Assembly: GCF_021533835.1 (NCBI RefSeq)
Contig: NZ_JAKFYQ010000002.1
Span: 434,001-498,000 of the forward strand
DNA length: 64,000 nt
Direction: 5' to 3'
DNA from: Synechococcus sp. Nb3U1
GTDB lineage: Bacteria > Cyanobacteriota > Cyanobacteriia > Thermostichales > Thermostichaceae
Shown: piece by piece, positions 1 through 64,000 of the stretch
How positions within the stretch are numbered: position 1 is the stretch's first letter
How the letters are laid out: every line of letters starts with the position of its first letter
Program-made: the position numbers and the translations under genes
Notes under the pieces: generated by a model
What the model was told of the DNA's origin: nothing
Seen by the model: only the letters and a program-made list of their open reading frames with translations
The model's database searches: none

Positions 1-154
1 GATCTTTGGCTTGCAAACCCAGGGGCGGACGGAATCGATTTTGATGTCCTTGCCCCCCTTGGTGCGCTGGGAATACGGCTATGAACCGGAACCCGAAACT
101 TGGGAAGCAAAGCTCTACGATGTGCTGCGCCATCCCCGCAATTGGGGCGTGTAG
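1..154 (+). CDS. hemF: Oxygen-dependent coproporphyrinogen III oxidase, C-terminal fragment
   Basis: Only the last 50 codons are in the window. Reading from base 2, the frame gives the near-invariant HemF signature [13 protein letters not shown] followed by [12 protein letters not shown] and a stop at 152-154. HemF performs the aerobic oxidative decarboxylation of coproporphyrinogen III to protoporphyrinogen IX in heme and chlorophyll synthesis, in the cytoplasm. The tail length after the signature fits the family, so the 3' end looks intact. The gene begins outside the window, so its start and active site cannot be judged. The 79 bases to the next gene hold only a short direct repeat (TTGTACCTAT twice) and no clear terminator. 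Confidence 0.9.
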
Positions 155-233
155 TCGCGAAGAATAGGCTAAATAGGCTACTTACTTGCTTGTACCTATC
201 TACTTGTACCTATTGAGGGGGCTACTGCCGCTG

Positions 234-989
234 TTAGGGGGATTTCACCTCAAAGTCTAGATCCGGCATTGGCAGATTTGCCTGGGGGTTGCTCTGCCCC
301 GTCAGCATGGCCAAACGGCGCGATACTTCATCATCCATTGCCATGTTGTCTAGTTGAGCGGCGATCTGTTCGCTGCGATCCTCCGAGAGTTCGCTCATGG
401 CACGAGTTTTGAACTGGCGGGCCTGGACTGCGTTTTTGGCCGCTTCGAATTGGGACTTGGCGGAGTCGATACTGTAGGCATTGTTCACTCGGGTCATCTG
501 CTCGAGGGCTTGGTTCACCTCGTTGATGTCCTTCATGTTGCTCAGTTCATTTTTGTAGGTGGTGAGCCTTTCTTTTTCGCGGGCCAGTTTTTGCTTGGCG
601 GCGGTAACGTAGCGATCGGCAGTTTCGACGTTTTCTTTGAGGGGGCCGAGGATCGCCTCAATTTGAAGGGCTTGTGCCATAGCCATGCGGGCGGCCTCTT
701 GATCTCCCCGTTGAGCGGCTAGGCGGGCTTTGTTCTCGAGAGACTGGTATTCGCGCACCTTTTGCATGTATTTCTGCTCGGCCCGCTGGTAGGAGGCCAC
801 CTGGGTGGCCACAGCTTCGGTGAGGCGCTGGACAGATTCTTGCATGGTGCGTAGGGATTCTTCCGCCACCATCACCGCCCCGGTGCCGCCCTTATCCACA
901 GGGATCCCCCACAACCAGTTCCAGGTGCCGACGATAACGCTGCCCGCCCGTTGCCCAAAAATGCCGTAGATGACTTTGCGTGCGCCCAT
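234..989 (-). CDS. PspA/IM30-family membrane-associated coiled-coil protein
   Basis: A 251-residue protein made almost wholly of charged, Ala/Gln-rich helix (about residues 40-200), typical of PspA/IM30 proteins that polymerise on membranes. The stretch around residues 65-150 contains YQRAEQKYMQKV and RLAAQRGDQEAARMA, matching the family's hairpin. Unusual for PspA is the Gly/Trp-containing N-terminus (VGTWNWLWGIPV) in place of a plain amphipathic helix. The tail is rich in Pro, Asn and Gln. It is more divergent than Vipp1 itself, so it is probably a PspA paralogue rather than the thylakoid Vipp1. ATG start at 987-989. It is monocistronic as far as can be seen and convergent with hemF. Confidence 0.8.
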   Translation of the reverse strand: MGARKVIYGIFGQRAGSVIVGTWNWLWGIPVDKGGTGAVMVAEESLRTMQESVQRLTEAVATQVASYQRAEQKYMQKVREYQSLENKARLAAQRGDQEAARMAMAQALQIEAILGPLKENVETADRYVTAAKQKLAREKERLTTYKNELSNMKDINEVNQALEQMTRVNNAYSIDSAKSQFEAAKNAVQARQFKTRAMSELSEDRSEQIAAQLDNMAMDDEVSRRLAMLTGQSNPQANLPMPDLDFEVKSP

Positions 990-1054
990 GGCCTTGCTCC
1001 CATGCCTGTGCCTGACTTTACTGTATTCAATTTCTCGCGCAACCGGAATAGTTC

Positions 1055-1735
1055 TCAGGGATCCGAGAGGCGAACAAATTGAAAGCCCCGTTCCCGCAAC
1101 CTTGGGATCAACTGCTGCGTGATGGTTGCAACCTGGGATCCCCCATGGACTCCATCATGAAGCACGATCAGAGATCCAGACCGCGCTTGGGTGAGGATGC
1201 GCTCCAGCACCACCGAGACAGGCGGGGTGAGCCAGTCTTCTGGAACCACGCTCCACATGACCACTCGCAGTCCCCAATCGCGTAGATCCGCAAGGGTGTG
1301 CGGCCAAAATAGACCATTGGGTGGGCGCACATCCCGATAATCACGAGGGATCCCACCACAGGCCTCGGCCAAAGCGGCTTGGTTGCGGCTTAGGCTGTGG
1401 TGTATTTCCTCTCGCGTCAGTTGGGTGAACGAGCGATGTTGCCAACCGTGGAGGCCGATGTGATGACCTTGCCGGACGATCTCTTGGGCCAGCTGAGGCC
1501 AGCGCTGCACCCGTTCGCCGAGGACAAAAAAGTTGCCCGGCACCTGAAAGTGGGCCAAAACCTCCAGTAGAGCCGGGGTGTGATCCGGATGCGGGCCATC
1601 GTCGAAGGTGAGGGCAATGGGTTGAGTGTTCGGGTTGGCCTGTAATTCCCACAAACAGTCTGGGAAAAGGGTTTTCAACCCCCAGTGCAGAGGGGAGTAA
1701 AGGAATGGGGGCAGAATTTGAGGAGAAGCAACCAC
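1055..1735 (-). CDS. Polysaccharide deacetylase (NodB-like, CE4 family)
   Basis: A 226-residue protein with the CE4 motifs in order: TFDDGPHPDHT (motif 1, the catalytic base and metal Asp), HGWQHRS (motif 2, HxxxH metal ligands), RPPNG (motif 3) and a C-terminal LHDG motif. The family removes N-acetyl groups from peptidoglycan or other aminosugar polymers with a divalent metal. No clear cleavable signal peptide is visible; the N-terminus is moderately hydrophobic. The annotated start is a GTG at 1733-1735. It lies about 65 bases upstream of the PspA-like gene on the same strand, so co-transcription is possible. Substrate cannot be inferred. Confidence 0.88.
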   Translation of the reverse strand: MVASPQILPPFLYSPLHWGLKTLFPDCLWELQANPNTQPIALTFDDGPHPDHTPALLEVLAHFQVPGNFFVLGERVQRWPQLAQEIVRQGHHIGLHGWQHRSFTQLTREEIHHSLSRNQAALAEACGGIPRDYRDVRPPNGLFWPHTLADLRDWGLRVVMWSVVPEDWLTPPVSVVLERILTQARSGSLIVLHDGVHGGSQVATITQQLIPRLRERGFQFVRLSDP

Positions 1736-1807
1736 GATGCTTGATTCTTGATGCTTTACTCTTCAAGATTCACTAGATTCACTGCTGAGGATCCACTAGA
1801 GATCTTC

Positions 1808-1873
1808 CTATATCCTCTGTTGCGCCTGGCAAATCCACTCCACAACTTGGGCAAAACTCAGTTGATGCCCCCG
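1808..1873 (-). pseudogene. Detached C-terminal tail of the DUF4332 protein
   Basis: Directly after the TAA that ends the DUF4332 reading frame, the same frame stays open for 21 codons and ends at a TAG (1808-1810). It encodes RGHQLSFAQVVEWICQAQ, which looks like the conserved last helix of the DUF4332 fold. The tail is therefore separated from its gene by a single nonsense codon rather than a frameshift. Either the stop is recent and truncates the protein, it is read through, or it is a sequencing error. Confidence 0.6.
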
Positions 1874-2245
1874 TTATCCTAGGGATCTCACTTGGAGACG
1901 GCAAAGGTTGCGATGCAGCACTTGCGGGGATCCCTTTGCCAACTGCTCTACCGACAAAATGCCTGCATGTAACAACAGCCCACACCCTTCTGGCCCCACT
2001 GCGGGTATCTGGGCCAAGGCCACGAGTGCCACCCATTTGTGGATAAAGCGCAAAGGGATTTTCAGTTGGGTGGAAAGGGCCTGCTGCTGCGCCGCAGTGG
2101 AACAATAATCCAGCAAGTGTTGGGTCGATTCAATGCCCAACTTCTTCAGGGCAGATCGATCGGCAGCGCTCATCCCTGGGATCCGACTCAGGGGCCAATT
2201 TGGTGAGGCCGGAACAGATTCTACAGAGTTGCTCGGAAGGGGCAC
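1874..2245 (-). CDS. DUF4332 (helix-hairpin-helix-like) protein, prematurely terminated
   Basis: A 123-residue protein with two helix-hairpin-helix-like units: LSRIPGMSAADRSALKKLG near residues 19-37 and AQIPAVGPEGCGLLLHAGI near residues 78-97. DUF4332 proteins are small, have no settled function, and resemble DNA-binding HhH repeats. The frame ends with LCRLQVRSLG and a TAA, but a well-formed family C-terminus follows in the same frame (see 1808-1873), so the protein appears about 22 residues short. It is divergent from aroA with a 236-base spacer. Confidence 0.7.
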   Translation of the reverse strand: MPLPSNSVESVPASPNWPLSRIPGMSAADRSALKKLGIESTQHLLDYCSTAAQQQALSTQLKIPLRFIHKWVALVALAQIPAVGPEGCGLLLHAGILSVEQLAKGSPQVLHRNLCRLQVRSLG

Positions 2246-2346
2246 AGCTTTATCCTAGGCATTTGTTTGATTCTAGCCAGGCCTTTTCTTCCCCCCGCTT
2301 GGCCCACAAAGTCAACAAAATAAACAAAATAAGTCAACAAAATAAA

Positions 2347-2368
2347 AGGTCGAGGCCAGCCCCGACCT
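2347..2368 (-). terminator. Hairpin followed by a T-rich tract on the minus strand
   Basis: AGGTCG (2347-2352) pairs with CGACCT (2363-2368), with two further G-C pairs inside. On the minus strand the hairpin is followed by TTTATTTTGTTGACTT. The shape is that of an intrinsic terminator for leftward transcription. It sits upstream of the DUF4332 gene and behind the divergent aroA, so it would block antisense transcription from aroA or act as a leader attenuator for DUF4332. Confidence 0.4.
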
Positions 2369-2413
2369 AGGAATCCATGTTGTTACTGTTTATCCTCCAC
2401 AACAGCGACGGAT

Positions 2414-2434
2414 CCCGTCAAAAGACAGCCTGTC
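2414..2434. repeat. 21-bp motif, copy 1 (upstream of aroA)
   Basis: These 21 bases are identical to 60858-60878. The right part is a near-palindrome (GACAGCCTGTC). It lies 47 bases before the aroA start, and the second copy lies 44 bases before the dnaG start. Both copies sit in divergent intergenic regions. It could be a shared regulator site or a dispersed repeat. Confidence 0.5.
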
Positions 2435-2481
2435 GTGCTGGTTAGGGTTCTGGCCACAGGGATCTGGAGGGAATCAGGTAC

Positions 2482-3849
2482 ATGCATGAGTATGATGAGA
2501 CTGCCTCAACTCCTGTAACGTCTGCTGTGCTGACCACCCCTTCTTCTGCTAATGTCCTGACCCTGTCTCCTGTCACGGGTCTACGTGGCCAAGTGAGCAT
2601 TCCCGGCGATAAGTCCATTTCCCATCGGGCTTTGATGCTGGGATCCCTGGCGGAGGGAGAAACCACGATTCAGGGGCTACTGCTAGGGGAAGATCCCCGC
2701 AGTACAGCTGCATGCTTTCGGGCGATGGGAGCGGAGATCTCTGAGCTGAATACCACATGGGTGCGCATCAAGGGAATCGGCTTGGGCCAGTTGCAAGAAC
2801 CGGCGGATGTATTGGATGCGGGCAATTCTGGGACGACAATGCGGCTGATGTTGGGGATCCTGGCCAGCCATGCTGGGCGCTTTTTTGCCGTGACGGGGGA
2901 TGGATCCCTGCGTTCCCGACCGATGCGACGAGTGGTGGATCCCTTGCGACAGATGGGGGCACAAATTTGGGGTCGGGCCGGGGGCAATCTTGCCCCTTTG
3001 GCTATACAAGGGGGATCCCTAAAAGGCATTCACTATCACTCTCCGGTCGCCTCAGCCCAAGTGAAATCTTGCCTTTTGCTGGCGGGTCTGTTGGCGGAAG
3101 GCACCACGCAGGTGACGGAACCGGCTCTTTCGCGGGATCATTCCGAGCGGATGTTGCGGGCCTTTGGGGCCGAGATCAACGCGGATCCGGAGGAGAAAAC
3201 GGTGGCAGTTGTGGGGGGATCCCGGTTGCGGGGACAGGCGGTGACTGTTCCGGGGGATATCAGTTCGGCAGCCTTTTGGTTGGTGGCAGGCTCAATTGTG
3301 CTCGAGAGCGAATTGCTCCTGGAAAACGTCGGCTTGAACCCCACCCGCACCGGGGTATTGGAGGTGCTAAGGGAAATGGGAGCAGATATTCAAATCGAGA
3401 ATCCGCGGGAGATTGCGGGCGAGCCCCTAGGAGATTTGCGGGTGCGTTCTGCTCCGTTGCGGGGCTGCACCATCGCTGGAGACCGGATCCCGACCTTGAT
3501 CGATGAGATCCCGGTGTTGGCGGTAGCGGCGGCTTTTGCAGATGGGGTAACGGTGATTCGAGATGCGGCAGAACTGCGGGTGAAAGAAAGTGATCGGTTG
3601 GCCGCCATGGCACAGGAGCTGGGCCGTATGGGGGCTCAGGTGTGTGAACATCCAGATGGCTTGGAGATCCAAGGAGGGATCCCGCTTCAGGGGACGGAGG
3701 TAGACAGCCATGAAGATCACCGCATTGCCATGAGCCTGATGGTGGCAGCTTTGGGCGCCCAGGGATCCACAACTTTGGTCGGAGCAGATTGTGCCCGCAT
3801 TTCTTACCCAGATTTCATTCCCACTTTGCAGCGATTAACGGATCTGTGA
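2482..3849 (+). CDS. aroA: 3-phosphoshikimate 1-carboxyvinyltransferase (EPSP synthase)
   Basis: A 455-residue cytoplasmic enzyme that transfers the enolpyruvyl group of PEP to shikimate-3-phosphate in the chorismate pathway. Family motifs are clear: [13 protein letters not shown] near residues 41-53, the PEP-binding loop [12 protein letters not shown] near residues 114-125, [11 protein letters not shown], and [13 protein letters not shown] near the C-terminus. The first 35 residues are a low-complexity Ser/Thr/Pro extension that may not all be translated. ATG at 2482 has a GGAGGG ribosome-binding site 11 bases upstream. A dead TnpB gene lies immediately downstream on the other strand. Confidence 0.96.
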
Positions 3850-3852
3850 AGT

Positions 3853-4503
3853 ACCCGACGCTGTAGCTTGCTTCCCGCAGGGTTGCTCTGCATACAGGAT
3901 GGGCTTCTCTAATCAACCGCGACAGCCTCGGAGAGGGTAGACTTACGCCTTGGGTCTTACATCGCGTCCTAGAGCAGCAGCCCCACTTCCTGAGGCCAAA
4001 ATCCGCAAGCCTTCATTTCTGATATTAATCGCTGCGTTGATGTCTGGGTCGTGGCGTTTCTGGCAGTGAGGACTTACAAACGAGCGAACCGAGAGATCCA
4101 TCTTCTCTAGCGGGAGAAAGGTGTTGGAACAAAGGTGAGAAGACGGAAAGAGAAGATTCAGGTTTCTCCATACCGTCCTCTACCAGCAACGATGTAAAGT
4201 ACTTTCCATCTGGCATCTTGGACACAGTGACCGTCTTCAGTTGTCCCTCAATTGGTCTGTGAATTTTGGCTGCAACCGTTCCCAACAAACCAGGAAACTT
4301 AATTGCAGATTCAGAAATCACTTTGACGTTTTGGGGAAACTGGACGGACTGACGATGATGCTTCGACTTGAACCTGGGATACTTTGCCCTGCCCTCAAAG
4401 AAGTTCTGGAACGCTTGAGACAGATTCAACACCGATTGCTGTAAGCATTGCGAATAGCACTCTTTCAACCATTCATGCTCCGCCTTCAGTCTAGGAATCT
4501 ATT
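3853..4503 (-). pseudogene. Degenerate TnpB (IS200/IS605 family) with its RuvC core deleted
   Basis: The N-terminal part reads HEWLKECYSQCLQQ, FQNFFEGRAKYPRFKSK and FPQNVKVISESAIKFPG, a standard TnpB wedge/recognition region, up to about 4190. The catalytic RuvC segment with its acidic residues is missing. A frameshift near 4070 then leads to HDPDINAAINIRNEGL and LALGRD-like tail sequence at 3960-4060. Further down, EKPILYAEQPCGKQAT (3853-3915) matches other TnpB ends in this window. An upstream in-frame stop also breaks the N-terminus. No tnpA is present, so the element is not autonomous and the protein cannot be a nuclease. Confidence 0.8.
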
Positions 4504-4550
4504 TCTTCATGTTGAATGCAGAAATTCCCTTGCCATTGGAGACAGCCCCT

Positions 4551-4877
4551 TCAGCGGATCTGGACAGCAGTTCCGGTGGCAGTGATCAAAAGGAGCACGC
4601 CGGTTTGGTCAACGTTTATGGTGCTGGTGTTGAGGTTGATGCCGATCACCCCATCCGCTCCTAGACGTTTGGCCCGCCGTTCTAACTCGGCAACTGCTTC
4701 TTTCTGACCCTGTTCAAAAACCCGCTCGTAAGCTCCTGTGCGCCCGCCGATAATATCGCGGATCCCTGCAAAAAAGTCCCGTAAGGCGTTGCTCCCATAA
4801 ACCACCTCGGCAGTGACAATGCCCAGATAGCTTTCAATTTCTACACCCTGCAACACATCTGTGGTAGACAGCAACAT
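4551..4877 (-). CDS. YbjQ/UPF0145 family protein
   Basis: A 108-residue protein matching the YbjQ (DUF74) family: an N-terminal beta strand, the GSNALRDFFAGIRDIIGGRTGAYE-type core (around residues 28-51), then the helix with RRAKRLGADGVIGI and final strands. Homologues form pentamers, and their function is not established. It lies 58 bases downstream of the sucrose-phosphate phosphatase gene on the same strand. Confidence 0.88.
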   Translation of the reverse strand: MLLSTTDVLQGVEIESYLGIVTAEVVYGSNALRDFFAGIRDIIGGRTGAYERVFEQGQKEAVAELERRAKRLGADGVIGINLNTSTINVDQTGVLLLITATGTAVQIR

Positions 4878-4935
4878 TCTTCAACCTCTGGGTTGGCACC
4901 CCTCCAGGCTAGCTGAGATGCTCTATAGACAACCT

Positions 4936-5703
4936 CTATAGACACCCAAAGTGTTGCAACCCCTCTAGGATCCCGCCTGCACAGGCGGCGGAAGCCAAAA
5001 TACAGTGGGGAGTAGGGTTCTTGCGGTACCAATCCAGCAATTCTGGTTGGGCATTGCCCACCACAATGCCGTAGCCCCCTGACTCGATCGCCGCCTGGAG
5101 CAGCAGTTGATCGTTGCCAGAATCTCCACAAGCCAGGATCTGTTCCCCAGGGATCCCCCATTCTTGTTGTAAGTAGCGCAGCGCGGATCCCTTATTTCCC
5201 GCTAGAGGGAGCAAGTCCAGATCTCGACCGCTGCTATACACCAGGTTCACCGCCAGTCCCCGTTGCGCCAATTCCCGGCTCAGTTGTGCGCTCACCCATT
5301 CAGCTCGTCCGGCATCCAGCCAATAGCTGAGCTTGAAGGCTCCCTGTTCAGAGACAGGTTGGGGGCGCAGTTCGGGAAATTGAGCCGCCACCTCGGCAAC
5401 TGCCTCCCGATTCCATCCCTGGGCAAGATGACTTGTCCAACCCGGATCCGGCTCAGGGAGTCCTTGATGATGGACAGCAGTGCCCACCGAGAGGATCAAA
5501 GCATCAGGGGGCAAGAGCGGGTATTCCCGGAGCAGTTCTTGGTACAGATACCAGGATCGACCGGTGGCATAGACGAGCTTTAGGCCTGTTTGGGCACGTA
5601 ACTGTTCCAGTCTGGGATTCAAATCCTGCAACGCTGAGGGATCCCCCACCAAGGTGTAATCCAAATCGGTGATCAACAATTGCAAGTTCACAGGCACCTT
5701 CAC
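4936..5703 (-). CDS. spp: Sucrose-phosphate phosphatase (HAD superfamily)
   Basis: A 255-residue HAD phosphatase with motif I DLDYTLVGD (nucleophile Asp near residue 13), motif II ATGRS, and the C-terminal motifs SSGRDLDLLP, GNKGSALRYL and CGDSGND. The motif spacing and the glucose-binding cap follow cyanobacterial sucrose-6F-phosphate phosphatase, the last step of sucrose synthesis. Sucrose is a common compatible solute in such organisms. No sucrose-phosphate synthase is adjacent. The gene is divergent from ribokinase. Confidence 0.88.
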   Translation of the reverse strand: MKVPVNLQLLITDLDYTLVGDPSALQDLNPRLEQLRAQTGLKLVYATGRSWYLYQELLREYPLLPPDALILSVGTAVHHQGLPEPDPGWTSHLAQGWNREAVAEVAAQFPELRPQPVSEQGAFKLSYWLDAGRAEWVSAQLSRELAQRGLAVNLVYSSGRDLDLLPLAGNKGSALRYLQQEWGIPGEQILACGDSGNDQLLLQAAIESGGYGIVVGNAQPELLDWYRKNPTPHCILASAACAGGILEGLQHFGCL

Positions 5704-5837
5704 TCACCTCTTTGGGATCGGGTTGAGAGATCCTTGTCTCCACAGAGTATCAGCTTCAGTGCTCTTGCCGTGGCATGATGAAACTTCATCCTGCTGAGGA
5801 CAATTTCTCCTCCCATTGAATCTTGTCAAGGATCCTG

Positions 5838-6758
5838 ATGCCGAAGCCAATCCGCGTGGTAGGTAGCTTGAATATGGATTTGGTGGTGCAGGTGCCCCAT
5901 CAGCCCATCTCTGGCGAAACAGTGCTGGGATCCGACTACGCCACCTACCCCGGCGGCAAAGGAGCCAATCAAGCGGTGGCGGCGGCCCGGGCGGGCGCGG
6001 AGGTGCAGATGTGGGGAGCGGTGGGATCCGATGCCTTCGGAGCTATTCTCAAAGAAAACCTCGAGCAAAACGGAATTGATACCCGCCAACTGACAGAACT
6101 GCCAGGCCCAAGTGGTATCGCCCTGATCACGGTGGATCCCAGCGGACAGAACCGGATCGTGGTCAGCCCAGGAGCCAATGGACGCTATACGCCAGAGGGC
6201 TTGCCCCTCTTCACCCCTGCTGCCTTACTCCTGCTGCAACTGGAAATTCCGATGCCGACGGTATTGGCGGTGGCTGAGCAAGCCTTTGCCCAAGGGATCC
6301 CGATTTTGCTCAATCCCGCCCCGATTCAACCTTTGCCTGGATCTTTGTTGCCGCAAATTCGCTACCTGGTGCTCAACGAAACCGAAGCCACCAGCCTTAC
6401 CCAATCCCCTATTGAAACCCCTGAGCAGGCCCAAACGGTGGCTCAACGGCTACAAAAGCAAGGGATCCCGACGGTGATCCTCACGTTGGGAGGGGCGGGT
6501 TTGGTCTGGGTGGATGGAGAAGAAAGGGGCTACCTGCCGGCTCATTCGGTGAAAGTGGTGGATACCACTGCCGCTGGAGATGGGTTTTGTGGGGCTTTGG
6601 CTGCTTGCTTGGCCGCCGGGGGATCTCTGAAGGAAGCCTTGCGGTTTGCCAATGCGGCGGCAGCACTCGCGGTCACTCGGGCGGGAGCCCAGCCCAGCCT
6701 AGCTTATCGAGCTGAGATCGAGGCTTTTGGGGCAGGCCAGAGGGATCCCAGCGTCTAG
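5838..6758 (+). CDS. rbsK: Ribokinase (PfkB family sugar kinase)
   Basis: About 306 residues from the ATG at 5838; an in-frame TTG at 5823 is less likely. The N-terminal GSLNMDLV and the PfkB signature 1 region YPGGKGANQAVAAARAG are present. The C-terminal signature 2 DTTAAGDGFCGAL contains the catalytic Asp. The family phosphorylates ribose to ribose-5-phosphate using ATP. No ribose transporter accompanies it, so it probably salvages ribose from nucleosides. Length and motifs are normal. Confidence 0.93.
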   Translation: MPKPIRVVGSLNMDLVVQVPHQPISGETVLGSDYATYPGGKGANQAVAAARAGAEVQMWGAVGSDAFGAILKENLEQNGIDTRQLTELPGPSGIALITVDPSGQNRIVVSPGANGRYTPEGLPLFTPAALLLLQLEIPMPTVLAVAEQAFAQGIPILLNPAPIQPLPGSLLPQIRYLVLNETEATSLTQSPIETPEQAQTVAQRLQKQGIPTVILTLGGAGLVWVDGEERGYLPAHSVKVVDTTAAGDGFCGALAACLAAGGSLKEALRFANAAAALAVTRAGAQPSLAYRAEIEAFGAGQRDPSV

Positions 6759-6956
6759 TTTTGGGTGAGAGCCAAAAATGGAAATCGAGGTGCCCTAGGA
6801 GAGTCATTCAGGACTACTCGGTAGTGCTCTCTAGGGTTTGAGTGGCCGATGAGAGGGTTTTGTGTCGCCAAGTGTCTTGTTCTAGCATCTGCTGCCGCAA
6901 AGTTTCTACCCTCGGGGAAAGGGATCCCGGCTGACAATCAGAGCGGAAAGAGATCT

Positions 6957-7373
6957 TCAATGATCTTCAATGGTCTGTAGCAGTTGTTGTCGTTGTTCTG
7001 GGCTTAGGACTTGGCGCATTTCCAAAATGGCCTCGAAGCGGCTGGCATTCACCTCTTGAGCTAGCCGTTGTACCCGCTGAAATTGGGCTGCCACTTCCGA
7101 GTCGGGGGCATCGCTGACCAATAGCTCCCGCAGTTGACGACGGGCGGCTCTTAACTCCAGGGTGCGATTCAGGAGCTCCTCCTGTTTGCGGTGGCGAATT
7201 TGTTGCAGTTGGCGCAATTGCTCGGCAGAGAGATTCAGATCCCGCAGGTTGCGACCCCGGCGCAGTTCTGTGGCCCGCGGGCGCCCAGGCTGGGCTACTG
7301 TGGGTTCACTCACAGATCCTAGGCAGAGCAGGCTTAAGCCCAGAATGGGGATCCACAACAAAGTTCTTTTCAT
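6957..7373 (-). CDS. Spy/CpxP-like periplasmic protein
   Basis: A 138-residue protein with a signal peptide (residues 1-27, MKRTLLWIPILGLSLLCLG then AQ) and a helical mature part. It carries two LTxxQ-like motifs: LSAEQLRQLQQI near residue 48 and LSPEQRQQLLQ near residue 123. This is the Spy/CpxP/CnrX fold of periplasmic stress chaperones and metal sensors. It is the third gene of a minus-strand group with an ECF sigma factor and its presumed anti-sigma, 82 bases after the latter. That order suggests it senses envelope or metal stress for the sigma factor, or is a target of it. Confidence 0.75.
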   Translation of the reverse strand: MKRTLLWIPILGLSLLCLGSVSEPTVAQPGRPRATELRRGRNLRDLNLSAEQLRQLQQIRHRKQEELLNRTLELRAARRQLRELLVSDAPDSEVAAQFQRVQRLAQEVNASRFEAILEMRQVLSPEQRQQLLQTIEDH

Positions 7374-7455
7374 CGTTCTCCTGGCAGGGTCTCAACAGTC
7401 TGATGGGTTAAGGGTGCAAGTATAAGTAGCATCTGTCGGGCCACAACCCGGTCGA

Positions 7456-7794
7456 TTAGGATCCCTCGAGGCCTAGTTCTATCCACCAGGTTTCGGCCTC
7501 TACCCCGTCTTGGCCAAGCAATCCTCCCCAGGTGTTGATCAAGAAGCTTTCTAGGGCTTCGGTTTCCTGCACCACCACCTGGGCCTGCCAACGTTGATAC
7601 CCGGCCCAACCCAGCAATGTCCCCACCAAAATCGGGATCCCAACCCAGCCCCAACCCAGCCGTGAACGCTGTCGCAGTGGATGGGCAGTGACACTACGCA
7701 AGATCCGATCTTCCAAATCAGAGGAAGGGGGAGGAGTGCGGAATTGGCGTAAAAACTGCCGTAGCTGCTCCTCTTCAAAGGGGTTTTGGTTCAC
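7456..7794 (-). CDS. Putative single-pass anti-sigma factor
   Basis: A 112-residue protein with a cytoplasmic N-terminus of about 46 residues (RQFLRQFRTPPPSSDLEDRILRSV), one membrane helix around residues 48-66 (WVGIPILVGTLLGW), and a short external tail. It has no HxxxCxxC zinc motif, so it is not a ZAS-type anti-sigma. Its GTG start overlaps the stop of the ECF sigma gene by three bases (GTGA), a classic sign of translational coupling between a sigma factor and its regulator. The function is inferred from topology and position; sequence similarity is weak. Confidence 0.65.
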   Translation of the reverse strand: MNQNPFEEEQLRQFLRQFRTPPPSSDLEDRILRSVTAHPLRQRSRLGWGWVGIPILVGTLLGWAGYQRWQAQVVVQETEALESFLINTWGGLLGQDGVEAETWWIELGLEGS

Positions 7795-8354
7795 GGGGTA
7801 ATTCCCTCCTGAAGTAGATATTTGCGGATGGTGGCGCGGGCATGAAACAGTCGGGATTTCACGGTTCCCACCGGGATCCCCAGAATGTGGGCAATTTCTT
7901 TCTGGGGCAGATCCTCTAGGTCATGCAAGACCAACACCAGGCGCTGCTCGGGATTCAGCTGGGCCATGCCCCGTTGTAGAGCCTGCTGATGGTGCAACTG
8001 CATCACATCTGGGCCAGAATGGGCCGCCTCTCCAGACAACACCAGCTCTTGGGTTTCGGATCGCTGACGGGCATAGCGCCGCCGTTGATCCAAGGCCACA
8101 TTCCAGCAGATGCGATAGAGCCAGGTGGAAAATTGGGCTGACCCCCGGAAGCGGGGTAATCCCTTCCAAGCCCGCAGAAACACCTCCTGCACCAGATCGT
8201 CTAAAGAATCCGCCCCACACAAGGGATAGAGAATGTTGCGCACCGACTGCTGGTATTTGCGGTAAAGTTGGCGAAAGCTTTGGCTATCCCCGCTCAGGCA
8301 ACGTTGGATCAGCTCTGCATCATCTGCATTGGATGTATCCTTTGCTGTCTGCAC
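7791..8354 (-). CDS. ECF-type RNA polymerase sigma factor
   Basis: A 187-residue group IV sigma factor. Region 2 (about residues 25-90) carries DDLVQEVFLRAWKGL and FSTWLYRICWN; region 4 (about 130-180) has LNPEQRLVLVLHDLEDL and a helix-turn-helix EIAHILGIPVGTVKSRLFHAR. Region 3 is absent, as expected. It directs polymerase to stress promoters and is usually held by a membrane anti-sigma, here the overlapping next gene. Cyanobacteria carry several such pairs (SigG/SigH/SigI type); which one this equals cannot be told. It is divergent from the DUF4434 gene. Confidence 0.93.
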   Translation of the reverse strand: MQTAKDTSNADDAELIQRCLSGDSQSFRQLYRKYQQSVRNILYPLCGADSLDDLVQEVFLRAWKGLPRFRGSAQFSTWLYRICWNVALDQRRRYARQRSETQELVLSGEAAHSGPDVMQLHHQQALQRGMAQLNPEQRLVLVLHDLEDLPQKEIAHILGIPVGTVKSRLFHARATIRKYLLQEGITP

Positions 8355-8402
8355 AGCTTTGCTCCCTCTCGACCCTGCCTAACTCGCTTAATCTGACTGT
8401 TC

Positions 8403-9371
8403 ATGGCCCCAAAAGGTTTAACCGGATCCCCGCTTGCGATCACAGGCACTTTCCTGGATGAAATCAGCCATGATATTCCTTCTGCCAACTGGGGAGCGAC
8501 AGATTGGGCCAAGGACTTCGCCGCCATGCGCCAAGACGGCATCGATACGGTGATCTTGATTCGGGCTGGCTACCGGGATCGGGCCACCTTCTCTTCAAAG
8601 GTGCTGGCCAAACTCCACCCAAATTTAATCGTGGATGAGGATTTGGTGGCGCTCTTTTTGAACTTGGCGGAACAGGAGGGCATGACCTTTTTCCTGGGCA
8701 CTTATGATTCCGGTGATTATTGGTTACAGGGAAACTATCAAGCGGAGATCGACCTGAATCTGGCGTTTGCCGATGAAGTTTGGGGGCGTTATGGTTCTAG
8801 CCCGGCTTTTGGGGGTTGGTACATCAGCCATGAAATCAACACCTTCAATCCAGGCATGATGCAAGTGTATGAGCAGCTTTCTCAACATCTTCGCCACCTC
8901 AAGCCATTGCCGATTTTAATCTCTCCCTATATTCGGGGCTGCAAACAATTTGCACAGGCTATTTCCTTAGAAGAACATGAACGAGAATGGGATCAAGTCT
9001 TTGCCCGCTTACAAGGCAAAGTGGATTATGTCGCCTTTCAAGATGGGCAGGTGAATTTTGCAGAGTTGCCGGATTACTTGGCAGTTAATGCTGCTCTGGC
9101 CAGACGATATGGCATCACCTGCTGGTCAAATATCGAGAGTTTTGATCGGGATGTGCACATCAAGTTTCCACCGATTGCTTGGCCGAAGTTGCGGTTTAAG
9201 CTGGAAGCCGCTCAAGCAGCCGGTGTAGACAAGTTGATCACCTTCGAATATTCTCACTTTCTCAGCCCTAATTCTATTTATCCAGCGGCTCAAAACCTCA
9301 ATCGATGCTACCGAAATTGGCTACATAATTTATCTGTAAAAGGATCCAAAGATGTCAAAAATGACCCATAA
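8403..9371 (+). CDS. DUF4434 TIM-barrel protein, glycosidase-like
   Basis: A 322-residue protein matching DUF4434: GTFLDEISHDIPSANWG at the N-terminus, TVILIRAGY, GTYDSGDYW, FGGWYISHEINTF and LISPYIRG, laid out as alternating strands and helices of a TIM barrel. Acidic residues at strand ends (DE, HE) resemble glycoside hydrolase sites, but activity is unproven. No signal peptide is seen. The last 20 bases overlap the start of a PotB-like ABC permease, so the two are translationally linked, suggesting a link to uptake of the same compound. Confidence 0.75.
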   Translation: MAPKGLTGSPLAITGTFLDEISHDIPSANWGATDWAKDFAAMRQDGIDTVILIRAGYRDRATFSSKVLAKLHPNLIVDEDLVALFLNLAEQEGMTFFLGTYDSGDYWLQGNYQAEIDLNLAFADEVWGRYGSSPAFGGWYISHEINTFNPGMMQVYEQLSQHLRHLKPLPILISPYIRGCKQFAQAISLEEHEREWDQVFARLQGKVDYVAFQDGQVNFAELPDYLAVNAALARRYGITCWSNIESFDRDVHIKFPPIAWPKLRFKLEAAQAAGVDKLITFEYSHFLSPNSIYPAAQNLNRCYRNWLHNLSVKGSKDVKNDP

Positions 9372-10275
9372 AATTGATGTATTTGGTCTTCTTTATCGCC
9401 GCACTATTCTCACCCTCATCATCCTGTTAGGGCCACCTTTAATTTGGCTGTTAGTCCTGTATTTAGGGCCGCTGTTCACCCTGCTGCTACAGAGTTTTTA
9501 TCACTTGGATCCCTTTACGGGCCTGGTGCTGCGTCAACTAACCTTTGCCACCTATCAAGACTTACTCACGCCTGCCAATCTGGATATTTTTGCCCGCAGT
9601 TTTGTCATGGCTTTGGGGGTTACTGTGGCGGCGATTGTGCTGGCTTTGCCTCTGGCCTATACGATGGTACGGCTAGCTTCTCCCCGTTGGAAAGGTTTTT
9701 TGTACCTATTGGTGCTGTTGCCTCTCTGGTCTAGCTATTTGATTCGGGTCTACGCCTGGAAGTTGATCCTGGCCAAAGAAGGGATCCTCACCTATCTGTT
9801 TACTCATTTAGGGCTACAAGGTTGGGTGGAGAAGATTTTACATCTGCCTGGGATTGGTGGGCCATCGCTGGCAGTATCCAATTTGGGCATTTTTTTGGTG
9901 TTTCTCTACGTTTGGTTGCCCTATATGATCCTTCCGATTCAGGCGGCTCTGGAGCGGGTGCCCGATAGCTTGATTGAGGCTTCTGGAGATTTGGGGGCTA
10001 GGGGATGGCAAACCTTTCGTCATGTGATTTTTCCCCTCATCTTGCCGGGTATTCTAGCAGGATCTGTCTTTACTTTTTCTCTAACTCTAGGGGATTTTGT
10101 GGTGCCCTATTCCCTTGGTAATTCCAGCTACTTTATTGGACAAGCGGTTTTGGCCTTTCAAGGCACCTCTGGCAATATTCCCTTGGCGGCGGCCTTCACG
10201 GTGGTGCCGATGGGGATCATGATTGTCTATTTGTTGGTGGCTAAGCGATTGGGGGCATTTGAACAAGTCTCCTGA
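9352..10275 (+). CDS. PotB-like ABC transporter permease
   Basis: A 307-residue inner-membrane protein with six predicted helices and the EAA loop SLIEASGDLGARGWQTFRHVIFPL (around residues 203-226), typical of spermidine/putrescine-type permeases (PotB, type I importer). ATG at 9352 lies inside the end of the DUF4434 gene; an AAGGAT sequence is about 9 bases upstream. A second permease (PotC-like) is not nearby. A matching ATPase and binding protein are 4.5 kb downstream, past valS and the DHS-like gene, so the transporter seems dispersed or works as a homodimer. Confidence 0.88.
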   Translation: MSKMTHKIDVFGLLYRRTILTLIILLGPPLIWLLVLYLGPLFTLLLQSFYHLDPFTGLVLRQLTFATYQDLLTPANLDIFARSFVMALGVTVAAIVLALPLAYTMVRLASPRWKGFLYLLVLLPLWSSYLIRVYAWKLILAKEGILTYLFTHLGLQGWVEKILHLPGIGGPSLAVSNLGIFLVFLYVWLPYMILPIQAALERVPDSLIEASGDLGARGWQTFRHVIFPLILPGILAGSVFTFSLTLGDFVVPYSLGNSSYFIGQAVLAFQGTSGNIPLAAAFTVVPMGIMIVYLLVAKRLGAFEQVS

Positions 10276-10354
10276 ACAATTACCTGAACAATTAGCAGAT
10301 GCGAGCCTAGCTGGTTAAGAGGGCTGTGCGGGAGTTGACCCATCCCACAGCAAA

Positions 10355-13096
10355 TCAGCCCAACTTTTGCAACCGAGACTCCAGCAAGGTGATCTGTGCC
10401 TCCAGCTCCGCCAACTGATCCCGATGGGTTTGTACCACCTCTGGGTTAGCCCGACTGAGGAAATTGGGGTTCTCGAGGCGGGAGCGGATCCCTTGAGCTT
10501 CTTTTTCAAGTTTGGCGATGTCTTTTTGCAGCTTGGCTCGCAGTGCCTCCACATCCACCAGACCCGCCAGTGGCATCAAGACCTGAATAGTACCCACCAC
10601 CCCAGCCGCTACTTGTTTGGGTTCGCAAGCTAGGGATCCCGTGATCTCCAGCGACTCGGCCTTGGTCAGCTCCTGGATATAGGGTCGTGCCTCGGCGAGA
10701 ATCCTCTGCTCTGTGGGATCCGTGGTCAGCAAAAGGGCCGCGATGCTCTGGTTGGGCTTGAGACCAGCTTCTGCTCGCAGGTTGCGCAGGCTGCTGATGA
10801 CCTGAATCACCAGGGTAAAGTCCTGCTCCAGACCGGGATCCACCCAGGTGGGATCCGACTCGGGATAGGGCTGCACCGCAATAGAGGTAGTCTGCTCTGT
10901 CTGGGTCAAGATCTGCCAGATCTCTTCGGTGATGTGAGGCATCCAGGGGTGGAGCAACTTGAGGATGCTTTCTAGCACCGTGGCCAGCACCTGCTGGGCT
11001 GTCCGTTTGGAAGTGACATCCTCTCCCCGCAGACGAGGCTTGACCAGCTCGATATACCAATCGCAAAAGTCATCCCAAATCAACGAGTAGAGCAGACGTG
11101 CTCCTTCCCCGAGGCCATAGGTTTCCAGCTCCTGGATCACTTGGGCGGTGGTGGAATGCAGTCGGGAGAGGATCCAGCGATCCGCCAATTCCAGGTGCTC
11201 TGGGGATGAGGTTCCCAGTTGGGCAGGGGGTTGCCCGTCCAAGTTCATCAACACAAAGCGCGAGGCATTCCAGATCTTGTTGGCAAAATTGCGGGCTGCT
11301 TCGACGCTGGCACTTTCTCTGGTTTTGCGGTCGTAGGCCAGGCGCACATCCTGCCCTGCCCCTACCACTTCTTTGACCAGGGCATAGCGCAGGGCATCGG
11401 TGCCATATTTATCCAGCAGCTCCAGCGGGTCGATACCGTTCCCCTTGGATTTGGACATTTTTGCCCCATGCTCATCCCGCACTAGGCCGTTGATATACAC
11501 GTCCTTGAAGGGGATCTGGCCCGTAAATTGGGATCCCATCATGGTCATGCGGGCCACCCAGAAAAAGATGATGTCGAAGCCGGTAGACATCAACGAGTTG
11601 GGGTAATAGCGCTTCAGATCCTCGGTTTCATCCGGCCAGCCTAGGGTGGAGAAAGGCCACAACCCGGAGCTAAACCAAGTATCCAACACATCCGGATCCT
11701 GCTGCACCGCCTCCACCTGGGATCCGAACCGCTCCCGGGCCTTGGCCAGGGCCTCCTCAGGGTTACGGGCCACCACAAATGCCTGCGGATCTTCGGGAAT
11801 CTGGCCTTCGATCACCGGATACCAAGCCGGGATCTGATGGCCCCACCACAGTTGCCGCGAGATGCACCAGGGGCGCAGCTTTTCCAACCAGCCGGTATAA
11901 ACTTTTGTCCAGCGCTCCGGCACAAAGTGGGGGCTGGTGTTGAGGTGAGCTTCCTCCAGACAACGGGCCGCCATCTCCGATACATCACAAAACCACTGAA
12001 TCGACAGCAACGGCTCAATCGGCACGCCCCCCCGGTCGCTGTGGGGCACCGTGTGAGTATAGTCCTCCACTTTGTCTAGCAGGCCGTGCTCCTCAAACCA
12101 CTGCACCACTTTCTGGCGGGCCACGAAGCGATCTAAGCCGGTAAAGGGATCCCCGTTCTCGTTGAGGGTACCGTCTTTGTTGAGAATGTTGATGAAAGGC
12201 AGGTGGTGACGCTGGCCGATCTCAAAATCGTTGGGGTCGTGAGCCGGGGTGATCTTGACGGAGCCGGAGCCAAAGCTGGCGTCCACATACTCGTCGCCGA
12301 TGATTGGGATGAGGCGATTTTTAATGGGCAGTTTGATCTGCTGGCCGATCAGGTGCTTGTAGCGCTCGTCGGTCGGGTTCACCGCCACGGCGGTATCCCC
12401 CAGCATGGTCTCGGGTCGGGTGGTGGCCACCACCAAATAGCGTTCTGGATCTGCCGCCAAGGGGTAGCGAAAATGCCACAGGTGCCCCTTCACTTCTTTG
12501 TCATCCAGTTCGATATCCGACACCGCTGACTGGGTGGCCGGGCACCAGTTGACCAGGTATTCCCCCCGGTAGATCAGCCCTGCCTCATGTAGCCGCACAA
12601 ATGCCTCGATCACCGCCCGGTTCAGGCCCTCATCCATGGTGAAGCGATCCCGGCTCCAGTCCAGGGAGAGGCCCAACCGCCGCAGTTGACCCTTGATGGT
12701 GCCCTGAGACTGCTCCTTCCAGGCCCAGGCCCGTTCTAAAAAGGCATCTCGGCCCAGATCAAAGCGGCTCTTACCCTCCTGGCGCAGTTGATTTTCCAGG
12801 ATGGTGTGCACCGCGATGCTGGCATGATCCGTACCCGGCACCCAGAGGACGTTGTAGCCCCGCATCCGCTTGTAGCGGGTCACCACATCCGGCAGCGTAA
12901 AGGCGAAGGCATGCCCCATGTGCAAATTGCCCGTCACATTGGGGGGTGGCAGCACCATGCTAAAGGGATCCCCTGGTGCCTTTGGATCCGCCACATAGAA
13001 GCCCTGCTCCTCCCAAAAGGTCTGCCACTTCGGCTCGGTTTCAAAGGGGTTGTATTGGCTGGGCAGGTGAGTGGCCTGGGGGATCGCGGCGGTCAT
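10355..13096 (-). CDS. valS: Valyl-tRNA synthetase
   Basis: A 913-residue class I aminoacyl-tRNA synthetase. The HIGH motif appears as [12 protein letters not shown] near residue 55, KMSKS as KMSKSKGN near residue 547, and the CP1 editing domain lies between them. The C-terminal coiled coil that contacts tRNA is present (last 70 residues, [14 protein letters not shown]). It charges tRNA-Val and edits Thr. Length is normal. ATG at 13094-13096. Its upstream spacer holds a MITE copy. The region appears monocistronic and is convergent with the PotB-like permease. Confidence 0.97.
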
Positions 13097-13197
13097 GAGC
13101 AGAGGAGGTAAAGGGTTGTAAAGCGTGCAGAATCACCCTATAGGGTAACAGGCCAGACCCTTCCCGGCGGCTGTCTACAAGCCCAGAAGCAAACTTA

Positions 13198-13300
13198 CAG
13201 CCTTTTCCAGCGTTATCTGATACAGCAGATTCAGGTCACTTCCCTGTCCAATAAGGGTTTTTGCCTAGTTCAAGGGCCTGCGTAAAGTCAGAAAAGGCTG
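13198..13300. mobile_element. 103-bp MITE, copy 1
   Basis: An element with terminal inverted repeats CAGCCTTTTCC and its complement at the right end (one mismatch), flanked on both sides by TA (13196-13197 and 13301-13302). Two other elements of exactly 103 bp share the same ends (21726-21828 and 22506-22608). Size, inverted ends and TA duplication fit a non-autonomous IS630/Tc1-mariner-type element. It sits between the divergent valS and DHS-like genes. Confidence 0.85.
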
Positions 13301-13484
13301 TAATCACGGATAAGGTTCACCCAGTTGGAGGTTGATGAGGCAGCCGAGCTGAACCTGGAGAGATTGGTAACCTTGTTGGGGCCTTCTGCTCTGGGGTCAA
13401 CCCCGACAATGGCAATATAGAAAGGCTGCCCCAACTCAGGGGTGCCGATTATTCTATCCCAATCTACTGAAGGAGAAATCCAAG
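13301..13484. other. Leader region of the DHS-like gene
   Basis: 184 bases between the MITE and the DHS-like start. GGAG at 13471-13474 is a good ribosome-binding site for the ATG at 13485. The minus strand is open across this stretch and reads a plausible peptide ([13 protein letters not shown]), but it has no start signal or known match, so it may be a decayed gene end or chance. No clear promoter was identified. Confidence 0.4.
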
Positions 13485-14636
13485 ATGTCTGCCAAGGATG
13501 AGGGTTCCTCAAAACGGTTTCTGGGCGGGCGCAAGATCGACCCTCAGCCGATTCAAGCTGGGATCCCTCTCACCGACCTGATCGACCAAACCTTTCTCTC
13601 CTACAACTCTGGGCGCCTGCGAGAAGCCTGTCAACTCTTGGTGGAGCGGATGTTGCAGCCGGGGGTAACGGTGGGGCTGAGCTTGACGGGGGCACTCACT
13701 CCGGCAGGGTTAGGCATTGCAGCCGTGATCCCCTTGATGCAGGCAGGCTTTGTCGATTGGATTGTCTCGACAGGGGCAAATCTCTACCACGATACCCACT
13801 TTGGCCTGGGCCTGGATTTGCACCGGGGCCGCCCCGATATTGGCGATGTGGTGCTGCGGGAAGAGGGGGTGGTGCGTATTTACGATATTTTCTTTGACTA
13901 TGATGTGCTCCTTTCCACCGATGCCTTCTTTCGCCAGATAATGCAGGCACCAGAGTTTGACAGACGTATGGGATCCGCCGAATTTCATTATCTTTGTGGC
14001 AAGTACATCGCCGCCCGGGAAGAGGCCCTGGGATTGAAGGATGGTGCTGCGAACCAAGAACGATCTCTCTTGGCTGCCGCCTACCGCTATGGGGTACCTG
14101 TCTATACCTCCAGTCCGGGGGATAGCTCCATTGGCATGAATGTGGCGGCTCTGGCGTTGCAGGGAAGGGGGCCGGTGATCGATGTCTCGCTGGATGTGAA
14201 CGAGACAGCGGCGATTGTATTGGAGGCAAAGCGCAGCGGCGGGGCCAGTGCCGTGTGGATCTTGGGGGGGGGATCCCCGAAGAACTTCATGTTGCAAACG
14301 GAACCACAAATTCAAGAGGTACTGGGCATTGAAGAAAAGGGACATGACTTTTTCTTACAGGTGACCGATGCACGACCGGATACCGGCGGATTGTCGGGGG
14401 CTACTCCTTCTGAGGCAGTGTCTTGGGGCAAAGTCGATCCGGATAAATTACCCGGCACAATTGTGATCTACAGCGATTCCACCATTGCGATGCCGCTGCT
14501 GACGGCTTATGCCCTCTCCAAACGGGATCCCCGCCCTTTGAAGCGCTTGTACGACCGACGCTCGGAGTTGGTGGAGCGCTTGCGGCAGGCCCACCTGGAG
14601 GCTCAGGCGAAAAAAGAAACGGTGGCTGCAGTGTAA
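13485..14636 (+). CDS. Deoxyhypusine synthase-like protein
   Basis: A 383-residue homologue of eukaryotic/archaeal deoxyhypusine synthase. The NAD-binding fold carries TGALTPAG (about 68-75), [15 protein letters not shown] (91-105) and [10 protein letters not shown] (210-219). The active-site motif EAVSWGK (310-316) keeps the lysine (K316) that forms the enzyme-butylimine intermediate. Bacteria lack eIF5A, so such proteins are expected to act on polyamines, for example making homospermidine from spermidine or putrescine. It lies between a PotB-like permease and a PotA-like ATPase, which fits polyamine metabolism. A GGAG site precedes the ATG. Exact substrate is unknown. Confidence 0.85.
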
Positions 14637-14738
14637 TTTTTCTCTCCTTCTCAGAGAATTCTCATCCGCTCTTCAGGCAGGGATCCCGTTGCCCTTGATA
14701 GCCTGAATACACAGCGCTCCCTGTCATCTGTTTTGGTT

Positions 14739-15827
14739 ATGAGCCATCTGGTTCTTCGTCATCTCAGCAAACGTTTCGGCAACCAGAGGCTCTCTGCCCT
14801 CAAGGATTTGTCGCTAACGGTGGCGGCAGGGGAGATCTTTGCATTGCTGGGGCCGTCGGGCTGTGGCAAGTCTACGACGCTCAACTTAATCGCCGGGCTG
14901 CTGCAACCGGATCCGGTTCCTTATCCTGGGGAAATTTGGCTAGAAGGGATCCGGCTCAATCCCTTACCCCCGGAACGGCGCGGTGTGACATTGCTTTCCC
15001 AGCACAGCCGGCTGTTTCCGCATTTGAGTGTAGGGGAGAATGTTGCCTTTGGCCTAAAGATGCGCCGCATCCCCAGAGCAGAACGAGAAGCCCAGGCATT
15101 ACGCATGTTGGAGCGGGTGCAACTGGCCGGATTGGCCCACCGTCGTCCGGCCCAACTTTCTGGAGGACAAGCCCAGCGGGTGGCTCTGGCACGAGCCTTG
15201 GTGATTCAGCCCAAGCTGTTGCTTTTGGATGAGCCGTTGTCGGCTTTGGATGCCAACCTGCGCCAGGAGATGCAAGAGCTTATTTTAAGTTTGCAGGCCG
15301 AATCGGGTGTGACGACGGTGTGGGTGACCCACGACCAAGCCGAAGCCACCACCGTGGCCCAGCGCATTGGGTTGATGTTTGAGGGGCAACTGCACCAGTT
15401 GGGATCCCCAGCGGAATTTTACCAGCAACCCCAATCCGAACGGATTGCCCGCTTTTTTGGCGGGGTAAATTTTTGGGATGCCCAAGCAGATCAGCATCAG
15501 CTATGGGTGGGGGAAGGGATCCATCTTTACGGTGCTGTGCCCCAGCAGGGAAAGGTGCGGCTGATGATACGACCGGAACAGATCCAGGTATTTGCTCACC
15601 CTCCTACGAGTCTCCACAATGTCTGGAGGGCGGAAGTGATCTCAGAACGCTTTACGGGTACCCAGCGGCGACTGAAGGTGCAAACGGTCTTGGGATTGCT
15701 GCAGGCTTGGGTAGCTCCCCATCAGAGGTTCAGGGTAGGACAAGCAGTGTGGGTTTACCTGCCTCCGGAGGCTTTGTGGTGTGTGGAGGGATCCCCTTCT
15801 GTGGCTGCACTCCCCTTACTGGTTTGA
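14739..15827 (+). CDS. PotA/FbpC-like ABC transporter ATP-binding protein
   Basis: About 362 residues from the ATG at 14739 (an in-frame TTG at 14733 is weaker). Walker A is GPSGCGKST, the Q-loop is in LLSQHSRLFPH, the signature is LSGGQAQR, Walker B is LLLLDEPLSALD, and the H-loop is VTHDQ. The last 120 residues form the TOBE/OB-type regulatory domain of PotA/MalK-like ATPases. It would power uptake with the PotB-like permease and the binding protein 38 bases downstream on the same strand. No permease gene is adjacent. Confidence 0.9.
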   Translation: MSHLVLRHLSKRFGNQRLSALKDLSLTVAAGEIFALLGPSGCGKSTTLNLIAGLLQPDPVPYPGEIWLEGIRLNPLPPERRGVTLLSQHSRLFPHLSVGENVAFGLKMRRIPRAEREAQALRMLERVQLAGLAHRRPAQLSGGQAQRVALARALVIQPKLLLLDEPLSALDANLRQEMQELILSLQAESGVTTVWVTHDQAEATTVAQRIGLMFEGQLHQLGSPAEFYQQPQSERIARFFGGVNFWDAQADQHQLWVGEGIHLYGAVPQQGKVRLMIRPEQIQVFAHPPTSLHNVWRAEVISERFTGTQRRLKVQTVLGLLQAWVAPHQRFRVGQAVWVYLPPEALWCVEGSPSVAALPLLV

Positions 15828-15865
15828 AAATAACGTTTTAATTTGGAGTTTTTGGAGATCCCTTC

Positions 15866-17143
15866 ATGTGGCAAAACAACTTCTTTGTGACCCGGATCCT
15901 GGGTCACTTTTGGAAACGGCGACAGGTGCTGGCCTCCCTGGGGCTTGGCTCGGTGGGGACTTGGCTCTTGGGGCAAAGCTCTCTTTTTGCACAAAGCCCT
16001 GCCGACTTGGGATCCCTGACTTGGGCTGACATTCTGGAGCAAGCACGGGGTACCCAGGTGAATTGGGCGATGTGGAGCGGTAGCGAAGCGATCAACGGCT
16101 TTGTAGATGGCTGGGTAAAAACGCAGCTGCAAGAGCGCTACGGCATTCGTCTGAATCGGATCCCACTGACCGACACTGTAGAGGCCGTCAACAAAATCAT
16201 TGGGGAAGTACAGGCCGGATTGCGCAGTGGCGGCAGCATCGATTTAATTTGGATCAACGGCAACAACTTCCGCACCCTCAAGCAGGGAAATTTGCTCTAT
16301 GGCCCCTTTACCCAAAAATTACCTAGCCTTCAATTTTACAATCCTGCCGATATTGAAACGGATTTTGGTCTACCCATCGAAGGCTACTCTGCACCCTATA
16401 CGGGCAACTATTTCCTGATAGCCTATCATGCTGAGCGCGTCCCCAATCCGCCGCGTAGCTATGCCGAATTGTTGAGCTGGGCAGAAGCCAATCCAGGCCG
16501 TTTTACCTACGTGGCCCCACCGGATTTTCATGGCAGCCGCTTCTTGTTAGGAACACTGTATGGGGTGACCGGCGGCTATGCCCAGTACAGTGGGCCTGAG
16601 TTTAATGCGGATCTGTGGGCCAAGCAATCGCCTGCGGTGGTGGACTACCTGAAAAAATTGGATCCCTTTTTGTGGCGGCAAGGGCAAACCTATCCTCCCA
16701 CCTTTGCCCGCTTGGCAGAGCTATTTGCCAATGGTGAAATTTGGCTCATGCCCACTTTCATCGATCAGGTGATTCTGCGCAAAAGCAATGGACAATTTCC
16801 GGACAGTACCACTCCCTACGGGATCCCGGGTACCAGTTTGATTGATCCCTCCTTTACTGCTATTCCTGTAAATGCAGCGAATCCCTTTGGAGCGATGATT
16901 TTGGCAGAAGTGTTGGCTAGCCCTGAAGGTCAACTGGAAAAGTTTAAGCCAGATGTCTGGGGAGATTTGCCCCTGATCGATGTTAGCCGTTTGTCTGCCG
17001 AGTTCCAGGCCAACTTTACTCAGTTGGAAGTTGCCTCCGGGATCCCAATTCAAGAGGCAATTGCAGGAGCGGTGCCGATTGTGAATGCGGAATATACTGT
17101 GCAACTGGAAGAGCTTTGGCAGCGACAGGTGTTACCAGGCTGA
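15866..17143 (+). CDS. YnjB-like ABC transporter substrate-binding protein
   Basis: A 425-residue exported binding protein. The N-terminus has a twin-arginine-like signal (KRRQVLASLGLGS, residues 14-26) followed by a hydrophobic stretch and AQS, suggesting Tat export. Mature motifs such as VNWAMWSGSEAINGFVDGW, LIWINGNNF and GYSAPYTGNYF resemble the YnjB family (putative thiamine or other small-molecule binding proteins). It follows the ATPase by 38 bases, so the two form an operon, convergent with the sensor kinase. The ligand cannot be read from sequence; the genomic setting weakly suggests a polyamine. Confidence 0.85.
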   Translation: MWQNNFFVTRILGHFWKRRQVLASLGLGSVGTWLLGQSSLFAQSPADLGSLTWADILEQARGTQVNWAMWSGSEAINGFVDGWVKTQLQERYGIRLNRIPLTDTVEAVNKIIGEVQAGLRSGGSIDLIWINGNNFRTLKQGNLLYGPFTQKLPSLQFYNPADIETDFGLPIEGYSAPYTGNYFLIAYHAERVPNPPRSYAELLSWAEANPGRFTYVAPPDFHGSRFLLGTLYGVTGGYAQYSGPEFNADLWAKQSPAVVDYLKKLDPFLWRQGQTYPPTFARLAELFANGEIWLMPTFIDQVILRKSNGQFPDSTTPYGIPGTSLIDPSFTAIPVNAANPFGAMILAEVLASPEGQLEKFKPDVWGDLPLIDVSRLSAEFQANFTQLEVASGIPIQEAIAGAVPIVNAEYTVQLEELWQRQVLPG

Positions 17144-17158
17144 GGTTGAAAGTTGGGC

Positions 17159-20100
17159 TCAAGATGCAGGATGGGCTGTAGCTGCGGCTAAATTTTGGGG
17201 CAGCCAAACTTGAAAATGGGTCCATCCTTCTGAACTTTTGACGGAGATATCACCCCCCATTCGCATCACCAATTGCTTCACCAAAGCTAAGCCTAAACCT
17301 GTTCCCCCATGTTTCCAGCGATCCGACTGTGGGATGCGGTAAAACTTGTCAAAAATCCGTGCCAACTCTGATTGTGAAATCTCTGCACTGTTGCTAATCA
17401 TGAAAAGAAACCCATCTTGATCCGAAGTAAGCCGGATGTGAATGGCTCCTTCCGGAGCAGTATATTTGATGGCATTGTGAACCAATTCACGCAAAACGCG
17501 GCTGAGACAAGCCGAGTCTGTCTCTAGGATTGGGATCCCTTGGCTGAGATGCAGTTGTAACAACTGTTGTTTAGATTGGGCGAGCGGTTGGAGCCCACTG
17601 AGAAGTTCTTGCAGGTAGTAAACCAAATTGATCTCTTCTGCCTTGAGTGAATACCCTTCCGCTTCTAGCCGCTGTATATCCAGCAAATCATTGATTAGGG
17701 CAATCTGCCGCTCACACTCTTGAAGGGCAGTCATAAAATAGTTCTGTCGTTTTTGTGGGTCAGTGGTAATCTGCATCATGCGTAGAGCCATGCGCACATT
17801 GGTCATCGGAGTCCGTAGCTCGTGCGAAACGGTGCTAACAAAGTCATCTTTCAGCAAATTGAGCTGTTCCAATTCAGTGACTTGAGCCTGTGCGGCTTCG
17901 TACAAGCGAGCCTGACGAATGGCCAAAGCACACAAATTAGCCACCTGTTGCACCATCTGAATCTCTGGTTCTACAAAGAATTGTTCTGGCAGGCGCTCCA
18001 AATTTAATAAACCCATTAACCGCTGATCTTCATCCAAAATGGGACAGTTGAGAAGGGTCGCCCAAAGTCTATTTGTGGGGTTATAAAAACAGTGATGGAT
18101 TACTTTTCCCTGTTGTAAAGAGCTCAAAAAAGAAGCATCAACTATTTCTTGAAGATCATAGCTCTGACCAACCAGATTTGGGGAGTAAGCATAGTACAGT
18201 TTAAGGGTAGAACAGTCTTTTGAGAAGAAACCAAAACTACAGTCTAACAAGCCCAGAATTTTTACCAGCTCTTGCACAACAGTATTCAGAATCTCTGCCT
18301 CATCTAAGCTGGCCACAACTTTGCTGCTAATGGAGTGCAATACCGCCTCAAAATCCAATGCCTGCTGTAGCCTAGCTGTGCGCAACTCTGCGAGTGCTTC
18401 CAAATGATTGTTCAGGTTTTGCACCTGCTGGTACAGCTCGGCTTGTTGTAGAGCAACAGACAGTTGTTCTGATAACTGCACTAGAATAGATTTTTCCCAA
18501 TCTTGCCACTGATACACTCCCCGGCATTGATGAGCAATTAAAATTCCCTGTATATCGCTTTTAGAAGGAGATTCCAATTGTGGGTGATTATCTCCACAAA
18601 TCGCCACTACTAAGCTGGCATGCACTTGTAAGCTTCTTAGGAGGTCAACATGATAAGGTTGAATAGGGGCATCTTCAATATCTGAGATGGAGTGCACTTG
18701 GTTACAGGGAAAATAGTCTTTTCTCAAACTGAAAAAATAGGAATCCAAAATGGTTTGATTCACTATAGAAAACTCTGCCTGACTGACAGACTCTGCCTGA
18801 ATAGAGCTGCTCCCATCGGGCTGTAGGAGGTAGATCACCACGCGATCGGTTTGTAGCAGTTGCCGGACTTCTGTAGCTGCGATTTGCAGAATCTCCATCA
18901 AATCTAGAGAGCGGCGAATACGCTCGGTGATCCGCCCCAACAACCGTTCTCGCTCTGCCTGAAGATGTAGGGTCTGTTGGGTTTGTTTTAGAGCTTCTTC
19001 TGCTTGTATGCGCAGAGTGATATCGGTAAAGGTACAAATAACCTGATAGACTTGCCCCTGTTCATCTAGCCTTGGCTTCGCATTCACCAGCAACCAAACC
19101 CGATCCTGCAAACGGGGTCGATACACCCCCATCACCACATTTCGTACAGGCTGACCCGTCACAATGGCTTTGGGCACAGGATGCTCTGTCCCTGGAAAAC
19201 TGGATCCATCCTCATGAATGACATTCCAGGCCGGATCAAAAGAAGTTCGTCCCAACAATTGATCTTCCGTTAAGTCCAACAATTCCAGGGCTTTGGGGTT
19301 ACACAACAACATTTCCGCCTGTCTGCCCTGCAGGAGAACCCCGACATTGAGGTCTTCAACTAGGGTGCGGAAGCGCTCTTCGCTTTCTTCTAAGGCCCGT
19401 TCCATCAATTTTTGCTGGGTGATCTCCCGCCCAACCGAGAGAATTTCTACCAACTGGCCCTGGTCGTCGAAAAGGCCTTGATCCACCCAATGCACATATC
19501 GTGTCTTCCCTTCTGGGTCGGAGTAGATGCGTTCGCTGGTGCGGGTGGGCTGGGTGGGGTTAAGGGCAATCAATTCTGCCAGGAGGGGATCCCGTTCGGT
19601 TTCCGGTATGGTGTCGCTCCAGCGGGTACCCAAACACTCTTCTCGGGTTTGCCCAAAAAAACGCAGATAGGCTTCATTCACAAGTCTCAAGCGAGTATCG
19701 AGGCTATAGCGACAGATCAGCTCCGATTGTTGCTCCACCACTTCTCGGTAGTCTTGCTCCTGTTGCCGCAACTGGTTCAGCATTGCCTGTTGGGCTGCCA
19801 CCATCCGTTCCCAGGCAGAATTCAGCGTTTGCACTTCCTGAATTGGGCCGGGATCCAACTTGGGCCAGGGATGGGATCCATCGGGGATAAACCCCTTGAC
19901 AGTTTGCGTGAGACGGCGAATCGGGCGGGCGAAACATTCGGTTAGACCCATTCCTATCCCCAACAAACCCAATAAGATCCCACCCCCAAGCAGCCCAGCC
20001 TGTTGGGCAGAGCGGTTGACTGCTCCCAAAATCTCTGATTCCGGGATCCCGCGCACAAGGTAAAAATCCAGCCCCCACTCATCTTGAATAGAATCTATCT

Positions 20101-21046
20101 CAATTAGATGCGGCTCTCCCCCGACGGGTAAGCGGAAGAAAACCTCGGAAGTCACTGCCGACAACGACCCAAATTGCTCCGCAAGGGCTGGAACAACCGC
20201 CCGTAGAATCGGGTGGCTGCTTTCTGGATCCTCATGTTCAGAAATCAAGCGGGCTCCATAGCCCGCCACCACCTGCCCTTGGGAGTCCAGCAGAAAACTT
20301 ATGCCGGGATTGGTTTGATCCAGAGTATCCAGAAGAGCTTGCACATTGTGAATGGAAATGGCGGCCGCCAAGCTCCCGTATGAGGTTCCGTTTTTGCTGG
20401 TTAAGGGTAACCCCGTTAGAACCAAAAGCTGTGGCTCAGAAAAAATACTACTGATGGTCTGGCTGCGACTGATCCCCTCTGTCTGGACAGTCTCTGCAAA
20501 CCAAGGCTGCTCTCTTACATCCATAAAACCCAACTGGCGAGTTTCACCCGTGGGATCCCCGGTTTTGGGATCCAATTCCCGTCCGCGCACCTCTCCAGGC
20601 AAAGGGCCACCGGTGTTGTAAACCCATATCGACCCCTCCATGCGCTGCGCCATGACAAAGCCACCGTCAGCCGAAACAAAACCGATATAATCAGCTTCAG
20701 GGAAGCGCTGCAATTGTCGGGCAAAATAGCCTTCCAAAAAGACCAGATCAGTGGGCTTCAGGGTTACGAGATCGGGTAAAAATCCCCAATCCACCGCATC
20801 TTGATTGACATCGTTGATTTGAATAGGTACCTGCAGATAGCTTTTCAGGGTGTCTTCAATATGGTCATTGACCTTGCGGTTGATCTTTTGGGCTAACCGT
20901 AGCGCTGTTTCTCGTCCAGACTGCTGGAGGAGATATCCTACACTGCCTACACCCACCCCCACCGCCAGCAGCATCAGCAGGAGCAGAGCAATTTGCAAGG
21001 GAATGCGTCTAGATGAGGAAGCAGAGGACTGGGGTGAGGACTTCAT
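17159..21046 (-). CDS. Multidomain sensor histidine kinase (dCache-HAMP-PAS-PAS-GAF-GAF-HisKA-HATPase)
   Basis: Numbered from the in-frame GTG at 21050-21052 (1297 residues); the ATG at 21046 is residue 3. TM1 is residues 18-42, followed by an extracellular dCache-like domain to about 345, TM2 353-372, HAMP to about 430, PAS at 435-550 and 556-685, GAF at 715-880 and 905-1050, HisKA with the phospho-accepting H1077 in VSHELRTP, and HATPase (HNAIKYT, GTGLGLAL). GAF1 is cyanobacteriochrome/phytochrome-like (LIAHQCRGVYQWQ), but the canonical chromophore Cys is Tyr800 (QPYH instead of PCH), so it probably does not bind bilin in the usual way. No response regulator is nearby. It ends 15 bases from the convergent binding-protein gene. 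Confidence 0.92.
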   Translation of the reverse strand: MKSSPQSSASSSRRIPLQIALLLLMLLAVGVGVGSVGYLLQQSGRETALRLAQKINRKVNDHIEDTLKSYLQVPIQINDVNQDAVDWGFLPDLVTLKPTDLVFLEGYFARQLQRFPEADYIGFVSADGGFVMAQRMEGSIWVYNTGGPLPGEVRGRELDPKTGDPTGETRQLGFMDVREQPWFAETVQTEGISRSQTISSIFSEPQLLVLTGLPLTSKNGTSYGSLAAAISIHNVQALLDTLDQTNPGISFLLDSQGQVVAGYGARLISEHEDPESSHPILRAVVPALAEQFGSLSAVTSEVFFRLPVGGEPHLIEIDSIQDEWGLDFYLVRGIPESEILGAVNRSAQQAGLLGGGILLGLLGIGMGLTECFARPIRRLTQTVKGFIPDGSHPWPKLDPGPIQEVQTLNSAWERMVAAQQAMLNQLRQQEQDYREVVEQQSELICRYSLDTRLRLVNEAYLRFFGQTREECLGTRWSDTIPETERDPLLAELIALNPTQPTRTSERIYSDPEGKTRYVHWVDQGLFDDQGQLVEILSVGREITQQKLMERALEESEERFRTLVEDLNVGVLLQGRQAEMLLCNPKALELLDLTEDQLLGRTSFDPAWNVIHEDGSSFPGTEHPVPKAIVTGQPVRNVVMGVYRPRLQDRVWLLVNAKPRLDEQGQVYQVICTFTDITLRIQAEEALKQTQQTLHLQAERERLLGRITERIRRSLDLMEILQIAATEVRQLLQTDRVVIYLLQPDGSSSIQAESVSQAEFSIVNQTILDSYFFSLRKDYFPCNQVHSISDIEDAPIQPYHVDLLRSLQVHASLVVAICGDNHPQLESPSKSDIQGILIAHQCRGVYQWQDWEKSILVQLSEQLSVALQQAELYQQVQNLNNHLEALAELRTARLQQALDFEAVLHSISSKVVASLDEAEILNTVVQELVKILGLLDCSFGFFSKDCSTLKLYYAYSPNLVGQSYDLQEIVDASFLSSLQQGKVIHHCFYNPTNRLWATLLNCPILDEDQRLMGLLNLERLPEQFFVEPEIQMVQQVANLCALAIRQARLYEAAQAQVTELEQLNLLKDDFVSTVSHELRTPMTNVRMALRMMQITTDPQKRQNYFMTALQECERQIALINDLLDIQRLEAEGYSLKAEEINLVYYLQELLSGLQPLAQSKQQLLQLHLSQGIPILETDSACLSRVLRELVHNAIKYTAPEGAIHIRLTSDQDGFLFMISNSAEISQSELARIFDKFYRIPQSDRWKHGGTGLGLALVKQLVMRMGGDISVKSSEGWTHFQVWLPQNLAAATAHPAS

Positions 21047-21074
21047 CGTCACATCGTCAGCAGGTGCAGAAAAA

Positions 21075-21716
21075 CTAGGCTTGTGGGGGCTGTAAAGCGC
21101 GTTGCAAAGAGCTAAGGCTAACCTCTGCCAAAATTGCCAACAGGGCTACCGGAATTGCCCCCACCAGTAAGATAGCGTTGTCGTAGAGGGCAAACCCTAG
21201 TGTGATAAAAGTTCCTAACCCTCCGGCCCCAATAAAAGCCGCTAACGTAGCACTGGCGATGACCTCAATGGTGGCGGTTTTAATGCCAGCCAAGACCACG
21301 GGCAATGCAAGGGGAATTTCGATTTGCCGCAAGACTTGACTGGATGTCATTCCCATGCCAAAAGCAGCTTCTCGAATGGCTGGCTCAATACTCCGAAACG
21401 CGACATCGGTGCTGATCAAAATGGGAGGCATGACCAAAGCAGTTAGGGCGATCACAGCGGAACGAAAACTGAGGCCGAAATAGGGGATCGCTAAAAATAA
21501 AATCGCCAAGCTAGGGATCACTCTAAGGCCATTAAAGCCATTGATAACCACTAGCGAAAATGCCTGTGACCGAGAACTCAAAAAGCCCAAAGGCAACCCA
21601 AAAATCAGGCCAATTCCCAAAGGTACAGTCACCAGTTGTAGGTGTTGAAGGAGAGCTTGAAACAGCATATCGCTGTTGTTTTGCGCATAGCTTAGGGAAC
21701 GGGTCAGGATGGTCAT
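21075..21716 (-). CDS. OpuCB/ProW-like ABC permease (osmoprotectant type), orphan
   Basis: A 213-residue membrane protein with about five helices and the EAA-type loop IEPAIREAAFGMGMTSSQVLRQIEIPL (around 124-150), matching permeases of glycine betaine/choline/carnitine importers. Length is normal for OpuCB. No ATPase or binding protein lies beside it. A 103-bp MITE ends 9 bases upstream of its ATG, replacing whatever promoter was there, and only AGCG-like bases stand where a ribosome-binding site should be. It may depend on the MITE for expression or be falling silent. It lies just upstream of the sensor kinase gene on the same strand (28 bases). Confidence 0.85.
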   Translation of the reverse strand: MTILTRSLSYAQNNSDMLFQALLQHLQLVTVPLGIGLIFGLPLGFLSSRSQAFSLVVINGFNGLRVIPSLAILFLAIPYFGLSFRSAVIALTALVMPPILISTDVAFRSIEPAIREAAFGMGMTSSQVLRQIEIPLALPVVLAGIKTATIEVIASATLAAFIGAGGLGTFITLGFALYDNAILLVGAIPVALLAILAEVSLSSLQRALQPPQA

Positions 21717-21725
21717 TGAGCGTTA

Positions 21726-21828
21726 CAGCCTTTTCCAGCGATACATACTACAGCCGATGCAGGCCAACCCTTTGTCCGACGAGAATTTCTTCTTTACCTT
21801 GTGTCGTACATGAAGTCGGAAAAAGCTG
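21726..21828. mobile_element. 103-bp MITE, copy 2 (divergent interior)
   Basis: Same length and same terminal inverted repeats as copies 1 and 3 (left CAGCCTTTTCC; right end with one extra A substitution), with TA on both sides (21724-21725 and 21829-21830). The interior differs strongly from the other two copies, so it is a distinct subfamily. It lies between the divergent permease and methyltransferase genes, 9 bases from the permease start. Confidence 0.8.
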
Positions 21829-21930
21829 TATCGACCCAACAAGGGCAAGATAGCCCCAGTGTAGCGTTTGCAGTTGAACTGGGCAGCGCCCAAAACCTGC
21901 TTAGAATGGAAACGCTTTCTTGTCATAGGC

Positions 21931-22464
21931 ATGGCACCACGCGGTTTCAAACCTAGGGATCCCTCCTGTAGTGGAGGAGCGGAGCGCCCAAAATTGGAGG
22001 CCATCAGCTTGGCCCCCTATGTGCGAACCCTGCCTTTGGTGATCGATGCCATGTTGGATCTGGCTCGGGTGGGCGCTGAAGACACCCTCTACGATCTGGG
22101 CTGTGGGGATGGCCGGGTTCTGATCCGGGCGGCCCAGCGGTTCGGTACGCGGGGGGTGGGAGTGGATATCGACCCTGAGCGGATTCTCGAGGCCCAGCAA
22201 CGGGCTCAAGAAGCCCAAGTTCAAGATCGCGTGCAGTTTCTTGAACAGGATCTGCTTACGGTAGACCTGTCCCCCGCGACGGTGGTGAGTTGTTATCTGT
22301 TGCCCCGCTCCCACCTATTGATTCGAGACAAGCTGCGCTCAGAAGTACAGGCCGGTGCGCGTCTGATTACCCATTCGTTTGACATGGGGGATTGGATCCC
22401 GACCACCACCACCACTGTATCGGATGTGATCAACACCTACACGATCTATCTCTGGCAACTTTAA
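21931..22464 (+). CDS. Class I SAM-dependent methyltransferase (ATPSCKMT/FAM173-like)
   Basis: About 177 residues from the ATG at 21931; the conserved part begins at LAPYVRTLPLVIDAMLDLA. Motif I is YDLGCGDGRVLI, and the acidic residue ending strand 2 is in GVDIDPERI. Strand 4 reads VVSCYLLPRSHLL and the C-terminal strands include ITHSFDMGDW. This layout (PYVxT, DLGCGDGR, YLLP) resembles the small lysine methyltransferases that in eukaryotes modify the ATP synthase c subunit. Substrate here is unknown. Start choice is uncertain: a TTG at 21991 follows a GGAGG run. Confidence 0.8.
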   Translation: MAPRGFKPRDPSCSGGAERPKLEAISLAPYVRTLPLVIDAMLDLARVGAEDTLYDLGCGDGRVLIRAAQRFGTRGVGVDIDPERILEAQQRAQEAQVQDRVQFLEQDLLTVDLSPATVVSCYLLPRSHLLIRDKLRSEVQAGARLITHSFDMGDWIPTTTTTVSDVINTYTIYLWQL

Positions 22465-22505
22465 TTCGAGACAAGCTTTTCTTAAGAGGCTTCTCAGTTA
22501 GGATA

Positions 22506-22608
22506 CAGCCTTTTCCAGCGTTACCTGATACAGCAGATTTAGGTCAATTCCTTGCTCCATAAGGTTTTTTGCCTAGCTCAAGGGCCTGCGTAAAGTCGGA
22601 AAAGGCTG
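22506..22608. mobile_element. 103-bp MITE, copy 3
   Basis: Nearly identical to copy 1 over all 103 bases (about nine differences by eye), with the same terminal inverted repeats. The left TA is kept (22504-22505); the right flank is TG, probably a mutated target duplication. It lies 140 bases upstream of the heme-sensor gene and 42 bases past the methyltransferase stop. Confidence 0.85.
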
Positions 22609-22748
22609 TGAGTAACCTCAAGGTTAGAGGGTACCGGAACCCATCCGATTGTTAAGACTCTTCCGTATATCTGCTGGGGAGCGACAGGATCAGTTTAGAA
22701 TCAAAGCCATTTTCCCTACTGCCTCAACCCCTATTGAAGAGGAATCCC

Positions 22749-23837
22749 ATGCTGAATCAGCTCAGAATAGGTGCAAAGTTTAACCTGCTCCTTGTGGCTG
22801 TGTTTCTACTAGGTAGCATTGCCGGTGGTTTCGCCCTCTCCAAGGTTCTTCAAGAAAAATCTGAAGCCAAGGTGGTCTCTGAGGCTTTGGTCATGCTCAA
22901 CACGATCAATGCCCAAAGAATTTATACGGATCAACAGGTTCGTCCCCTTTTGGAAAATGCTTTTGGAACCGAGCAATTTATCGCAGAAACTGTTCCCTCC
23001 TATGGGGCACGTCGGGTTTTTGAGAACTTGCAGCGATTAGGGTTTGAGTTTAAGCAGAAAATTTATAAAGAAGCCGTTCTGGATCCCACTAATCCGGACG
23101 ACAGAGCTGATGAATTTGAAACAGAGCTGACCGCTCGATTTGCCGCCGATGAATCCTTAGAGGAAATCTCGGGGTTTCGTCAAGTGCGCAATGTTGGCCC
23201 TATTTTTTATATCGCCCATCCCATTCGCATCCGCAGAGAAAGCTGCCTGGCTTGTCACAGCACCCCCGATGTTGCACCCCGAGGGATGGTGGAGGTTTAC
23301 GGGCCCAACAACGGGTTTAATTGGGAACTGGGATCCACTATTGGCGCTCAGATGGTTTATGTACCAGCTCAGCAAATTTTCTCGCAAGCACGGCAATCCT
23401 TCTTGGTGATCATGAGCATTTTCTTGCTTGTGTTTGCGGCGGCAATGTTGGTGCTTAACCGTGTCTTGAACTCTACTGTGCTGAGACCAGTTCAGATCCT
23501 CGCTCAAGCCTCACAACTGATGGGTGCTGGGAAAATCAAGTCTGAAGAAGATGTTGAGAACATGGAGTTCCGCAGACTGTCCAACGTGATGAAGCAAGAA
23601 GATGAGATAGGGCAGCTTAGCCGTATCTTTCAAACCATGATCAATAAAATCGTTGAGCGTGAGCAAAAACTACGTCAACAAATCCGTCAACTCACGATTG
23701 AGATTGACCAAAGCCGCAAGGCCAAAGAAGTATCGGAAATCGTAGAAAGTGATTTCTTTAAGAATCTACAGCATAAAGCCAAGTCCATTCGCCAGCGGGA
23801 TCCCAACTTAGAAACCCCTGAAGATGAAGAGATCTAG
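22749..23837 (+). CDS. Membrane heme protein, Tll0287-like (DUF3365) sensor with HAMP
   Basis: About 362 residues from the ATG at 22749. TM1 is near residues 12-30. The extracytoplasmic domain carries a c-type heme motif CLACH (in RRESCLACHS) after FRQVRNVGPIFYIAHPIRI, the signature of the Tll0287-like/DUF3365 domain. TM2 (VIMSIFLLVFAAAMLVL) is followed by HAMP (LRPVQILAQASQLMGAG) and a coiled coil ending in charged residues. There is no kinase or cyclase output domain, so it may signal through a partner. Known relatives bind heme and are proposed to sense redox state or gas. Confidence 0.85.
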   Translation: MLNQLRIGAKFNLLLVAVFLLGSIAGGFALSKVLQEKSEAKVVSEALVMLNTINAQRIYTDQQVRPLLENAFGTEQFIAETVPSYGARRVFENLQRLGFEFKQKIYKEAVLDPTNPDDRADEFETELTARFAADESLEEISGFRQVRNVGPIFYIAHPIRIRRESCLACHSTPDVAPRGMVEVYGPNNGFNWELGSTIGAQMVYVPAQQIFSQARQSFLVIMSIFLLVFAAAMLVLNRVLNSTVLRPVQILAQASQLMGAGKIKSEEDVENMEFRRLSNVMKQEDEIGQLSRIFQTMINKIVEREQKLRQQIRQLTIEIDQSRKAKEVSEIVESDFFKNLQHKAKSIRQRDPNLETPEDEEI

Positions 23838-23875
23838 TGTGTTGTGACCGCAAACTTACTGAATCTTTTGAATCT

Positions 23876-25027
23876 TTACTGAATTGAAAGGGGCATCGAA
23901 AGAGATCGCTTGCCCGGGGTGATTTGACCCAAAACAACAGCCCGACAGGCTCCGGTTGCCTCTGGCAAATTGTTCACCTGGCCCTGCCAAGTCTGATAGG
24001 CCAAGATAGCAAAGGCTAGGGCTTCTTTGGCTGCCGCCGGGATCCCCATTTGTGCGCTGGTGAGTAGGGTTACTTCTGGTAGCTGGATCTGCAACATCTT
24101 CATCAAAGTCGGGTTTTGAGTGCCACCACCACTGATAATGACTTGATCAGGCAGATGGGGCAAAAAGGTTCTGTAGGCATGGGCGATGGAACAAGCCGTC
24201 AATGCGGTTAGGGTGGCGATGCAATCTGCGGCTGAAGTAAAGTGTGGCCAAATCTGTTGTAAGTAGGGCGCTCCAAAATAGTCTCTTCCAGTGGTTTTGG
24301 GTGGGGGCGCATGGAAATAGGGATCCCGCATCCATTCTGTGACCTTTTCCCAGTGGATCTGGCCTCGAGCTGCCCATTCTCCATCTCGATCAAAAGTGTG
24401 TTGTCCTTGAGTGGCTCGCATCACTGCCAAATCAATCAAAATGTTGCCAGGGCCAGTATCGAAAGCCAAAGGGGATCGCTGGCTGGAGGTGTTGGGCAAA
24501 TAGGTCAGATTGGCAATGCCGCCGATGTTTTGGGCCACCCGATTCAGGTGAGAGTCGCTGAACAACAGCCTATCTACAAAGGCTACCAAAGGTGCCCCCT
24601 GACCACCAGCCGCTATATCTCGGGCCCGAAAATGGTTGATGACCGGGATCCCGGTTAATTCTGCGATTACAGCCGCTTCACCGATTTGCAAGGTAGAGGC
24701 CTTGGGGCCGGTGGGGGTATGCCAGAGGGTTTGACCATGGCTCCCGATCAAGTCAATCTGTTCCGGGGTTAGGTTGGCAGATTGGATCCCTTGTAGAGCT
24801 GCCTCGGCAAAAGCCTTGCCCAACCGAAAATTCAACGCACAGATCTGATCAACCCCGCTGGTTTGAGGATCCGAAGCCCGCAGGATCTCTTCTCTGAGCT
24901 GATGGGCATAGGGGATTATTTCATGATGGAGAAGATCCCAGGTCAAGGGATCCCTGCCCTCAATTTGCACAATCGCCACATCGATCCCATCCACAGAAGT
25001 CCCTGACATTAAGCCAATGACAATCAT
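23876..25027 (-). CDS. anmK: Anhydro-N-acetylmuramic acid kinase
   Basis: A 383-residue sugar kinase that opens and phosphorylates 1,6-anhydro-MurNAc during peptidoglycan recycling. The N-terminal phosphate-binding motif [15 protein letters not shown] is intact, and the family motifs [15 protein letters not shown] (around 195-201) and ISGGGTQNP (around 310-318) are present. Length is normal. It lies 18 bases downstream of the DUF938 gene on the same strand, so the two probably share a transcript. MurQ is not present in the window. Confidence 0.95.
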
Positions 25028-25045
25028 CTTGTTGAAGATAGTGAA

Positions 25046-25687
25046 CTACTTTCGCCGAAAGACCCCAGACAGATTATTGGCTGGCATAGGGATGACCTCT
25101 TGAAGAATGAGCCCCCTTGGATCAGCCACCTCAGCAACTTTTTCTAAATCCCTGACTCCCCATTCCGGGTTCTCCGCTCTTAGGCTGGCATCAAACTGAG
25201 CATTACTGGGGGCCGTGTGTTCTCCTTGGCGACGGAAAGGGCCATACAAATAGAGGATCCCATCGGGTGGCAAAATTCGACCGGCTCCGGCCATCAACCC
25301 CAAACAACTGGCCCAAGGGCTGATGTGAATCATATTGATGCTGACAATAGCCGTAATGGGCGGATCCAGGCTTGGCGTCTCGACAGGCCAGATTGGATCC
25401 CGAACATCGAGTGCGATAGGGGGGCGTAGGTTTGCTGCCGGAAATTCCTTTTGCCAGGCTTGGATGCTACGACGCAGCTCTGGATCCGGCTCACTGGGTT
25501 GCCAAATCCAATTGGGCAGACGCGGGGCAAAGTAAATGGCGTGTTCTCCCGTACCACTGCCAATCTCCAATACCCTGCCGCTGCTGGGTAGAACCTGCTC
25601 AAGCACCCTCAGAATCGGATCCCGGTTGCGCAGCGTTGCTGGAGCATAGCGACGATGATCTTGTTCCACCCCCATCTCTTGTGCCAT
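25046..25687 (-). CDS. DUF938 SAM-dependent methyltransferase
   Basis: About 213 residues from the ATG at 25687. It starts with RRYAPATLRNRDPIL, then motif I VLEIGSGTGEHAIYFA and WQPSEPDPE, the acidic residue after strand 2. INMIHISPW and GPFRRQGEHTAPSNAQFD are hallmarks of DUF938 proteins. These are methyltransferases of unassigned substrate. It is divergent from the ETF-QO-like gene with a 165-base spacer. Confidence 0.9.
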   Translation of the reverse strand: MAQEMGVEQDHRRYAPATLRNRDPILRVLEQVLPSSGRVLEIGSGTGEHAIYFAPRLPNWIWQPSEPDPELRRSIQAWQKEFPAANLRPPIALDVRDPIWPVETPSLDPPITAIVSINMIHISPWASCLGLMAGAGRILPPDGILYLYGPFRRQGEHTAPSNAQFDASLRAENPEWGVRDLEKVAEVADPRGLILQEVIPMPANNLSGVFRRK

Positions 25688-25852
25688 CGACTTTACACCT
25701 GATCCCAACCCAAACGTTTCTCAATCCCAACATCACTGGCCAGAGAGGCTCCCAAGAGGCTTTAGAAGGTATGAAGGTTCTGCCCTTTCTGCAACAGCCC
25801 TCATTAGCATACAAGCATCGCACCCAAAGCTTTCGAGTGGGAATTTTGTCTG

Positions 25853-27577
25853 ATGAGTGAAGCCATCTGCTACAACCTTTTGCTGGTGGGAGGGAGTTCC
25901 TCCAACCTGATCCTGGCCCATCGCCTTTTGGATCTGGCCAAACTATCCGGCCTGGAGATCTCCATCGCCATTCTGGAAAAAGCACGGCAATTCGGTGGGC
26001 ATATCGTCAGCGGCGCCATCTGCAATCCACAGGTCATCTGCAAACTCTTTCCCGACTTCGAGAGCCAAGGGTTCCCAACCGAGGGGCGGGTGGAAGTCAA
26101 TCATCTGAGTGTGCTGGGATCCGAACAGCGCTGGGATTTGCCTGAAGCAGTTATTCCACAGGGGTTTCGCAAACAGGGGCAAGTTATCCTCACCTTGAGC
26201 CACGTCATTCGTTGGTTGGCAGAACAGCTGCAGGAGAAAGCCAAAGGGATCCCCAATGTCACCCTCGATCTATTCCCGGGTTTTGCCGCCCATGAAATTC
26301 TCTACGACGGGGAACGGGTGATAGGGGTGCGGGCCAGCGATTCCGGCCAAATTTATGAAGACTGTATCTTCGCTGATCTCACCTGCTTTGGTGATAAAGG
26401 TTTTATCTCCAAAGATCTGATCGAGAAGTTCCAGTTGCGGCCCAATCCGCAACTGTGGTCTGTCGGGGTAAAAGAAATCTGGCAAATTCCCGGATCCCTG
26501 CAAGGGCAAGTGTGGCACACCCTGGGCTACCCAATTTTGGACGGCAGCTTCAGTGGTGGCTTCGTCTATGGCCTCAAAGAAAATCGCCTGGCTCTGGGCT
26601 TGATCATTGGCCTGGATAGCAAAAACCCCAATCTCAACCCACAACAGCGTCTGCAGGAGTTCAAAGGCCATCCTTGGATTCAATCTCTACTGGAAGGGGG
26701 CAAGTTGCTCAAGTACGGGGCTGCTGTGATTCCTGAGGGAGGCTACTACAGCTTGCCCACCCGGTTTGGTGTGGAGGGATCCCTGCTGTTGGGGGATGCG
26801 CTCGGGGTACTGGATGTGGGCAGCTTGGCCGGTGTGGATAAAGCCATGGAAACCGGCTACGTGGCGGCGGGCTTAGTTCACGATGGCTTTTTGAAAGGGA
26901 ATCTGCACATTCAAGCGGACTACCAAAAAGAAGTGATGCAAAGCTCAGTCGGGCAAGATCTATACCGCAGCCGCTACTTCCGCGAGGCCTTCCTAGAAAA
27001 CTCCCGCCTATTGGAAGAGTATTTGCCCAAAGTGTGCAGCAGTGTGGATGCTGGTCATCCCTGGTTGGGATCCCTGCAATTGGGCCTGCAAGACCCGGTT
27101 CGCCGGGGGCGAGAAACCCTACGCGCCTACACCCTCCTCACCGGACGTGTTAGCACTAGCGCCCCTGCGCCTCAGGGATATGTTGCGCCCCATGCAGCCA
27201 TTCAAGCGGATTTTGTCTCCCCCACACCCGTTTCTGTACCTCAACCAGAGTCTTTGCGGGGCTATTTCTCTCGACCCGATGCGGTCTTTTTTGCCGAACC
27301 CCGTTACCACGAAGGCAACCATCATATTCTCGAGTTCAGCGCCGAAACCTGTCGCCAGTGCATCGCGACCTACGACAAACTGAATCGCCCTACCCCCTGC
27401 ATTTCCGACTGCACCGCAGAAGTTCACCACACCCAAGAGCATCAGGGGCTCCGTTCCCACGCCATGTCCTTAGAAAATTGCATTCAGTGCCGCACCTGCG
27501 AGATCATCTGTCCCCAACTCAATTTGCGGGTCAACCCCAGCTATGAGGGATCCGGCCCCGATTTCTTTGGGTTGTAG
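25853..27577 (+). CDS. ETF-QO (FixC-like) flavoprotein with altered FAD-binding motif
   Basis: A 574-residue protein with the order of electron-transfer-flavoprotein:quinone oxidoreductases: N-terminal FAD-binding fold, GGHIVSGA (around 48-55), quinone-binding region with GGYYSLP, LLLGDALGVLDVGSLAGVDKAMETG (about 311-335) and a C-terminal 4Fe-4S module with CISDC and CIQCRTCEIICP. The usual GxGPAG dinucleotide motif reads GGSSSN at residues 13-18, so FAD binding there is unusual. No etfA/etfB is nearby. ETF-QO normally passes electrons from acyl-CoA or amino-acid oxidation to quinone, rarely reported for cyanobacteria. Function is therefore inferred from family only. Confidence 0.82.
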   Translation: MSEAICYNLLLVGGSSSNLILAHRLLDLAKLSGLEISIAILEKARQFGGHIVSGAICNPQVICKLFPDFESQGFPTEGRVEVNHLSVLGSEQRWDLPEAVIPQGFRKQGQVILTLSHVIRWLAEQLQEKAKGIPNVTLDLFPGFAAHEILYDGERVIGVRASDSGQIYEDCIFADLTCFGDKGFISKDLIEKFQLRPNPQLWSVGVKEIWQIPGSLQGQVWHTLGYPILDGSFSGGFVYGLKENRLALGLIIGLDSKNPNLNPQQRLQEFKGHPWIQSLLEGGKLLKYGAAVIPEGGYYSLPTRFGVEGSLLLGDALGVLDVGSLAGVDKAMETGYVAAGLVHDGFLKGNLHIQADYQKEVMQSSVGQDLYRSRYFREAFLENSRLLEEYLPKVCSSVDAGHPWLGSLQLGLQDPVRRGRETLRAYTLLTGRVSTSAPAPQGYVAPHAAIQADFVSPTPVSVPQPESLRGYFSRPDAVFFAEPRYHEGNHHILEFSAETCRQCIATYDKLNRPTPCISDCTAEVHHTQEHQGLRSHAMSLENCIQCRTCEIICPQLNLRVNPSYEGSGPDFFGL

Positions 27578-27765
27578 ATGGGTTGTAGATCTGAGCATAG
27601 AACTCCACAAATAGGAGCAGGGATCCCGTGAAGGTATTCCGTGAATGGTGTACTGAATAACAATCCAGGAGGCGTTGGTTTGCTTAAATAGCAGAGCCAT
27701 GGATTTTTTGCCGCCTAAATGTTACCTGCTAGGCGTTACTTGTCCCTCAGTTTGGAACCTCTGTC

Positions 27766-28596
27766 ATGACCAGCATCATCCCCGAACGGACTGCGGATCC
27801 CCGTGAGGCTTGGGATCTGGTGCAGCAAGATGGAGCAGCGATTCTCCGTTGGGAAGACCTGACCGAAGCGGGTACCACAGCGGCTGGCTATGCCTTTATG
27901 GGAGAGCACCTACGCGGCATCGGGCAAGTACACCGGGTTACCAGCGAGCCTCCCAAAAAAATTAAAGCCGTTCCTCCCACCGAAACCCTACTCGCTCACA
28001 CCGATGGCTTTGCCTACGGCCCCCGCAACCCCGACTACCTGACGTTGCATTGCGTTGTGCAAGCCCAAGAGGGGGGAGAGTCGTTCTTGATCGATGGCTA
28101 TGGGTTGTTGCAGCGAATGGCAGCCGATCCCCACAACGAGTTCACCATTGCCGGTCAGCGGGCCAACGCCGTCCATTGGTTACACACAGAAGTGATAGAA
28201 CAAACGGAGATCTCAGAAAAAGGCTTTGCCATGGAGGAGCGCTACTTTGCCTCGATCGTGCAAACTTGCCCGAATGGCCGTCGCTGGATCCGCAATCACC
28301 CCTACCATCGGCCTCACCCCCAGTCGCCGGATCCCGCTGGACAACAGGCCCTTATCGACTATTGGATGCGCACTCTACGGGCGGAAGCTGCTTCAGTCCA
28401 ACGATTCAAACTCTATCCTGGCGATGCGTTGTTTGTGGATAACTACCGCGTTTTGCACGGACGGGATCCCTACTTGGCCAAGTCGATTGGGGAGCGGATC
28501 TTGCACCGCTTGTGGATGTGGTCTCCCGATGCAGCAGGGATCCCTGAGGGCATTCAATACTCGGATCCCGATGATGTGCTCGTGGCAGCTTCGTAA
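27766..28596 (+). CDS. TauD/TfdA-family 2-oxoglutarate-dependent dioxygenase
   Basis: A 276-residue non-heme Fe(II) enzyme. The iron ligands are H78 and D80 in AHTDGF and H231 in VLHGRD, with R234 placed to bind 2-oxoglutarate. The surrounding sequence (YLTLHCVVQAQEGGESFLIDG) matches gamma-butyrobetaine hydroxylase/TauD-like proteins. It is 188 bases downstream of the ETF-QO-like gene on the same strand; an operon is possible, hinting at oxidative catabolism of a quaternary amine or taurine-like compound, but the substrate is unknown. Confidence 0.87.
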   Translation: MTSIIPERTADPREAWDLVQQDGAAILRWEDLTEAGTTAAGYAFMGEHLRGIGQVHRVTSEPPKKIKAVPPTETLLAHTDGFAYGPRNPDYLTLHCVVQAQEGGESFLIDGYGLLQRMAADPHNEFTIAGQRANAVHWLHTEVIEQTEISEKGFAMEERYFASIVQTCPNGRRWIRNHPYHRPHPQSPDPAGQQALIDYWMRTLRAEAASVQRFKLYPGDALFVDNYRVLHGRDPYLAKSIGERILHRLWMWSPDAAGIPEGIQYSDPDDVLVAAS

Positions 28597-29069
28597 ATTC
28601 AGGAAGCTTCAAAATGTGTGAACAGGCCGGAGCAGATGAACTGACAAGAGCATCTTTAGGATAGCCTAATGGACAGACTAGGGTATCTAAAAATACTGTG
28701 TCTTAATTCTGAAACTGAAACAGTGGCTCTTATTGGCTTTAGAAGTAACGGCAGCTGAGGGTCAGCACATCGGTTTATCCCGGAATCAGCACTTTTAACG
28801 AGCGAGTTACGATAATTGACGAATGGGATAGCCGTAAGTATCAGGTAAGAATAGATATAGATACATAAATAGATAATAAGTTAGATACATAAGTCTAGTT
28901 AGGTGCTGAATTTCAGTCTTCTTGATAGACTAACTGAGGTTGTTGCGTTGGCTAGAGCGGCTTTGGGGCTCTGAGAGCTGAGACTTTTCTCGGATTCAAA
29001 GCACTTCCCTTCGCCAGGTTCAATCTCATTGACTGCTCACTGCAGACATGAACTGAAGACATAAGACGT
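28597..29069. other. Gene-free spacer
   Basis: 473 bases with no credible reading frame, tRNA or terminator. It includes an AT-rich stretch around 28845-28895 with repeated AGATA/ATACATAA words. Nothing else is recognisable. Confidence 0.6.
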
Positions 29070-29498
29070 ATGAAGATACAAAGCAACGATCGCTTCGATC
29101 AGATTGACTTCCGACTGGATCGCCTAGTGGGTGCCGTGCTGACCTTAACGGAGACCATCAGCTTGGTCAAAGATGATCTGACCAACCTGAAAGAAACTGT
29201 TCAACAACAGCTGATGGTTGCCCAAGAGCACAGCAATTGGTTGAGCGAGTTGAAACAAGTTTGTTATCAGCAGGCCGAGACAGCTCGCCAGCAGGCCGAG
29301 ACAGCTCGCCAGCAGGCCGAGACAGCTCGCCAGCAGGCCGAGACAGCTCGCCAGCAGGCCGAGACAGTTGATCGCATTGTGTTACCTATCTCCTCAATGT
29401 CTCAACTCTCAGCTAGAGCAGCAGAAGCCTCCTGCTCTCCCGTAGAGGAGCGGTGGGAGGAATACAAGCTCGACTCTGATGACTATTTCTTACTTTAG
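29070..29498 (+). CDS. Coiled-coil protein with perfect heptad repeats
   Basis: A 142-residue protein with no recognised family. Residues 1-66 are helical (RLDRLVGAVLTLTETISLV, then KDDLTNLKETVQQQL). Residues 67-99 are QQAETAR repeated four times plus a partial fifth, encoded by a perfectly identical 21-base unit. Seven residues per unit makes a heptad coiled coil. The tail is acidic and ends DDYFLL. The helical N-terminus resembles small cyanobacterial proteins with RLDRIEATL-like heptads. Identity between units at DNA level suggests recent expansion and possible length variation among strains. Confidence 0.7.
   Translation: MKIQSNDRFDQIDFRLDRLVGAVLTLTETISLVKDDLTNLKETVQQQLMVAQEHSNWLSELKQVCYQQAETARQQAETARQQAETARQQAETARQQAETVDRIVLPISSMSQLSARAAEASCSPVEERWEEYKLDSDDYFLL
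29268..29367 (+). repeat. Tandem 21-bp repeat, 4 full units plus 16 bases
   Basis: Units begin at 29268, 29289, 29310 and 29331; a fifth is cut at 29367. All units are identical base for base. The period is a multiple of three, so unit gain or loss keeps the frame. Confidence 0.95.
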
Positions 29499-29628
29499 GG
29501 CATCTGAAACCACGGGTGAACCGGATCCCGACTCCGGCTTTCCGAAACCGCTTTAAGATCGTTCCTAGCCCCGCCGCCCATCGTCTCAAGAAACGGGGGC
29601 TTAGCGTTGTGCAGTAAGGAAAACCTGG

Positions 29629-30735
29629 ATGAGTCAGTACAAGCCGGAAAACCCTGCTACAGAAGAAGAGGAGCCCGACACATTGTTAATGCAGCTGCGC
29701 CGCAAAGAGGGCAGTTGGCTGGATTGGGCACAAGCCTGCCAAACCTTGTTGCAACGACAGAAAATGACCCCACAGGTGATCTTTGAAGCAACGGGGTTTG
29801 AGCCCATTCACCAAAACCAAATCGTCGTCGGATCCCAGGTTTATGAGGGGATGGCTAAAGCCGGAGCCAGCCCCGCAGTCTTGGAGTACTTTGGCCGCAA
29901 AGGCAGCGATATTCTCTACGAACTGCGCATTCTTTCCCCCAAAGACCGGGTACAAGTGGCGGAACTAATCCTCAATCGCAACTTAAATGCCGACGATGCT
30001 CACGAGATCGCCCGCGCCGTGAAAAATTATGCCCAACTGCGGGAGCGACCGGAAGGGTTTGGGGATCACCCCGGCGATGCGGTGGCCTATCAAGCTTGGA
30101 AAACCGCCCAACAAACCAGCGACCTGCAAGAGCGTACCCGCGCCATTGGTCGAGCCTTTCAGTACGTGCATAGCGACGGAGCCCGGCAACAGATTGAGCG
30201 GCTCTTGTCCACGGTTGCCGCCAGTTCCTCCGGTGGCTCCCAACGAAAGATCTTGCCCAAGCTATCTGTGTTTCGGCTGGAAGAAGATCTGCCCCGCCTG
30301 CTGCCGGTGGTGGGATCCCTCCCCCTGTCCACTGCGGCATGGGAACAACAGATCACCCCTGAACCCGAGGGGCCTTATCACTTGATCCACAGTCAGGGCC
30401 AGCAGACTTGGGTGGCATTGCCAGCGTGGTCGGTGATCCAATCGGCCAGGGATCCGGTGGCTATTCCCATTGAGAATCGGCTCCTGGGCACACTTCTCAA
30501 TCAGCAGATACCCCCAGAAGAAGCACAGGATCCGGTGCTGTTGGTGGTTGATCGGGCGGTGCGTCAGTGGCAGTCAGAAGGCTTTTTCTTGATTGATCGA
30601 GCAGGATCTCTGGAGGTGGAGTGGCGGGAAGACTCAGGGTCAGTTTCCCTCTTCGGTCGGGTGCTGATGGCGGTGCGACCTCCCCGAATTTTGGATGAAG
30701 TCGTGGCTCAGGATCCCTGGCAGTTGGATGAATAG
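29629..30735 (+). CDS. raf1: Rubisco accumulation factor 1 (assembly chaperone)
   Basis: A 368-residue Raf1. The N-terminal alpha-helical domain includes LRRKEGSWLDWAQACQTLLQ and PQVIFEATGFEPIHQNQIVVGSQVY, and the beta-rich dimerisation domain follows, with SVFRLEEDLPRLLPVVGSL (from about residue 211). Raf1 dimers bracket RbcL antiparallel dimers and hold them until RbcS binds. A strong family match over the whole length. Rubisco and carboxysome genes are not in the window. The small gene downstream lies on the opposite strand, 6 bases away. Confidence 0.93.
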   Translation: MSQYKPENPATEEEEPDTLLMQLRRKEGSWLDWAQACQTLLQRQKMTPQVIFEATGFEPIHQNQIVVGSQVYEGMAKAGASPAVLEYFGRKGSDILYELRILSPKDRVQVAELILNRNLNADDAHEIARAVKNYAQLRERPEGFGDHPGDAVAYQAWKTAQQTSDLQERTRAIGRAFQYVHSDGARQQIERLLSTVAASSSGGSQRKILPKLSVFRLEEDLPRLLPVVGSLPLSTAAWEQQITPEPEGPYHLIHSQGQQTWVALPAWSVIQSARDPVAIPIENRLLGTLLNQQIPPEEAQDPVLLVVDRAVRQWQSEGFFLIDRAGSLEVEWREDSGSVSLFGRVLMAVRPPRILDEVVAQDPWQLDE

Positions 30736-30741
30736 GAGCCT

Positions 30742-31026
30742 TCAACGGGTCAGCTGTGGCGGCAACTCCCCCGGAGCAACTTGTATCCACTCTTGGGTGT
30801 CTGGGTGGCGAACATACACCGGATGATTCCTGATCTGCTGCTGGAGAAAGTATTGTGCCTGTTTGAGGAGTGGCTTGAGGCCGGAGGGAGGCTTTTGGGC
30901 CATAACTCCACTCCGGTCAGAACCAGATCCGGGACGGCTTGTGAGGGAAGGACTGGGGCTAGGGTTCAATACCTGGCGGGCCAAGATCCAGTGCAAGCTG
31001 TAGGGGCTCGTGGTCTGTTTCGACAT
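30742..31026 (-). CDS. Small conserved-looking protein, function unknown
   Basis: A 94-residue protein, basic and Ser/Pro-rich in the first half, then a helix LKPLLKQAQYFLQQQIRN and a strand-like end HPVYVRHPDTQEWIQVAPGELPP. It has no signal peptide or membrane helix. I do not recognise the family; the folded C-terminal half looks conserved rather than random. It ends 6 bases from the convergent raf1 stop. A perfect 20-bp palindrome lies 57 bases upstream of its start and may control it. Confidence 0.55.
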   Translation of the reverse strand: MSKQTTSPYSLHWILARQVLNPSPSPSLTSRPGSGSDRSGVMAQKPPSGLKPLLKQAQYFLQQQIRNHPVYVRHPDTQEWIQVAPGELPPQLTR

Positions 31027-31082
31027 CGGGATCCCTCCAAATCATGATCCCAGCTTAAGGTCTGAATAGGGCATAATCAGCC

Positions 31083-31102
31083 CTAATTAGAATTCTAATT
31101 AG
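31083..31102. promoter_or_regulatory. Perfect 20-bp AT-rich palindrome
   Basis: CTAATTAGAA followed by its exact complement-inverse, with no interruption. It lies between the SRPBCC gene (stop at 31137) and the 94-residue gene (start at 31026), and a further CAATTAG follows at 31108. A zero-loop AT-rich palindrome is more like a dimeric repressor site than a terminator. Confidence 0.5.
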
Positions 31103-31136
31103 AAAGCCAATTAGCTTTGCTTTGCTCTCATCGAGA

Positions 31137-31571
31137 TCATCCTGTTTCTGCCCGAGACTTGAGGGCTTGGTTCATCGCTTCAAACCCTTGGCGAACCGTT
31201 GTATCCAAACTCTTAGACAGTAGCGGTAAGAGCAACCCCGAGAAGCGCTCACTGTGGGTTAGCCGCACCCGGTGCTCTCCTAGGGTTTCCAATTGGAAGC
31301 GATGTTCTCCATCAAATAATCCCGGCAGAATGAAATGGCCCAGCCAGCCAAACTCACGTTCAGGTAGAACTGCCACAACTGTGGGTTTGAATGCCATCCT
31401 CTGCCCCCCTGGTGGTTGAATTTGCACTTGCAACTGGGATCCCTCCCTTGCCTGGCCCTCAATCGAGCGAATAAACGGGTTCCACTGCTCGTAGGCAGAA
31501 AAGTCCATCAAAATCTGCCACACCTTTTGCACAGAGGCATTGATGTCAATGCTGGTGGAGATCTCTTTCAT
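31137..31571 (-). CDS. SRPBCC-domain protein (START-like)
   Basis: A 144-residue protein with the SRPBCC/Bet v1-like order: strand 1 ISTSIDINASVQKVWQIL, the loop FSAYEQWNPFI, a run of antiparallel strands, and a long C-terminal helix LDTTVRQGFEAMNQALKSRAE. This fold makes a hydrophobic cavity for lipids or small ligands. It is a stand-alone domain, so the role is unknown. ATG start at 31569-31571. Confidence 0.85.
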   Translation of the reverse strand: MKEISTSIDINASVQKVWQILMDFSAYEQWNPFIRSIEGQAREGSQLQVQIQPPGGQRMAFKPTVVAVLPEREFGWLGHFILPGLFDGEHRFQLETLGEHRVRLTHSERFSGLLLPLLSKSLDTTVRQGFEAMNQALKSRAETG

Positions 31572-31753
31572 GACACCTTGCTGAACAGGAACACTGCTCT
31601 GTACAGTCTAGAGACTGCCTGTGGGTGAGATGTGGCGATTCTCTACCTTTCCTGATCCGGTTGGCAGGACTAGCCACAGTGTGAAAATGAAGGCCATGCT
31701 GGGGAGAAATAGCCGATCCTGAAGCTGGGCAAGATTTAAGTTCAAAGAACTCC

Positions 31754-32305
31754 CTAGCCATTCTCTGCGGCCAAAAACATCTGGGCTCGCCAAAAACAGG
31801 TAATGGATTTACTATCCAGATCTATGCCAAAACGGGCGATCTCTGTTAGCTCGGCAGGGGAAAATTCTACTACTGTAATATCTTCATCCTCATCTTTGTC
31901 GGGGGGGGAGTCCAGCACTTCCAGGTCTCGCGCCAAATAGGCGTACATGATCTCATCGGAGTAGCCAGGACACAGATAAAACTGCCCCAAAGAATCCCAG
32001 CGATGGGCACGCAACCCTGTTTCTTCTTCGAGCTCCCGCCGAATCGTTGCATCGGGATGTTCGCCCGGTTCGAGGGTGCCTGCCGGAAACTCATAAATGT
32101 AGGAGGCAACCGCAAAGCGATATTGACGGATACAGACAAATTTCCCCGCCGCCGTCATCGGTACCACCACTGCCCCACCGGGATGGATGAGGTATTCTCG
32201 CTCCCCCTCTTTGCCATTGGGAAAGCGCATCCTCTGGCTGACAAAGGTGTATTTGTAGCCTTGGAAGCGCAGACGCTCACGAATAACCTGCGAGGGATTT
32301 GACAT
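31754..32305 (-). CDS. Nudix hydrolase, ADP-ribose pyrophosphatase-like
   Basis: A 183-residue protein with a complete Nudix box (Gx5Ex7REUxEExGU) beginning GTLEPGEHPDATIRREL, in which the metal-binding EE pair is intact. The N-terminal part (QVIRERLRFQGYKYTF) and IRQYRFAV are typical of ADP-ribose/sugar-nucleotide pyrophosphatases that cleave ADP-ribose to AMP and ribose-5-phosphate. The substrate is inferred from this context only. It is divergent from trpE. Confidence 0.9.
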   Translation of the reverse strand: MSNPSQVIRERLRFQGYKYTFVSQRMRFPNGKEGEREYLIHPGGAVVVPMTAAGKFVCIRQYRFAVASYIYEFPAGTLEPGEHPDATIRRELEEETGLRAHRWDSLGQFYLCPGYSDEIMYAYLARDLEVLDSPPDKDEDEDITVVEFSPAELTEIARFGIDLDSKSITCFWRAQMFLAAENG

Positions 32306-32453
32306 GGCAAGAGTCCAGGAGAGTGGGGCCGCACCCAGCTTAATCGCTTCTGGTGTGGGGGAGAGCTCCGACCGCAGCCGCTAGCTCTGTTGTTGTGGGA
32401 TCCCTGGATTGGGATAGAGTCAGGAGACGGTGTTGCACAAGATGCTGAGGGTT

Positions 32454-33947
32454 ATGATTCATCCGCCCCTGAAGGACTTTCTGGCCCTGACAGAACAAGG
32501 CAATTTCATCCCGGTATACCAGGAATGGGTGGCGGATCTGGAAACCCCTGTTTCCGCCTGGTATCGGGTCTGTGCTGGTCAGCCCTACAATTTTTTGCTG
32601 GAATCGGTGGAGGGAGGGGATCAAATTGCCCGCTACAGCTTTTTGGGGTGTGACCCCCTCTGGACCCTAGAAGTGCGTGGGGATCAAGCGCTACAAGTTC
32701 ATCGGAATGGCCAGCAAGAACAGCACCAAGGGGATCCCTTCGATATTTTGGCCCAGTGCTTGCAGCCCTATCAGCCGGTGCATTTGCCCGAGTTGCCCAG
32801 TAGCATTGGGGGTTTGTTCGGCTACTGGGGCTATGAACTGATCCATTGGATCGAGCCAAAAGTGCCGATCTACCCGGCCCAAACAGGGGATCCGCCGGAT
32901 GCCATTTTCATGCAGGTGGATAGCATTCTCCTGTTTGACCAGGTGAAGCGCAAAATTTGGGTGGTGGCCTTTGCCGATACCCGCCAACACTCTGCCGAGC
33001 AAGCCTACGAACAAGCCTGCCAACGGGTGGAACGGCTGGTACAACAATTAAGCGCCCCGGTTTCCACCGCCAACCTCAGCCTCAATTGGAAACCGCAACT
33101 TCCCACTGGTATCCCCCCCAGTAACATGAGCTCGCAGGCCTATCAACAGGCCGTCCAACAAGCGAAAGACCATATCCGGGCTGGGGATATTTTTCAGGTG
33201 GTGCTCTCGCAGCGGTTTACCACTTCTTTCTACGGGGATCCCTTTCATCTCTATCGCTCTCTGCGCCTGATCAACCCTTCCCCCTACATGGCCTTTATGC
33301 AGTTCGGGGATCTGTACCTGATCGGCTCTAGCCCGGAGGTGATGGTGAAGCTGAGTCAGGTTGGCGGGGAACCCATAGCCACCGTGCGACCGATTGCCGG
33401 CACCCGCCCACGGGGGGGCACGCCAGCGGAGGATCGGGAGCTGGAGCAAGATCTGCTGGCGGATCCCAAAGAACGGGCCGAACATGTGATGCTGGTGGAT
33501 CTGGGCCGTAATGATCTGGGACGCGTGTGCAAGCTGGGATCCGTACAGGTGGATGACCTGATGCAGATCGAACGCTACAGCCATGTCATGCACATCGTTA
33601 GCAACGTCGTCGGGCAACTGGATCCCAAACACAGTGCCTGGGATCTCTTGCGAGCCACGTTTCCTGCCGGAACGGTTACGGGTGCTCCGAAAATCCGCGC
33701 CATGCAGATTATCCATGAGCTGGAGGGATCCCGACGGGGGCCCTATTCTGGTGCCTATGGGTACTATGATTTTTCTGGCCAACTGAACACGGCGATTACG
33801 ATCCGTACCCTAATGATGCAAAACGGCCAGGTAACACTCCAAGTTGGGGCAGGCATTGTCGCTGATTCGGATCCCGAGCAAGAATATCAGGAATGCTTAA
33901 ACAAAGCCCGGGGCATGTTAATGGCGTTGGCCAGCCTACAGGAGTGA
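32454..33947 (+). CDS. trpE: Anthranilate synthase component I
   Basis: About 497 residues from the ATG at 32454; in-frame upstream starts at 32430 and 32442 are less likely. It makes anthranilate from chorismate using ammonia from TrpG in tryptophan synthesis. The C-terminal chorismate-binding domain has IFQVVLSQRF, RPIAGTRPRGGTPAED, DLGRNDLGRV, FPAGTVTGAPK and the final GAGIVADSDPEQEYQEC. The N-terminal YSFLGCDP lies in the Trp feedback site region. The stop is 8 bases before the start of the PhyH-like gene, so the pair is probably co-transcribed. Confidence 0.95.
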   Translation: MIHPPLKDFLALTEQGNFIPVYQEWVADLETPVSAWYRVCAGQPYNFLLESVEGGDQIARYSFLGCDPLWTLEVRGDQALQVHRNGQQEQHQGDPFDILAQCLQPYQPVHLPELPSSIGGLFGYWGYELIHWIEPKVPIYPAQTGDPPDAIFMQVDSILLFDQVKRKIWVVAFADTRQHSAEQAYEQACQRVERLVQQLSAPVSTANLSLNWKPQLPTGIPPSNMSSQAYQQAVQQAKDHIRAGDIFQVVLSQRFTTSFYGDPFHLYRSLRLINPSPYMAFMQFGDLYLIGSSPEVMVKLSQVGGEPIATVRPIAGTRPRGGTPAEDRELEQDLLADPKERAEHVMLVDLGRNDLGRVCKLGSVQVDDLMQIERYSHVMHIVSNVVGQLDPKHSAWDLLRATFPAGTVTGAPKIRAMQIIHELEGSRRGPYSGAYGYYDFSGQLNTAITIRTLMMQNGQVTLQVGAGIVADSDPEQEYQECLNKARGMLMALASLQE

Positions 33948-33955
33948 CGAGGGAA

Positions 33956-34762
33956 ATGCTAGCCCAGTTGCAGTTCAGCCCTGAGGAAAAAGCGGCCCAG
34001 ACTCCACAACCGACAACTGTGGAGCAGGCTTTTCAATTGTTTGCCTCTGAGGGATATCTTCTGTTGCAAGAGGTATTTGAGCCGGAAGCTATTGATATCC
34101 TGCACGGGGCGTTTCTGGAAACCTACAGCCAGTACTGCGCCAGTGCCACCCACGCCGATGCTTTGTTGGTAGGTAATAGACGGGTGATGGTGACCGTCCG
34201 CTTAGAGCCACCTTTTAACGATCCCCTCTTTTACGCCCACCCCTTGCTCTTGCCCATCCTGAAGCGAATTTTGGGGCCGGAGCTGCTCTTAAGTGGGTTC
34301 GGGGCAGTGGTTTCTTTGCCGGGATCCGCCGATCAACAGGTGCACCGGGATTTGTCTCATCTGTTTGGGGATGAGATGTTGGATGCGCTTATCCCCTGCT
34401 ATGCCCTCAATTTACTCATTCCTTTGGTGGATGTGAACGAAGAAAATGGCATGACCCGCCTTTGGCCAGGTAGCCATGCGGTCTATGATGCTCATTACAC
34501 AGAACTGGCCAAGCAGATGCTCTATGTGGATCCGCCGATAGCCAAGGGATCCTGTCTCATTTTCGATTACCGCCTCATTCACCTGGGTCGAGCCAATCGT
34601 TCTGCCGCCCCACGCCCTCTGCTCTATAACACCTACAGCCGCGCTTGGTTTCGGGATCCCGTCAATTACAACCAACAATCTCCTCTCGTGATCCCCACTG
34701 CCGAACGAGAACGGATCCCTGCTGAGCACCAACGCCTGTTTCTCGCTGCTGAGATTCTGTAA
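33956..34762 (+). CDS. Phytanoyl-CoA dioxygenase-family (PhyH) protein
   Basis: About 268 residues from the ATG at 33956 (the frame opens earlier inside trpE). A 2-oxoglutarate/Fe(II) dioxygenase: the facial triad is suggested by HRD in QQVHRDLSHLFGDEM and a distal His in YRLIHLGRANRS, with R (RANRS) for 2-oxoglutarate. MTRLWPGSHAVYDAH is characteristic of PhyH proteins. Substrate unknown. It starts 8 bases after trpE. Immediately after its stop comes a TnpB scar. Confidence 0.85.
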   Translation: MLAQLQFSPEEKAAQTPQPTTVEQAFQLFASEGYLLLQEVFEPEAIDILHGAFLETYSQYCASATHADALLVGNRRVMVTVRLEPPFNDPLFYAHPLLLPILKRILGPELLLSGFGAVVSLPGSADQQVHRDLSHLFGDEMLDALIPCYALNLLIPLVDVNEENGMTRLWPGSHAVYDAHYTELAKQMLYVDPPIAKGSCLIFDYRLIHLGRANRSAAPRPLLYNTYSRAWFRDPVNYNQQSPLVIPTAERERIPAEHQRLFLAAEIL

Positions 34763-34805
34763 ACTACCCGACGCTGACCCTAGCGGGTACAGATCGGGCT
34801 TTTCA
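34763..34805 (-). pseudogene. TnpB C-terminal scar
   Basis: On the minus strand this short stretch reads TEKPDLYPLGSASGSL, the same end that the two longer TnpB remnants carry (EKPILYAEQPCG at 3.9 kb, EKPVLYASAM at 35.9 kb). It appears to be the residual right end of an IS200/IS605-type element between the PhyH-like and WYL genes. Confidence 0.5.
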
Positions 34806-35804
34806 GTAGCCCTCCACTGAAGATACTCTTGAACAGGCCAACATCTGCCCAAGGCGATGGTGCAACTGTTCCACCTCCCGCCACAGTTCTTGGGGATGCA
34901 CAACCTGCCAGGGAAAACCCATCTCCAACATCACACAGGTAAACCAACGCAGGCAGTGTACCGAACCTCGCAGACGGATCCCGGCCTCTTCTGTTTCTTG
35001 CAAATCTCCCAAGGTGTAGGGCAAGCGCTGCCTGATCTCTTCCAGGGATCCCTGAATGAGCACTTCCACCTCGTACTGGCCCGTCACCTGGGCCAAGCTC
35101 TGTTCTAAAAACCGCAGTGCATTGAAGTTTTGGGGTTGGGTAAAGGTACTACTCAGAAGTTGACAAGACTGCACCCGATCCAAACGAAAACTGCGTAAAT
35201 CCTGCCGCAGATGACAATAGCCCACCGCATACCAACGGCGACTGTGCAGCACCAACCCATAGGGATCCAATACCCGCTCCGTCAGCCTAGGGCTAGCGAT
35301 GGGATCCCGAGCGGGGGTTTTGTACCTGAGCTGCACCTGCTGTCCGCGGTGAATGGCAAGACTAAGCTGAGCGATCACCCTTTGATCCACCGCCCCCACT
35401 TGCGGGGTTGAGCCGGAGATCATCAGGGCCATCTGCAGGGCTTCCGCTCGTTCCCGTAGATCGGGAGGCATGACCCGCAGCAGCTTGGCCAGGGATCCCT
35501 CGACCATTCGTTCCGCGCTATCCACCCCCGCCTGCTTGGCCAGGAGCAGGCCCAACATCAGCACGATCGCCTCATCGTTGGAAAACATTAGCGGTGGCAG
35601 TTTATACCCTGGGCGCAGGCGGTAGGCCCCATAACGGCCTCTTTCCCCTTCCACCGGGATCCCGAGCTCCTGGAGTTGCTCGATGTAGCGGCGGATGGTG
35701 CGTCGATCCACTTCTAGGCGTTCTGCCAATTCCGGCCCGCCGATCTGGGCTTGCGATTGCAGCAGTTCCAATAGGGTTAAGACGCGACTGGTGGGGTGAT
35801 ACAT
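34803..35804 (-). CDS. HTH/WYL-domain transcriptional regulator
   Basis: A 333-residue regulator with an N-terminal winged helix (VLTLLELLQSQAQIGGPELAERLEVDRRTIRRYIEQLQELGI, first about 48 residues) and a WYL domain around residues 150-235 where the motif reads RRWYAVGYCHLRQDLRSFRLDR. WYL domains bind small ligands or nucleic acid and often control DNA-repair or defence genes. C-terminal WCX-like region present. No defence system is adjacent; remnant TnpB genes lie on both sides. ATG start at 35802-35804. Confidence 0.9.
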   Translation of the reverse strand: MYHPTSRVLTLLELLQSQAQIGGPELAERLEVDRRTIRRYIEQLQELGIPVEGERGRYGAYRLRPGYKLPPLMFSNDEAIVLMLGLLLAKQAGVDSAERMVEGSLAKLLRVMPPDLRERAEALQMALMISGSTPQVGAVDQRVIAQLSLAIHRGQQVQLRYKTPARDPIASPRLTERVLDPYGLVLHSRRWYAVGYCHLRQDLRSFRLDRVQSCQLLSSTFTQPQNFNALRFLEQSLAQVTGQYEVEVLIQGSLEEIRQRLPYTLGDLQETEEAGIRLRGSVHCLRWFTCVMLEMGFPWQVVHPQELWREVEQLHHRLGQMLACSRVSSVEGY

Positions 35805-35870
35805 GACCTCAAGCCACGGGGCGGTTTTCTGATGCTTGGTGACAGACTCCCGCGCTATGCCTACGGCAGG

Positions 35871-36062
35871 CTACGCCAACATTGCTGACGCATAGAGTAC
35901 GGGCTTCTCAGTGACTCCTGCTATCACATTCTCCTTTAGAGACGCTTTGTGAACGAACGTTACCTGAGCTTGACTGACGGAATGCCCTACCGCCAGATAC
36001 TCGATATTAATTGCTGCATTAGGGTCGCGGTCAATCGTTAGCTTTGATGGAATCCCATCGAC
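35871..36062 (-). pseudogene. TnpB C-terminal remnant
   Basis: A minus-strand fragment beginning DGIPSKLTIDRDPNAAINIEYL and ending EKPVLYASAMLA plus a TAG at 35871-35873. DRDxNAAINI is the third RuvC motif of TnpB. The rest of the gene is gone. The sequence just downstream (35850-35875) is a GCCTACGGCAGGC palindromic repeat. Confidence 0.7.
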
Positions 36063-36350
36063 ACTCTTGGGGAGTCCATGTATCCCGACGCTGACTCTAC
36101 CCTTTGGGAAGCAAGCTACAGGTACAGTGCGGGGCTTATAGCTCCCTCAACCCCCCATTAGCTAAGCCCCACAGGGATCCCTATTCCCCCTTCTCGTTAG
36201 CGATCCCCAGCGATCCCAGCCCTTGACCCAGGGGTTGAAATGCTGGACGATAGGTAGCAATCACAGTCTTAACCTTCTCTACAGATTTACTGAGAGTGAC
36301 TGGATGGGGAGGTTGAGGTTTATCCGTTCGTCTGAGGATCCCTGGCTGAT
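36063..36350. other. Spacer with hairpin repeat upstream of the branching enzyme
   Basis: Contains CCCGACGCTGACTC-type element-end sequence (36085-36120) and a perfect 8-bp hairpin, GGGGCTTA (36131-36138) with TAAGCCCC (36163-36170). The stretch 36124-36154 matches 38024-38054 at 26 of 31 bases. No gene is evident, and no convincing promoter was found for the branching enzyme. Confidence 0.45.
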
Positions 36351-37958
36351 ATGGGTTATCTCGCGTTGGTACTCCATGCTCACCTGCCGTTTGTGCGCCA
36401 CCCCGAGCAAGATTTTGTGCTGGAAGAGGAGTGGCTCTACGAAGCCATCACGGAGACCTACGTCCCCCTGCTGCATATGTTTGAGGGGCTACAGCGAGAT
36501 GGGATCGATTTTCGCTTCACCATGTCCTTGACGCCGCCTTTGGTGTCGATGCTGCGGGATCCCTTGCTGCAGGAGCGCTACGACGAATACTTGACCAAGC
36601 TGGAAGAATTGGCCCAACTGGAATACGACAAAAACGTTACCAATGGTCACATTCGCTATCTGGCGGAGAACTACGTCAAGGAGTTTTCTAGAGTCCGGGA
36701 TTTGTGGGAACGCTACGATCGGGACTTGGTCAAGGCGTTTAAGGGCTTTCAAGACAGCGGCAACCTGGAGATCATCACCTGTGGGGCTACCCACGGCTAC
36801 CTGCCTTTGATGCAAATGTATCCCCAGGCGGTATGGTCGCAGTTGCTCACCGCTTGTGAACACTACAACGAACATTTTGGTCAGTGGCCGCGAGGCATTT
36901 GGCTGCCGGAATGTGCCTACTACCAGGGCCTAGAGCGGATGATCGCTGATGTGGGCCTGCGCTACATGATCACCGATGGCCACGGCATTCTCTATGCCAA
37001 ACCCCGGCCCCGTCATGGCATTTACGCCCCCATTTTTACCGAGACAGGAGTTGCGGTTTTCGGGCGCGATCACGAATCCTCTCAGCAGGTATGGTCGGCG
37101 GAAGTGGGCTACCCCGGGGATCCCGTCTACCGCGAGTTTTACAAAGATCTGGGCTATGAGGCCGACTATGAGTACATCAAGCCCTACATCATGCCCAATG
37201 GCCAACGGAAAAATACGGGCATCAAGTACCACCGCATCACCGGACGCAACCTCGATTTAGGCCAAAAGCAACTGTACGACCCCTACTGGGCGCGGGAAAA
37301 AGCGGCAGAGCATGCAGGCAACTTCATGTTCAATCGCCAACGACAGATTGAGCACCTCTACGGGGTGATGGGCCGTCCGCCGCTGGTGGTTGCCCCCTAC
37401 GATGCCGAACTGTTCGGCCATTGGTGGTACGAAGGGCCTTGGTTCATCGACTACCTGATTCGCAAGAGCTATTTCGACCAATCCACCTACCGCATGACCC
37501 ATCTGGCGGAATATCTGCGGGAAAACCCAACCCAACAGGTGTGTAAACCGGCTCAATCCAGTTGGGGGGCGCGCGGGTTTCACGAGTATTGGCTCAACCC
37601 AACCAATGCCTGGATCTACCCCCATTTGCATAAGGCAACGGAGCGGATGATCGAGTTAAGCTACCGCGAACCTGCTGATGATCTGGAGTGGCGGGCGTTG
37701 AATCAGGCAGCCCGAGAACTGCTTTTGGCACAGTCTTCCGATTGGGCTTTCATTATGCGCACGGGTACGATGGTGCCTTACGCGGTACGCCGTACCAAAT
37801 CTCATCTGCTGCGCTTTAACCACCTCTACGAAAAAATTAAAGAAGGCCAGTTTCGGCGGGAGAAGGCCAGGCCAGAAGAGGAAGAATGGCTTTCTAAGGT
37901 GGAGTACATGGACAATATTTTCCCGAATATTAACTACCGCACCTACCGACCGTTGTAG
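36351..37958 (+). CDS. 1,4-alpha-glucan branching enzyme, GH57 family
   Basis: A 535-residue GH57 enzyme that introduces alpha-1,6 branches in glycogen. The N-terminal barrel starts GYLALVLHAHLPFVRHP; the catalytic nucleophile is E187 in GIWLPECAY and the acid/base is D351 in APYDAELFGHWW. The C-terminal DUF1957-like domain is present (SSWGARGFHEYWLN). Key motifs align with characterised thermophilic GH57 branching enzymes. It is alone here, convergent with ilvB, without glgA or glgC nearby. Confidence 0.93.
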   Translation: MGYLALVLHAHLPFVRHPEQDFVLEEEWLYEAITETYVPLLHMFEGLQRDGIDFRFTMSLTPPLVSMLRDPLLQERYDEYLTKLEELAQLEYDKNVTNGHIRYLAENYVKEFSRVRDLWERYDRDLVKAFKGFQDSGNLEIITCGATHGYLPLMQMYPQAVWSQLLTACEHYNEHFGQWPRGIWLPECAYYQGLERMIADVGLRYMITDGHGILYAKPRPRHGIYAPIFTETGVAVFGRDHESSQQVWSAEVGYPGDPVYREFYKDLGYEADYEYIKPYIMPNGQRKNTGIKYHRITGRNLDLGQKQLYDPYWAREKAAEHAGNFMFNRQRQIEHLYGVMGRPPLVVAPYDAELFGHWWYEGPWFIDYLIRKSYFDQSTYRMTHLAEYLRENPTQQVCKPAQSSWGARGFHEYWLNPTNAWIYPHLHKATERMIELSYREPADDLEWRALNQAARELLLAQSSDWAFIMRTGTMVPYAVRRTKSHLLRFNHLYEKIKEGQFRREKARPEEEEWLSKVEYMDNIFPNINYRTYRPL

Positions 37959-37968
37959 GAGTAGAAGC

Positions 37969-38000
37969 GGGATCCCTATCAGGCGGAAACTAGGGATCCC
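37969..38000. terminator. 10-bp inverted repeat built from two GGGATCCC sites
   Basis: GGGATCCCTA (37969-37978) pairs perfectly with TAGGGATCCC (37991-38000) around a 12-base loop. It sits between the convergent branching-enzyme and acetolactate synthase genes. There is no T tract on either side, so termination is uncertain. It shows the abundant palindrome used as a hairpin arm. Confidence 0.4.
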
Positions 38001-38023
38001 AATATCCGTTGGTGGCGAGTTGG

Positions 38024-38054
38024 ACAGCGCGGGACTGATAGCTCCCCGAACCCC
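38024..38054. repeat. Second copy of the 31-bp spacer repeat
   Basis: Matches 36124-36154 at 26 of 31 positions (shared words ATAGCTCCC and AACCCC). This copy lacks the downstream hairpin arm that the first copy has. It lies 41 bases from the ilvB stop. Origin is unknown; possibly an insertion-element end. Confidence 0.45.
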
Positions 38055-38094
38055 TTAAAAGTTAGCTGGGTTGATGGATCCCGGCCCATAGACT

Positions 38095-39891
38095 CTACAG
38101 TTTTGTGCCACATTCGGTGCAGAACTTGTGCAGGGTAGGATTTTTGGTGCCACAGTTGGGGCAGTAGATCAACTCCGCCGCCTGCTCCAATTGCCGTTTA
38201 TCCGGGATCCCAATCATCTGATGGTTGGCTTTGCCGGAGGGCACCATTGGATAGCAGTTTTCATCCCGCTTGACAACAAAATCCGCCAGCACCGGCCCCT
38301 CATGCTTGAGGATCTCCTGAACGGCATCCTCCAGTTGATCGGGGTGATCGACGCGGATCCCTTTTACCCCAAAAGCCTCCGCCAACTTGACAAAATCCGG
38401 CATACCGGGGGCCATATCGGAGTGGGAATAGCGCTCCCCATGAAAGGCTTGCTGCCACTGGCGCACCATCCCCTGCCAGCCGTTGTTGATGATGGCAACT
38501 TTGGTGGCAATCCCATACTGGGCAACCGTGCCTAGCTCCTGCAGATTCATCTGGAAGCTGGCATCGCCGCTAATGCAGATCACCTCATGCTCCGGCAGCG
38601 CCACTTTGGCCCCCATCGCTGCCGGGAACCCATAGCCCATGGTGCCTAGCCCGGAACTGGAAATCCACTGGCGCGGCCCGTTGCGCAGGAACTGGGCCGC
38701 CCACATTTGGTGCTGACCGACATCGGTGGTGTAGTAGGCGTGAGGTGCATGACGACGGAAGGCATCGATCACCTGTTGGGGGGCAATCACCCCTTCGTAA
38801 CTGGGCACTTGCAGGGGGTAATCCCGTTTCCATCGCTCCACCCGATCCAACCAAGCTTGGGTAAGGCCAGGGGTAGAGGGCATTTTGCTCAGTTGGGCCA
38901 GCATCTCCACCAAAACGGTGCGTACATCCCCCACAATCGGCACATCTGGTCCACGATTTTTGCCCACCTCGGCTGGGTCAATATCGATGTGGATCACCTT
39001 GGCGTGCTTGGCAAACTCGTCTAGCTTACCCGTCACCCGGTCATCGAAACGGGCCCCCACGGCAATCAGCAGGTCACACTCGGTCACGGCAAAGTTGGCA
39101 TAGGCGGTGCCGTGCATGCCCAACATCCCCACCGACAGAGGATCGTTCTCGTCAAAGGCCCCTTTGCCCATCAGGGTGGTGGTGACCGGGATCCGATAGG
39201 TCTGGGCCAACTCGGCAATTTCCGCGTGAGCACCGGAGATGATCGCCCCGCCCCCCACGTAGAGCAGGGGCTGTTTAGCCTGCAGAATCAGCTTGGCGGC
39301 AGCATGAATTTGCCGGGGGTTGCCCCGCACGGTGGGCTTGTAGCCGGGGATATTGATCTCGCTGACGGGTTGATAGTCAAACTCTTCAAGGCCCACATCC
39401 TTGGGAATATCCACCAACACTGGCCCCGGTCGCCCCGTACCGGCGATGTGAAAGGCTTCCGCCACAACCCGGGACATCTCGCGCGGATCCCGTACCACGT
39501 AGGAGTGCTTGACAATGGGCAGGGTAATGCCAAAAATATCGGTCTCTTGAAAGCCATCAGTGCCGATTAAATGGCGGGGCACCTGACCCGTGATCACCAC
39601 CATGCCCACCGAATCCATCATGGCGTTGGCAATACCCGTGACCAGGTTGGTAGCCCCCGGCCCAGAGGTTGCAAAACACACCCCAACTTTGCCGGTGGCA
39701 CGGGCATACCCATCGGCAGCGTGGACAGCCCCTTGTTCGTGGCGTACTAGATAGTGCTTGAGGAGCCCTTGCGACTCAGCTTTGTACAGCTCGTCGTAGA
39801 TGGGCAGGATCGCCCCACCGGGATAGCCAAAAATGTGCTGCACCCCATGCCGATGCAGGCTATCCACCAACGCATATCCACCAGTCGCCAC
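38095..39891 (-). CDS. ilvB: Acetolactate synthase large subunit with C-terminal zinc ribbon
   Basis: About 598 residues from the GTG at 39889-39891, which has a GGGAGAAG site just upstream; the frame is open to a TTG at 39981. It condenses pyruvate or 2-oxobutyrate in branched-chain amino acid synthesis using ThDP and FAD. Motifs: [15 protein letters not shown] with the catalytic Glu in [23 protein letters not shown], and the ThDP site SGDASFQMN with NNGWQGMV. The last 22 residues form [19 protein letters not shown], a four-Cys zinc ribbon (C577, C580, C591, C594 by this start) not found in E. coli enzymes. The regulatory small subunit is not in the window. Confidence 0.94.
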
Positions 39892-40172
39892 GATGTCTTC
39901 TCCCCGCTGAGATGACCGAATGCCAAAAACGCTCCCCCAGGGGAGCCAGCACGGACAAGGTACTGGCCGAAAATGGGCCAACTTTGTATTTGATTCTACA
40001 GTCTAGCAGCGGTTTGCTCCGAAGTTGAGACTTTCACGGTCGGGATCCCAGCTATCCATTCTCCGTAGTGTTGCACACAATTTTCTGGGGTTTAACCGGC
40101 TTAGATAAGGCTGCGGGCTTAGGCTCGTCCTCCACGGAGGCTTGCAAATTTTTTGCCAGAGAGGTCTTGCTT

Positions 40173-41234
40173 ATGGGTTATCTGCAGTTTGGGGTCTTTA
40201 TTCCCATCGCCAACAACGGCTGGATCATCTCTGTCAATTCACCCCAGTATATGCCCACCTTTGAGCTAAACAAGCAGATCACCCTGCTGGCGGAGCAGTA
40301 CGGTTTCGAGTTTGTCCTCTCCATGATCAAGTGGCGGGGCTTTAAGGGGGAAACCCAGTTTTGGGATCATGCCCTGGAGTCTTTTACCTTGATGGCGGGC
40401 TTGGCGGCGGTGACAGAAAAGATCCATCTCTACGCGTCGGTGGCCCTGCCCACTCTTCACCCTGCCGTGGCCGCTCGCATGTGCGTAACCTTGGACGATA
40501 TCAGTCATGGGCGGTTTGGCCTGAATATCGTGACTGGCTGGAACAAGTTGGAATATGCGCAAATGGGCCTGTGGCCAGGGGATGAATACTACAGCTATCG
40601 CTACGACTACGCCACCGAGTATGTGCGGGTGATGAAGCTGCTCTGGGAGCAGGGGCGCGTCACCTATCAGGGTAAGTATTTTCAGTTGGAAGATTGCCTT
40701 TGTCAGCCTCGGCCCTCCCGAGAGATTCCGATTGTTTGTGCGGGACACTCAGAGCGGGGCATGCGCTTTACGGCGGAAATGGGTAACCACAATTTCATCT
40801 TGGCTCCCTTTGAAGAAGCAGCTCGCATCAGTGATCGGTTGAAGGAGTTTGGCCAACAGGTGGGGCGCCAGGTGGGTACCTATGCTTTGTTTACGGTGGT
40901 GATGGGAGAAACCGATGCAGAAGCCCAAGCCACTGCCGAGCACTACATGGAAGGGGGAGACATCGAAGCCTTGCTGGGTTGGAAAGGGGCGGCCAATACC
41001 GATCCGGTGGGGGTGAATGTGAAACGCTATCAGGCGGAAGCGTTTATGGGGATCCCTACTATCATTGGCTCCTATGAAACCGTGGCCCAAGAGCTGGATC
41101 GCATTGCCAGCCAAACCAGCATCGACGGGATCCTCTTCACCTTCCCGGATTTCATCGCCGATGTGCAGCGGTTTGGGGAACGGGTGATACCTTTGGTCAA
41201 TTGCCGCCAAGTATTGCAACCGGCTTATATCTAA
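40173..41234 (+). CDS. RutA-like flavin monooxygenase (luciferase family)
   Basis: About 353 residues from the ATG at 40173 (MGYLQFGVFIPIANNGWIIS); an upstream in-frame start at 40068 would add an unrelated leader. It closely follows pyrimidine oxygenase RutA: QYMPTFELNKQITLLAEQYGFEF, LSMIKWRGFKG, FWDHALESFTLMAGLAAVT, GRFGLNIVTGWNK and YASVAL. RutA opens the uracil ring with FMN and O2. RutB-G genes are absent here, so either uracil or another ring compound is the substrate, or the product goes to unlinked enzymes. Confidence 0.85.
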   Translation: MGYLQFGVFIPIANNGWIISVNSPQYMPTFELNKQITLLAEQYGFEFVLSMIKWRGFKGETQFWDHALESFTLMAGLAAVTEKIHLYASVALPTLHPAVAARMCVTLDDISHGRFGLNIVTGWNKLEYAQMGLWPGDEYYSYRYDYATEYVRVMKLLWEQGRVTYQGKYFQLEDCLCQPRPSREIPIVCAGHSERGMRFTAEMGNHNFILAPFEEAARISDRLKEFGQQVGRQVGTYALFTVVMGETDAEAQATAEHYMEGGDIEALLGWKGAANTDPVGVNVKRYQAEAFMGIPTIIGSYETVAQELDRIASQTSIDGILFTFPDFIADVQRFGERVIPLVNCRQVLQPAYI

Positions 41235-41254
41235 AGATTAGTTGGATCAGAAGA

Positions 41255-42352
41255 TTAGATCGTAATCGGGGCATCCACATAAATGGTGGGATCCTGAATT
41301 TCAAAGACAATCCCGTATTCCTTCAGCTTTTGGGTGATGGTTTCGTTGGCTAAATCCAGCAGTTGTCGGCGTAAATCCATCGAAACTTCTCCGGATCCCA
41401 GAATGAAAAAGGTCAGTTGAGCCTGACTACGAGCGGGCTGGGATCCCTGGGCTGCCAGCTCCCGGAAGGTAAGGTCGGTATTGCGAGAATCAATGCCAAA
41501 AATATCGCGGGTGCTTTCTAAAATCACCTGCCGAATCAGGGCTTTTTCTTCCTCGGGCAAGAGGCGCTGAAAGGTCAGATAAATCAGCGACATCACCTTC
41601 TTTGCCCCGGTGAAGTTCTCGATACTCACCTGTGTGAGGGCGCTATTGGGCACAATCACCAATGTGCCTTTTCCCGAGGTGCGAATGCGGGTCGAGCGCA
41701 AGCCAATCGACTCCACACGACCAAAGGTGCCATCCGGCAGACCAATGTAGTCATCCACCACAAAAGGCCGATCCACATAGATAACAATGCCCCCCAGCAG
41801 TTGCTCCAGGGTTTTTTGGGCCGCAAAAGCCACCGCCAACCCCCCAATGCCCAAGCTGGCAAACAGGCCTACCACATTGATCTGATGGCTTTGGGCAAAG
41901 AGCAATAGCGCCAAAAAGCCGATCGCCAGATTGGCACTGATCCGCCCGACGATCAGCAATTCACTATTGACCTTGCGCCCCCCCTTGAGGGCCGTATCCC
42001 GCAGATAAACATCGGCAAAGCCTTTCACCAACCGGGTCAACAGCCAAGCCAGAGCTATTGTCAGGGCCAGGCTCACCCCCAGCTCCGTCAGGTGCAACCA
42101 CAAGCCCCGCGGCAACACCAGCAAGGCCACTTCTGCCAGCAGCAGCGTCACCACCAACCCGATCAATCCCGCGTAGGGATCCACCGTGCGCTCGTACACT
42201 TCCGCCACATCCGGGCTGGCCCATCGCTTCACCGTCGGCTTCAGCCATTTCGGGATCCAACGGCCCAATCCGAAGGCCAGCATCCCCACCAGGGTGATCA
42301 CCCCCACCTGGGCCCACCCTCGGCTCATCTCCAGCCCTTGCAACCACTCCAT
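41255..42352 (-). CDS. MscS-family mechanosensitive ion channel
   Basis: About 365 residues from the ATG at 42352. Several N-terminal membrane helices (about residues 15-32, 60-80, 90-110, 130-160) are followed by the pore helix and beta domain. GLFASLGIGGLAVAFAAQKTLEQLLGGIVIYVDRPFVVDDYIGLPDG is the conserved MscS pore and beta-domain start, and VESIGLRSTRIRTSGKGTLVIVPNSAL is the core. It releases solutes at hypo-osmotic shock. It is followed upstream by the nuclease-PspA gene on the same strand (68 bases), possibly one transcript for membrane stress. Confidence 0.92.
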   Translation of the reverse strand: MEWLQGLEMSRGWAQVGVITLVGMLAFGLGRWIPKWLKPTVKRWASPDVAEVYERTVDPYAGLIGLVVTLLLAEVALLVLPRGLWLHLTELGVSLALTIALAWLLTRLVKGFADVYLRDTALKGGRKVNSELLIVGRISANLAIGFLALLLFAQSHQINVVGLFASLGIGGLAVAFAAQKTLEQLLGGIVIYVDRPFVVDDYIGLPDGTFGRVESIGLRSTRIRTSGKGTLVIVPNSALTQVSIENFTGAKKVMSLIYLTFQRLLPEEEKALIRQVILESTRDIFGIDSRNTDLTFRELAAQGSQPARSQAQLTFFILGSGEVSMDLRRQLLDLANETITQKLKEYGIVFEIQDPTIYVDAPITI

Positions 42353-42420
42353 AGGCAAACTCCGTCCAGGTGGCTTACCGCCTCAACCTGCCAGTTCCTA
42401 GCGGATTCAACGGATTCAAT

Positions 42421-43404
42421 TCAATTGTTCATCTCCCGTTCCAACTTGGCCATCGAGATTTGGCTTTCAACGCGGGAAATGCCCTCCCGAAGGGTTACCA
42501 CTTGCGCTTCCACTTCATCCAGAGATTTGCGTACCGCTTCAGCCGCACTCATGTGTTGATTCCGCTGTACCAAAGCATCTCGGGCCAGGCTGTCGTTGTG
42601 GTGTTGGGTGGCCTGCTCCGCCCGGACATACCAATCCTCTGCCTTTTGCAAAATCTCGTCGTACTGCCGTTCCAGTTGTTTGCGGCTGGCCAGGGTCGTG
42701 GTCAAGCTGCGCTGTAACTGTTTGAGATCCCGCTCCATTTGCCGGATGCTCACTTTCTTCTGGCTGGGCTTTTTCCAGAGCAACTTGCTCAGACCCACCA
42801 TCACCACCACTGTGGCGATGCCCACACCCGCAGCCGCCGTCGGGTTTTCGCGGATGAAGGAGCCATTCAAAACATTCGCCCCGGCAAAGGCAGAGGTTTG
42901 CATCCCCGCCTCCCGAAACTCCCAGGGCATTACCGGGTTGCGTTGCTGCCAAAATCCCAGCCGAGCTGTCTGTGCCCCCTCTTGGGCTTCCAAATAGCGC
43001 TGACGATTGGCCCCGTGCAAAAAGCGCTCATAAACCACCGCATGTCCCTGGCGCAACATCTCCAAATTCACCAGGCCGTCGGAGTTGTAGACCTGGGCGA
43101 TGTGCAGTCCCTCGGGGGTGACATAGAGGGTATCCACCTGCACCAGGGATCCCGTCGGGATAATGTTTTGTAAAGCCTCCTGAGACAGCCGCCCCCACCG
43201 CCCCTGGGTCAGCTCCGGCGCATCCACGTAGGAGAGTCGAAACCGGGTAGGCCTGCCGTTCAGATCCGCCCAAAAGGTATCTCCATCCACCACTGAGCGT
43301 ACTCGCGCTGTACCCGAAGATTGCGCCTGTGCCGCCACCGGAAGGGCAAACCCAGCGCCTGCAAGGGCAGCCACAGTCACCAGGGAAGAAGTTCTTGAGG
43401 TCAT
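42421..43404 (-). CDS. SNase-like domain fused to a membrane helix and a PspA/Vipp1-like coiled coil
   Basis: 327 residues from the ATG at 43404. Residues 1-26 are a signal peptide (ALPVAAQAQ). Residues 30-150 are a staphylococcal-nuclease-like domain with VVDGDTFW (D40, D42) and FRLSYVDAPE (D61, E64), but the catalytic Arg (Arg87 of S. aureus nuclease) is Leu100 in PEGLHIAQV, so activity is doubtful. A membrane helix follows (193-208). Residues 215-325 resemble PspA/Vipp1: AEDWYVRAEQATQHHNDSLARDALVQ then LREGISRVESQISMAK. I know of no such fusion. It is upstream of MscS, which also suggests a membrane-stress role. Confidence 0.7.
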   Translation of the reverse strand: MTSRTSSLVTVAALAGAGFALPVAAQAQSSGTARVRSVVDGDTFWADLNGRPTRFRLSYVDAPELTQGRWGRLSQEALQNIIPTGSLVQVDTLYVTPEGLHIAQVYNSDGLVNLEMLRQGHAVVYERFLHGANRQRYLEAQEGAQTARLGFWQQRNPVMPWEFREAGMQTSAFAGANVLNGSFIRENPTAAAGVGIATVVVMVGLSKLLWKKPSQKKVSIRQMERDLKQLQRSLTTTLASRKQLERQYDEILQKAEDWYVRAEQATQHHNDSLARDALVQRNQHMSAAEAVRKSLDEVEAQVVTLREGISRVESQISMAKLEREMNN

Positions 43405-43729
43405 GGGGGTCACTCCTATCGTGCAGATCAAGAACAAAAATTAAGAAATAAAAAGTCCGGGAACTTCGGGAACCCAAGGCAAACCCAGAGCGTCACAGAA
43501 GCTTGCAGTAGAGCCTAACCACAAGCCCCTCTCACAAAGGTATTGGGACTAACATTTTTCTGTGTCAAAAAAGTAAACTTTCTTGACAAAAAGGGTACGG
43601 CTCTTAACGAGTCGGCTCATGGGCTTAGCATGATTTGGGTTAGAGCTTAGCTCACATCGTTTGCCAACGTCACAACCCTAAGGCGCAATTTTCACCAATG
43701 CACTGTAGATGCATTTATTAAGCACAAAC
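43405..43729. other. AT-rich spacer
   Basis: 325 bases upstream of the nuclease-PspA gene and downstream of the TPR-like gene. It contains TTGACA words on both strands around 43560-43590 that could be -35 elements, but no matching -10 was convincing. No gene or RNA was recognised. Confidence 0.4.
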
Positions 43730-44548
43730 TTATAGGCGCAAAAGGTAAGGCTCCTCGTCCGGGAACTCTGGCAGGGGTGGGGCCAAGATCTCAATCTCGC
43801 CAGTAGGCAAGATCTGCAGGACGGTACCCAACTGGGCCAGTTGTTCTAGGACAAAAATGCGAGTATCCCGGTCGGTGGTGGAGTTGAACACGCTCATCCA
43901 AGCATCAAACCGGGCTCGACGACTGAGGGGGCTACGGGCGATGTTGTCCCCCAATTGGCGAAAATCATCCCCTGGCAAGCCCACCTGTTCCCGCCAAGCG
44001 GCAGCTTGGTAGTAGTCGTCTCGGCCTGCTTCCGCATCGCCCAAGAAGAGAAAGTTCAGCAAGGCTCGATCCACGTAAAGTCGCCATGCGTCAGGGTTGG
44101 TCTCGGGCGTAAATTGCTGAATGCCGCGATCTAGAATTTCAATCGCTTGCTGCGGTTGTCCGGCCCGGTAGGCCAAGACCAGGCTGGACAGCCGATAGCC
44201 CAAGAAAAAATTGGGATCCAGCCGGGTCATATGGTCGAAGTAGTCGTAGGCCAAGCCATAGCCGGTCAGGGTGCGCCCGGGGCCATCCCCGTAGTACTGG
44301 ATCAGCTCCAGCCATAGCCAAGAGGCTCCCAAGTTGCGGTAGCCCAGCCATCCCAAAGCATTGGCCAGGGCGATGTTGCGATCTTTGCGGGCTTCGGCAT
44401 TTTCCAATTCCCCCAGGTTGATCCGCTCCAACATGGGCAACTGCATCTGTACCAGGATGCCACCACAGATCAGCAGCCCCAAAACGGCGGGCAAGGTGCT
44501 CTTCAGGGAGAAGCGGAGGTGGCGACGGGACAGTGAAGCGGTGGTCAT
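43730..44548 (-). CDS. Membrane-anchored TPR-like protein, unknown function
   Basis: A 272-residue protein with one membrane helix near residues 17-35 (LPAVLGLLICGGILVQ) and a soluble, helical remainder. Two helical pairs (YDYFDHMTRLDPNFFLGYRLSSLVLAYRAGQPQQAIEILDRGI and the NPDAWRLYVDRALLNFLFLGD region) look like degenerate tetratricopeptide units. It likely mediates protein contacts at the membrane. I do not recognise a named family. ATG start at 44546-44548; divergent from a methyltransferase gene. Confidence 0.65.
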   Translation of the reverse strand: MTTASLSRRHLRFSLKSTLPAVLGLLICGGILVQMQLPMLERINLGELENAEARKDRNIALANALGWLGYRNLGASWLWLELIQYYGDGPGRTLTGYGLAYDYFDHMTRLDPNFFLGYRLSSLVLAYRAGQPQQAIEILDRGIQQFTPETNPDAWRLYVDRALLNFLFLGDAEAGRDDYYQAAAWREQVGLPGDDFRQLGDNIARSPLSRRARFDAWMSVFNSTTDRDTRIFVLEQLAQLGTVLQILPTGEIEILAPPLPEFPDEEPYLLRL

Positions 44549-44669
44549 AGGTGGCTATCAGGGGATCCGAACAATTTCTTGAGGCAGTTTCACCCTGTAG
44601 GACAATCAGGGATCCTGAATAAGACCGCGGCGGCTACACTCATCTTAAATTCTGCTCTACCCCCCCTTC

Positions 44670-45941
44670 ATGGCCAGTAGCACCCTTTCTGCCTCGGAAC
44701 GGGCTCTCACCCTTTACGAAGCACTGCCCTACCCCAATGTTCCCCTCTCGCAAACGGCCCGCAATGCCCTGCCAGAGATGTTCAAAATGAGCTACACCAC
44801 GGCTCAGTACGTGCGTACCCATGCAGTGATCGAGCCAGAAGGCAAGGTTTTGTTGAATGCGGGCTGTGGCTCCGGTTGGGAGACTTTGATGATGGCGGAG
44901 GCCAATCCTGGGGCCAAAATTGTTGCTTTTGATCTGTCACCAGCCTCCGTCAAGCTCACCGAAGAACGGCTGCGCTATCACGGCTTCACAGATATCGAGT
45001 TTTATGTGCTCAATCTGCTGGAACTGGATCGCCTCGGGATCCAGTTCGATTTCATTAGTTTGAATGATGTGTTGTATTTGCTCGAGGATCCCACCGATGG
45101 TCTGCGGGCGATGAAAAGTGTCTTAAAGCCGGAGGGCATCATCCGCGCCAATCTCCACCATCGCTACCAACGGCAGGTGTACTTCCGCATGCAAGAAGCC
45201 TTTCAAATGGTAGGACAATTTGATGTTGCTCCAGCCACAGGGGCGAAACATGTACGGGAGTTCATGGGATCCCTGCACGAGGAGATTGCCAAAGGAGTGC
45301 TCTGGAATCCCGCCAACTACACCGAGGATCCCGCCATAATGAACAACTACCTGCTATCCAACGACAAAGGCTTTACGATCCCTGACTTGTTTCACATGTT
45401 GCGGCAGGCCGAGCTAGGCTTTTTGGGCTTAGTGGATATGCCCGATTGGTCGGTGGAGTCTTTGTTTAAAGAAGTGCCGGAGTTTGTGCGGCGCAAACTG
45501 GAAGACCTAAGCCCCATGGAGCGCCTACACCTGTACGAGCTGATCTGCCCTGCCCATCGCCTCATCGACTTTTGGGTGGATCACGCCGGATCCTCTTTGG
45601 TGTTTCCCTGGAGCGAGGCCGATTGGTTGGAGGGATCCGTACAATTCAACCCCATTTTGCTAGACAGCTCTCGCTTTCATCAGGAATACAACAAAGCCTT
45701 GAAAGACAACCAGCCCTATGAAATGCAATGGACAGGTGCTACCCACGGCAAGTTGAGCATTCCGCCTGACAAACTGAAGTGGCTAGCTCCATTGCTGCAA
45801 GGGCTAACCCCAGTTCGGGAATTGATTCAAGGGGGCATTGGGTTGGGATCCCTGGATGAGGAAAAAGCAACCGATCAGGTGCTGGCCTACCTGACGGCTT
45901 TGGAAGACTTTCTTTTTGTGATGTTGCAACCTAGCCTGTAA
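44670..45941 (+). CDS. Class I SAM-dependent methyltransferase, 423 residues
   Basis: The N-terminal part carries an intact methyltransferase fold: motif I VLLNAGCGSGWETLMMA (about 60-76), the acidic residue in IVAFDLSPASV, and motif IV FDFISLNDVLYLLEDP. The C-terminal 200 residues are an extension with LHEEIAKGVLWNPANY, SNDKGFTIPDLFHML and repeated hydrophobic blocks that I cannot assign. It resembles large cyanobacterial methyltransferases of unknown substrate. The gene stands alone. Confidence 0.8.
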   Translation: MASSTLSASERALTLYEALPYPNVPLSQTARNALPEMFKMSYTTAQYVRTHAVIEPEGKVLLNAGCGSGWETLMMAEANPGAKIVAFDLSPASVKLTEERLRYHGFTDIEFYVLNLLELDRLGIQFDFISLNDVLYLLEDPTDGLRAMKSVLKPEGIIRANLHHRYQRQVYFRMQEAFQMVGQFDVAPATGAKHVREFMGSLHEEIAKGVLWNPANYTEDPAIMNNYLLSNDKGFTIPDLFHMLRQAELGFLGLVDMPDWSVESLFKEVPEFVRRKLEDLSPMERLHLYELICPAHRLIDFWVDHAGSSLVFPWSEADWLEGSVQFNPILLDSSRFHQEYNKALKDNQPYEMQWTGATHGKLSIPPDKLKWLAPLLQGLTPVRELIQGGIGLGSLDEEKATDQVLAYLTALEDFLFVMLQPSL

Positions 45942-46107
45942 GGGAACCAAACTGCTCACAGTCTCGGGTTGGTTTGGCTCTAATGGCGCTTAGCAGGGAT
46001 CCTATGGGTCAGTGTGGAGATCCGCCTGGGATCCGACCCCAATGTTGGGCGATGATGGAGAAGGAGGGGGATAATTTTCCCTACAGGCGATATCGGGGGC
46101 TAGGGCT

Positions 46108-46494
46108 ATGGGTCGTTCCTACCAACAATCGGAAGTGGAAGAGATTTTGACCCGGGCGATGGCTCTGCATGCTCAACGCTCAGAAACCTTTTCCCACCAG
46201 CAAATCTTGGAAATGGCAACAGAATTGGGGATCCCTGCGGCAGATCTGGAAGCCGCCATGCAAGATTGGGAAAAAGACCGCCCGGCTAACACCTCTTCAG
46301 CTCCTGGAAAAACAGAATCCTCCGACAAAGCCAAGCCTGTGGGGGATCCCTTCTGGCGCAAAGCTGCTCCTCCCGCCGTGATTGTGGGTGGACTGCTAGT
46401 GATGGGCCCAATCAGCCTGTTAGCCACAATTCCCATTGCCCATCATCTGAACAAACGCAACAAAGCCCAGCAACATCCGCAACCTTCCAGTTAA
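46108..46494 (+). CDS. Small membrane protein with a 2TM-domain-like N-terminus
   Basis: A 128-residue protein. Residues 1-50 (YQQSEVEEILTRAMAL, then HQQILEMATELGIPAADLEAAMQDWE) match the short helical module often placed before 2TM domains in cyanobacteria. A Ser/Pro/Lys linker follows, then one hydrophobic hairpin (PAVIVGGLLVMGPISLLATIPIAHHL, 88-113) and a basic tail. The membrane part is too short for two clear helices, so it may be a re-entrant segment. Function unknown. Convergent with vanY. Confidence 0.75.
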   Translation: MGRSYQQSEVEEILTRAMALHAQRSETFSHQQILEMATELGIPAADLEAAMQDWEKDRPANTSSAPGKTESSDKAKPVGDPFWRKAAPPAVIVGGLLVMGPISLLATIPIAHHLNKRNKAQQHPQPSS

Positions 46495-46523
46495 TCGACC
46501 TGTTGAGCTGCAGATGGGCCGGA

Positions 46524-47276
46524 TCATCGAGTGTAGAAGGTTTCAAGACTGTTACGATCCCCCACAAAACGCCAGTGCCAAGGCTCGTAGCTCACCCCCT
46601 GCGGGTTTCCACGCGGGAAAGACAGCTCAAAGCCAAAACGGGCAGCATTGCTCTCTAACCATCGGAAGGCGGGAGTGGTTTCAAATCCTTCTTCCGTATC
46701 GAATTGTGGAAACCCTGCATCACCAATATCGATGGCATAGCCAGTGTGGTGCTCACTGTAGCCGGGGGGAGCGCTGACAGCAGCCCGTTCTTCCGGTCGC
46801 AAGGCGCGGGACTGGGCCAGTTGAAAAAACAAGAATTCTTGATCCGCAATCGAGCGAAACCCCGAAATCGGGACAAGACGGATCCCGGCGGCTTGAGCGG
46901 CTTCATTCATACGCCGATAACTTTCAGCCGCCGCCTGGCGCAAGCGGATCTCGCGGCCATGGTAACTCCCCACCGCCTGCAGACTGTCCAGTGGGGCTTC
47001 CGAAAAGGCAAAATGCCCCAATACAGACACTCGACCATCCTGAAGGGTTGGCGGTGGCAAAGAAAAAGACGACTGGCTGGATTCTTCCACCGCTACAGGA
47101 GCTGCTACCTCGGGGGAATCTGATAAACCCAACAGCCCCCAATCGACCCAGAACAGGAGCCCAAGCAAGATTAAACCTAGTCCTAGGCTCAGCCATAACC
47201 GCGATGAAATCACCAGACCTTGTTTTCTCCCCACCCGAGTGGGTTGGCGACGCGCGACCGGAATGTCGTCGTTCAT
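46524..47276 (-). CDS. D-alanyl-D-alanine carboxypeptidase (VanY-like, M15B)
   Basis: About 250 residues from the ATG at 47276. A single membrane helix near residues 25-45 anchors the protein (LWLSLGLGLILLGLLFWV). The periplasmic catalytic domain carries SGFRSIADQEFLF, then YSEHHTGYAIDIGD (His and Asp zinc ligands) and EPWHWRFVG with the last His ligand. It trims the terminal D-Ala of peptidoglycan peptides. Length is normal. It follows prxQ by 44 bases on the map but is read away from it on the same strand. Confidence 0.92.
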   Translation of the reverse strand: MNDDIPVARRQPTRVGRKQGLVISSRLWLSLGLGLILLGLLFWVDWGLLGLSDSPEVAAPVAVEESSQSSFSLPPPTLQDGRVSVLGHFAFSEAPLDSLQAVGSYHGREIRLRQAAAESYRRMNEAAQAAGIRLVPISGFRSIADQEFLFFQLAQSRALRPEERAAVSAPPGYSEHHTGYAIDIGDAGFPQFDTEEGFETTPAFRWLESNAARFGFELSFPRGNPQGVSYEPWHWRFVGDRNSLETFYTR

Positions 47277-47326
47277 GTGCAAAGGCAGAGAATCCAGCTA
47301 GGAGAACTCAAGGGATGCAGCCCTAT

Positions 47327-47764
47327 TTACAATCCCAAATCCGCCAAAATATCGCGGGCATGGGTTTCGGTATTGATGTTTTGGTAAACCTTAGCAATTT
47401 TGCCTTCGCCATCGATCACATAGGTAACCCGCTTGGAATAGCCGCCCCCATCCACATCGTAGGCACGGGTGATTACCCCACTGCTATCCACCAATAGCGG
47501 AAAAGGCAGGTTGTACTTCTCGGTGAACTTTTGGTGCGAGGCTTGATCATCCATGCTCACTCCCAAAACCACTACATCTTTGCCCTGATAATCGGCATAG
47601 GCATCGCGGAATCCACAGGCTTCTTTGGTACAACCGGGGGTATCGTCTTTGGGGTAGAAATAAAGGATGACGGTTTTACCCGCCAAACTGGCCAGAGAAA
47701 CCTGATTGCCTTGGGTATCGGTGGTGTTGAACCCAGGTGCAGCAGTGCCAACGGTGAGAGCCAT
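47327..47764 (-). CDS. Peroxiredoxin of the BCP/PrxQ type
   Basis: A 145-residue thiol peroxidase. The peroxidatic Cys45 is in FYPKDDTPGCTKEAC and the resolving Cys50 is five residues later, which is the atypical 2-Cys PrxQ pattern. It reduces hydrogen peroxide and organic peroxides using thioredoxin. Length and fold markers (LLVDSSGVITRAYDVDGGGYSKRVTYVID) are normal. No signal peptide, so it is cytoplasmic. Confidence 0.94.
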   Translation of the reverse strand: MALTVGTAAPGFNTTDTQGNQVSLASLAGKTVILYFYPKDDTPGCTKEACGFRDAYADYQGKDVVVLGVSMDDQASHQKFTEKYNLPFPLLVDSSGVITRAYDVDGGGYSKRVTYVIDGEGKIAKVYQNINTETHARDILADLGL

Positions 47765-47907
47765 AGAGGAAGTTACCTTGAAAGGCGCAATGGATAGACA
47801 GTACCCCTAGGGGCCTGCCCTCAGCATTCTCTTCAGCCATACTTGCCTCTGTCAAGCCATTGCCAAGCTAGCCAGGGATCCCACTCTTGTCAAAACCATG
47901 TATCGGT

Positions 47908-48759
47908 TCATTCCACCCGCGGCAGCAGCAGTGTGAACGTCGAGCCCAAGCCGACCTCCGACACAAAAGTAATCTGCCCCCCGTGCAGGCGTGCACAGGT
48001 TTGTGCCACCGTCAGCCCCAATCCTGTACCCACCCTCTCCCCGACATTGCTACCTCGATAAAACGTATCGAACAGATGGGCTTGAGCTGGGATAGGGATC
48101 CCGATGCCCCAATCCCGAACTTCGATCTGAAAGACAGAGCCACAGCAGACGCGGATGCGAACCAGCTGATGATGGGGGGAGTATTTGAGGGCGTTGTGGG
48201 CAAAGGTAATCCAGGTTCCAGAAAGAAGAGGTCGATTGATCTGGATTGACACACACGGTTTGGGTGCTGGAGTCGTAGAAGCCCAAAAAATGCTCCGATG
48301 CCGGCACTGTGTGATCGTAAAGATCAAAATCAATGTCTGAGTTGAGATCGTTAAAGGCCTCCTCTACCACATCAGAAATCCGAAATATCCCCAATAAATA
48401 ATCCGGTGCTTTATCTCGTTGTATTAAAGGTAAAAATACCAAAAAACCAAATTGCTCTTCCCTTCCGGTTCTTGCACCAGTCGTATTCGCGCAGTGGCAA
48501 CCAAAGACTGGGCTTTTCGAGCAGTTTCAATCACCAGTTTGCGCGTCTGATCAGAAGCCAAATCAAATCCAACAGCCACTTCATTGCTGACCAACGGCTG
48601 TACATAAGTAACAGGTACATAATAGGCTCTCGAGGCGGCTGGAACCAATTTCCCCTGTTCGGTGTGATCGGTAATGCGGAACTCAGGGATCCCGAGAGCC
48701 TTCATCCTCAGCTCAAAGGCTTCCCGTTCTGTGTGCAGGACAAAGGGGGCCCATTCCAA
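47908..48759 (-). pseudogene. Broken CHASE-domain histidine kinase
   Basis: Three frames carry the pieces. The CHASE sensor end is in 48424-48759 (EREAFELRMKALGIPEFRITD, YYVPVTYVQPLVSNEVAVGFDLASD, RLVQEPEG). The next piece (LIQRDKAPDYLLGIFRISDVVEEAF) is shifted by one frame at about 48430. After CVNP near 48250 the reading jumps to a HATPase fragment: NALKYSPHHQLVRI, GIGIP, GTGLGLTVAQTCARLHGG. The second membrane helix, any PAS/GAF part and HisKA are missing. The N-terminal membrane helix is also lost. It is a decayed sensor gene. Confidence 0.8.
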
Positions 48760-48782
48760 GGCCCCACAAAGGTTTTGATGCC

Positions 48783-48995
48783 TTGAAGCCGATTTTGGGC
48801 AGCCTACCGGATTTGTGTTCGGCCCTGCTGCCTCCCTGTCGATTTAGCCAACGCTGTGAATTCTTTAGCTCCGCTTGCAATCAGACCCCGTTACCGCGCA
48901 CCCAAATTGAGCCGGAGCATAGGGTGGCCTGCTGGCACCCCCTTAATTCAGCCCATTCCGAACCTCCCACTTCAGCAGTCAGGATCCCTGGTTAA
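48783..48995 (+). pseudogene. C-terminal fragment of a DppD/OppD-like ABC ATPase
   Basis: The frame reads ILGSLPDLCSALLPPCRFSQRCEFFSSACNQ and EPEHRVACWHPL, the conserved oligo_HPY C-terminal extension (GCRFxxRCxxA...RVACW) of oligopeptide transporter ATPases. Nothing of the catalytic domain remains. It is followed after 38 bases by the related DppF pseudogene, so both derive from an old dpp/opp operon. Confidence 0.75.
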
Positions 48996-49033
48996 CTGTT
49001 TTGTTTTTGCCCATGAGAATACTAGAGGATACT

Positions 49034-50015
49034 ATGAATGCTTTGATTGGATCCCCTGTTGTCGCTCTAAGTTGGTCGGGTTCTGCTCCGGCGGGATTGC
49101 TAAGTGTATCGGGATTACGCAAACAGCTTCCGGTCGGTGGTGGCAACCACCTTTATGCGGTGGATCACCTCAATTTTGCGATGGATGCCGGGGAAAGTGT
49201 GGGATTGGTAGGGCGGCAAATCCACATTGATCCGGCTGATCAGCCGTCTCCTGGATCCGAGTGAGGGAGACATTTGGTTCAATGGCCAGCGGATTAGTGA
49301 TATCCCCTTACAACATTTCGTTCAGCATCCAGCGCGGGCACAACTGCAAATGGTGTTTCAGGATCCCACCGATAGCTTGAATCCTCGCTTTTCTGCCTTT
49401 GATACGATTACCGATCTCATTGAACGCCTGGGGCGAATGCTACCGGGAAGCTTCTACAGGGATCCCCAACAATTGCAACGGCGGGCGGAAGAACTAGTGG
49501 ATTGGGTAGGCTTGCCAACGGCTTTGTTGAGGCGCTATCCTCACCAACTGTCGGGTGGACAAAAGGCACGGGTAGGTATTGCGCGGGTGATTGCCTTGGA
49601 TCCTAAGTTATTGATTTTGGATGAGCCGACCTCGGCGCTGGATGTCTCGGTTCAGGCGATTATTTTGCATTTGTTGGCAGATCTGAAAAATCGTTTGGGC
49701 ATGAGCTATCTGTTCGTTTCCCATGATCTGAATGTGGTGCACCTGTTGTGCGACCGGATTATGGTCATGTACTTGGGCAAAATTGTCGAGACTGGCCCTG
49801 CTGAGGAGATCTTTAACCGCCCACAACACCCCTATACTCAAGCTTTGATCACCGCTATTCCTAGCTTTGAAAGCAAACCAAAAGTAATCCCTCTTGCTGG
49901 AGAACCCTGTAGCCCCATCAATCCGAACCCTAAAATTTGCCGATTATACGGATATACGGACGCTGTGAATACTCTACAGAGTGGTGCAGCTAAGAAATGC
50001 CCCCATTACAGGTGA
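49034..50015 (+). pseudogene. DppF-like oligopeptide ABC ATPase, Walker A deleted
   Basis: The N-terminal part (from ATG 49034: LLSVSGLRKQLPV, HLYAVDHLNFAMDAGESVGLVG) runs into a frame change near 49211-49214. Comparison with the family motif GLVGESGCGKST suggests 11 bases are missing. The downstream frame (from about 49227) is intact: LIRLISRLLDPSEGDIWFNGQRI, MVFQDPTDSLNPR (Q-loop), QLSGGQKARVGIARVI (signature), LILDEPTSALDVS (Walker B) and FVSHDLNVV (H-loop). The C-terminal oligo_HPY cysteine region is also scrambled (ICRLYGYTDAV). Without Walker A it cannot bind ATP normally. Confidence 0.85.
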
Positions 50016-50132
50016 CCCGTCCTGATCATGCCGTAATCATGCCGTAGCTTGCCATTATCCGCTCACTCCATCTTGAAGCCATTTTTTGGTTCGTCGTTGC
50101 CATTTCTCAACTGCTCCGGCCCAAGCCAAAAA

Positions 50133-50158
50133 AAGGGATCCACAGCTGCGGATCCCTT
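50133..50158 (-). terminator. Intrinsic terminator of the DUF4278 gene
   Basis: AAGGGATCC (50133-50141) and GGATCCCTT (50150-50158) form a 9-bp stem with an 8-base loop. On the minus strand it is followed by a run of seven T's. It lies 69 bases after the DUF4278 stop. The stem is made of the window's abundant GGATCC palindrome. Confidence 0.8.
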
Positions 50159-50226
50159 GGCAATTGACTTAAACGGTTGACTGAACGGGTTGACCTCGTC
50201 AGCACCCGTGCCTGTTTCTCACGCCA

Positions 50227-50679
50227 TCAGCTCATGCTGACATGGCTACGGTCGTAGTTGAGCCGAAACGTGGGGTGAACCTTGCCCTGAATGCGATTCC
50301 AAAATCCCCGCACATTTGCGTGAAGGCCAATATGTTCCACACCGCGAACCAGCATGGCTTGCTGACGGATCCGAATCGCCCGTTGATGGCTCATCATCAA
50401 GCTGCGGGACAGTTCATCCAACGCATGGGTATGGCTGGGAACCGCCACTGAAGCGGGTTCTGCCACCGGTTGAGCGGGTTGAGCCGCCCCTTCAGGAGCT
50501 TCTGTGTGATAGGCCACACCCCGATAGAGCATATCCAAATTGGTGGGCAACACCACCGGCTTGGTCAGATGACGGAACCGCCAGTCTAAACCCCGATAGC
50601 GGCCCCCCACTTTGCCCGGAGAGACCTCCACTGTAGCGGGAGTGTAATTGTAGTCAACGCCACGGTAAGAGAGTTCCAT
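50227..50679 (-). CDS. DUF4278 protein
   Basis: About 150 residues from the ATG at 50679. It carries two YRG-type motifs, MELSYRGVDYNYTP at the start and LYRGVAYHTE near residues 57-66, plus RYRGLDWRFRHL, typical of DUF4278 proteins found almost only in cyanobacteria. A Pro/Ala linker separates them from a basic helical tail (ELSRSLMMSHQRAIRIRQQAMLVRG). Function is not known; relatives respond to stress. It has its own promoter (50852-50882) and terminator (50133-50158). Confidence 0.85.
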   Translation of the reverse strand: MELSYRGVDYNYTPATVEVSPGKVGGRYRGLDWRFRHLTKPVVLPTNLDMLYRGVAYHTEAPEGAAQPAQPVAEPASVAVPSHTHALDELSRSLMMSHQRAIRIRQQAMLVRGVEHIGLHANVRGFWNRIQGKVHPTFRLNYDRSHVSMS

Positions 50680-50851
50680 GATTCTCGCCTCCAAATGTTG
50701 AATTGTGACTGGTAAACATCCTGTGAACGGTCACAAGGGTTGAGGCGCGTTCCTTCGGGATAGCTCCCTACTTCCGTCCTCCGCCGGTGATGTCGCTTCT
50801 CAATCAGCCGCCCAAAACCAGAGAGGATGAACGATTTCTATCTACATTCTG

Positions 50852-50882
50852 TATTATAAGCTACGATTTTGTGGTATTGTCA
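50852..50882 (-). promoter_or_regulatory. Predicted sigma-70 promoter of the DUF4278 gene
   Basis: On the minus strand a perfect TATAAT (50852-50857) is preceded by CTGACA (50877-50882, one mismatch to TTGACA) at a spacing of 19 bases. It points toward the DUF4278 start 173 bases away, leaving a long leader. Confidence 0.55.
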
Positions 50883-50999
50883 GCAACCTTTAACAAAAAT
50901 TTCCAGTTGGATCCTTTTGGGGCTTGTGCTGAGTGAGCTGGGATCCCTGAACGCTGCATCCTCTTGCCGCGCCAGGCCCCGTCGTGAACTCTGTCCGGG

Positions 51000-52961
51000 A
51001 TGTCAAGGAAGAGATTATGGTGGAAGGAATCCTCAGGATTGACTACAAAAGTTCACATTCCCGTGTGGGTGGCCTCGGTGCAGGAAGACTTTCGCCTGAT
51101 TTTAGACATCGTGACGGTACTGGCGGCAGCTTCGGCTGGGGGGTTTTTGGCCTCGGTGTTACGGCAGCCGGTGCTGCTGGGCTATTTGCTGGCCGGGATC
51201 CTGGTGGGACCGGCGGGGTTGGGCTGGATTAAAGAAATTGTGCAGGTGGAAACCCTGGCCCAATTTGGGGTGACCTTCTTGCTGTTTACCCTAGGGGTGG
51301 AGTTTTCTCTCAAAGAACTGCGCAAGGTGCGGGGGATCGCTATTGGCGGCGGCATCTTACAAATTAGCCTAACGATTTTGATCACGGCGGTTCTGGCGGT
51401 CGCCAGCGGCTGGTTAACGCCAGTGCAGGGGATTTTCCTGGGAGCGGTGCTCTCCTTATCCTCCACTGCAGTGGTGCTGAAAAGTCTGACCGAGACCAAC
51501 CAGATGGGCACTCCCCAGGCACAGGCCATGTTGGGGATCCTGATCGTGCAGGATTTGGCGGTGGGGTTGATGCTGGCGGTCTTGCCCGCGCTGGATTATC
51601 CCTTGCCGGAACTGGCGGGATCCGTGGGCAAAGCCTTGCTGGAAATTGGGTTGGTGGGGCTGGGGGCAGTGGTGGCCGGCATTTGGTTGGTGCCCGGTTT
51701 TTTGCGCCTCCTGGCCCAACGGGAAAACAAAGAGGTGTTCTTGCTGGGGGTAATCAGCCTCTGTGTAGGCATTGCCCTGCTGACGGATCGGATTGGCATT
51801 TCCAGCGAGATTGGGGCTTTCATCGCTGGGCTGATGATCTCGGAGGTGGAATACGCCGATCAAACCCTGGACTATGTAGAGCCGTTGCGGGATGTTTTCG
51901 CCGCCCTGTTTTTTGCCGCCATCGGCATGTTAATTGACCCCAGCTTTATTGCCAGTCACCTGTTGCTGATCCTGACGCTGGTGGGGTTGGTGATGGTGGG
52001 CAAGCTTTTGATCATTGCCCCCTTGGTGCGGCTGTTTCGTTACTCTCTGTCGGCGGCGGTGTTGGTGGGGTTGGGCCTGTCCCAAATTGGTGAGTTCTCG
52101 TTTGTGCTGGCTAGTGAGGGGCAATCTTTGGGGTTGGTGTCGCGGCAAACCTATTTGCTCATCGTCAGCACCACGGCGGTTACCCTGCTCATCACCCCTT
52201 TTCTGTTGAAGTTGGCGCCCCGCCTTTTTGCCTGGCTGGAGGGGATCCCTGCTTTTGCCCGTTGGCTGGAATCGGGCGAGCGGCCCCGAGCTGTTGCCCC
52301 CGACACCCCCGCACGTGGGCATGTGGTGGTATGTGGGTATGGACAGGTGGGGCAAGATATTGTGCGGCTATTGGAGGCCCGTCACCATGAGCTGTTGGTG
52401 ATCGACCAATCGGAGCGGGTTATTCAGCAATTGCGCTCCCGGGGGATCCCTTACGTGTATGGCAATGCCGCCAGTGCGCTGGTGCTGGAAAAAGCCAACC
52501 TCCCCCAAGCGCGTACCCTGGTGATCGCCCTGCCGGATCGTATGAGCATACGCCTTTGCTTGAAACGAGCCCTGGAATTGGCTCCTCAGTTGGATGTGGT
52601 GGTGCGAGCCACTCACAAAGAAGACATCGAGCAACTCTATCAGTTGGGAGCCCGCGAGGTTGTACACCCCGAGTTCGAGGCCAGCCTGGGGCTGTGCAGC
52701 CATGTGCTGCTGGAGTTGGGAGAACCTCTAGCCATCATTCAGCAGGAGATCCTGACGATTCGCAACAGCCATTACCGCGATCTTCGTCCTTTGCATCCCA
52801 GTTGTTTGATCCCCACCCCCCTCAGTTGGTTGACAGAGCAAACCGCCCTCTCGACAGCCCTGGATCCTACCCATAACGGCACGGGCAACCTCAGCAACGG
52901 TAAGTCGGGATCCCATTTGGCTTGGTGGGAACATTGGCAACGCCCGGTCCAGTACCACTAA
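51000..52961 (+). CDS. KefB-type monovalent cation:proton antiporter (CPA2) with RCK/TrkA-N
   Basis: A 653-residue protein. Residues 30-420 hold about 12 membrane helices of the Na+/H+ exchanger fold, including LGYLLAGILVGPAGLG, LFTLGVEFSLKELRK and QDLAVGLMLAVLPALDYP. A cytoplasmic TrkA-N (RCK) domain follows from about 445: HVVVCGYGQVGQDIVRLL (Rossmann), with VYGNAASALVLEKANL. It likely exports K+ or Na+ for protons, gated by NAD(H). The real start could be slightly downstream of 51000. It precedes pgk by 87 bases. Confidence 0.9.
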   Translation: MSRKRLWWKESSGLTTKVHIPVWVASVQEDFRLILDIVTVLAAASAGGFLASVLRQPVLLGYLLAGILVGPAGLGWIKEIVQVETLAQFGVTFLLFTLGVEFSLKELRKVRGIAIGGGILQISLTILITAVLAVASGWLTPVQGIFLGAVLSLSSTAVVLKSLTETNQMGTPQAQAMLGILIVQDLAVGLMLAVLPALDYPLPELAGSVGKALLEIGLVGLGAVVAGIWLVPGFLRLLAQRENKEVFLLGVISLCVGIALLTDRIGISSEIGAFIAGLMISEVEYADQTLDYVEPLRDVFAALFFAAIGMLIDPSFIASHLLLILTLVGLVMVGKLLIIAPLVRLFRYSLSAAVLVGLGLSQIGEFSFVLASEGQSLGLVSRQTYLLIVSTTAVTLLITPFLLKLAPRLFAWLEGIPAFARWLESGERPRAVAPDTPARGHVVVCGYGQVGQDIVRLLEARHHELLVIDQSERVIQQLRSRGIPYVYGNAASALVLEKANLPQARTLVIALPDRMSIRLCLKRALELAPQLDVVVRATHKEDIEQLYQLGAREVVHPEFEASLGLCSHVLLELGEPLAIIQQEILTIRNSHYRDLRPLHPSCLIPTPLSWLTEQTALSTALDPTHNGTGNLSNGKSGSHLAWWEHWQRPVQYH

Positions 52962-53048
52962 GGGAACCTCCGCTTTCTGGGGATCGGATCCCTGGTAGGA
53001 TACGGAAGAAAAAGTGAAGACTCTCCTCAGTTCAAGGACGGGACAATT

Positions 53049-54287
53049 ATGGCCAAACAAACACTGGGATCCCTGCTGTCATCCGGCTTCGATTTGACAG
53101 GCAAACGAGTGCTAGTGCGGGCCGATTTTAATGTCCCTTTGGATCCCGAACGCAACATCACCGATGACACCCGCATTCGCGCTGCCCTACCCACCATCCA
53201 AGCCCTGACCGGAGCCGGAGCGAGAGTGATCCTCACCAGCCATTTGGGCCGCCCCATCAAGAAAGACAAAGAGACAGGAGCCATCAAAATTACCCGTGAG
53301 GGCAATAGCCTCACCCCCGTGGCCGGTCGCCTCTCCGAACTGCTGGGCCAACCTGTGGCGTTTGCCCCCGATTGCGTTGGCCCCGATGCCGAAGCGGTGG
53401 TGAAGGGCCTGGAAAACGGGCAAGTGGCCTTGCTAGAAAACGTCCGGTTTTATCCCGAAGAAGAAGAAAACAACCCCGAATTTGCCAAGAAATTGGCCTC
53501 TCTGGCAGACTTGTTCGTCAACGATGCCTTCGGTACAGCCCACCGTGCCCACGCCTCCACCGCAGGGGTAACCGCCCATCTGCAACCTTCTGTAGCGGGC
53601 TATTTGGTGGAAAAAGAATTGCAATTTCTCTCGGGGGCCATCGACAACCCCCAGCGGCCCCTGGCGGCGATCATCGGCGGCTCCAAAGTCTCGAGCAAAA
53701 TTGGCGTCATCGAAGCCCTATTGGAAAAGGTGGATAAACTCCTCCTCGGCGGTGGCATGATCTTCACCTTTTACCAAGCCCAAGGGCTCAAAACCGGGAA
53801 ATCTTTGGTAGAAACCGACAAGTTGGATTTGGCCAAAGCCCTGATGCAGAAAGCCAAAGAGCACGGCGTAGAGCTGTTGCTGCCGGTGGACGTGGTGGTG
53901 GCCGACAAGTTCGACAAAGATGCTGAGGCCCAAACCGTTGCCATTGATGGCATCCCCGATGAGTGGATGGGGTTGGACATTGGCCCAGAATCGGTGAGTG
54001 CCTTTCAATCTGCCCTGCAGGGATGCAAAACTGTGATCTGGAACGGGCCAATGGGTGTGTTTGAATTTGACCGCTTTGCCGTGGGTACAGAAGCGATTGC
54101 CCGCAGCTTGGCTACCCTCACCCAAACCGGGGCGATCACCATTATCGGCGGCGGGGATTCTGTAGCTGCTGTCGAGAAAGTTGGCCTTGCAGAAAAAATG
54201 ACCCACATCTCGACTGGCGGTGGGGCCAGCCTGGAACTGCTAGAGGGCAAGGTACTACCCGGGATTGCTGCCCTAACGGAATCCTAA
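53049..54287 (+). CDS. pgk: Phosphoglycerate kinase
   Basis: A 412-residue enzyme of the Calvin cycle and glycolysis. The signature [12 protein letters not shown] lies near residue 19, substrate residues include TSHLGRP and the nucleotide end has [19 protein letters not shown] and [13 protein letters not shown]. All motifs and the length are standard. A strong hairpin terminator follows at 54295-54311. It is convergent with ycf35. Confidence 0.97.
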
Positions 54288-54294
54288 AAAAATA

Positions 54295-54311
54295 GGGGCT
54301 GATTCAGCCCC
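54295..54311. terminator. Bidirectional terminator between pgk and ycf35
   Basis: GGGGCTGA and TCAGCCCC form an 8-bp stem with a single central T. TTTT follows on the plus strand and a run of seven A's precedes it (a T run for the minus strand). It ends pgk and, in the other direction, ycf35. Confidence 0.85.
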
Positions 54312-54354
54312 TTTTGGAAACCCTCGCCGTAGCGACACTAAGACGGGATCCGGC

Positions 54355-54705
54355 TTAGTGCATCACCACTTTGACGTTGGCATTGTTCAGACCAGGACGC
54401 TTCACTTCCGCCAAGGTTTTGTTGACGGCGTACTTCTGGTTGATGGAGTTGATTAACTCGGTTTGGTTGTGCTTCTTGGCCACACCCCAGAGATCGGCGA
54501 TCAGGTCAAAGGAACCGTCGGGGTTCTTGGACCAGCCCAGATCGTAGTCGCCTTCCAATTGAGCCACGATGTCGGCACGAACGCGCTGGCCGTTGTAGCC
54601 ACGCACATCGGCGCCGAGCTTGACGCTGTAGCCGAGATCGCGCAGGGAGCTTTGCAGGATTTGGGCATCCGTGATCTTGGTGCGCAAGGTGCTAAAATGA
54701 GACAT
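54355..54705 (-). CDS. ycf35: Ycf35 (DUF1257) protein
   Basis: A 116-residue protein that matches Ycf35, conserved in cyanobacteria and red-algal plastids: MSHFSTLRTKITDAQIL at the start, YDLGWSKNPDGSFDLIADLWGV in the centre, and INQKYAVNKTLAEVKR near the end. Its function is unsettled. An AGGAG site precedes the ATG. It lies 128 bases downstream of ycf46 on the same strand, so the two conserved plastid proteins may be co-expressed. Confidence 0.92.
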   Translation of the reverse strand: MSHFSTLRTKITDAQILQSSLRDLGYSVKLGADVRGYNGQRVRADIVAQLEGDYDLGWSKNPDGSFDLIADLWGVAKKHNQTELINSINQKYAVNKTLAEVKRPGLNNANVKVVMH

Positions 54706-54833
54706 GGTGTTTCTCTCCTGTGTTTAGGGTTTGGAACATCGACATACAACAACGAGCAACGCTCTGGCAGGGATAAGGTAACCTGTGCCTTTTTGCCTGT
54801 GGCTAGGCAATTTTGGCCGTATTCACCTCCCTG

Positions 54834-56345
54834 CTAGAACTCCAGTCGCTGGTACTCGGCCACAGAGGCTGCTGCTGGCCGAGCCCGCTGCTGGGCCCAT
54901 TCCCTCAACGCTACCACCTGCTCCATCATGGTGCGGGATAGCGGCTGAGTTGCTTTCGTTGCTGCCAAAATGTCCAGCTGCGTAAACTCGCGGTTCTGGG
55001 CAAATGATTCGTACATGGCAGCAATCAAAACTTGTTCGATCTCGGCGCCAGAGAAGCCCTCACAGGCCATTGCCAGTTGGCGCAGATCAAAGCGGCTAAT
55101 GTCGCGTCGCCGCTTCTTCAGATGAATCTCTAGGATCTCCATCCGCTCAGTGGTGTTGGGTAGATCCACGAAGAAGATTTCATCAAAGCGGCCCTTACGC
55201 AGGAATTCGCCCGGCAGACGATCCACACGGTTGGCGGTGGCCATCACAAACACCGGGGAGCGTTTTTCCTGCATCCAGGTCAAGAAAGAGCCGAAAATGC
55301 GGCTGGAGGTGCCCCCATCGGAATCGCTCGAGCCTGCGGATCCGGCAAAGGCTTTGTCCAGTTCATCGATGAATAGAATAGCTGGGGCTAACGATTCAGC
55401 AGTTCGCAGGGCGCTGCGCAGGTTGGCTTCCGATTTGCCCACCGTGGAGCCATCGTAGACACGGCCCATATCCAACCGCAGTAGAGGCAAGCCCCAAAGG
55501 CGGGAGGTGGTCTTGGCAATCAGGGACTTACCACAGCCGGGTACGCCCAAAATCAACATCCCTTTCGGCTGGGGCAGTCCGTAGGCCCGAGCCCGCTCGG
55601 TAAAGGCTCCAGACCGTTGGGAGAGCCAGCGCTTCAGCTCTTCTAGGCCGCCGACAGCATCAATGGTTTCGTCCTCTTCGATAAATTCGAGAATACCATT
55701 GCGCCGGATCAGCTGTTTTTTCTCGGAGAGGACGATCTCGACTTCTGCTTCGCTGAGGCGACCGTGCATTACTACGGCCTTGCGATACACTTTTTCGGCT
55801 TCGTCTTGGGTGAGGCCGAGGGCGGCTTTGACCAGCTTTTCGCGGGTGTCAGGGGTCAGGGATCCCGAGCGAGGTGTTTGTTCCAGCTGCCGATTCAGGG
55901 TGCGCTCTAGGGCGGGCATATCCGGCAGAGGGAAGTCCACCACAGAGATATCTTTCTCCAGCTCCACCGGCACCACTTGCACCGGCGACATGAGAAGAAT
56001 GGTTTTGTGGGATCCCTTAAGGCTAGAAATGGCATCTCGGATCCAGCGCTTCACCTCGGTGTTATCCAGGAAGTCGTGCAGATCCTTAAAGACACAGATG
56101 GCGGGATCCTTTTGCTCCATCACCCACTGAATGGCAGGCTGGGGGGACTGGGTATTGTGCTGGGTGAGGCTGCGGGGGTTACCGTATTCGACAATGCCGT
56201 GGGTGACCGTCCAGATGAACAAGCGCCGCTGAGGTTTGAGGGTGCGAGCAATCGCCGCCAGAGCCGCTTCCGCCCGTTCCTCCTCGGGGGTGAGCAGGTA
56301 AAGCAGTGGGTATTGAGCTTGAATAAGGATGTCTAGCTCTTGCAT
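54834..56345 (-). CDS. ycf46: Ycf46, AAA+ ATPase
   Basis: About 503 residues from the ATG at 56345 (MQELDILIQAQYPLLYLLT); an upstream GTG at 56363 is less likely. The N-terminal half is the Ycf46-specific region. The AAA module has Walker A GVPGCGKSLIAK, Walker B ILFIDELDKAFAG, and arginine-finger region RVDRLPGEFLRKGRFDEIFFVDLP. Studies in Synechocystis link Ycf46 to inorganic carbon handling. It is cytoplasmic and adjacent to ycf35. Confidence 0.92.
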   Translation of the reverse strand: MQELDILIQAQYPLLYLLTPEEERAEAALAAIARTLKPQRRLFIWTVTHGIVEYGNPRSLTQHNTQSPQPAIQWVMEQKDPAICVFKDLHDFLDNTEVKRWIRDAISSLKGSHKTILLMSPVQVVPVELEKDISVVDFPLPDMPALERTLNRQLEQTPRSGSLTPDTREKLVKAALGLTQDEAEKVYRKAVVMHGRLSEAEVEIVLSEKKQLIRRNGILEFIEEDETIDAVGGLEELKRWLSQRSGAFTERARAYGLPQPKGMLILGVPGCGKSLIAKTTSRLWGLPLLRLDMGRVYDGSTVGKSEANLRSALRTAESLAPAILFIDELDKAFAGSAGSSDSDGGTSSRIFGSFLTWMQEKRSPVFVMATANRVDRLPGEFLRKGRFDEIFFVDLPNTTERMEILEIHLKKRRRDISRFDLRQLAMACEGFSGAEIEQVLIAAMYESFAQNREFTQLDILAATKATQPLSRTMMEQVVALREWAQQRARPAAASVAEYQRLEF

Positions 56346-56524
56346 GGGAGGCACCAACTGCACAGGGAGAGAATCTGGACTTAAACCGGGTAGAGGGAGG
56401 CGATGAGAGTGGGTTTTAGTTTGGCTGACTCCTGAGATCGCTTCTGTGTCCTGGACTGCTCTTGTTCACCTAAAGTTTGCAAAAAGGTTATTCCTTGAGG
56501 GACTTGAGGTATTCGAGAAGAGCC

Positions 56525-56896
56525 TTAACAGGGCACCAGAGCATCCTGACGCTGCTCTTCCGAGCTTGAAGCAGCTCCCCAGTATTCCGGCTCCACCTCC
56601 TCAAGGATGGCTTCAGCAGCAGATGGCTTGTGGAGGGAAGTCACTTCTCCATCGCGGATAACAAAAGGGTGGCTACACTCCGGGCACTGATGAACGCGGT
56701 AAGCACTGCCCTGAACCCCCTCGATGACCTCAGGGTAAAGCAAATAAAAGCTGAGGGCTTTCTCCGCCACTGCTGACATCGGTTCCCGCTCAACGGCTGC
56801 TCGAATCTTCAGATCCCGATGCAGATCCGGTGAAAGATACAAAGTCACCTTCTGCTTGGCATCTACGCTTTCCACAACCTCTGGCCGATGATTCAT
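56525..56896 (-). CDS. Ribbon-helix-helix-like regulator with one CxxC motif
   Basis: A 123-residue protein. Residues 15-55 (KVTLYLSPDLHRDLKIRAAVEREPMSAVAEKALSFYLL) match the ribbon-helix-helix fold of CopG-like DNA-binding proteins. It is followed by HQCPECSHPFVIRDGEV, a single zinc-ribbon-like CxxC, and an acidic tail (EEVEPEYWG). It could autoregulate through the inverted repeats 56955-56998, 60-100 bases upstream. No toxin partner is beside it. Confidence 0.7.
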   Translation of the reverse strand: MNHRPEVVESVDAKQKVTLYLSPDLHRDLKIRAAVEREPMSAVAEKALSFYLLYPEVIEGVQGSAYRVHQCPECSHPFVIRDGEVTSLHKPSAAEAILEEVEPEYWGAASSSEEQRQDALVPC

Positions 56897-56954
56897 GGCT
56901 AACCGCTTTTTCTTGTCATGTGCCGGACTTGCGCCCCATCATAGCCAGCCTGCC

Positions 56955-56998
56955 AGCTTGACGGCAAGCTTGTAACAATCGTTAATAATTGACGATTG
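56955..56998. promoter_or_regulatory. Pair of inverted repeats upstream of the RHH gene
   Basis: First repeat: AGCTTG (56955-56960) and CAAGCT (56965-56970). Second repeat: CAATCGT (56976-56982) and ACGATTG (56992-56998). Both sit between the divergent RHH gene (start 56896) and the small protein gene (start 57158), where an operator for an autoregulated RHH protein is expected. Confidence 0.45.
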
Positions 56999-57157
56999 CT
57001 TGCTTGCCCCTCTTGACGACAGCAGCGGCAGGGTAGGCTGATAGAGGATAGGGGGTGGCTGATTTGTTGTGAGCGGTGCCACCTCTTCTCATGGGATCCG
57101 GTTGGATCGGTTGGCCGCCAATGGCTCTGTGCTTACCCTTGATGAGTGTGCAATCCT

Positions 57158-57364
57158 ATGGAACGTGTAATCAACACCCTCAGCAAAAATCTCTCCGTCT
57201 GGGGCCGTCGTGCCCTTGTACAAACATCGGATGGCTTGGCCAGCTTGAAAGATGTGGTGCTGGACAATGGCAATGTGTTGCTCAGTAGGGCTCGGATTGC
57301 CTTTTCGGATGCCAGCTCTACAACCCTGCGGGCGATTCAGTCTCGCTTTGGCTCTCGTCGATAA
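57158..57364 (+). CDS. Small protein of unknown function
   Basis: A 68-residue basic protein from the ATG at 57158 (MERVINTLSKNLSVWGRRALVQ, then DVVLDNGNVLLSRARIAFSD). It has amphipathic segments but no membrane helix or signal. It resembles no family I know. It is supported only by an open frame and Arg/Lys-biased composition, so it could be chance; the stop is 50 bases before the convergent ABC exporter stop. Confidence 0.45.
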   Translation: MERVINTLSKNLSVWGRRALVQTSDGLASLKDVVLDNGNVLLSRARIAFSDASSTTLRAIQSRFGSRR

Positions 57365-57413
57365 CGCCAGAGTTCAGACTAAGGGTAGGGATCCCTTCCC
57401 ACCACTCCAAAAA

Positions 57414-59285
57414 CTACCCGCCTAGGTCTTGCAGGCGATAGAGGTTGGCATAGATGCCGTTGAGGGCCATTAGCTCAGCGTGGGATCCCTGTTCTTTGAG
57501 TTCCCCTCGTTGCAGAACCAAAATCCGATCCACATCGCGGATGGTGGAGAGGCGGTGGGCGATAATGATGGCAGTGCGATCCTGGAGCAGGGTTTCTAGA
57601 GCCGACTGGATCAGGGCTTCTGTGCCCACGTCCAAACTGGCGGTGGCTTCATCCAAGACCAAAATTTTGGGATCCCGCCACATAGCCCGCACAAAGCTGA
57701 TCAACTGTTTTTGGCCGCTAGACAAGTTACTGCCCCGCTCGCGCACTGGGGTGGCATAGCCCTGCGGTAAATCGCGGATGAACTCGTGCAGGTTGAGCTG
57801 GCGGGCTGCCCGTTCTATGTCGGCCAGCTCTCCCCCTTCCCCGAGGGTGATGTTTTGTTGGATATCCCCGGAGAAAAGAAACCCATCCTGCAGGATCACC
57901 CCAAGCCGTCGGTGCAGTTCTGCCTGGGTAATCTCCCGGATATCGACACCGTCGATGCGAATGGATCCCTGACTAACATCGTAAAGACGACACAGCAGGC
58001 GGATAATTGAGCTTTTCCCGGCTCCGGTCGGCCCCACCAGGGCTACTTTTTCCCCAGGGCGAATCGTAAAGTTGAGGTTTTTGAGCACCCACTCATCGGC
58101 GGTGTATCCAAAAGATACATTCTCGAATCGCACCTCCCCCCCTGCAGAAGTGGGCAGATGGCGGGGCTGAGCGGGATCCCGAATGGCAATTGGCAGGCTG
58201 AGAATGTTATCGATCCGTTCGACGGCGGTAAACCCCGACTGTAGGGCAGTGAATTTTTCCGACAACTGACGCAGAGGGTTGAAAAACCGCTGAGAAAAGA
58301 GAATAAAGGCATACAAACTGCCAAAGGTCAGCGGTTCACTCGGTACCGGCAGAAATCCCCCTAATCCTTCTCGGACTGCCCCTGTACCGGCAGAGATCAC
58401 CTGCTGTCCCCCCACCCAGAGCAGGGCTGCCACCGCCAGCCAGGATACCCACTCCAAAATGGCGGACAGGGCGGAATCGTACAGAATAGTTTGATTGACT
58501 TCGTGAATGTAGCGCTGGTTGATGGTCTGAAAAATTTGACCGTTCAGCCGTTCGCGCCGAAACAGTTGCACAACTGTGATGCCCAGAATATTCTCCTGAA
58601 TCCAGGAGTTGAGCTTGGAGAGTTCCTCCCGTACCCGAAAGTTGGCATCTCGGAAGCGGCGCTGCAGCCAAACCACAACGGCACCGACAGGAATGACGAT
58701 CAGAATCAGCAGCAGGCCCAAATCCCAACGCTGACTGAGCATCACCACCGCGATCACCCCTAGGGTAAAAAGGTCGCTGACAATCCCCACCGCCCCGGTG
58801 GAAAAGACATCTCCCAAGGCCTCCACATCGCTGGTGATGCGGGTGATCAACTTGCCCACTGGGGTGCGATCAAAAAACTGGGCCGGCAAAGCGAGGATAT
58901 GGGCGAACAGATCATTGCGAATATCCCGTGTCATCAACTGGCCCAACTTCTGGCTGCTATAGCCCTCCAAAGATTGAAACCCCCAGCGCACCAATACTGT
59001 CAGAATCAACAATGCCACATAAGGCCAAAGGCCGGAGAGGATCCCGTCCCCTCGTTCCACTGCTTGGGCAATCGGGCCATCCAAGGCACGCTGCAAGATC
59101 AAGGGCTGCACCGCATCCGCCAAAGCCAGAGGAGGTAGAAAGGCCAAAGCGGTCAGCAACAGCTTCAGGTGCCGCCGGGCATAGGGCCAGAGAATCCGTA
59201 GCAGTCGCCAATCACTCTCCTGTTGGGGTTGGGGAGCTGAACCCAAGGCAGCATCTGGAGGAGTCGCAGCAGTCACAGGGCACAT
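57414..59285 (-). CDS. ABC-type half-exporter (MdlB/MsbA-like)
   Basis: About 623 residues from the ATG at 59285. Six membrane helices (residues about 50-350) make the exporter fold, with the intracellular-loop motif QFFDRTPVGKLITRITSDVEAL. The nucleotide-binding domain has Walker A GPTGAGKSS, Q-loop LQDGFLFSGDI, signature LSSGQKQLISFVR, Walker B ILVLDEATASLD and H-loop IAHRL. It acts as a dimer to export lipids, drugs or peptides; substrate unknown. It stands alone. Confidence 0.93.
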   Translation of the reverse strand: MCPVTAATPPDAALGSAPQPQQESDWRLLRILWPYARRHLKLLLTALAFLPPLALADAVQPLILQRALDGPIAQAVERGDGILSGLWPYVALLILTVLVRWGFQSLEGYSSQKLGQLMTRDIRNDLFAHILALPAQFFDRTPVGKLITRITSDVEALGDVFSTGAVGIVSDLFTLGVIAVVMLSQRWDLGLLLILIVIPVGAVVVWLQRRFRDANFRVREELSKLNSWIQENILGITVVQLFRRERLNGQIFQTINQRYIHEVNQTILYDSALSAILEWVSWLAVAALLWVGGQQVISAGTGAVREGLGGFLPVPSEPLTFGSLYAFILFSQRFFNPLRQLSEKFTALQSGFTAVERIDNILSLPIAIRDPAQPRHLPTSAGGEVRFENVSFGYTADEWVLKNLNFTIRPGEKVALVGPTGAGKSSIIRLLCRLYDVSQGSIRIDGVDIREITQAELHRRLGVILQDGFLFSGDIQQNITLGEGGELADIERAARQLNLHEFIRDLPQGYATPVRERGSNLSSGQKQLISFVRAMWRDPKILVLDEATASLDVGTEALIQSALETLLQDRTAIIIAHRLSTIRDVDRILVLQRGELKEQGSHAELMALNGIYANLYRLQDLGG

Positions 59286-59445
59286 CCAAAACAAAAGGAC
59301 TGGCACACTGATCCACTCTACGCTCCTGCCCTTCAGGAATCACTGCCAACTCAAGCAGAGGACAAAACTCCTGCTGGGATGGGAGTCCTTTTGCTATCTG
59401 ACTTAGTTTGCTAGCTGACTTAGATAGAAAGAAGAGAGAAGTCTT

Positions 59446-60036
59446 TTAGGGAGTGGGGTGGCCGTGGCCATGACTGTGCCCATGGGACTCGGATCCGCTT
59501 GTTAACTTCAGCAAAGGAGCGGGCTCGGGCAAATCATGGGGATCCTCACCGGGTTGAGCCACCTGGATCCAGCGAGAGATACCCTTTTCACACTCTTGCA
59601 CCACTGGGATTGGGATCGTCTCACCGGGTCGATCCGGCAATTTCAGGCTAATGCTGAACTCGTCCATAAACTCGTCTGGCAGTACTCCCCCTGACCAAAT
59701 CACTTCGGCGACGGTTTCGGTAATCATCCGCCCATGAGACTCATAGGGGGTTGCGAGGGGTTTTTTCACCGTCTCAATTTCCCAGAGAGGATGCACCATC
59801 GGCTTCACAGAAGTTGCGCCCTCCGGGATCTGCACCCGCAGGCGGATGGTTGGGGATCCCTCACAACCATGCGGAACGCGCAAGGTTAATTTGGCATAGC
59901 TGCCTGCGGGCGCTTCCTTGGGGTTGACCGTGACGTGGGCAGAAGCAGGCGAAAGGGCCAGCAGAGCCGAACCCAACGTTAAGGTGACCTTCGCCCCCCA
60001 AGCACCAAAAGGCAAACTGTTGTGCAACTTCAACAT
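59446..60036 (-). CDS. YcnI-like (DUF1775) periplasmic copper protein
   Basis: About 196 residues from the ATG at 60036. Signal peptide 1-33 ends at ASAHVTVNP, where the mature N-terminal His is the copper ligand of YcnI. Other family features: TLRVPHGCEGSPTIRLRVQIPEGATSVKP, and WEIETVK. The C-terminus is unusually His-rich (ESHGHSHGHGHPTP), an extra metal sink. It is the last gene of an operon after petJ and a His/Met repeat protein, which points to copper handling next to a cytochrome that is normally expressed in copper shortage. Confidence 0.88.
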   Translation of the reverse strand: MLKLHNSLPFGAWGAKVTLTLGSALLALSPASAHVTVNPKEAPAGSYAKLTLRVPHGCEGSPTIRLRVQIPEGATSVKPMVHPLWEIETVKKPLATPYESHGRMITETVAEVIWSGGVLPDEFMDEFSISLKLPDRPGETIPIPVVQECEKGISRWIQVAQPGEDPHDLPEPAPLLKLTSGSESHGHSHGHGHPTP

Positions 60037-60086
60037 ATCAATACCTCTCAAGGGCTGTATTTGGTTCAAATCTTGATTTGCCGGAT

Positions 60087-60446
60087 CTATCTATTCGGGC
60101 TATTCGGGCTGTTCGGGAGCTCGGGGTGATGGTGATGACCGGATCCCTCTGACTCGATCACGCTCATACTGTGCTGACCCCAACTGGACAGGCCCATAGA
60201 CACCAAGCCCGCGCTCACCAAACCCATGGACACCAACCCAAAGGACAAGGCCCCCATAGCTACTAAGCCAATTGAGACAATGCCGTGGGTGACTACTCCA
60301 ATGGCCACCACTCCATGGGCGGAAATGCCAACTGCCACCAAACCATGGGCTCCCACGCCGACCGATAAAATTTTTCTGGAATGACCGCAATCTGGGGCCT
60401 CAGATGGTTTTGGAGAGGAAGTTCCCGGCTGCGCATCCGTCAACAT
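60087..60446 (-). CDS. Protein with a strict 10-residue Gly repeat carrying a His/Met ladder
   Basis: A 119-residue protein of no known family. Residues 30-90 consist of six 10-residue units with Gly at positions 30, 40, 50, 60, 70, 80, 90 and again at 35, 45, 55, 65, 75, 85. The residue just before the mid-unit Gly is H34, H44, H54, then M64, M74, M84; M94 keeps the same spacing. Other positions are small or hydrophobic. The tail has HHHH (104-107) and NSPNSPNR. No signal peptide is clear. Its ATG overlaps the petJ stop (TGATG), so it is co-translated with cytochrome c6, and ycnI follows 50 bases later. Confidence 0.75.
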   Translation of the reverse strand: MLTDAQPGTSSPKPSEAPDCGHSRKILSVGVGAHGLVAVGISAHGVVAIGVVTHGIVSIGLVAMGALSFGLVSMGLVSAGLVSMGLSSWGQHSMSVIESEGSGHHHHPELPNSPNSPNR

Positions 60447-60802
60447 CAGGCTTTACCCCAGTTGCGCTCAGCTTGTTGCAACACATAGGCCGCCACCGAC
60501 TCGATCTCTTCTGGTTTCAGTTGCTTGCCAAAGGCGGGCATGGCTCCTTTCCCCTGAGCCACCTGGTTTTGAATCAACTCCGGGGTATCCACGTGGTATT
60601 CCTGTAAGGCGGCCAAGGTTAGGGTTTTTGCCGCCACCAACGAGTTTCGTCCCCCCAGATGGCAACCGATGCATTTACCCTGGAAAACTTTTGCCCCCAG
60701 ACTCAAATCAGGCTCGGCTGTGGCTGGATGGGCAATCCCCAATCCAAGTAGGCCGACCAGGAGGGCCATTCCCAAGGCTTTGAAAATCCATTCGTTGAAC
60801 AT
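60446..60802 (-). CDS. petJ: Cytochrome c6
   Basis: 118 residues from the ATG at 60802; the frame is open further upstream but without sense. Residues 1-29 are a signal peptide (ALLVGLLGLGIAHPATAE). The heme motif is C44-IGC47-H48, and the axial Met is M88 in GAMPAFG. GGRNSLVAAKTL and ESVAAYVLQQAE are typical of cytochrome c6, which carries electrons from cytochrome b6f to photosystem I in the thylakoid lumen, often replacing plastocyanin when copper is low. First gene of an operon with the His/Met repeat gene and ycnI. Confidence 0.93.
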   Translation of the reverse strand: MFNEWIFKALGMALLVGLLGLGIAHPATAEPDLSLGAKVFQGKCIGCHLGGRNSLVAAKTLTLAALQEYHVDTPELIQNQVAQGKGAMPAFGKQLKPEEIESVAAYVLQQAERNWGKA

Positions 60803-60857
60803 ACTGCCAGCACTCACGTGAAGCTTCGACCCTGACATCTTTTCAGCCCTTGCTTTC

Positions 60858-60878
60858 CCCGTCAAAAGACAGCCTGTC
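60858..60878. repeat. 21-bp motif, copy 2 (upstream of dnaG)
   Basis: Identical to 2414-2434. It lies between divergent petJ and dnaG, 44 bases before the dnaG start. Its minus strand contains TTGACA at the edge, which could serve as a petJ -35 element, but no -10 was evident. Confidence 0.5.
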
Positions 60879-60922
60879 AACTCCACCCCGGATACCATGG
60901 GGGCAGGATCTCGATCGAGTCC

Positions 60923-62830
60923 ATGAGCGGTCTGCCCCCCGACACGATCCATCTGGTGCGTCAAAAGGCCGATCTCGTCGAGGTGGTGGCCGAGAAGGTG
61001 GTGCTGCGCAAGCAGGGCAAGAATTTCGTCGGGCTTTGTCCCTTCCACAACGACCGTAAGCCCAGTTTTCAGGTTAGCCCCAGCAAACAGATCTATAAGT
61101 GTTTCTCCTGCGGTGCCGGGGGGGATGTGCTGCGCTTTGTCAGCCAGATGGAGCATCTCTCCTTTGCTGAGTCGGTGCGTAAGCTAGCTCAGCGTTATCA
61201 TGTGCCCCTTCCTGAAGGATCCCTGCAGGAGCGGCAAGCCTATGAACGCAAGCTCTCTCACCAAGAAAAGCTGCTGGAGATCCTGGCCTTAGCCGCCGAC
61301 TTTTATCAGCACGCCCTCAGATCTCATGTTGGCTCTGCTGCCCGCCAATACCTGTATAGTCGCCACTTGAGCGAAGAAACCCTGCAGAAATTTCAGCTTG
61401 GCTTTGCTCCGCCCGGCTGGCAATCTCTGCATGAATACTTAGCTAACCAAAAGCGCCAACCCGTCAAGTTGCTCGAAGAAGCCGGCTTGTTGGTAGCCCG
61501 TCAACAGGGATCCGGTTATTACGACCGCTTTCGGCACCGGATCATGCTGCCCATTTTTGATGTGCAGGGGCGGGTCATCGGCTTTGCTGGCCGTGCCCTT
61601 GGCGATGAGCAACCCAAGTATCTCAACTCCCCCGAGACGGAGCTGTTTAGCAAAAGCCAGGTGGTGTATGGCCTTAATTTCGCTCGTGATGCCATTATCA
61701 AGGCAGACCAAGTATTGATTGTCGAGGGCTATTTTGATGTGATGGCCCTGCATCAGGCCGGGATCCCACAGGCGGTGGCGGCTATGGGTACGGCCCTGAC
61801 GCCACAACAGGTGAAAACCCTCCTGCGCTATACCGAGTCGAAGCGACTCATTTTTAATTTTGATGCGGATCGAGCGGGATTGAACGCAGCAACTCGGGCA
61901 ATCGAGTCGATTGAAGACCAGGCGCGGCGCGGCGAAGTGGAACTGCGGATTCTCACCATTCCCGAGGGCAAAGATGCCGACGAATTTCTGCGGGATCATC
62001 CGGTTGGTGAGTTTCAAGCTCTGCTAAATCAAGCTCCCCTTTGGCTGGATTGGCAAATTGAACAGGTGCTATCGGGTCGAGATCTGAGCCGAGCCAGCGA
62101 CTTTCAGCAGGCCCATCAAGCCTTTGTCCAATTGCTCGCTGGGTTGGGGGGGCAGTGGCGCTCCTTGTATTTGCATAAAGTGGCGGAATTGCTCAGCCGG
62201 GGCAATGGTCGCCTCAGTCGAGATTTGGAAGAAGAACTGCGCCGGGGGGTACGGCAATATCGTTGGGCCAAACCGGAGCAACTTTCTCCGGCTAAAGGAT
62301 CCAAGTTATTGCAATCGGAATCCCACTTACTCCAAATTTTTCTCCATTTTTGCGAGTACCGCTGCGAAATTCGTGAGGCTTTGTTGGAGCGGGAATTGCA
62401 GTTTAGCTTTCGTCCCCATCGGGATCTGTGGCAGCGGATTTTGGAGCTGGTGTATGGTCAGCCGCAGCTAGAAACCCAGGAAGAACCTTTGCTCACGGCC
62501 CTGCGCACCATCTGTGCCCATGATGAACAGCTCAACGAGCGCCTCAGCCACCTGCTCTGGTTGGATGAGAATACCCGCGTGGCTCTGATGCGTCCCCGGA
62601 TCGTGGTGCGGGCGGCCATCGCCAATATGGAGCTGGAAATTCGCCAGAAACGCTACCGCTACTGGACACAACTGTGGGATCAGGCCTTTTCCGAAGGCAA
62701 CACGGCTCTAGCCGCCCAGTATCAAGCTAGCATTCAGCAGGAATACCAGGCGATTCAGTCTTTGCAACGGGATGTGCAACTGAGCATGGAAGATCTGTTG
62801 GAAACCCCGCTGGCTGAAGATTTGATTTGA
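60923..62830 (+). CDS. dnaG: DNA primase
   Basis: A 635-residue primase that makes RNA primers at the fork. The CHC2 zinc finger is CPFHNDRKPSFQVSPSKQIYKCFSCG (about residues 39-64, Cys-His-Cys-Cys), the catalytic core RNAP basic domain follows, and the Toprim part has VEGYFDVMALHQAG (about 268-281) and NFDADRAG with acidic metal ligands. The C-terminal helicase-binding region is present. ATG at 60923. Downstream is a long hairpin and then bvdR. Confidence 0.96.
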   Translation: MSGLPPDTIHLVRQKADLVEVVAEKVVLRKQGKNFVGLCPFHNDRKPSFQVSPSKQIYKCFSCGAGGDVLRFVSQMEHLSFAESVRKLAQRYHVPLPEGSLQERQAYERKLSHQEKLLEILALAADFYQHALRSHVGSAARQYLYSRHLSEETLQKFQLGFAPPGWQSLHEYLANQKRQPVKLLEEAGLLVARQQGSGYYDRFRHRIMLPIFDVQGRVIGFAGRALGDEQPKYLNSPETELFSKSQVVYGLNFARDAIIKADQVLIVEGYFDVMALHQAGIPQAVAAMGTALTPQQVKTLLRYTESKRLIFNFDADRAGLNAATRAIESIEDQARRGEVELRILTIPEGKDADEFLRDHPVGEFQALLNQAPLWLDWQIEQVLSGRDLSRASDFQQAHQAFVQLLAGLGGQWRSLYLHKVAELLSRGNGRLSRDLEEELRRGVRQYRWAKPEQLSPAKGSKLLQSESHLLQIFLHFCEYRCEIREALLERELQFSFRPHRDLWQRILELVYGQPQLETQEEPLLTALRTICAHDEQLNERLSHLLWLDENTRVALMRPRIVVRAAIANMELEIRQKRYRYWTQLWDQAFSEGNTALAAQYQASIQQEYQAIQSLQRDVQLSMEDLLETPLAEDLI

Positions 62831-62878
62831 ACACTACCGCGTCAGTCCACCACCTCTAGCAGGTGTGGGAAGTAGATC

Positions 62879-62926
62879 GAGTGGTGTTTGAGCTTCACCT
62901 TTTGCGGGTGAGCGATAACACTACTC
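62879..62926 (+). other. Long imperfect hairpin after dnaG
   Basis: GAGTGGTGTT (62879-62888) pairs with AACACTACTC (62917-62926) with one G-U pair, and TTCACC pairs with GGTGAG inside. It is 49 bases after the dnaG stop and 160 bases before bvdR. There is no T tract, so it is more likely a structured RNA element or processing site than an intrinsic terminator. Confidence 0.4.
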
Positions 62927-63088
62927 ATCAGCTTGACTGCGAAAATTGAGCTATACCGCAAAGCAGACACGGTGATCCTGAAATGATGAGCTGACGATGG
63001 GCTGGTACAGGGGATCCCTCCTGTGTGATGCTACAGACAGAGCTCCACAGACTGACTCGTTCTAGCCACTCATGGGAGGAAACAGACA

Positions 63089-64000
63089 TTGCGGGTGGGG
63101 ATCATAGGCACGGGCTACGCGGCTCGCTCACGAGCTGAAGCGGTGCGAAAAGATGGGCAAGCGCAAATTGTGGCCATCGTCGGTCGCAATCCCGATCGAA
63201 CAAGCCCCTTTGCCACAGAATTTGGGGCAACTGCCTGTCCAGATTGGTCAACCCTGCTGCACGATCATCAGCCAGACTTGGTGTTTGTCAGCACTGTCAA
63301 CCGGGATCATGCTGCCATTGCCCGCGCTGCCCTGGGGTTAGGGATCCACACCGTTGTGGAGTATCCCCTTGCTCTTAATGTTGCCGAAGCCCGTTCCCTG
63401 GTGAAATTGGCAGCGGAGCGAAAGTTACTGTTGCACGTCGAGCATATCGAGCTGATCAGCGGCGTGCACCTGTTGCTGAAACGGGAACTGGAAGGATTGG
63501 GCAAGCTATTTGCTGTCCGCTACATTACCCTCACCGCCACCCACCCCGCCCCCGATCGCTGGACCTACCGGCCCGAGTTGTTTGGCTTTCCCCTCATGGG
63601 GGCTGTTTCCCGCATTCACCGCCTGGTGGATTTGCTGGGCAATGTAGAACAGGTGAGCTGTCAATTGCGCTACGATGGCCCGGATTTGCCCCACCGCTAC
63701 AACAGTTGCTACTGCACCGCTCAACTCAGTTTTGCCGATGGCTTGGTGGCGGTGCTGGCCTATGGCAAAGGGGACTCTCTGTGGTGTTCGCAGCGGCTGC
63801 TGGAACTGCACGGCCAACGAGGGGGCTTACTGATCAATGGGGAAGAGGCGATGTTGTTACGCCCCGGCAGTGCCCATCCGCTAGAGACGGGATCCCGGCA
63901 TGGGCTGTTTGAGCAGGATACCCATATGGTGCTCGAACATCTGCGCTACGGTAGCCCCCTCTATGTGAATACTGAGAAGATGCTGCACGCTCTGGCGGTT
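63089..64000 (+). CDS. bvdR: Biliverdin reductase (BvdR type), 3' end outside the window
   Basis: 304 residues are visible; the gene runs off the end. It starts at a TTG (63089) with GGAGG 9 bases upstream. It is a Gfo/Idh/MocA-fold NAD(P)H oxidoreductase: GIIGTGYAARSRAEAV at the N-terminus, VVEYPLALNVAEARSLV, HVEHIELISGVHLLL, NPAPDRW-like HPAPDRWTYRPELFGFPL, and LYVNTEKMLHALAV. These features follow cyanobacterial BvdR, which reduces biliverdin to bilirubin. It is 258 bases downstream of dnaG on the same strand. Confidence 0.88.
   Translation, partial: MRVGIIGTGYAARSRAEAVRKDGQAQIVAIVGRNPDRTSPFATEFGATACPDWSTLLHDHQPDLVFVSTVNRDHAAIARAALGLGIHTVVEYPLALNVAEARSLVKLAAERKLLLHVEHIELISGVHLLLKRELEGLGKLFAVRYITLTATHPAPDRWTYRPELFGFPLMGAVSRIHRLVDLLGNVEQVSCQLRYDGPDLPHRYNSCYCTAQLSFADGLVAVLAYGKGDSLWCSQRLLELHGQRGGLLINGEEAMLLRPGSAHPLETGSRHGLFEQDTHMVLEHLRYGSPLYVNTEKMLHALAV

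Follow-up and report, generated by a model that had tools for sequence, protein, structure and literature searches.

How does a protein that places a staphylococcal nuclease (SNase)-like domain, a membrane helix, and a PspA/Vipp1-like coil in a single reading frame function, and is its outer part a nuclease or a sensor? The gene is located on the reverse strand (42421..43404; ATG at 43404, stop at 42421) of the 64,000-nucleotide stretch of Synechococcus sp. Nb3U1 DNA analyzed here (the window), as are all other window features mentioned below, and it encodes 327 amino acids. The protein and its orthologues are referred to as type A fusions, a group of paralogues as type B.

Architecture of the fusion protein and its PspA/Vipp1 hairpin

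The domain order predicted from the sequence (signal peptide, SNase-like domain, transmembrane (TM) helix, PspA/Vipp1-like region) was confirmed by the open reading frame, Pfam, and hydropathy. Two hydrophobic stretches were detected. The first (residues 7–25) belongs to a signal peptide (residues 1–27, 43324..43404; hydropathy and alignment) with an AQA-Q site, of which A27 and Q28 are invariant across 10 aligned fusion members. The second (residues 191–209, 42778..42834) is the TM helix, which is directly followed by the basic stretch KKPSQKK; AlphaFold2 places a helix at residues 195–208, with low confidence there. The SNase profile of Pfam matched residues 54–154 (E 1.4e-11) and PspA_IM30 residues 220–324 (E 1.4e-15), both exceeding the curated cut-off. 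The SNase-like OB-fold domain (residues 30–165, 42910..43317) was also recovered in the predicted strands and helices, by Foldseek, and by VIA-align. Given the signal peptide, the TM helix, and the basic stretch, we infer that this domain lies outside the cytoplasm and the C-terminus inside. An assembly or frameshift artefact was ruled out: several independent genomes encode the unbroken fusion, and its domain order recurs in a paralogue encoded at a different locus.

The C-terminal PspA/Vipp1 α1–α3 hairpin comprises residues 219–327 (109 residues, 42424..42750) and was delimited by Pfam, the alignment to the genome's own Vipp1, and the structural model. The isolated coil reached 61.4 bits against PspA_IM30 (cut-off 33.9), whereas the reversed coil of identical composition remained under the cut-off with 19.2 bits. 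The alignment to the free-standing Vipp1 of the same genome (L077, contig C1 at 323 kb) extends over 107 residues with 36% identity, 69% positives, and no gaps, and scores 18.8 s.d. above heptad-preserving shuffles. A generic coiled coil is therefore ruled out by the reversed and the heptad-shuffled controls. A PDB search with the family profile returned Vipp1 and PspA structures first. The structure prediction proposed earlier for this region yielded a two-helix hairpin: AlphaFold2, run with a shallow alignment of five rows, modeled two long helices (residues 220–267 and 271–326) mostly with pLDDT >90. The top row of VIA-align was E. coli PspA 1–144 (4whe; Z 11.4, rmsd 2.4, 117 residues), with other helical hairpins scoring near it and Z values <13 representing weak evidence for helical folds. 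By its sequence, the hairpin is a true PspA/Vipp1 homologue.

The original prediction of a PspA/Vipp1-like C-terminus thus stands with respect to homology, but its extent has to be limited to the α1–α3 hairpin, not a whole PspA. The homology spans Vipp1 residues 32–138, beginning right behind the TM helix and its basic stretch; the protein ends two residues past the equivalent of Vipp1 138, and the match to the PspA_IM30 profile stops at position 136 of 220. Vipp1/IM30 and PspA (bacterial ESCRT-III superfamily, PF04012) share the α1–α3 hairpin and the predicted fold with the fusion, which lacks α0, the start of α1, and the polymer-forming α4–α5. The amphipathic α0 at the N-terminus is replaced by the extracytoplasmic domain and the TM helix. 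Without α0 and α4–α5, the fusion alone should not form PspA/Vipp1 assemblies. Identity to the own Vipp1 peaks in the tip half of the hairpin (0.41–0.43 at Vipp1 52–97, 0.17–0.28 in the rest), and the tip motif W..RA..A......LAR.AL is also present in divergent fusion paralogues. Type A hairpins carry a net charge of −1 to +1 and type B-like ones −5 to +2, compared to +3 in Vipp1.

Active site and selective constraint of the SNase-like domain

In the alignment, Leu100 of the fusion (codon at 43105..43107) stands at the position of Arg87 of staphylococcal nuclease (TPEGLH vs. DKYGRG), as had been predicted for the catalytic arginine. Leucine occupies this position in every type A copy with a readable SNase part (the window copy and five others, including a contig-end piece in genome G003), whereas Arg87 is kept in 20 out of 20 free-standing cyanobacterial SNases compared. 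An apparent leucine at this position in L065 was a BLAST misalignment, since KYGR stands alongside. Arg87 mutants of staphylococcal nuclease have an activity lower by several orders of magnitude. Like the staphylococcal nuclease family (PF00565) and the cyanobacterial "thermonuclease family proteins," type A has the SNase profile, the OB fold, and D21, R35, D40, and E43. It differs from them in the replaced Arg87, the loss of K84 and Y85, and the attached TM helix and hairpin. The complete catalytic set (Arg35, Glu43, and Arg87 with the Ca2+ ligands Asp21 and Asp40) is thus broken at Leu100, and nuclease activity has presumably been lost. In the type B paralogue, the Arg87 position is kept and R35, D40, and E43 are lost, with an uncertain alignment for the very divergent copy of genome G007; a type B-like protein is still predicted to contain an SNase-like fold and the hairpin. 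The active-site losses in both types affect different residues and are independent.

The dN/dS values among type A sequences were 0.037 for the SNase-like domain, the most constrained part of the protein, and 0.094 for the hairpin, which rules out a decaying pseudogene. Strong constraint despite the lost Arg87 indicates that selection preserves the outer domain for a role other than that of a complete catalytic site, and such purifying selection is as expected of a binding or sensing domain. The SNase fold has apparently been reused without catalysis.

Further SNase-like proteins were noticed in these genomes. A third SNase-fold protein of the source genome (L002, 1492–2079, reverse strand) appears by eye to be devoid of key active-site residues (DGET, GIEGIS, TGLVEA), so that none of the three detected there seems intact. 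SNase-like proteins with degraded active-site motifs and without the hairpin are encoded in G006 (L105, 1316–1975, forward strand) and G007 (L104, 800–1675, forward strand).

Distribution and genomic context

The fusion is present in all eight genomes of the Thermostichaceae, a family of hot-spring cyanobacteria. A full-length profile search gave no full-length fusion in the other 380 of 388 cyanobacterial genomes, and when about 85,000 species (one genome each) were scanned, full-length fusions appeared only in members of this group. Type A occurs in six out of six genomes of the genus; the orthologues are 84–92% identical in four other genomes, and the copy of a fifth (G003) is split across two contig ends. 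Outside the genus, G007 contains a C-terminal type A piece at a contig end. Type B or B-like copies, the latter in two genomes, were detected in the source genome (G000, on a different contig from type A), G005, G006 (two copies), and G007; both types coexist in two genus genomes and in G007. In a phylogenetic tree with several long branches, one branch (support 99/98) separates the fusion hairpins from free Vipp1/PspA. One origin with later duplication explains these sequence data most simply.

An mscS-like gene (41255..42358; Pfam, synteny) starts 62 bp downstream of the fusion gene on the same strand. The predicted position of the fusion upstream of MscS was therefore correct for the window, but not as a functional link: the genes adjoin in three of the six genus genomes (the window genome, G005, and G002), and other genes follow the fusion in G004, G003, and G001. 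An MscS partnership or conserved operon was rejected on these grounds, and we leave mscS out of the proposed system. The upstream neighbor in all six genus genomes is a gene for a weakly TPR-like protein of 272 amino acids (43730..44548; Pfam). No stress gene was among the conserved neighbors. Blocks of sequence upstream of the fusion gene and a TAGGAGTGA site there are conserved, so that the gene probably has its own promoter. A consensus search yielded no sigma-70 promoters, and no structured RNAs were found in window positions 38000–48000.

Possible roles of the fusion protein

Our preferred reading, to which we assign a probability of roughly 40%, is that of a transmembrane pseudo-nuclease which, as a receptor, adaptor, or anchor, offers Vipp1/PspA a hairpin of the ESCRT-III type. 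Its basis in sequence or model comprises the domain order, the hairpin homology, the missing helices, the lost Arg87, the constraint, and the single origin; binding of the hairpin to Vipp1/PspA and a sensory role of the outer domain would have to be added. The signal peptide would direct the SNase-like domain into either the periplasm or the thylakoid lumen, and the single TM helix would anchor the protein and display the α1–α3 hairpin in the cytoplasm. With its catalysis lost, the outer domain may instead serve to bind a partner, conceivably Ca2+, a nucleotide, a polyanion, or a protein. In Vipp1 rings, the hairpins stack sideways, and a subunit lays its α5 across the hairpin tip of a neighbor, which it binds at Interface 1 (L86/L193 cross-link; PMC8281802). 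The fusion hairpin may have kept the surfaces for side-by-side packing with Vipp1/PspA and for accepting the α5 of a neighbor; lacking α5 and α0 itself, it could accept but not donate this helix. It could for this reason respond to a certain state outside by recruiting Vipp1/PspA assemblies to particular places on the membrane or by seeding or capping them there. The narrower proposal that the pseudo-nuclease senses an outside signal while the hairpin-only cytosolic part seeds or caps Vipp1 polymers, which would make the protein a transmembrane receptor for bacterial ESCRT-III, is speculative and in itself improbable.

Several observations are in favor of the adaptor role: the homology and predicted fold of the hairpin, the constraint on the SNase-like domain, the single clade of fusion hairpins, and the free Vipp1/PspA in the genome. 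Besides Vipp1 itself, a PspA-like protein of 251 amino acids with an unusual N-terminus (window 234–989; PspA_IM30 48.6 bits over profile positions 27–216) is a possible partner. The conserved upstream region with its putative own promoter is suggestive as well. The identity peak in the tip half, where α5 of Vipp1 binds its neighbor (PMC8281802), fits this role; since the tip is a generally conserved part of the PspA family, its conservation does not single out partner binding. By analogy, the isolated α1–3 hairpin of cyanobacterial IM30 is found at the cytoplasmic membrane in vivo and forms no puncta (PMC12636044). Against the adaptor role stand the near-neutral charge of the hairpin compared to the positive IM30 hairpin, the missing conserved stress-gene neighbor, and the fact that nearly all other cyanobacteria manage without the fusion.

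Alternatively, the hairpin might have no partners but other copies of itself and type B hairpins, and this pairing would cluster the outer SNase-like domain, with Vipp1 uninvolved. The coiled-coil character of the hairpin, the joint occurrence of both paralogues, and the stronger constraint on the outer domain than on the hairpin agree with such clustering, but the gap-free, residue-specific likeness to Vipp1, including the tip motif and extending to divergent paralogues, exceeds what a plain oligomerization coil needs, and we regard it as rather unlikely. A direct effect on lipids, in which the cytosolic hairpin binds anionic lipid, either of its own or of an opposed membrane, and so bridges or shapes membranes, is a little less probable still. 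The α1–3 hairpin of IM30 alone does bind PG membranes (KD about 3 µM) besides reaching the cytoplasmic membrane (PMC12636044), but this binding depends on positive charge, and the net charge of the fusion hairpin is about zero. Very unlikely is a membrane-tethered active nuclease that tolerates Leu100, cuts incoming DNA or RNA, and uses the PspA coil as an anchor. The four active-site residues retained in type A and the strongly constrained domain would be compatible with it; the consistent Arg87 replacement, the additional loss of K84 and Y85, the intact Arg87 of free-standing SNases, and a type B of identical architecture without R35, D40, and E43 speak against it.

Little is understood of how Vipp1/PspA assemblies are positioned and initiated at membranes; as a natural hairpin-only relative with a TM anchor and an outer domain, the fusion would offer a direct handle on this question. 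It could show that a membrane receptor nucleates or caps bacterial ESCRT-III polymers, and through such a receptor an outside signal may reach the membrane-repair machinery. The fusion also represents a defined natural truncation against which the polymer model can be set. A survey of the PSP system from 2024 describes PspA-PspAA and PspA-NlpC/P60 fusions, which are rare (<2% of homologues; PMC11237479). They likewise contain the PspA domain within a multi-domain protein, whereas the protein described here retains the hairpin alone, behind a TM helix. The main text of the survey names no SNase fusion, and the word "nuclease" is absent there (PMC11237479). Among the main texts covered by our literature search, which included few subscription papers, none reported an SNase-PspA fusion.

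Vipp1 paralogues with a hydrophobic, Gly/Ala-rich insert of about 110 residues between α0 and α1 were encountered in other cyanobacteria (385–398 amino acids; L071, 2394–3548, L072, 2638–3795, L073, 2059–3228, L074, 2197–3363, and L076, 2038–3231, all forward strand; L075, 2080–3255, reverse strand). They look like membrane-inserted Vipp1 and, like the fusion, combine a Vipp1 hairpin with a hydrophobic segment. In contrast to the fusion, they retain α0, and their match covers almost the whole PspA profile. In L078 (722–2350, reverse strand), Vipp1 is part of a 543-amino acid open frame with about 290 further, unrelated-looking residues and a hydrophobic segment, which reflects either a fusion or a missing stop.

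Follow-up and report, generated by a model that had tools for sequence, protein, structure and literature searches.

The window, the whole 64,000-nucleotide stretch of the Synechococcus sp. Nb3U1 genome analysed here, carries three minus-strand genes in tandem: a petJ-like gene for cytochrome c6, a gene for a repeat protein with regularly spaced His and Met residues (hereafter the ladder protein, and its spaced residues the rungs), and ycnI (Table 1). As the preliminary description had stated, the ATG of the ladder gene overlaps the petJ stop codon, by one base (TGATG), and the next gene, after a gap of about 50 bases, is a ycnI of the DUF1775 family with a His-rich tail. Adjacency of ladder gene and ycnI was seen in the window's genus only. 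The PetJ translation contains the CXXCH motif as CIGCH and, by eye, a hydrophobic secretory leader. It scored 119.8 bits against the NF045930 equivalog, under the 135-bit cut-off; PetJ proteins of Synechocystis-like genomes narrowly fail to reach it as well, that of a close Synechocystis relative (G217) scoring 134.4 bits. YcnI is a full-length, above-cut-off DUF1775 member (163.7 bits, residues 35-179 of the translated stretch). Its domain begins at a His following ASA, a position compatible with an N-terminal His ligand of the kind expected in copper-binding YcnI/DUF1775 proteins. A simple promoter scan of the region upstream of the operon found no sigma-70 match. In two other genomes the petJ near the ladder gene seems to be split in two frames (G318:C400:8498-8814 and G373:C5:10012-10337), through either decay or assembly error.

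Table 1. Features of the petJ-ladder-ycnI operon and of the second PetR-type site, in window coordinates
Feature	Position	Strand	Remarks
petJ-like cytochrome c6	60446..60802	-	signal sequence, CIGCH haem motif
His/Met ladder gene	60087..60446	-	119 aa; Slr0601 orthologue by gene order; GLTT-type pentapeptide repeats
Ladder core	60165..60365	-	residues 28-94; rungs H34 H44 H54 M64 M74 M84 M94
HHHH	60126..60137	-	residues 104-107, in His-rich C-terminal tail
ycnI (DUF1775)	59446..60036	-	predicted mature N-terminal His and His-rich tail
PetR-type operator of petJ-ladder-ycnI operon	60861..60878	-	GACAGGCTGTCTTTTGAC; 3' TTGAC as putative -35 element
Second PetR-type box	2417..2434	-	only other exact box of the genome
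Candidate PetR-controlled sRNA	2339..2385	-	5' TAACAACATGGATTCCT, terminator hairpin, U-run

Translation confirmed the proposed succession of His at residues 34, 44 and 54 and Met at 64, 74 and 84, with Met 94 in step. The HHHH run said to end the protein is present, but 12 residues still come after it. A Gly follows every rung except that at residue 94 and recurs each five residues, giving repeat units of the form xG[VIL][VIL][SA]. The sole above-cut-off Pfam match is the GLTT repeat PF01744 (68.6 bits against a cut-off of 21, E 3e-19), with which the ladder protein has five-residue xGxxx repeats in common. It differs from PF01744 in that literal xGLTT units, and TT altogether, are absent, each second pre-Gly position is His or Met, and the core is strongly hydrophobic and uncharged. 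A search of solved structures gave no significant match, no relatives were found in viral contigs, and the literature searched had no relevant paper on the GLTT repeat or DUF3721. In marine picocyanobacteria (L068, L071, L079 and other loci), all-Met ladder proteins carry a fused DUF3721 domain (Cx3HxMGxxWMPCxxH). The gene next to such a fusion encodes a small DUF3721 protein whose end is rich in His, and some of the loci also encode a porin-like protein in which His and Met are abundant at the N-terminus.

Conservation of the rungs was assessed across the class. The search gave matches in 131 of 390 genomes, weak hits on other repeat proteins being counted among them, and the alignment comprised 73 homologues drawn from 12 or more cyanobacterial families. 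Rungs 44 (33 His, 40 Met) and 54 (32 His, 41 Met) are His or Met in every aligned homologue, and rungs 64, 74 and 84 are Met in all 73. Rung 94 is Met in 47/73, and rung 34 is variable (28 His, 29 Leu, 7 Thr). At non-rung core columns, His and Met together account for zero to a few percent, and Gly is near-invariant at most repeat positions. Control pentapeptide-repeat proteins of the same class have His or Met at 6 of 120 pre-Gly positions. Random placement of His and Met in homologues would have spoken against a metal role; the placement is non-random, with 73/73 at rungs 44 to 84, and the ladder rungs are under strong selection, beyond chance. Since neither His nor Met is a conservative substitute for the other, their exclusive exchange at rungs 44 and 54 fits soft-metal ligands. 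Homologue tails contain 10% His and 6% Met. Ladders with His rungs form one broad set; the all-Met set comprises marine picocyanobacteria and Synechocystis-like genomes, the ladders of the Synechocystis clade having no His rungs. That the protein is a low-complexity structural repeat devoid of metal function would agree with its Pfam match, GLTT being a short low-complexity repeat, but related repeats of the same class do not place His or Met before Gly, and membership of a regulon is conserved (see below). We regard this explanation as improbable.

The ladder core has a GRAVY of 1.56 and zero charged residues between residues 27 and 90, a composition that makes membrane insertion likely. AlphaFold gave no usable model of the ladder protein: its pLDDT was 53.5 with a four-sequence alignment, and with no alignment it returned a single long helix (pTM 0.51). 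Speculatively, a seven-coil solenoid would line up the rungs. CTR1 exemplifies Met-rich sites of Cu(I) transport, in which repeated Met residues serve as soft Cu(I) ligands within an apolar segment. Repeated Met in an apolar segment is common to such sites and the ladder, which is not homologous to CTR1 and differs in its 10-residue spacing within a Gly repeat.

The identity of the ladder protein emerges from gene order. In G217, the ladder gene lies 102 bases after a gene for a near-identical Slr0600 (PDB 5jri, E 1e-218) and 15 bases ahead of one for a small Slr0602-like protein with a hydrophobic leader. This adjacency to Slr0600 marks the ladder gene as slr0601 and its neighbour as slr0602, so that, judged by synteny and sequence, the window's ladder gene is orthologous to Synechocystis slr0601. 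Repeats, Met rungs and a PetR-type operator are also common to the two, as seen in this relative. Slr0601 differs in having no His rungs (Thr, then Met), and it has its own promoter and an slr0602-like partner, where the window ladder is instead placed with petJ and ycnI. PetRP, which switches between plastocyanin and cytochrome c6, consists of a BlaI-type regulator and a copper-activated membrane protease (PMC13421787). Besides petE and petJ, slr0601 and slr0602 are the two unexplained members of its regulon (PMC7896320, PMC12382314), and their copper- and PetRP-dependent expression has been shown in Synechocystis (PMC7896320). The genome under study encodes PetR-like (E 8.5e-49) and PetP-like (E 1.4e-83) proteins, and ladder genes adjoin petR-petP and/or petJ in several other genera. 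The copper link drawn for the operon in the preliminary description is thus well founded, through Slr0600 synteny and an identical operator that place it in the PetRP regulon (PMC7896320, PMC12382314). Its suggestion of an undescribed system needs correction in that PetRP regulation was already described and Slr0601 already listed as an uncharacterised regulon member; the routing of copper that it proposed is a possible function.

The shared operator is an 18-bp sequence, GACAGGCTGTCTTTTGAC, which stands without a single difference ahead of both the petJ-ladder-ycnI operon of the window and the slr0601 orthologue. Exact copies occur at two sites in the 3.49 Mb genome, both within the window. 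A scan of ladder loci separated two classes, one with a box within 5 mismatches of 20 and one with matches no better than shuffled sequence; the box lies mostly about 60-110 bases upstream. Among ladder genomes, it was present in 35/40 with PetP and 2/35 without (box within 5 mismatches, petJ-operon cases included). The corresponding Fisher test (p 1.3e-13) ignores kinship and overstates independence, since the PetP-lacking set is mostly one family. Both PetP-lacking genomes that have the box are known from fragmented assemblies, with a completeness of 83% and 91%. In four of the five PetP-bearing exceptions, the box precedes a PepSY_TM gene upstream of the ladder, and most petJ genes tested in PetP-bearing genomes also have the box. 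Such boxed PepSY_TM genes, possibly encoding a copper reductase, were observed in L038, L039, L042 and L055. From this distribution PetR probably binds the box. Its terminal TTGAC can, to judge by the sequence, be used as a -35 element, and TANNNT is enriched 17-18 bases past the TTGAC (22/45 boxes). Upstream of petE in four Synechocystis-like genomes, we recognized by eye a degenerate core, GACN5GTC, without the TTTTGAC extension. The missing extension may explain why PetR activates some targets and represses petE, and the comparison of operators makes the action of one regulator in both directions a directly testable question.

The second exact box of the genome precedes a short intergenic element consisting of box, candidate transcript and intrinsic terminator, the last with a hairpin of about 9 bp followed by a T-run. 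This element is conserved in 6/6 genomes of the genus. With its spacer left unconstrained, the box pattern has two sites in each of five of these genomes and three in G079; the reversed control pattern has zero in the genus. The candidate sRNA matched no Rfam family. The complementarity of its 5' end covers both the Shine-Dalgarno sequence and the start codon of petE in congeners, and in six petE-bearing genomes the complement at the Shine-Dalgarno/AUG region is perfect over 12-17 nt. In G004, G029 and G068, the petE start and the sRNA locus are the only places with the exact 13-mer GAGGAATCCATGT; G057 and G079 have it exactly at petE, with one mismatch in the sRNA copy. Box and seed are kept in a sister genus (G101), with an unrelated terminator stem and the petE site GAGGAATCCATGA. 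Relative to shuffled seeds, the predicted sRNA-petE duplexes have z scores of -5.6 to -7.8. This complementarity and the box ahead of the element suggest that PetR drives an sRNA directed against petE. A search for a PetR box at petE found none in the five petE-bearing congeners covered; in these, direct repression could be replaced by the sRNA. Metal-sparing sRNAs such as RyhB and IsaR1 follow the same scheme, in which a metal-starvation regulator controls a short RNA directed against metal-protein mRNA; they act with iron and Fur where the candidate would act with copper and PetR, and the likeness is one of regulatory logic. If real, the sRNA would add post-transcriptional control to the plastocyanin/cytochrome c6 switch. 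Plastocyanin itself, present in the five congeners, was not found in the genome of the window, where an assembly gap is possible (best E 3e-4; in congeners about 1e-36). That genome has kept petR and petP. One-mismatch seed matches in that genome, the sRNA itself aside, look chance-like. There the sRNA seems to have persisted after the loss of its target.

Boxes of the same type mark further genes in relatives. They precede the ycnI orthologue in another sister genus, G091, DsbD_2-type membrane protein genes in G091 and G101, and genes of the copper-binding MbnP family in G079 and G101 (TIGR04052, above cut-off); MbnP shares this kind of box with the ladder protein and is not homologous to it. 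Cyanobacterial MbnP-family genes behind PetR-type boxes were noted at L279:1635-2501 and L286:728-1300. The boxed MbnP, YcnI, DsbD_2 and PepSY_TM genes point to copper acquisition in scarcity and not to detoxification. In c-type cytochromes haem is coordinated by His and Met, and the rungs might accordingly bind haem or iron, for example to supply haem to the cytochrome c6 encoded in the same operon. We consider this very improbable, given that the ladder lacks a CXXCH motif, that ladders occur without a detected petJ, and that the other boxed genes in relatives are of copper-binding MbnP and YcnI types.

Ladder genes appear not to be confined to genomes with both electron carriers: petJ was not detected in the ladder-bearing genomes G385 and G179, nor petE in G000 (the window's own genome), G163 and G237, making a role tied to either carrier alone unlikely. 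PetRP was likewise not found in G163 and G237, and the persistence of the ladder in these two suggests that its function is not strictly switch-dependent. These absences weigh on the proposal that the ladder is an accessory of the carrier switch, assisting assembly, docking or stability of cytochrome c6, plastocyanin or photosystem I, with Met and His serving in packing. It would account for the translational overlap of ladder and petJ in the window's genus, and for Slr0602, co-regulated with Slr0601, interactions with photosynthetic proteins, plastocyanin among them, have been reported (PMC7896320). Packing leaves unexplained, however, both the His-Met exclusivity at rungs 44 and 54 and the His/Met-rich tails, and we deem an accessory role unlikely, if less so than the other alternatives. 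Storage or detoxification of copper, in a role like that of CopM or Csp, would suit the His/Met-rich composition and the neighbouring ycnI. It fits poorly with an operator shared with petJ, which high copper represses more than any other gene in Synechocystis (PMC4182526), because expression should then peak at low copper; such a role has little probability. Detoxification as the main reading was rejected on this inferred direction of regulation.

We therefore favour, with a probability of roughly 0.6, a low-copper PetR-PetP operon in which the ladder would provide a membrane Cu(I) site for gathering or retaining copper while a PetR-driven sRNA acts against plastocyanin. When copper is scarce, PetP would be inactive and PetR would persist, as in the mechanism known from Synechocystis. 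PetR would bind GACN5GTC, just upstream of and overlapping the -35 element, and activate petJ-ladder-ycnI. The ladder protein of the Slr0601 family would be embedded in the membrane and bind Cu(I) through its column of Met and His rungs and its His/Met-rich tail; copper binding at the periplasmic or luminal face would fall to YcnI. The two proteins may jointly gather or retain scarce copper and hand it over to cuproproteins. The same regulator would switch off the main copper consumer through an sRNA whose pairing would cover the ribosome-binding site and the start codon of the plastocyanin mRNA, a target apparently lost in the window's own genome.

A broader proposal, to which we give somewhat less than even odds, is that PetRP governs a full copper-economy regulon, switched on when copper is low and comprising cytochrome c6, a new class of His-to-Met membrane Cu(I) ladder, YcnI, MbnP and possibly a PepSY_TM reductase, and an sRNA blocking plastocyanin. 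The sRNA component of this tentative scheme would belong to the window's genus and one sister genus, where it would replace direct promoter repression. One of the two unexplained regulon members (PMC7896320) gains a testable function with residues that can be mutated, and the presumed PetRP regulon is widened to copper-binding proteins. If the ladder does bind Cu(I), its metal-site architecture is one that we did not find described in the literature searched.

Two further features of the window were noted on the minus strand: a glutamine riboswitch (RF01739, 53.4 bits) at 50744-50835 and, at 4025-4468, an open reading frame that by eye resembles a fragment of a TnpB-type transposon protein.
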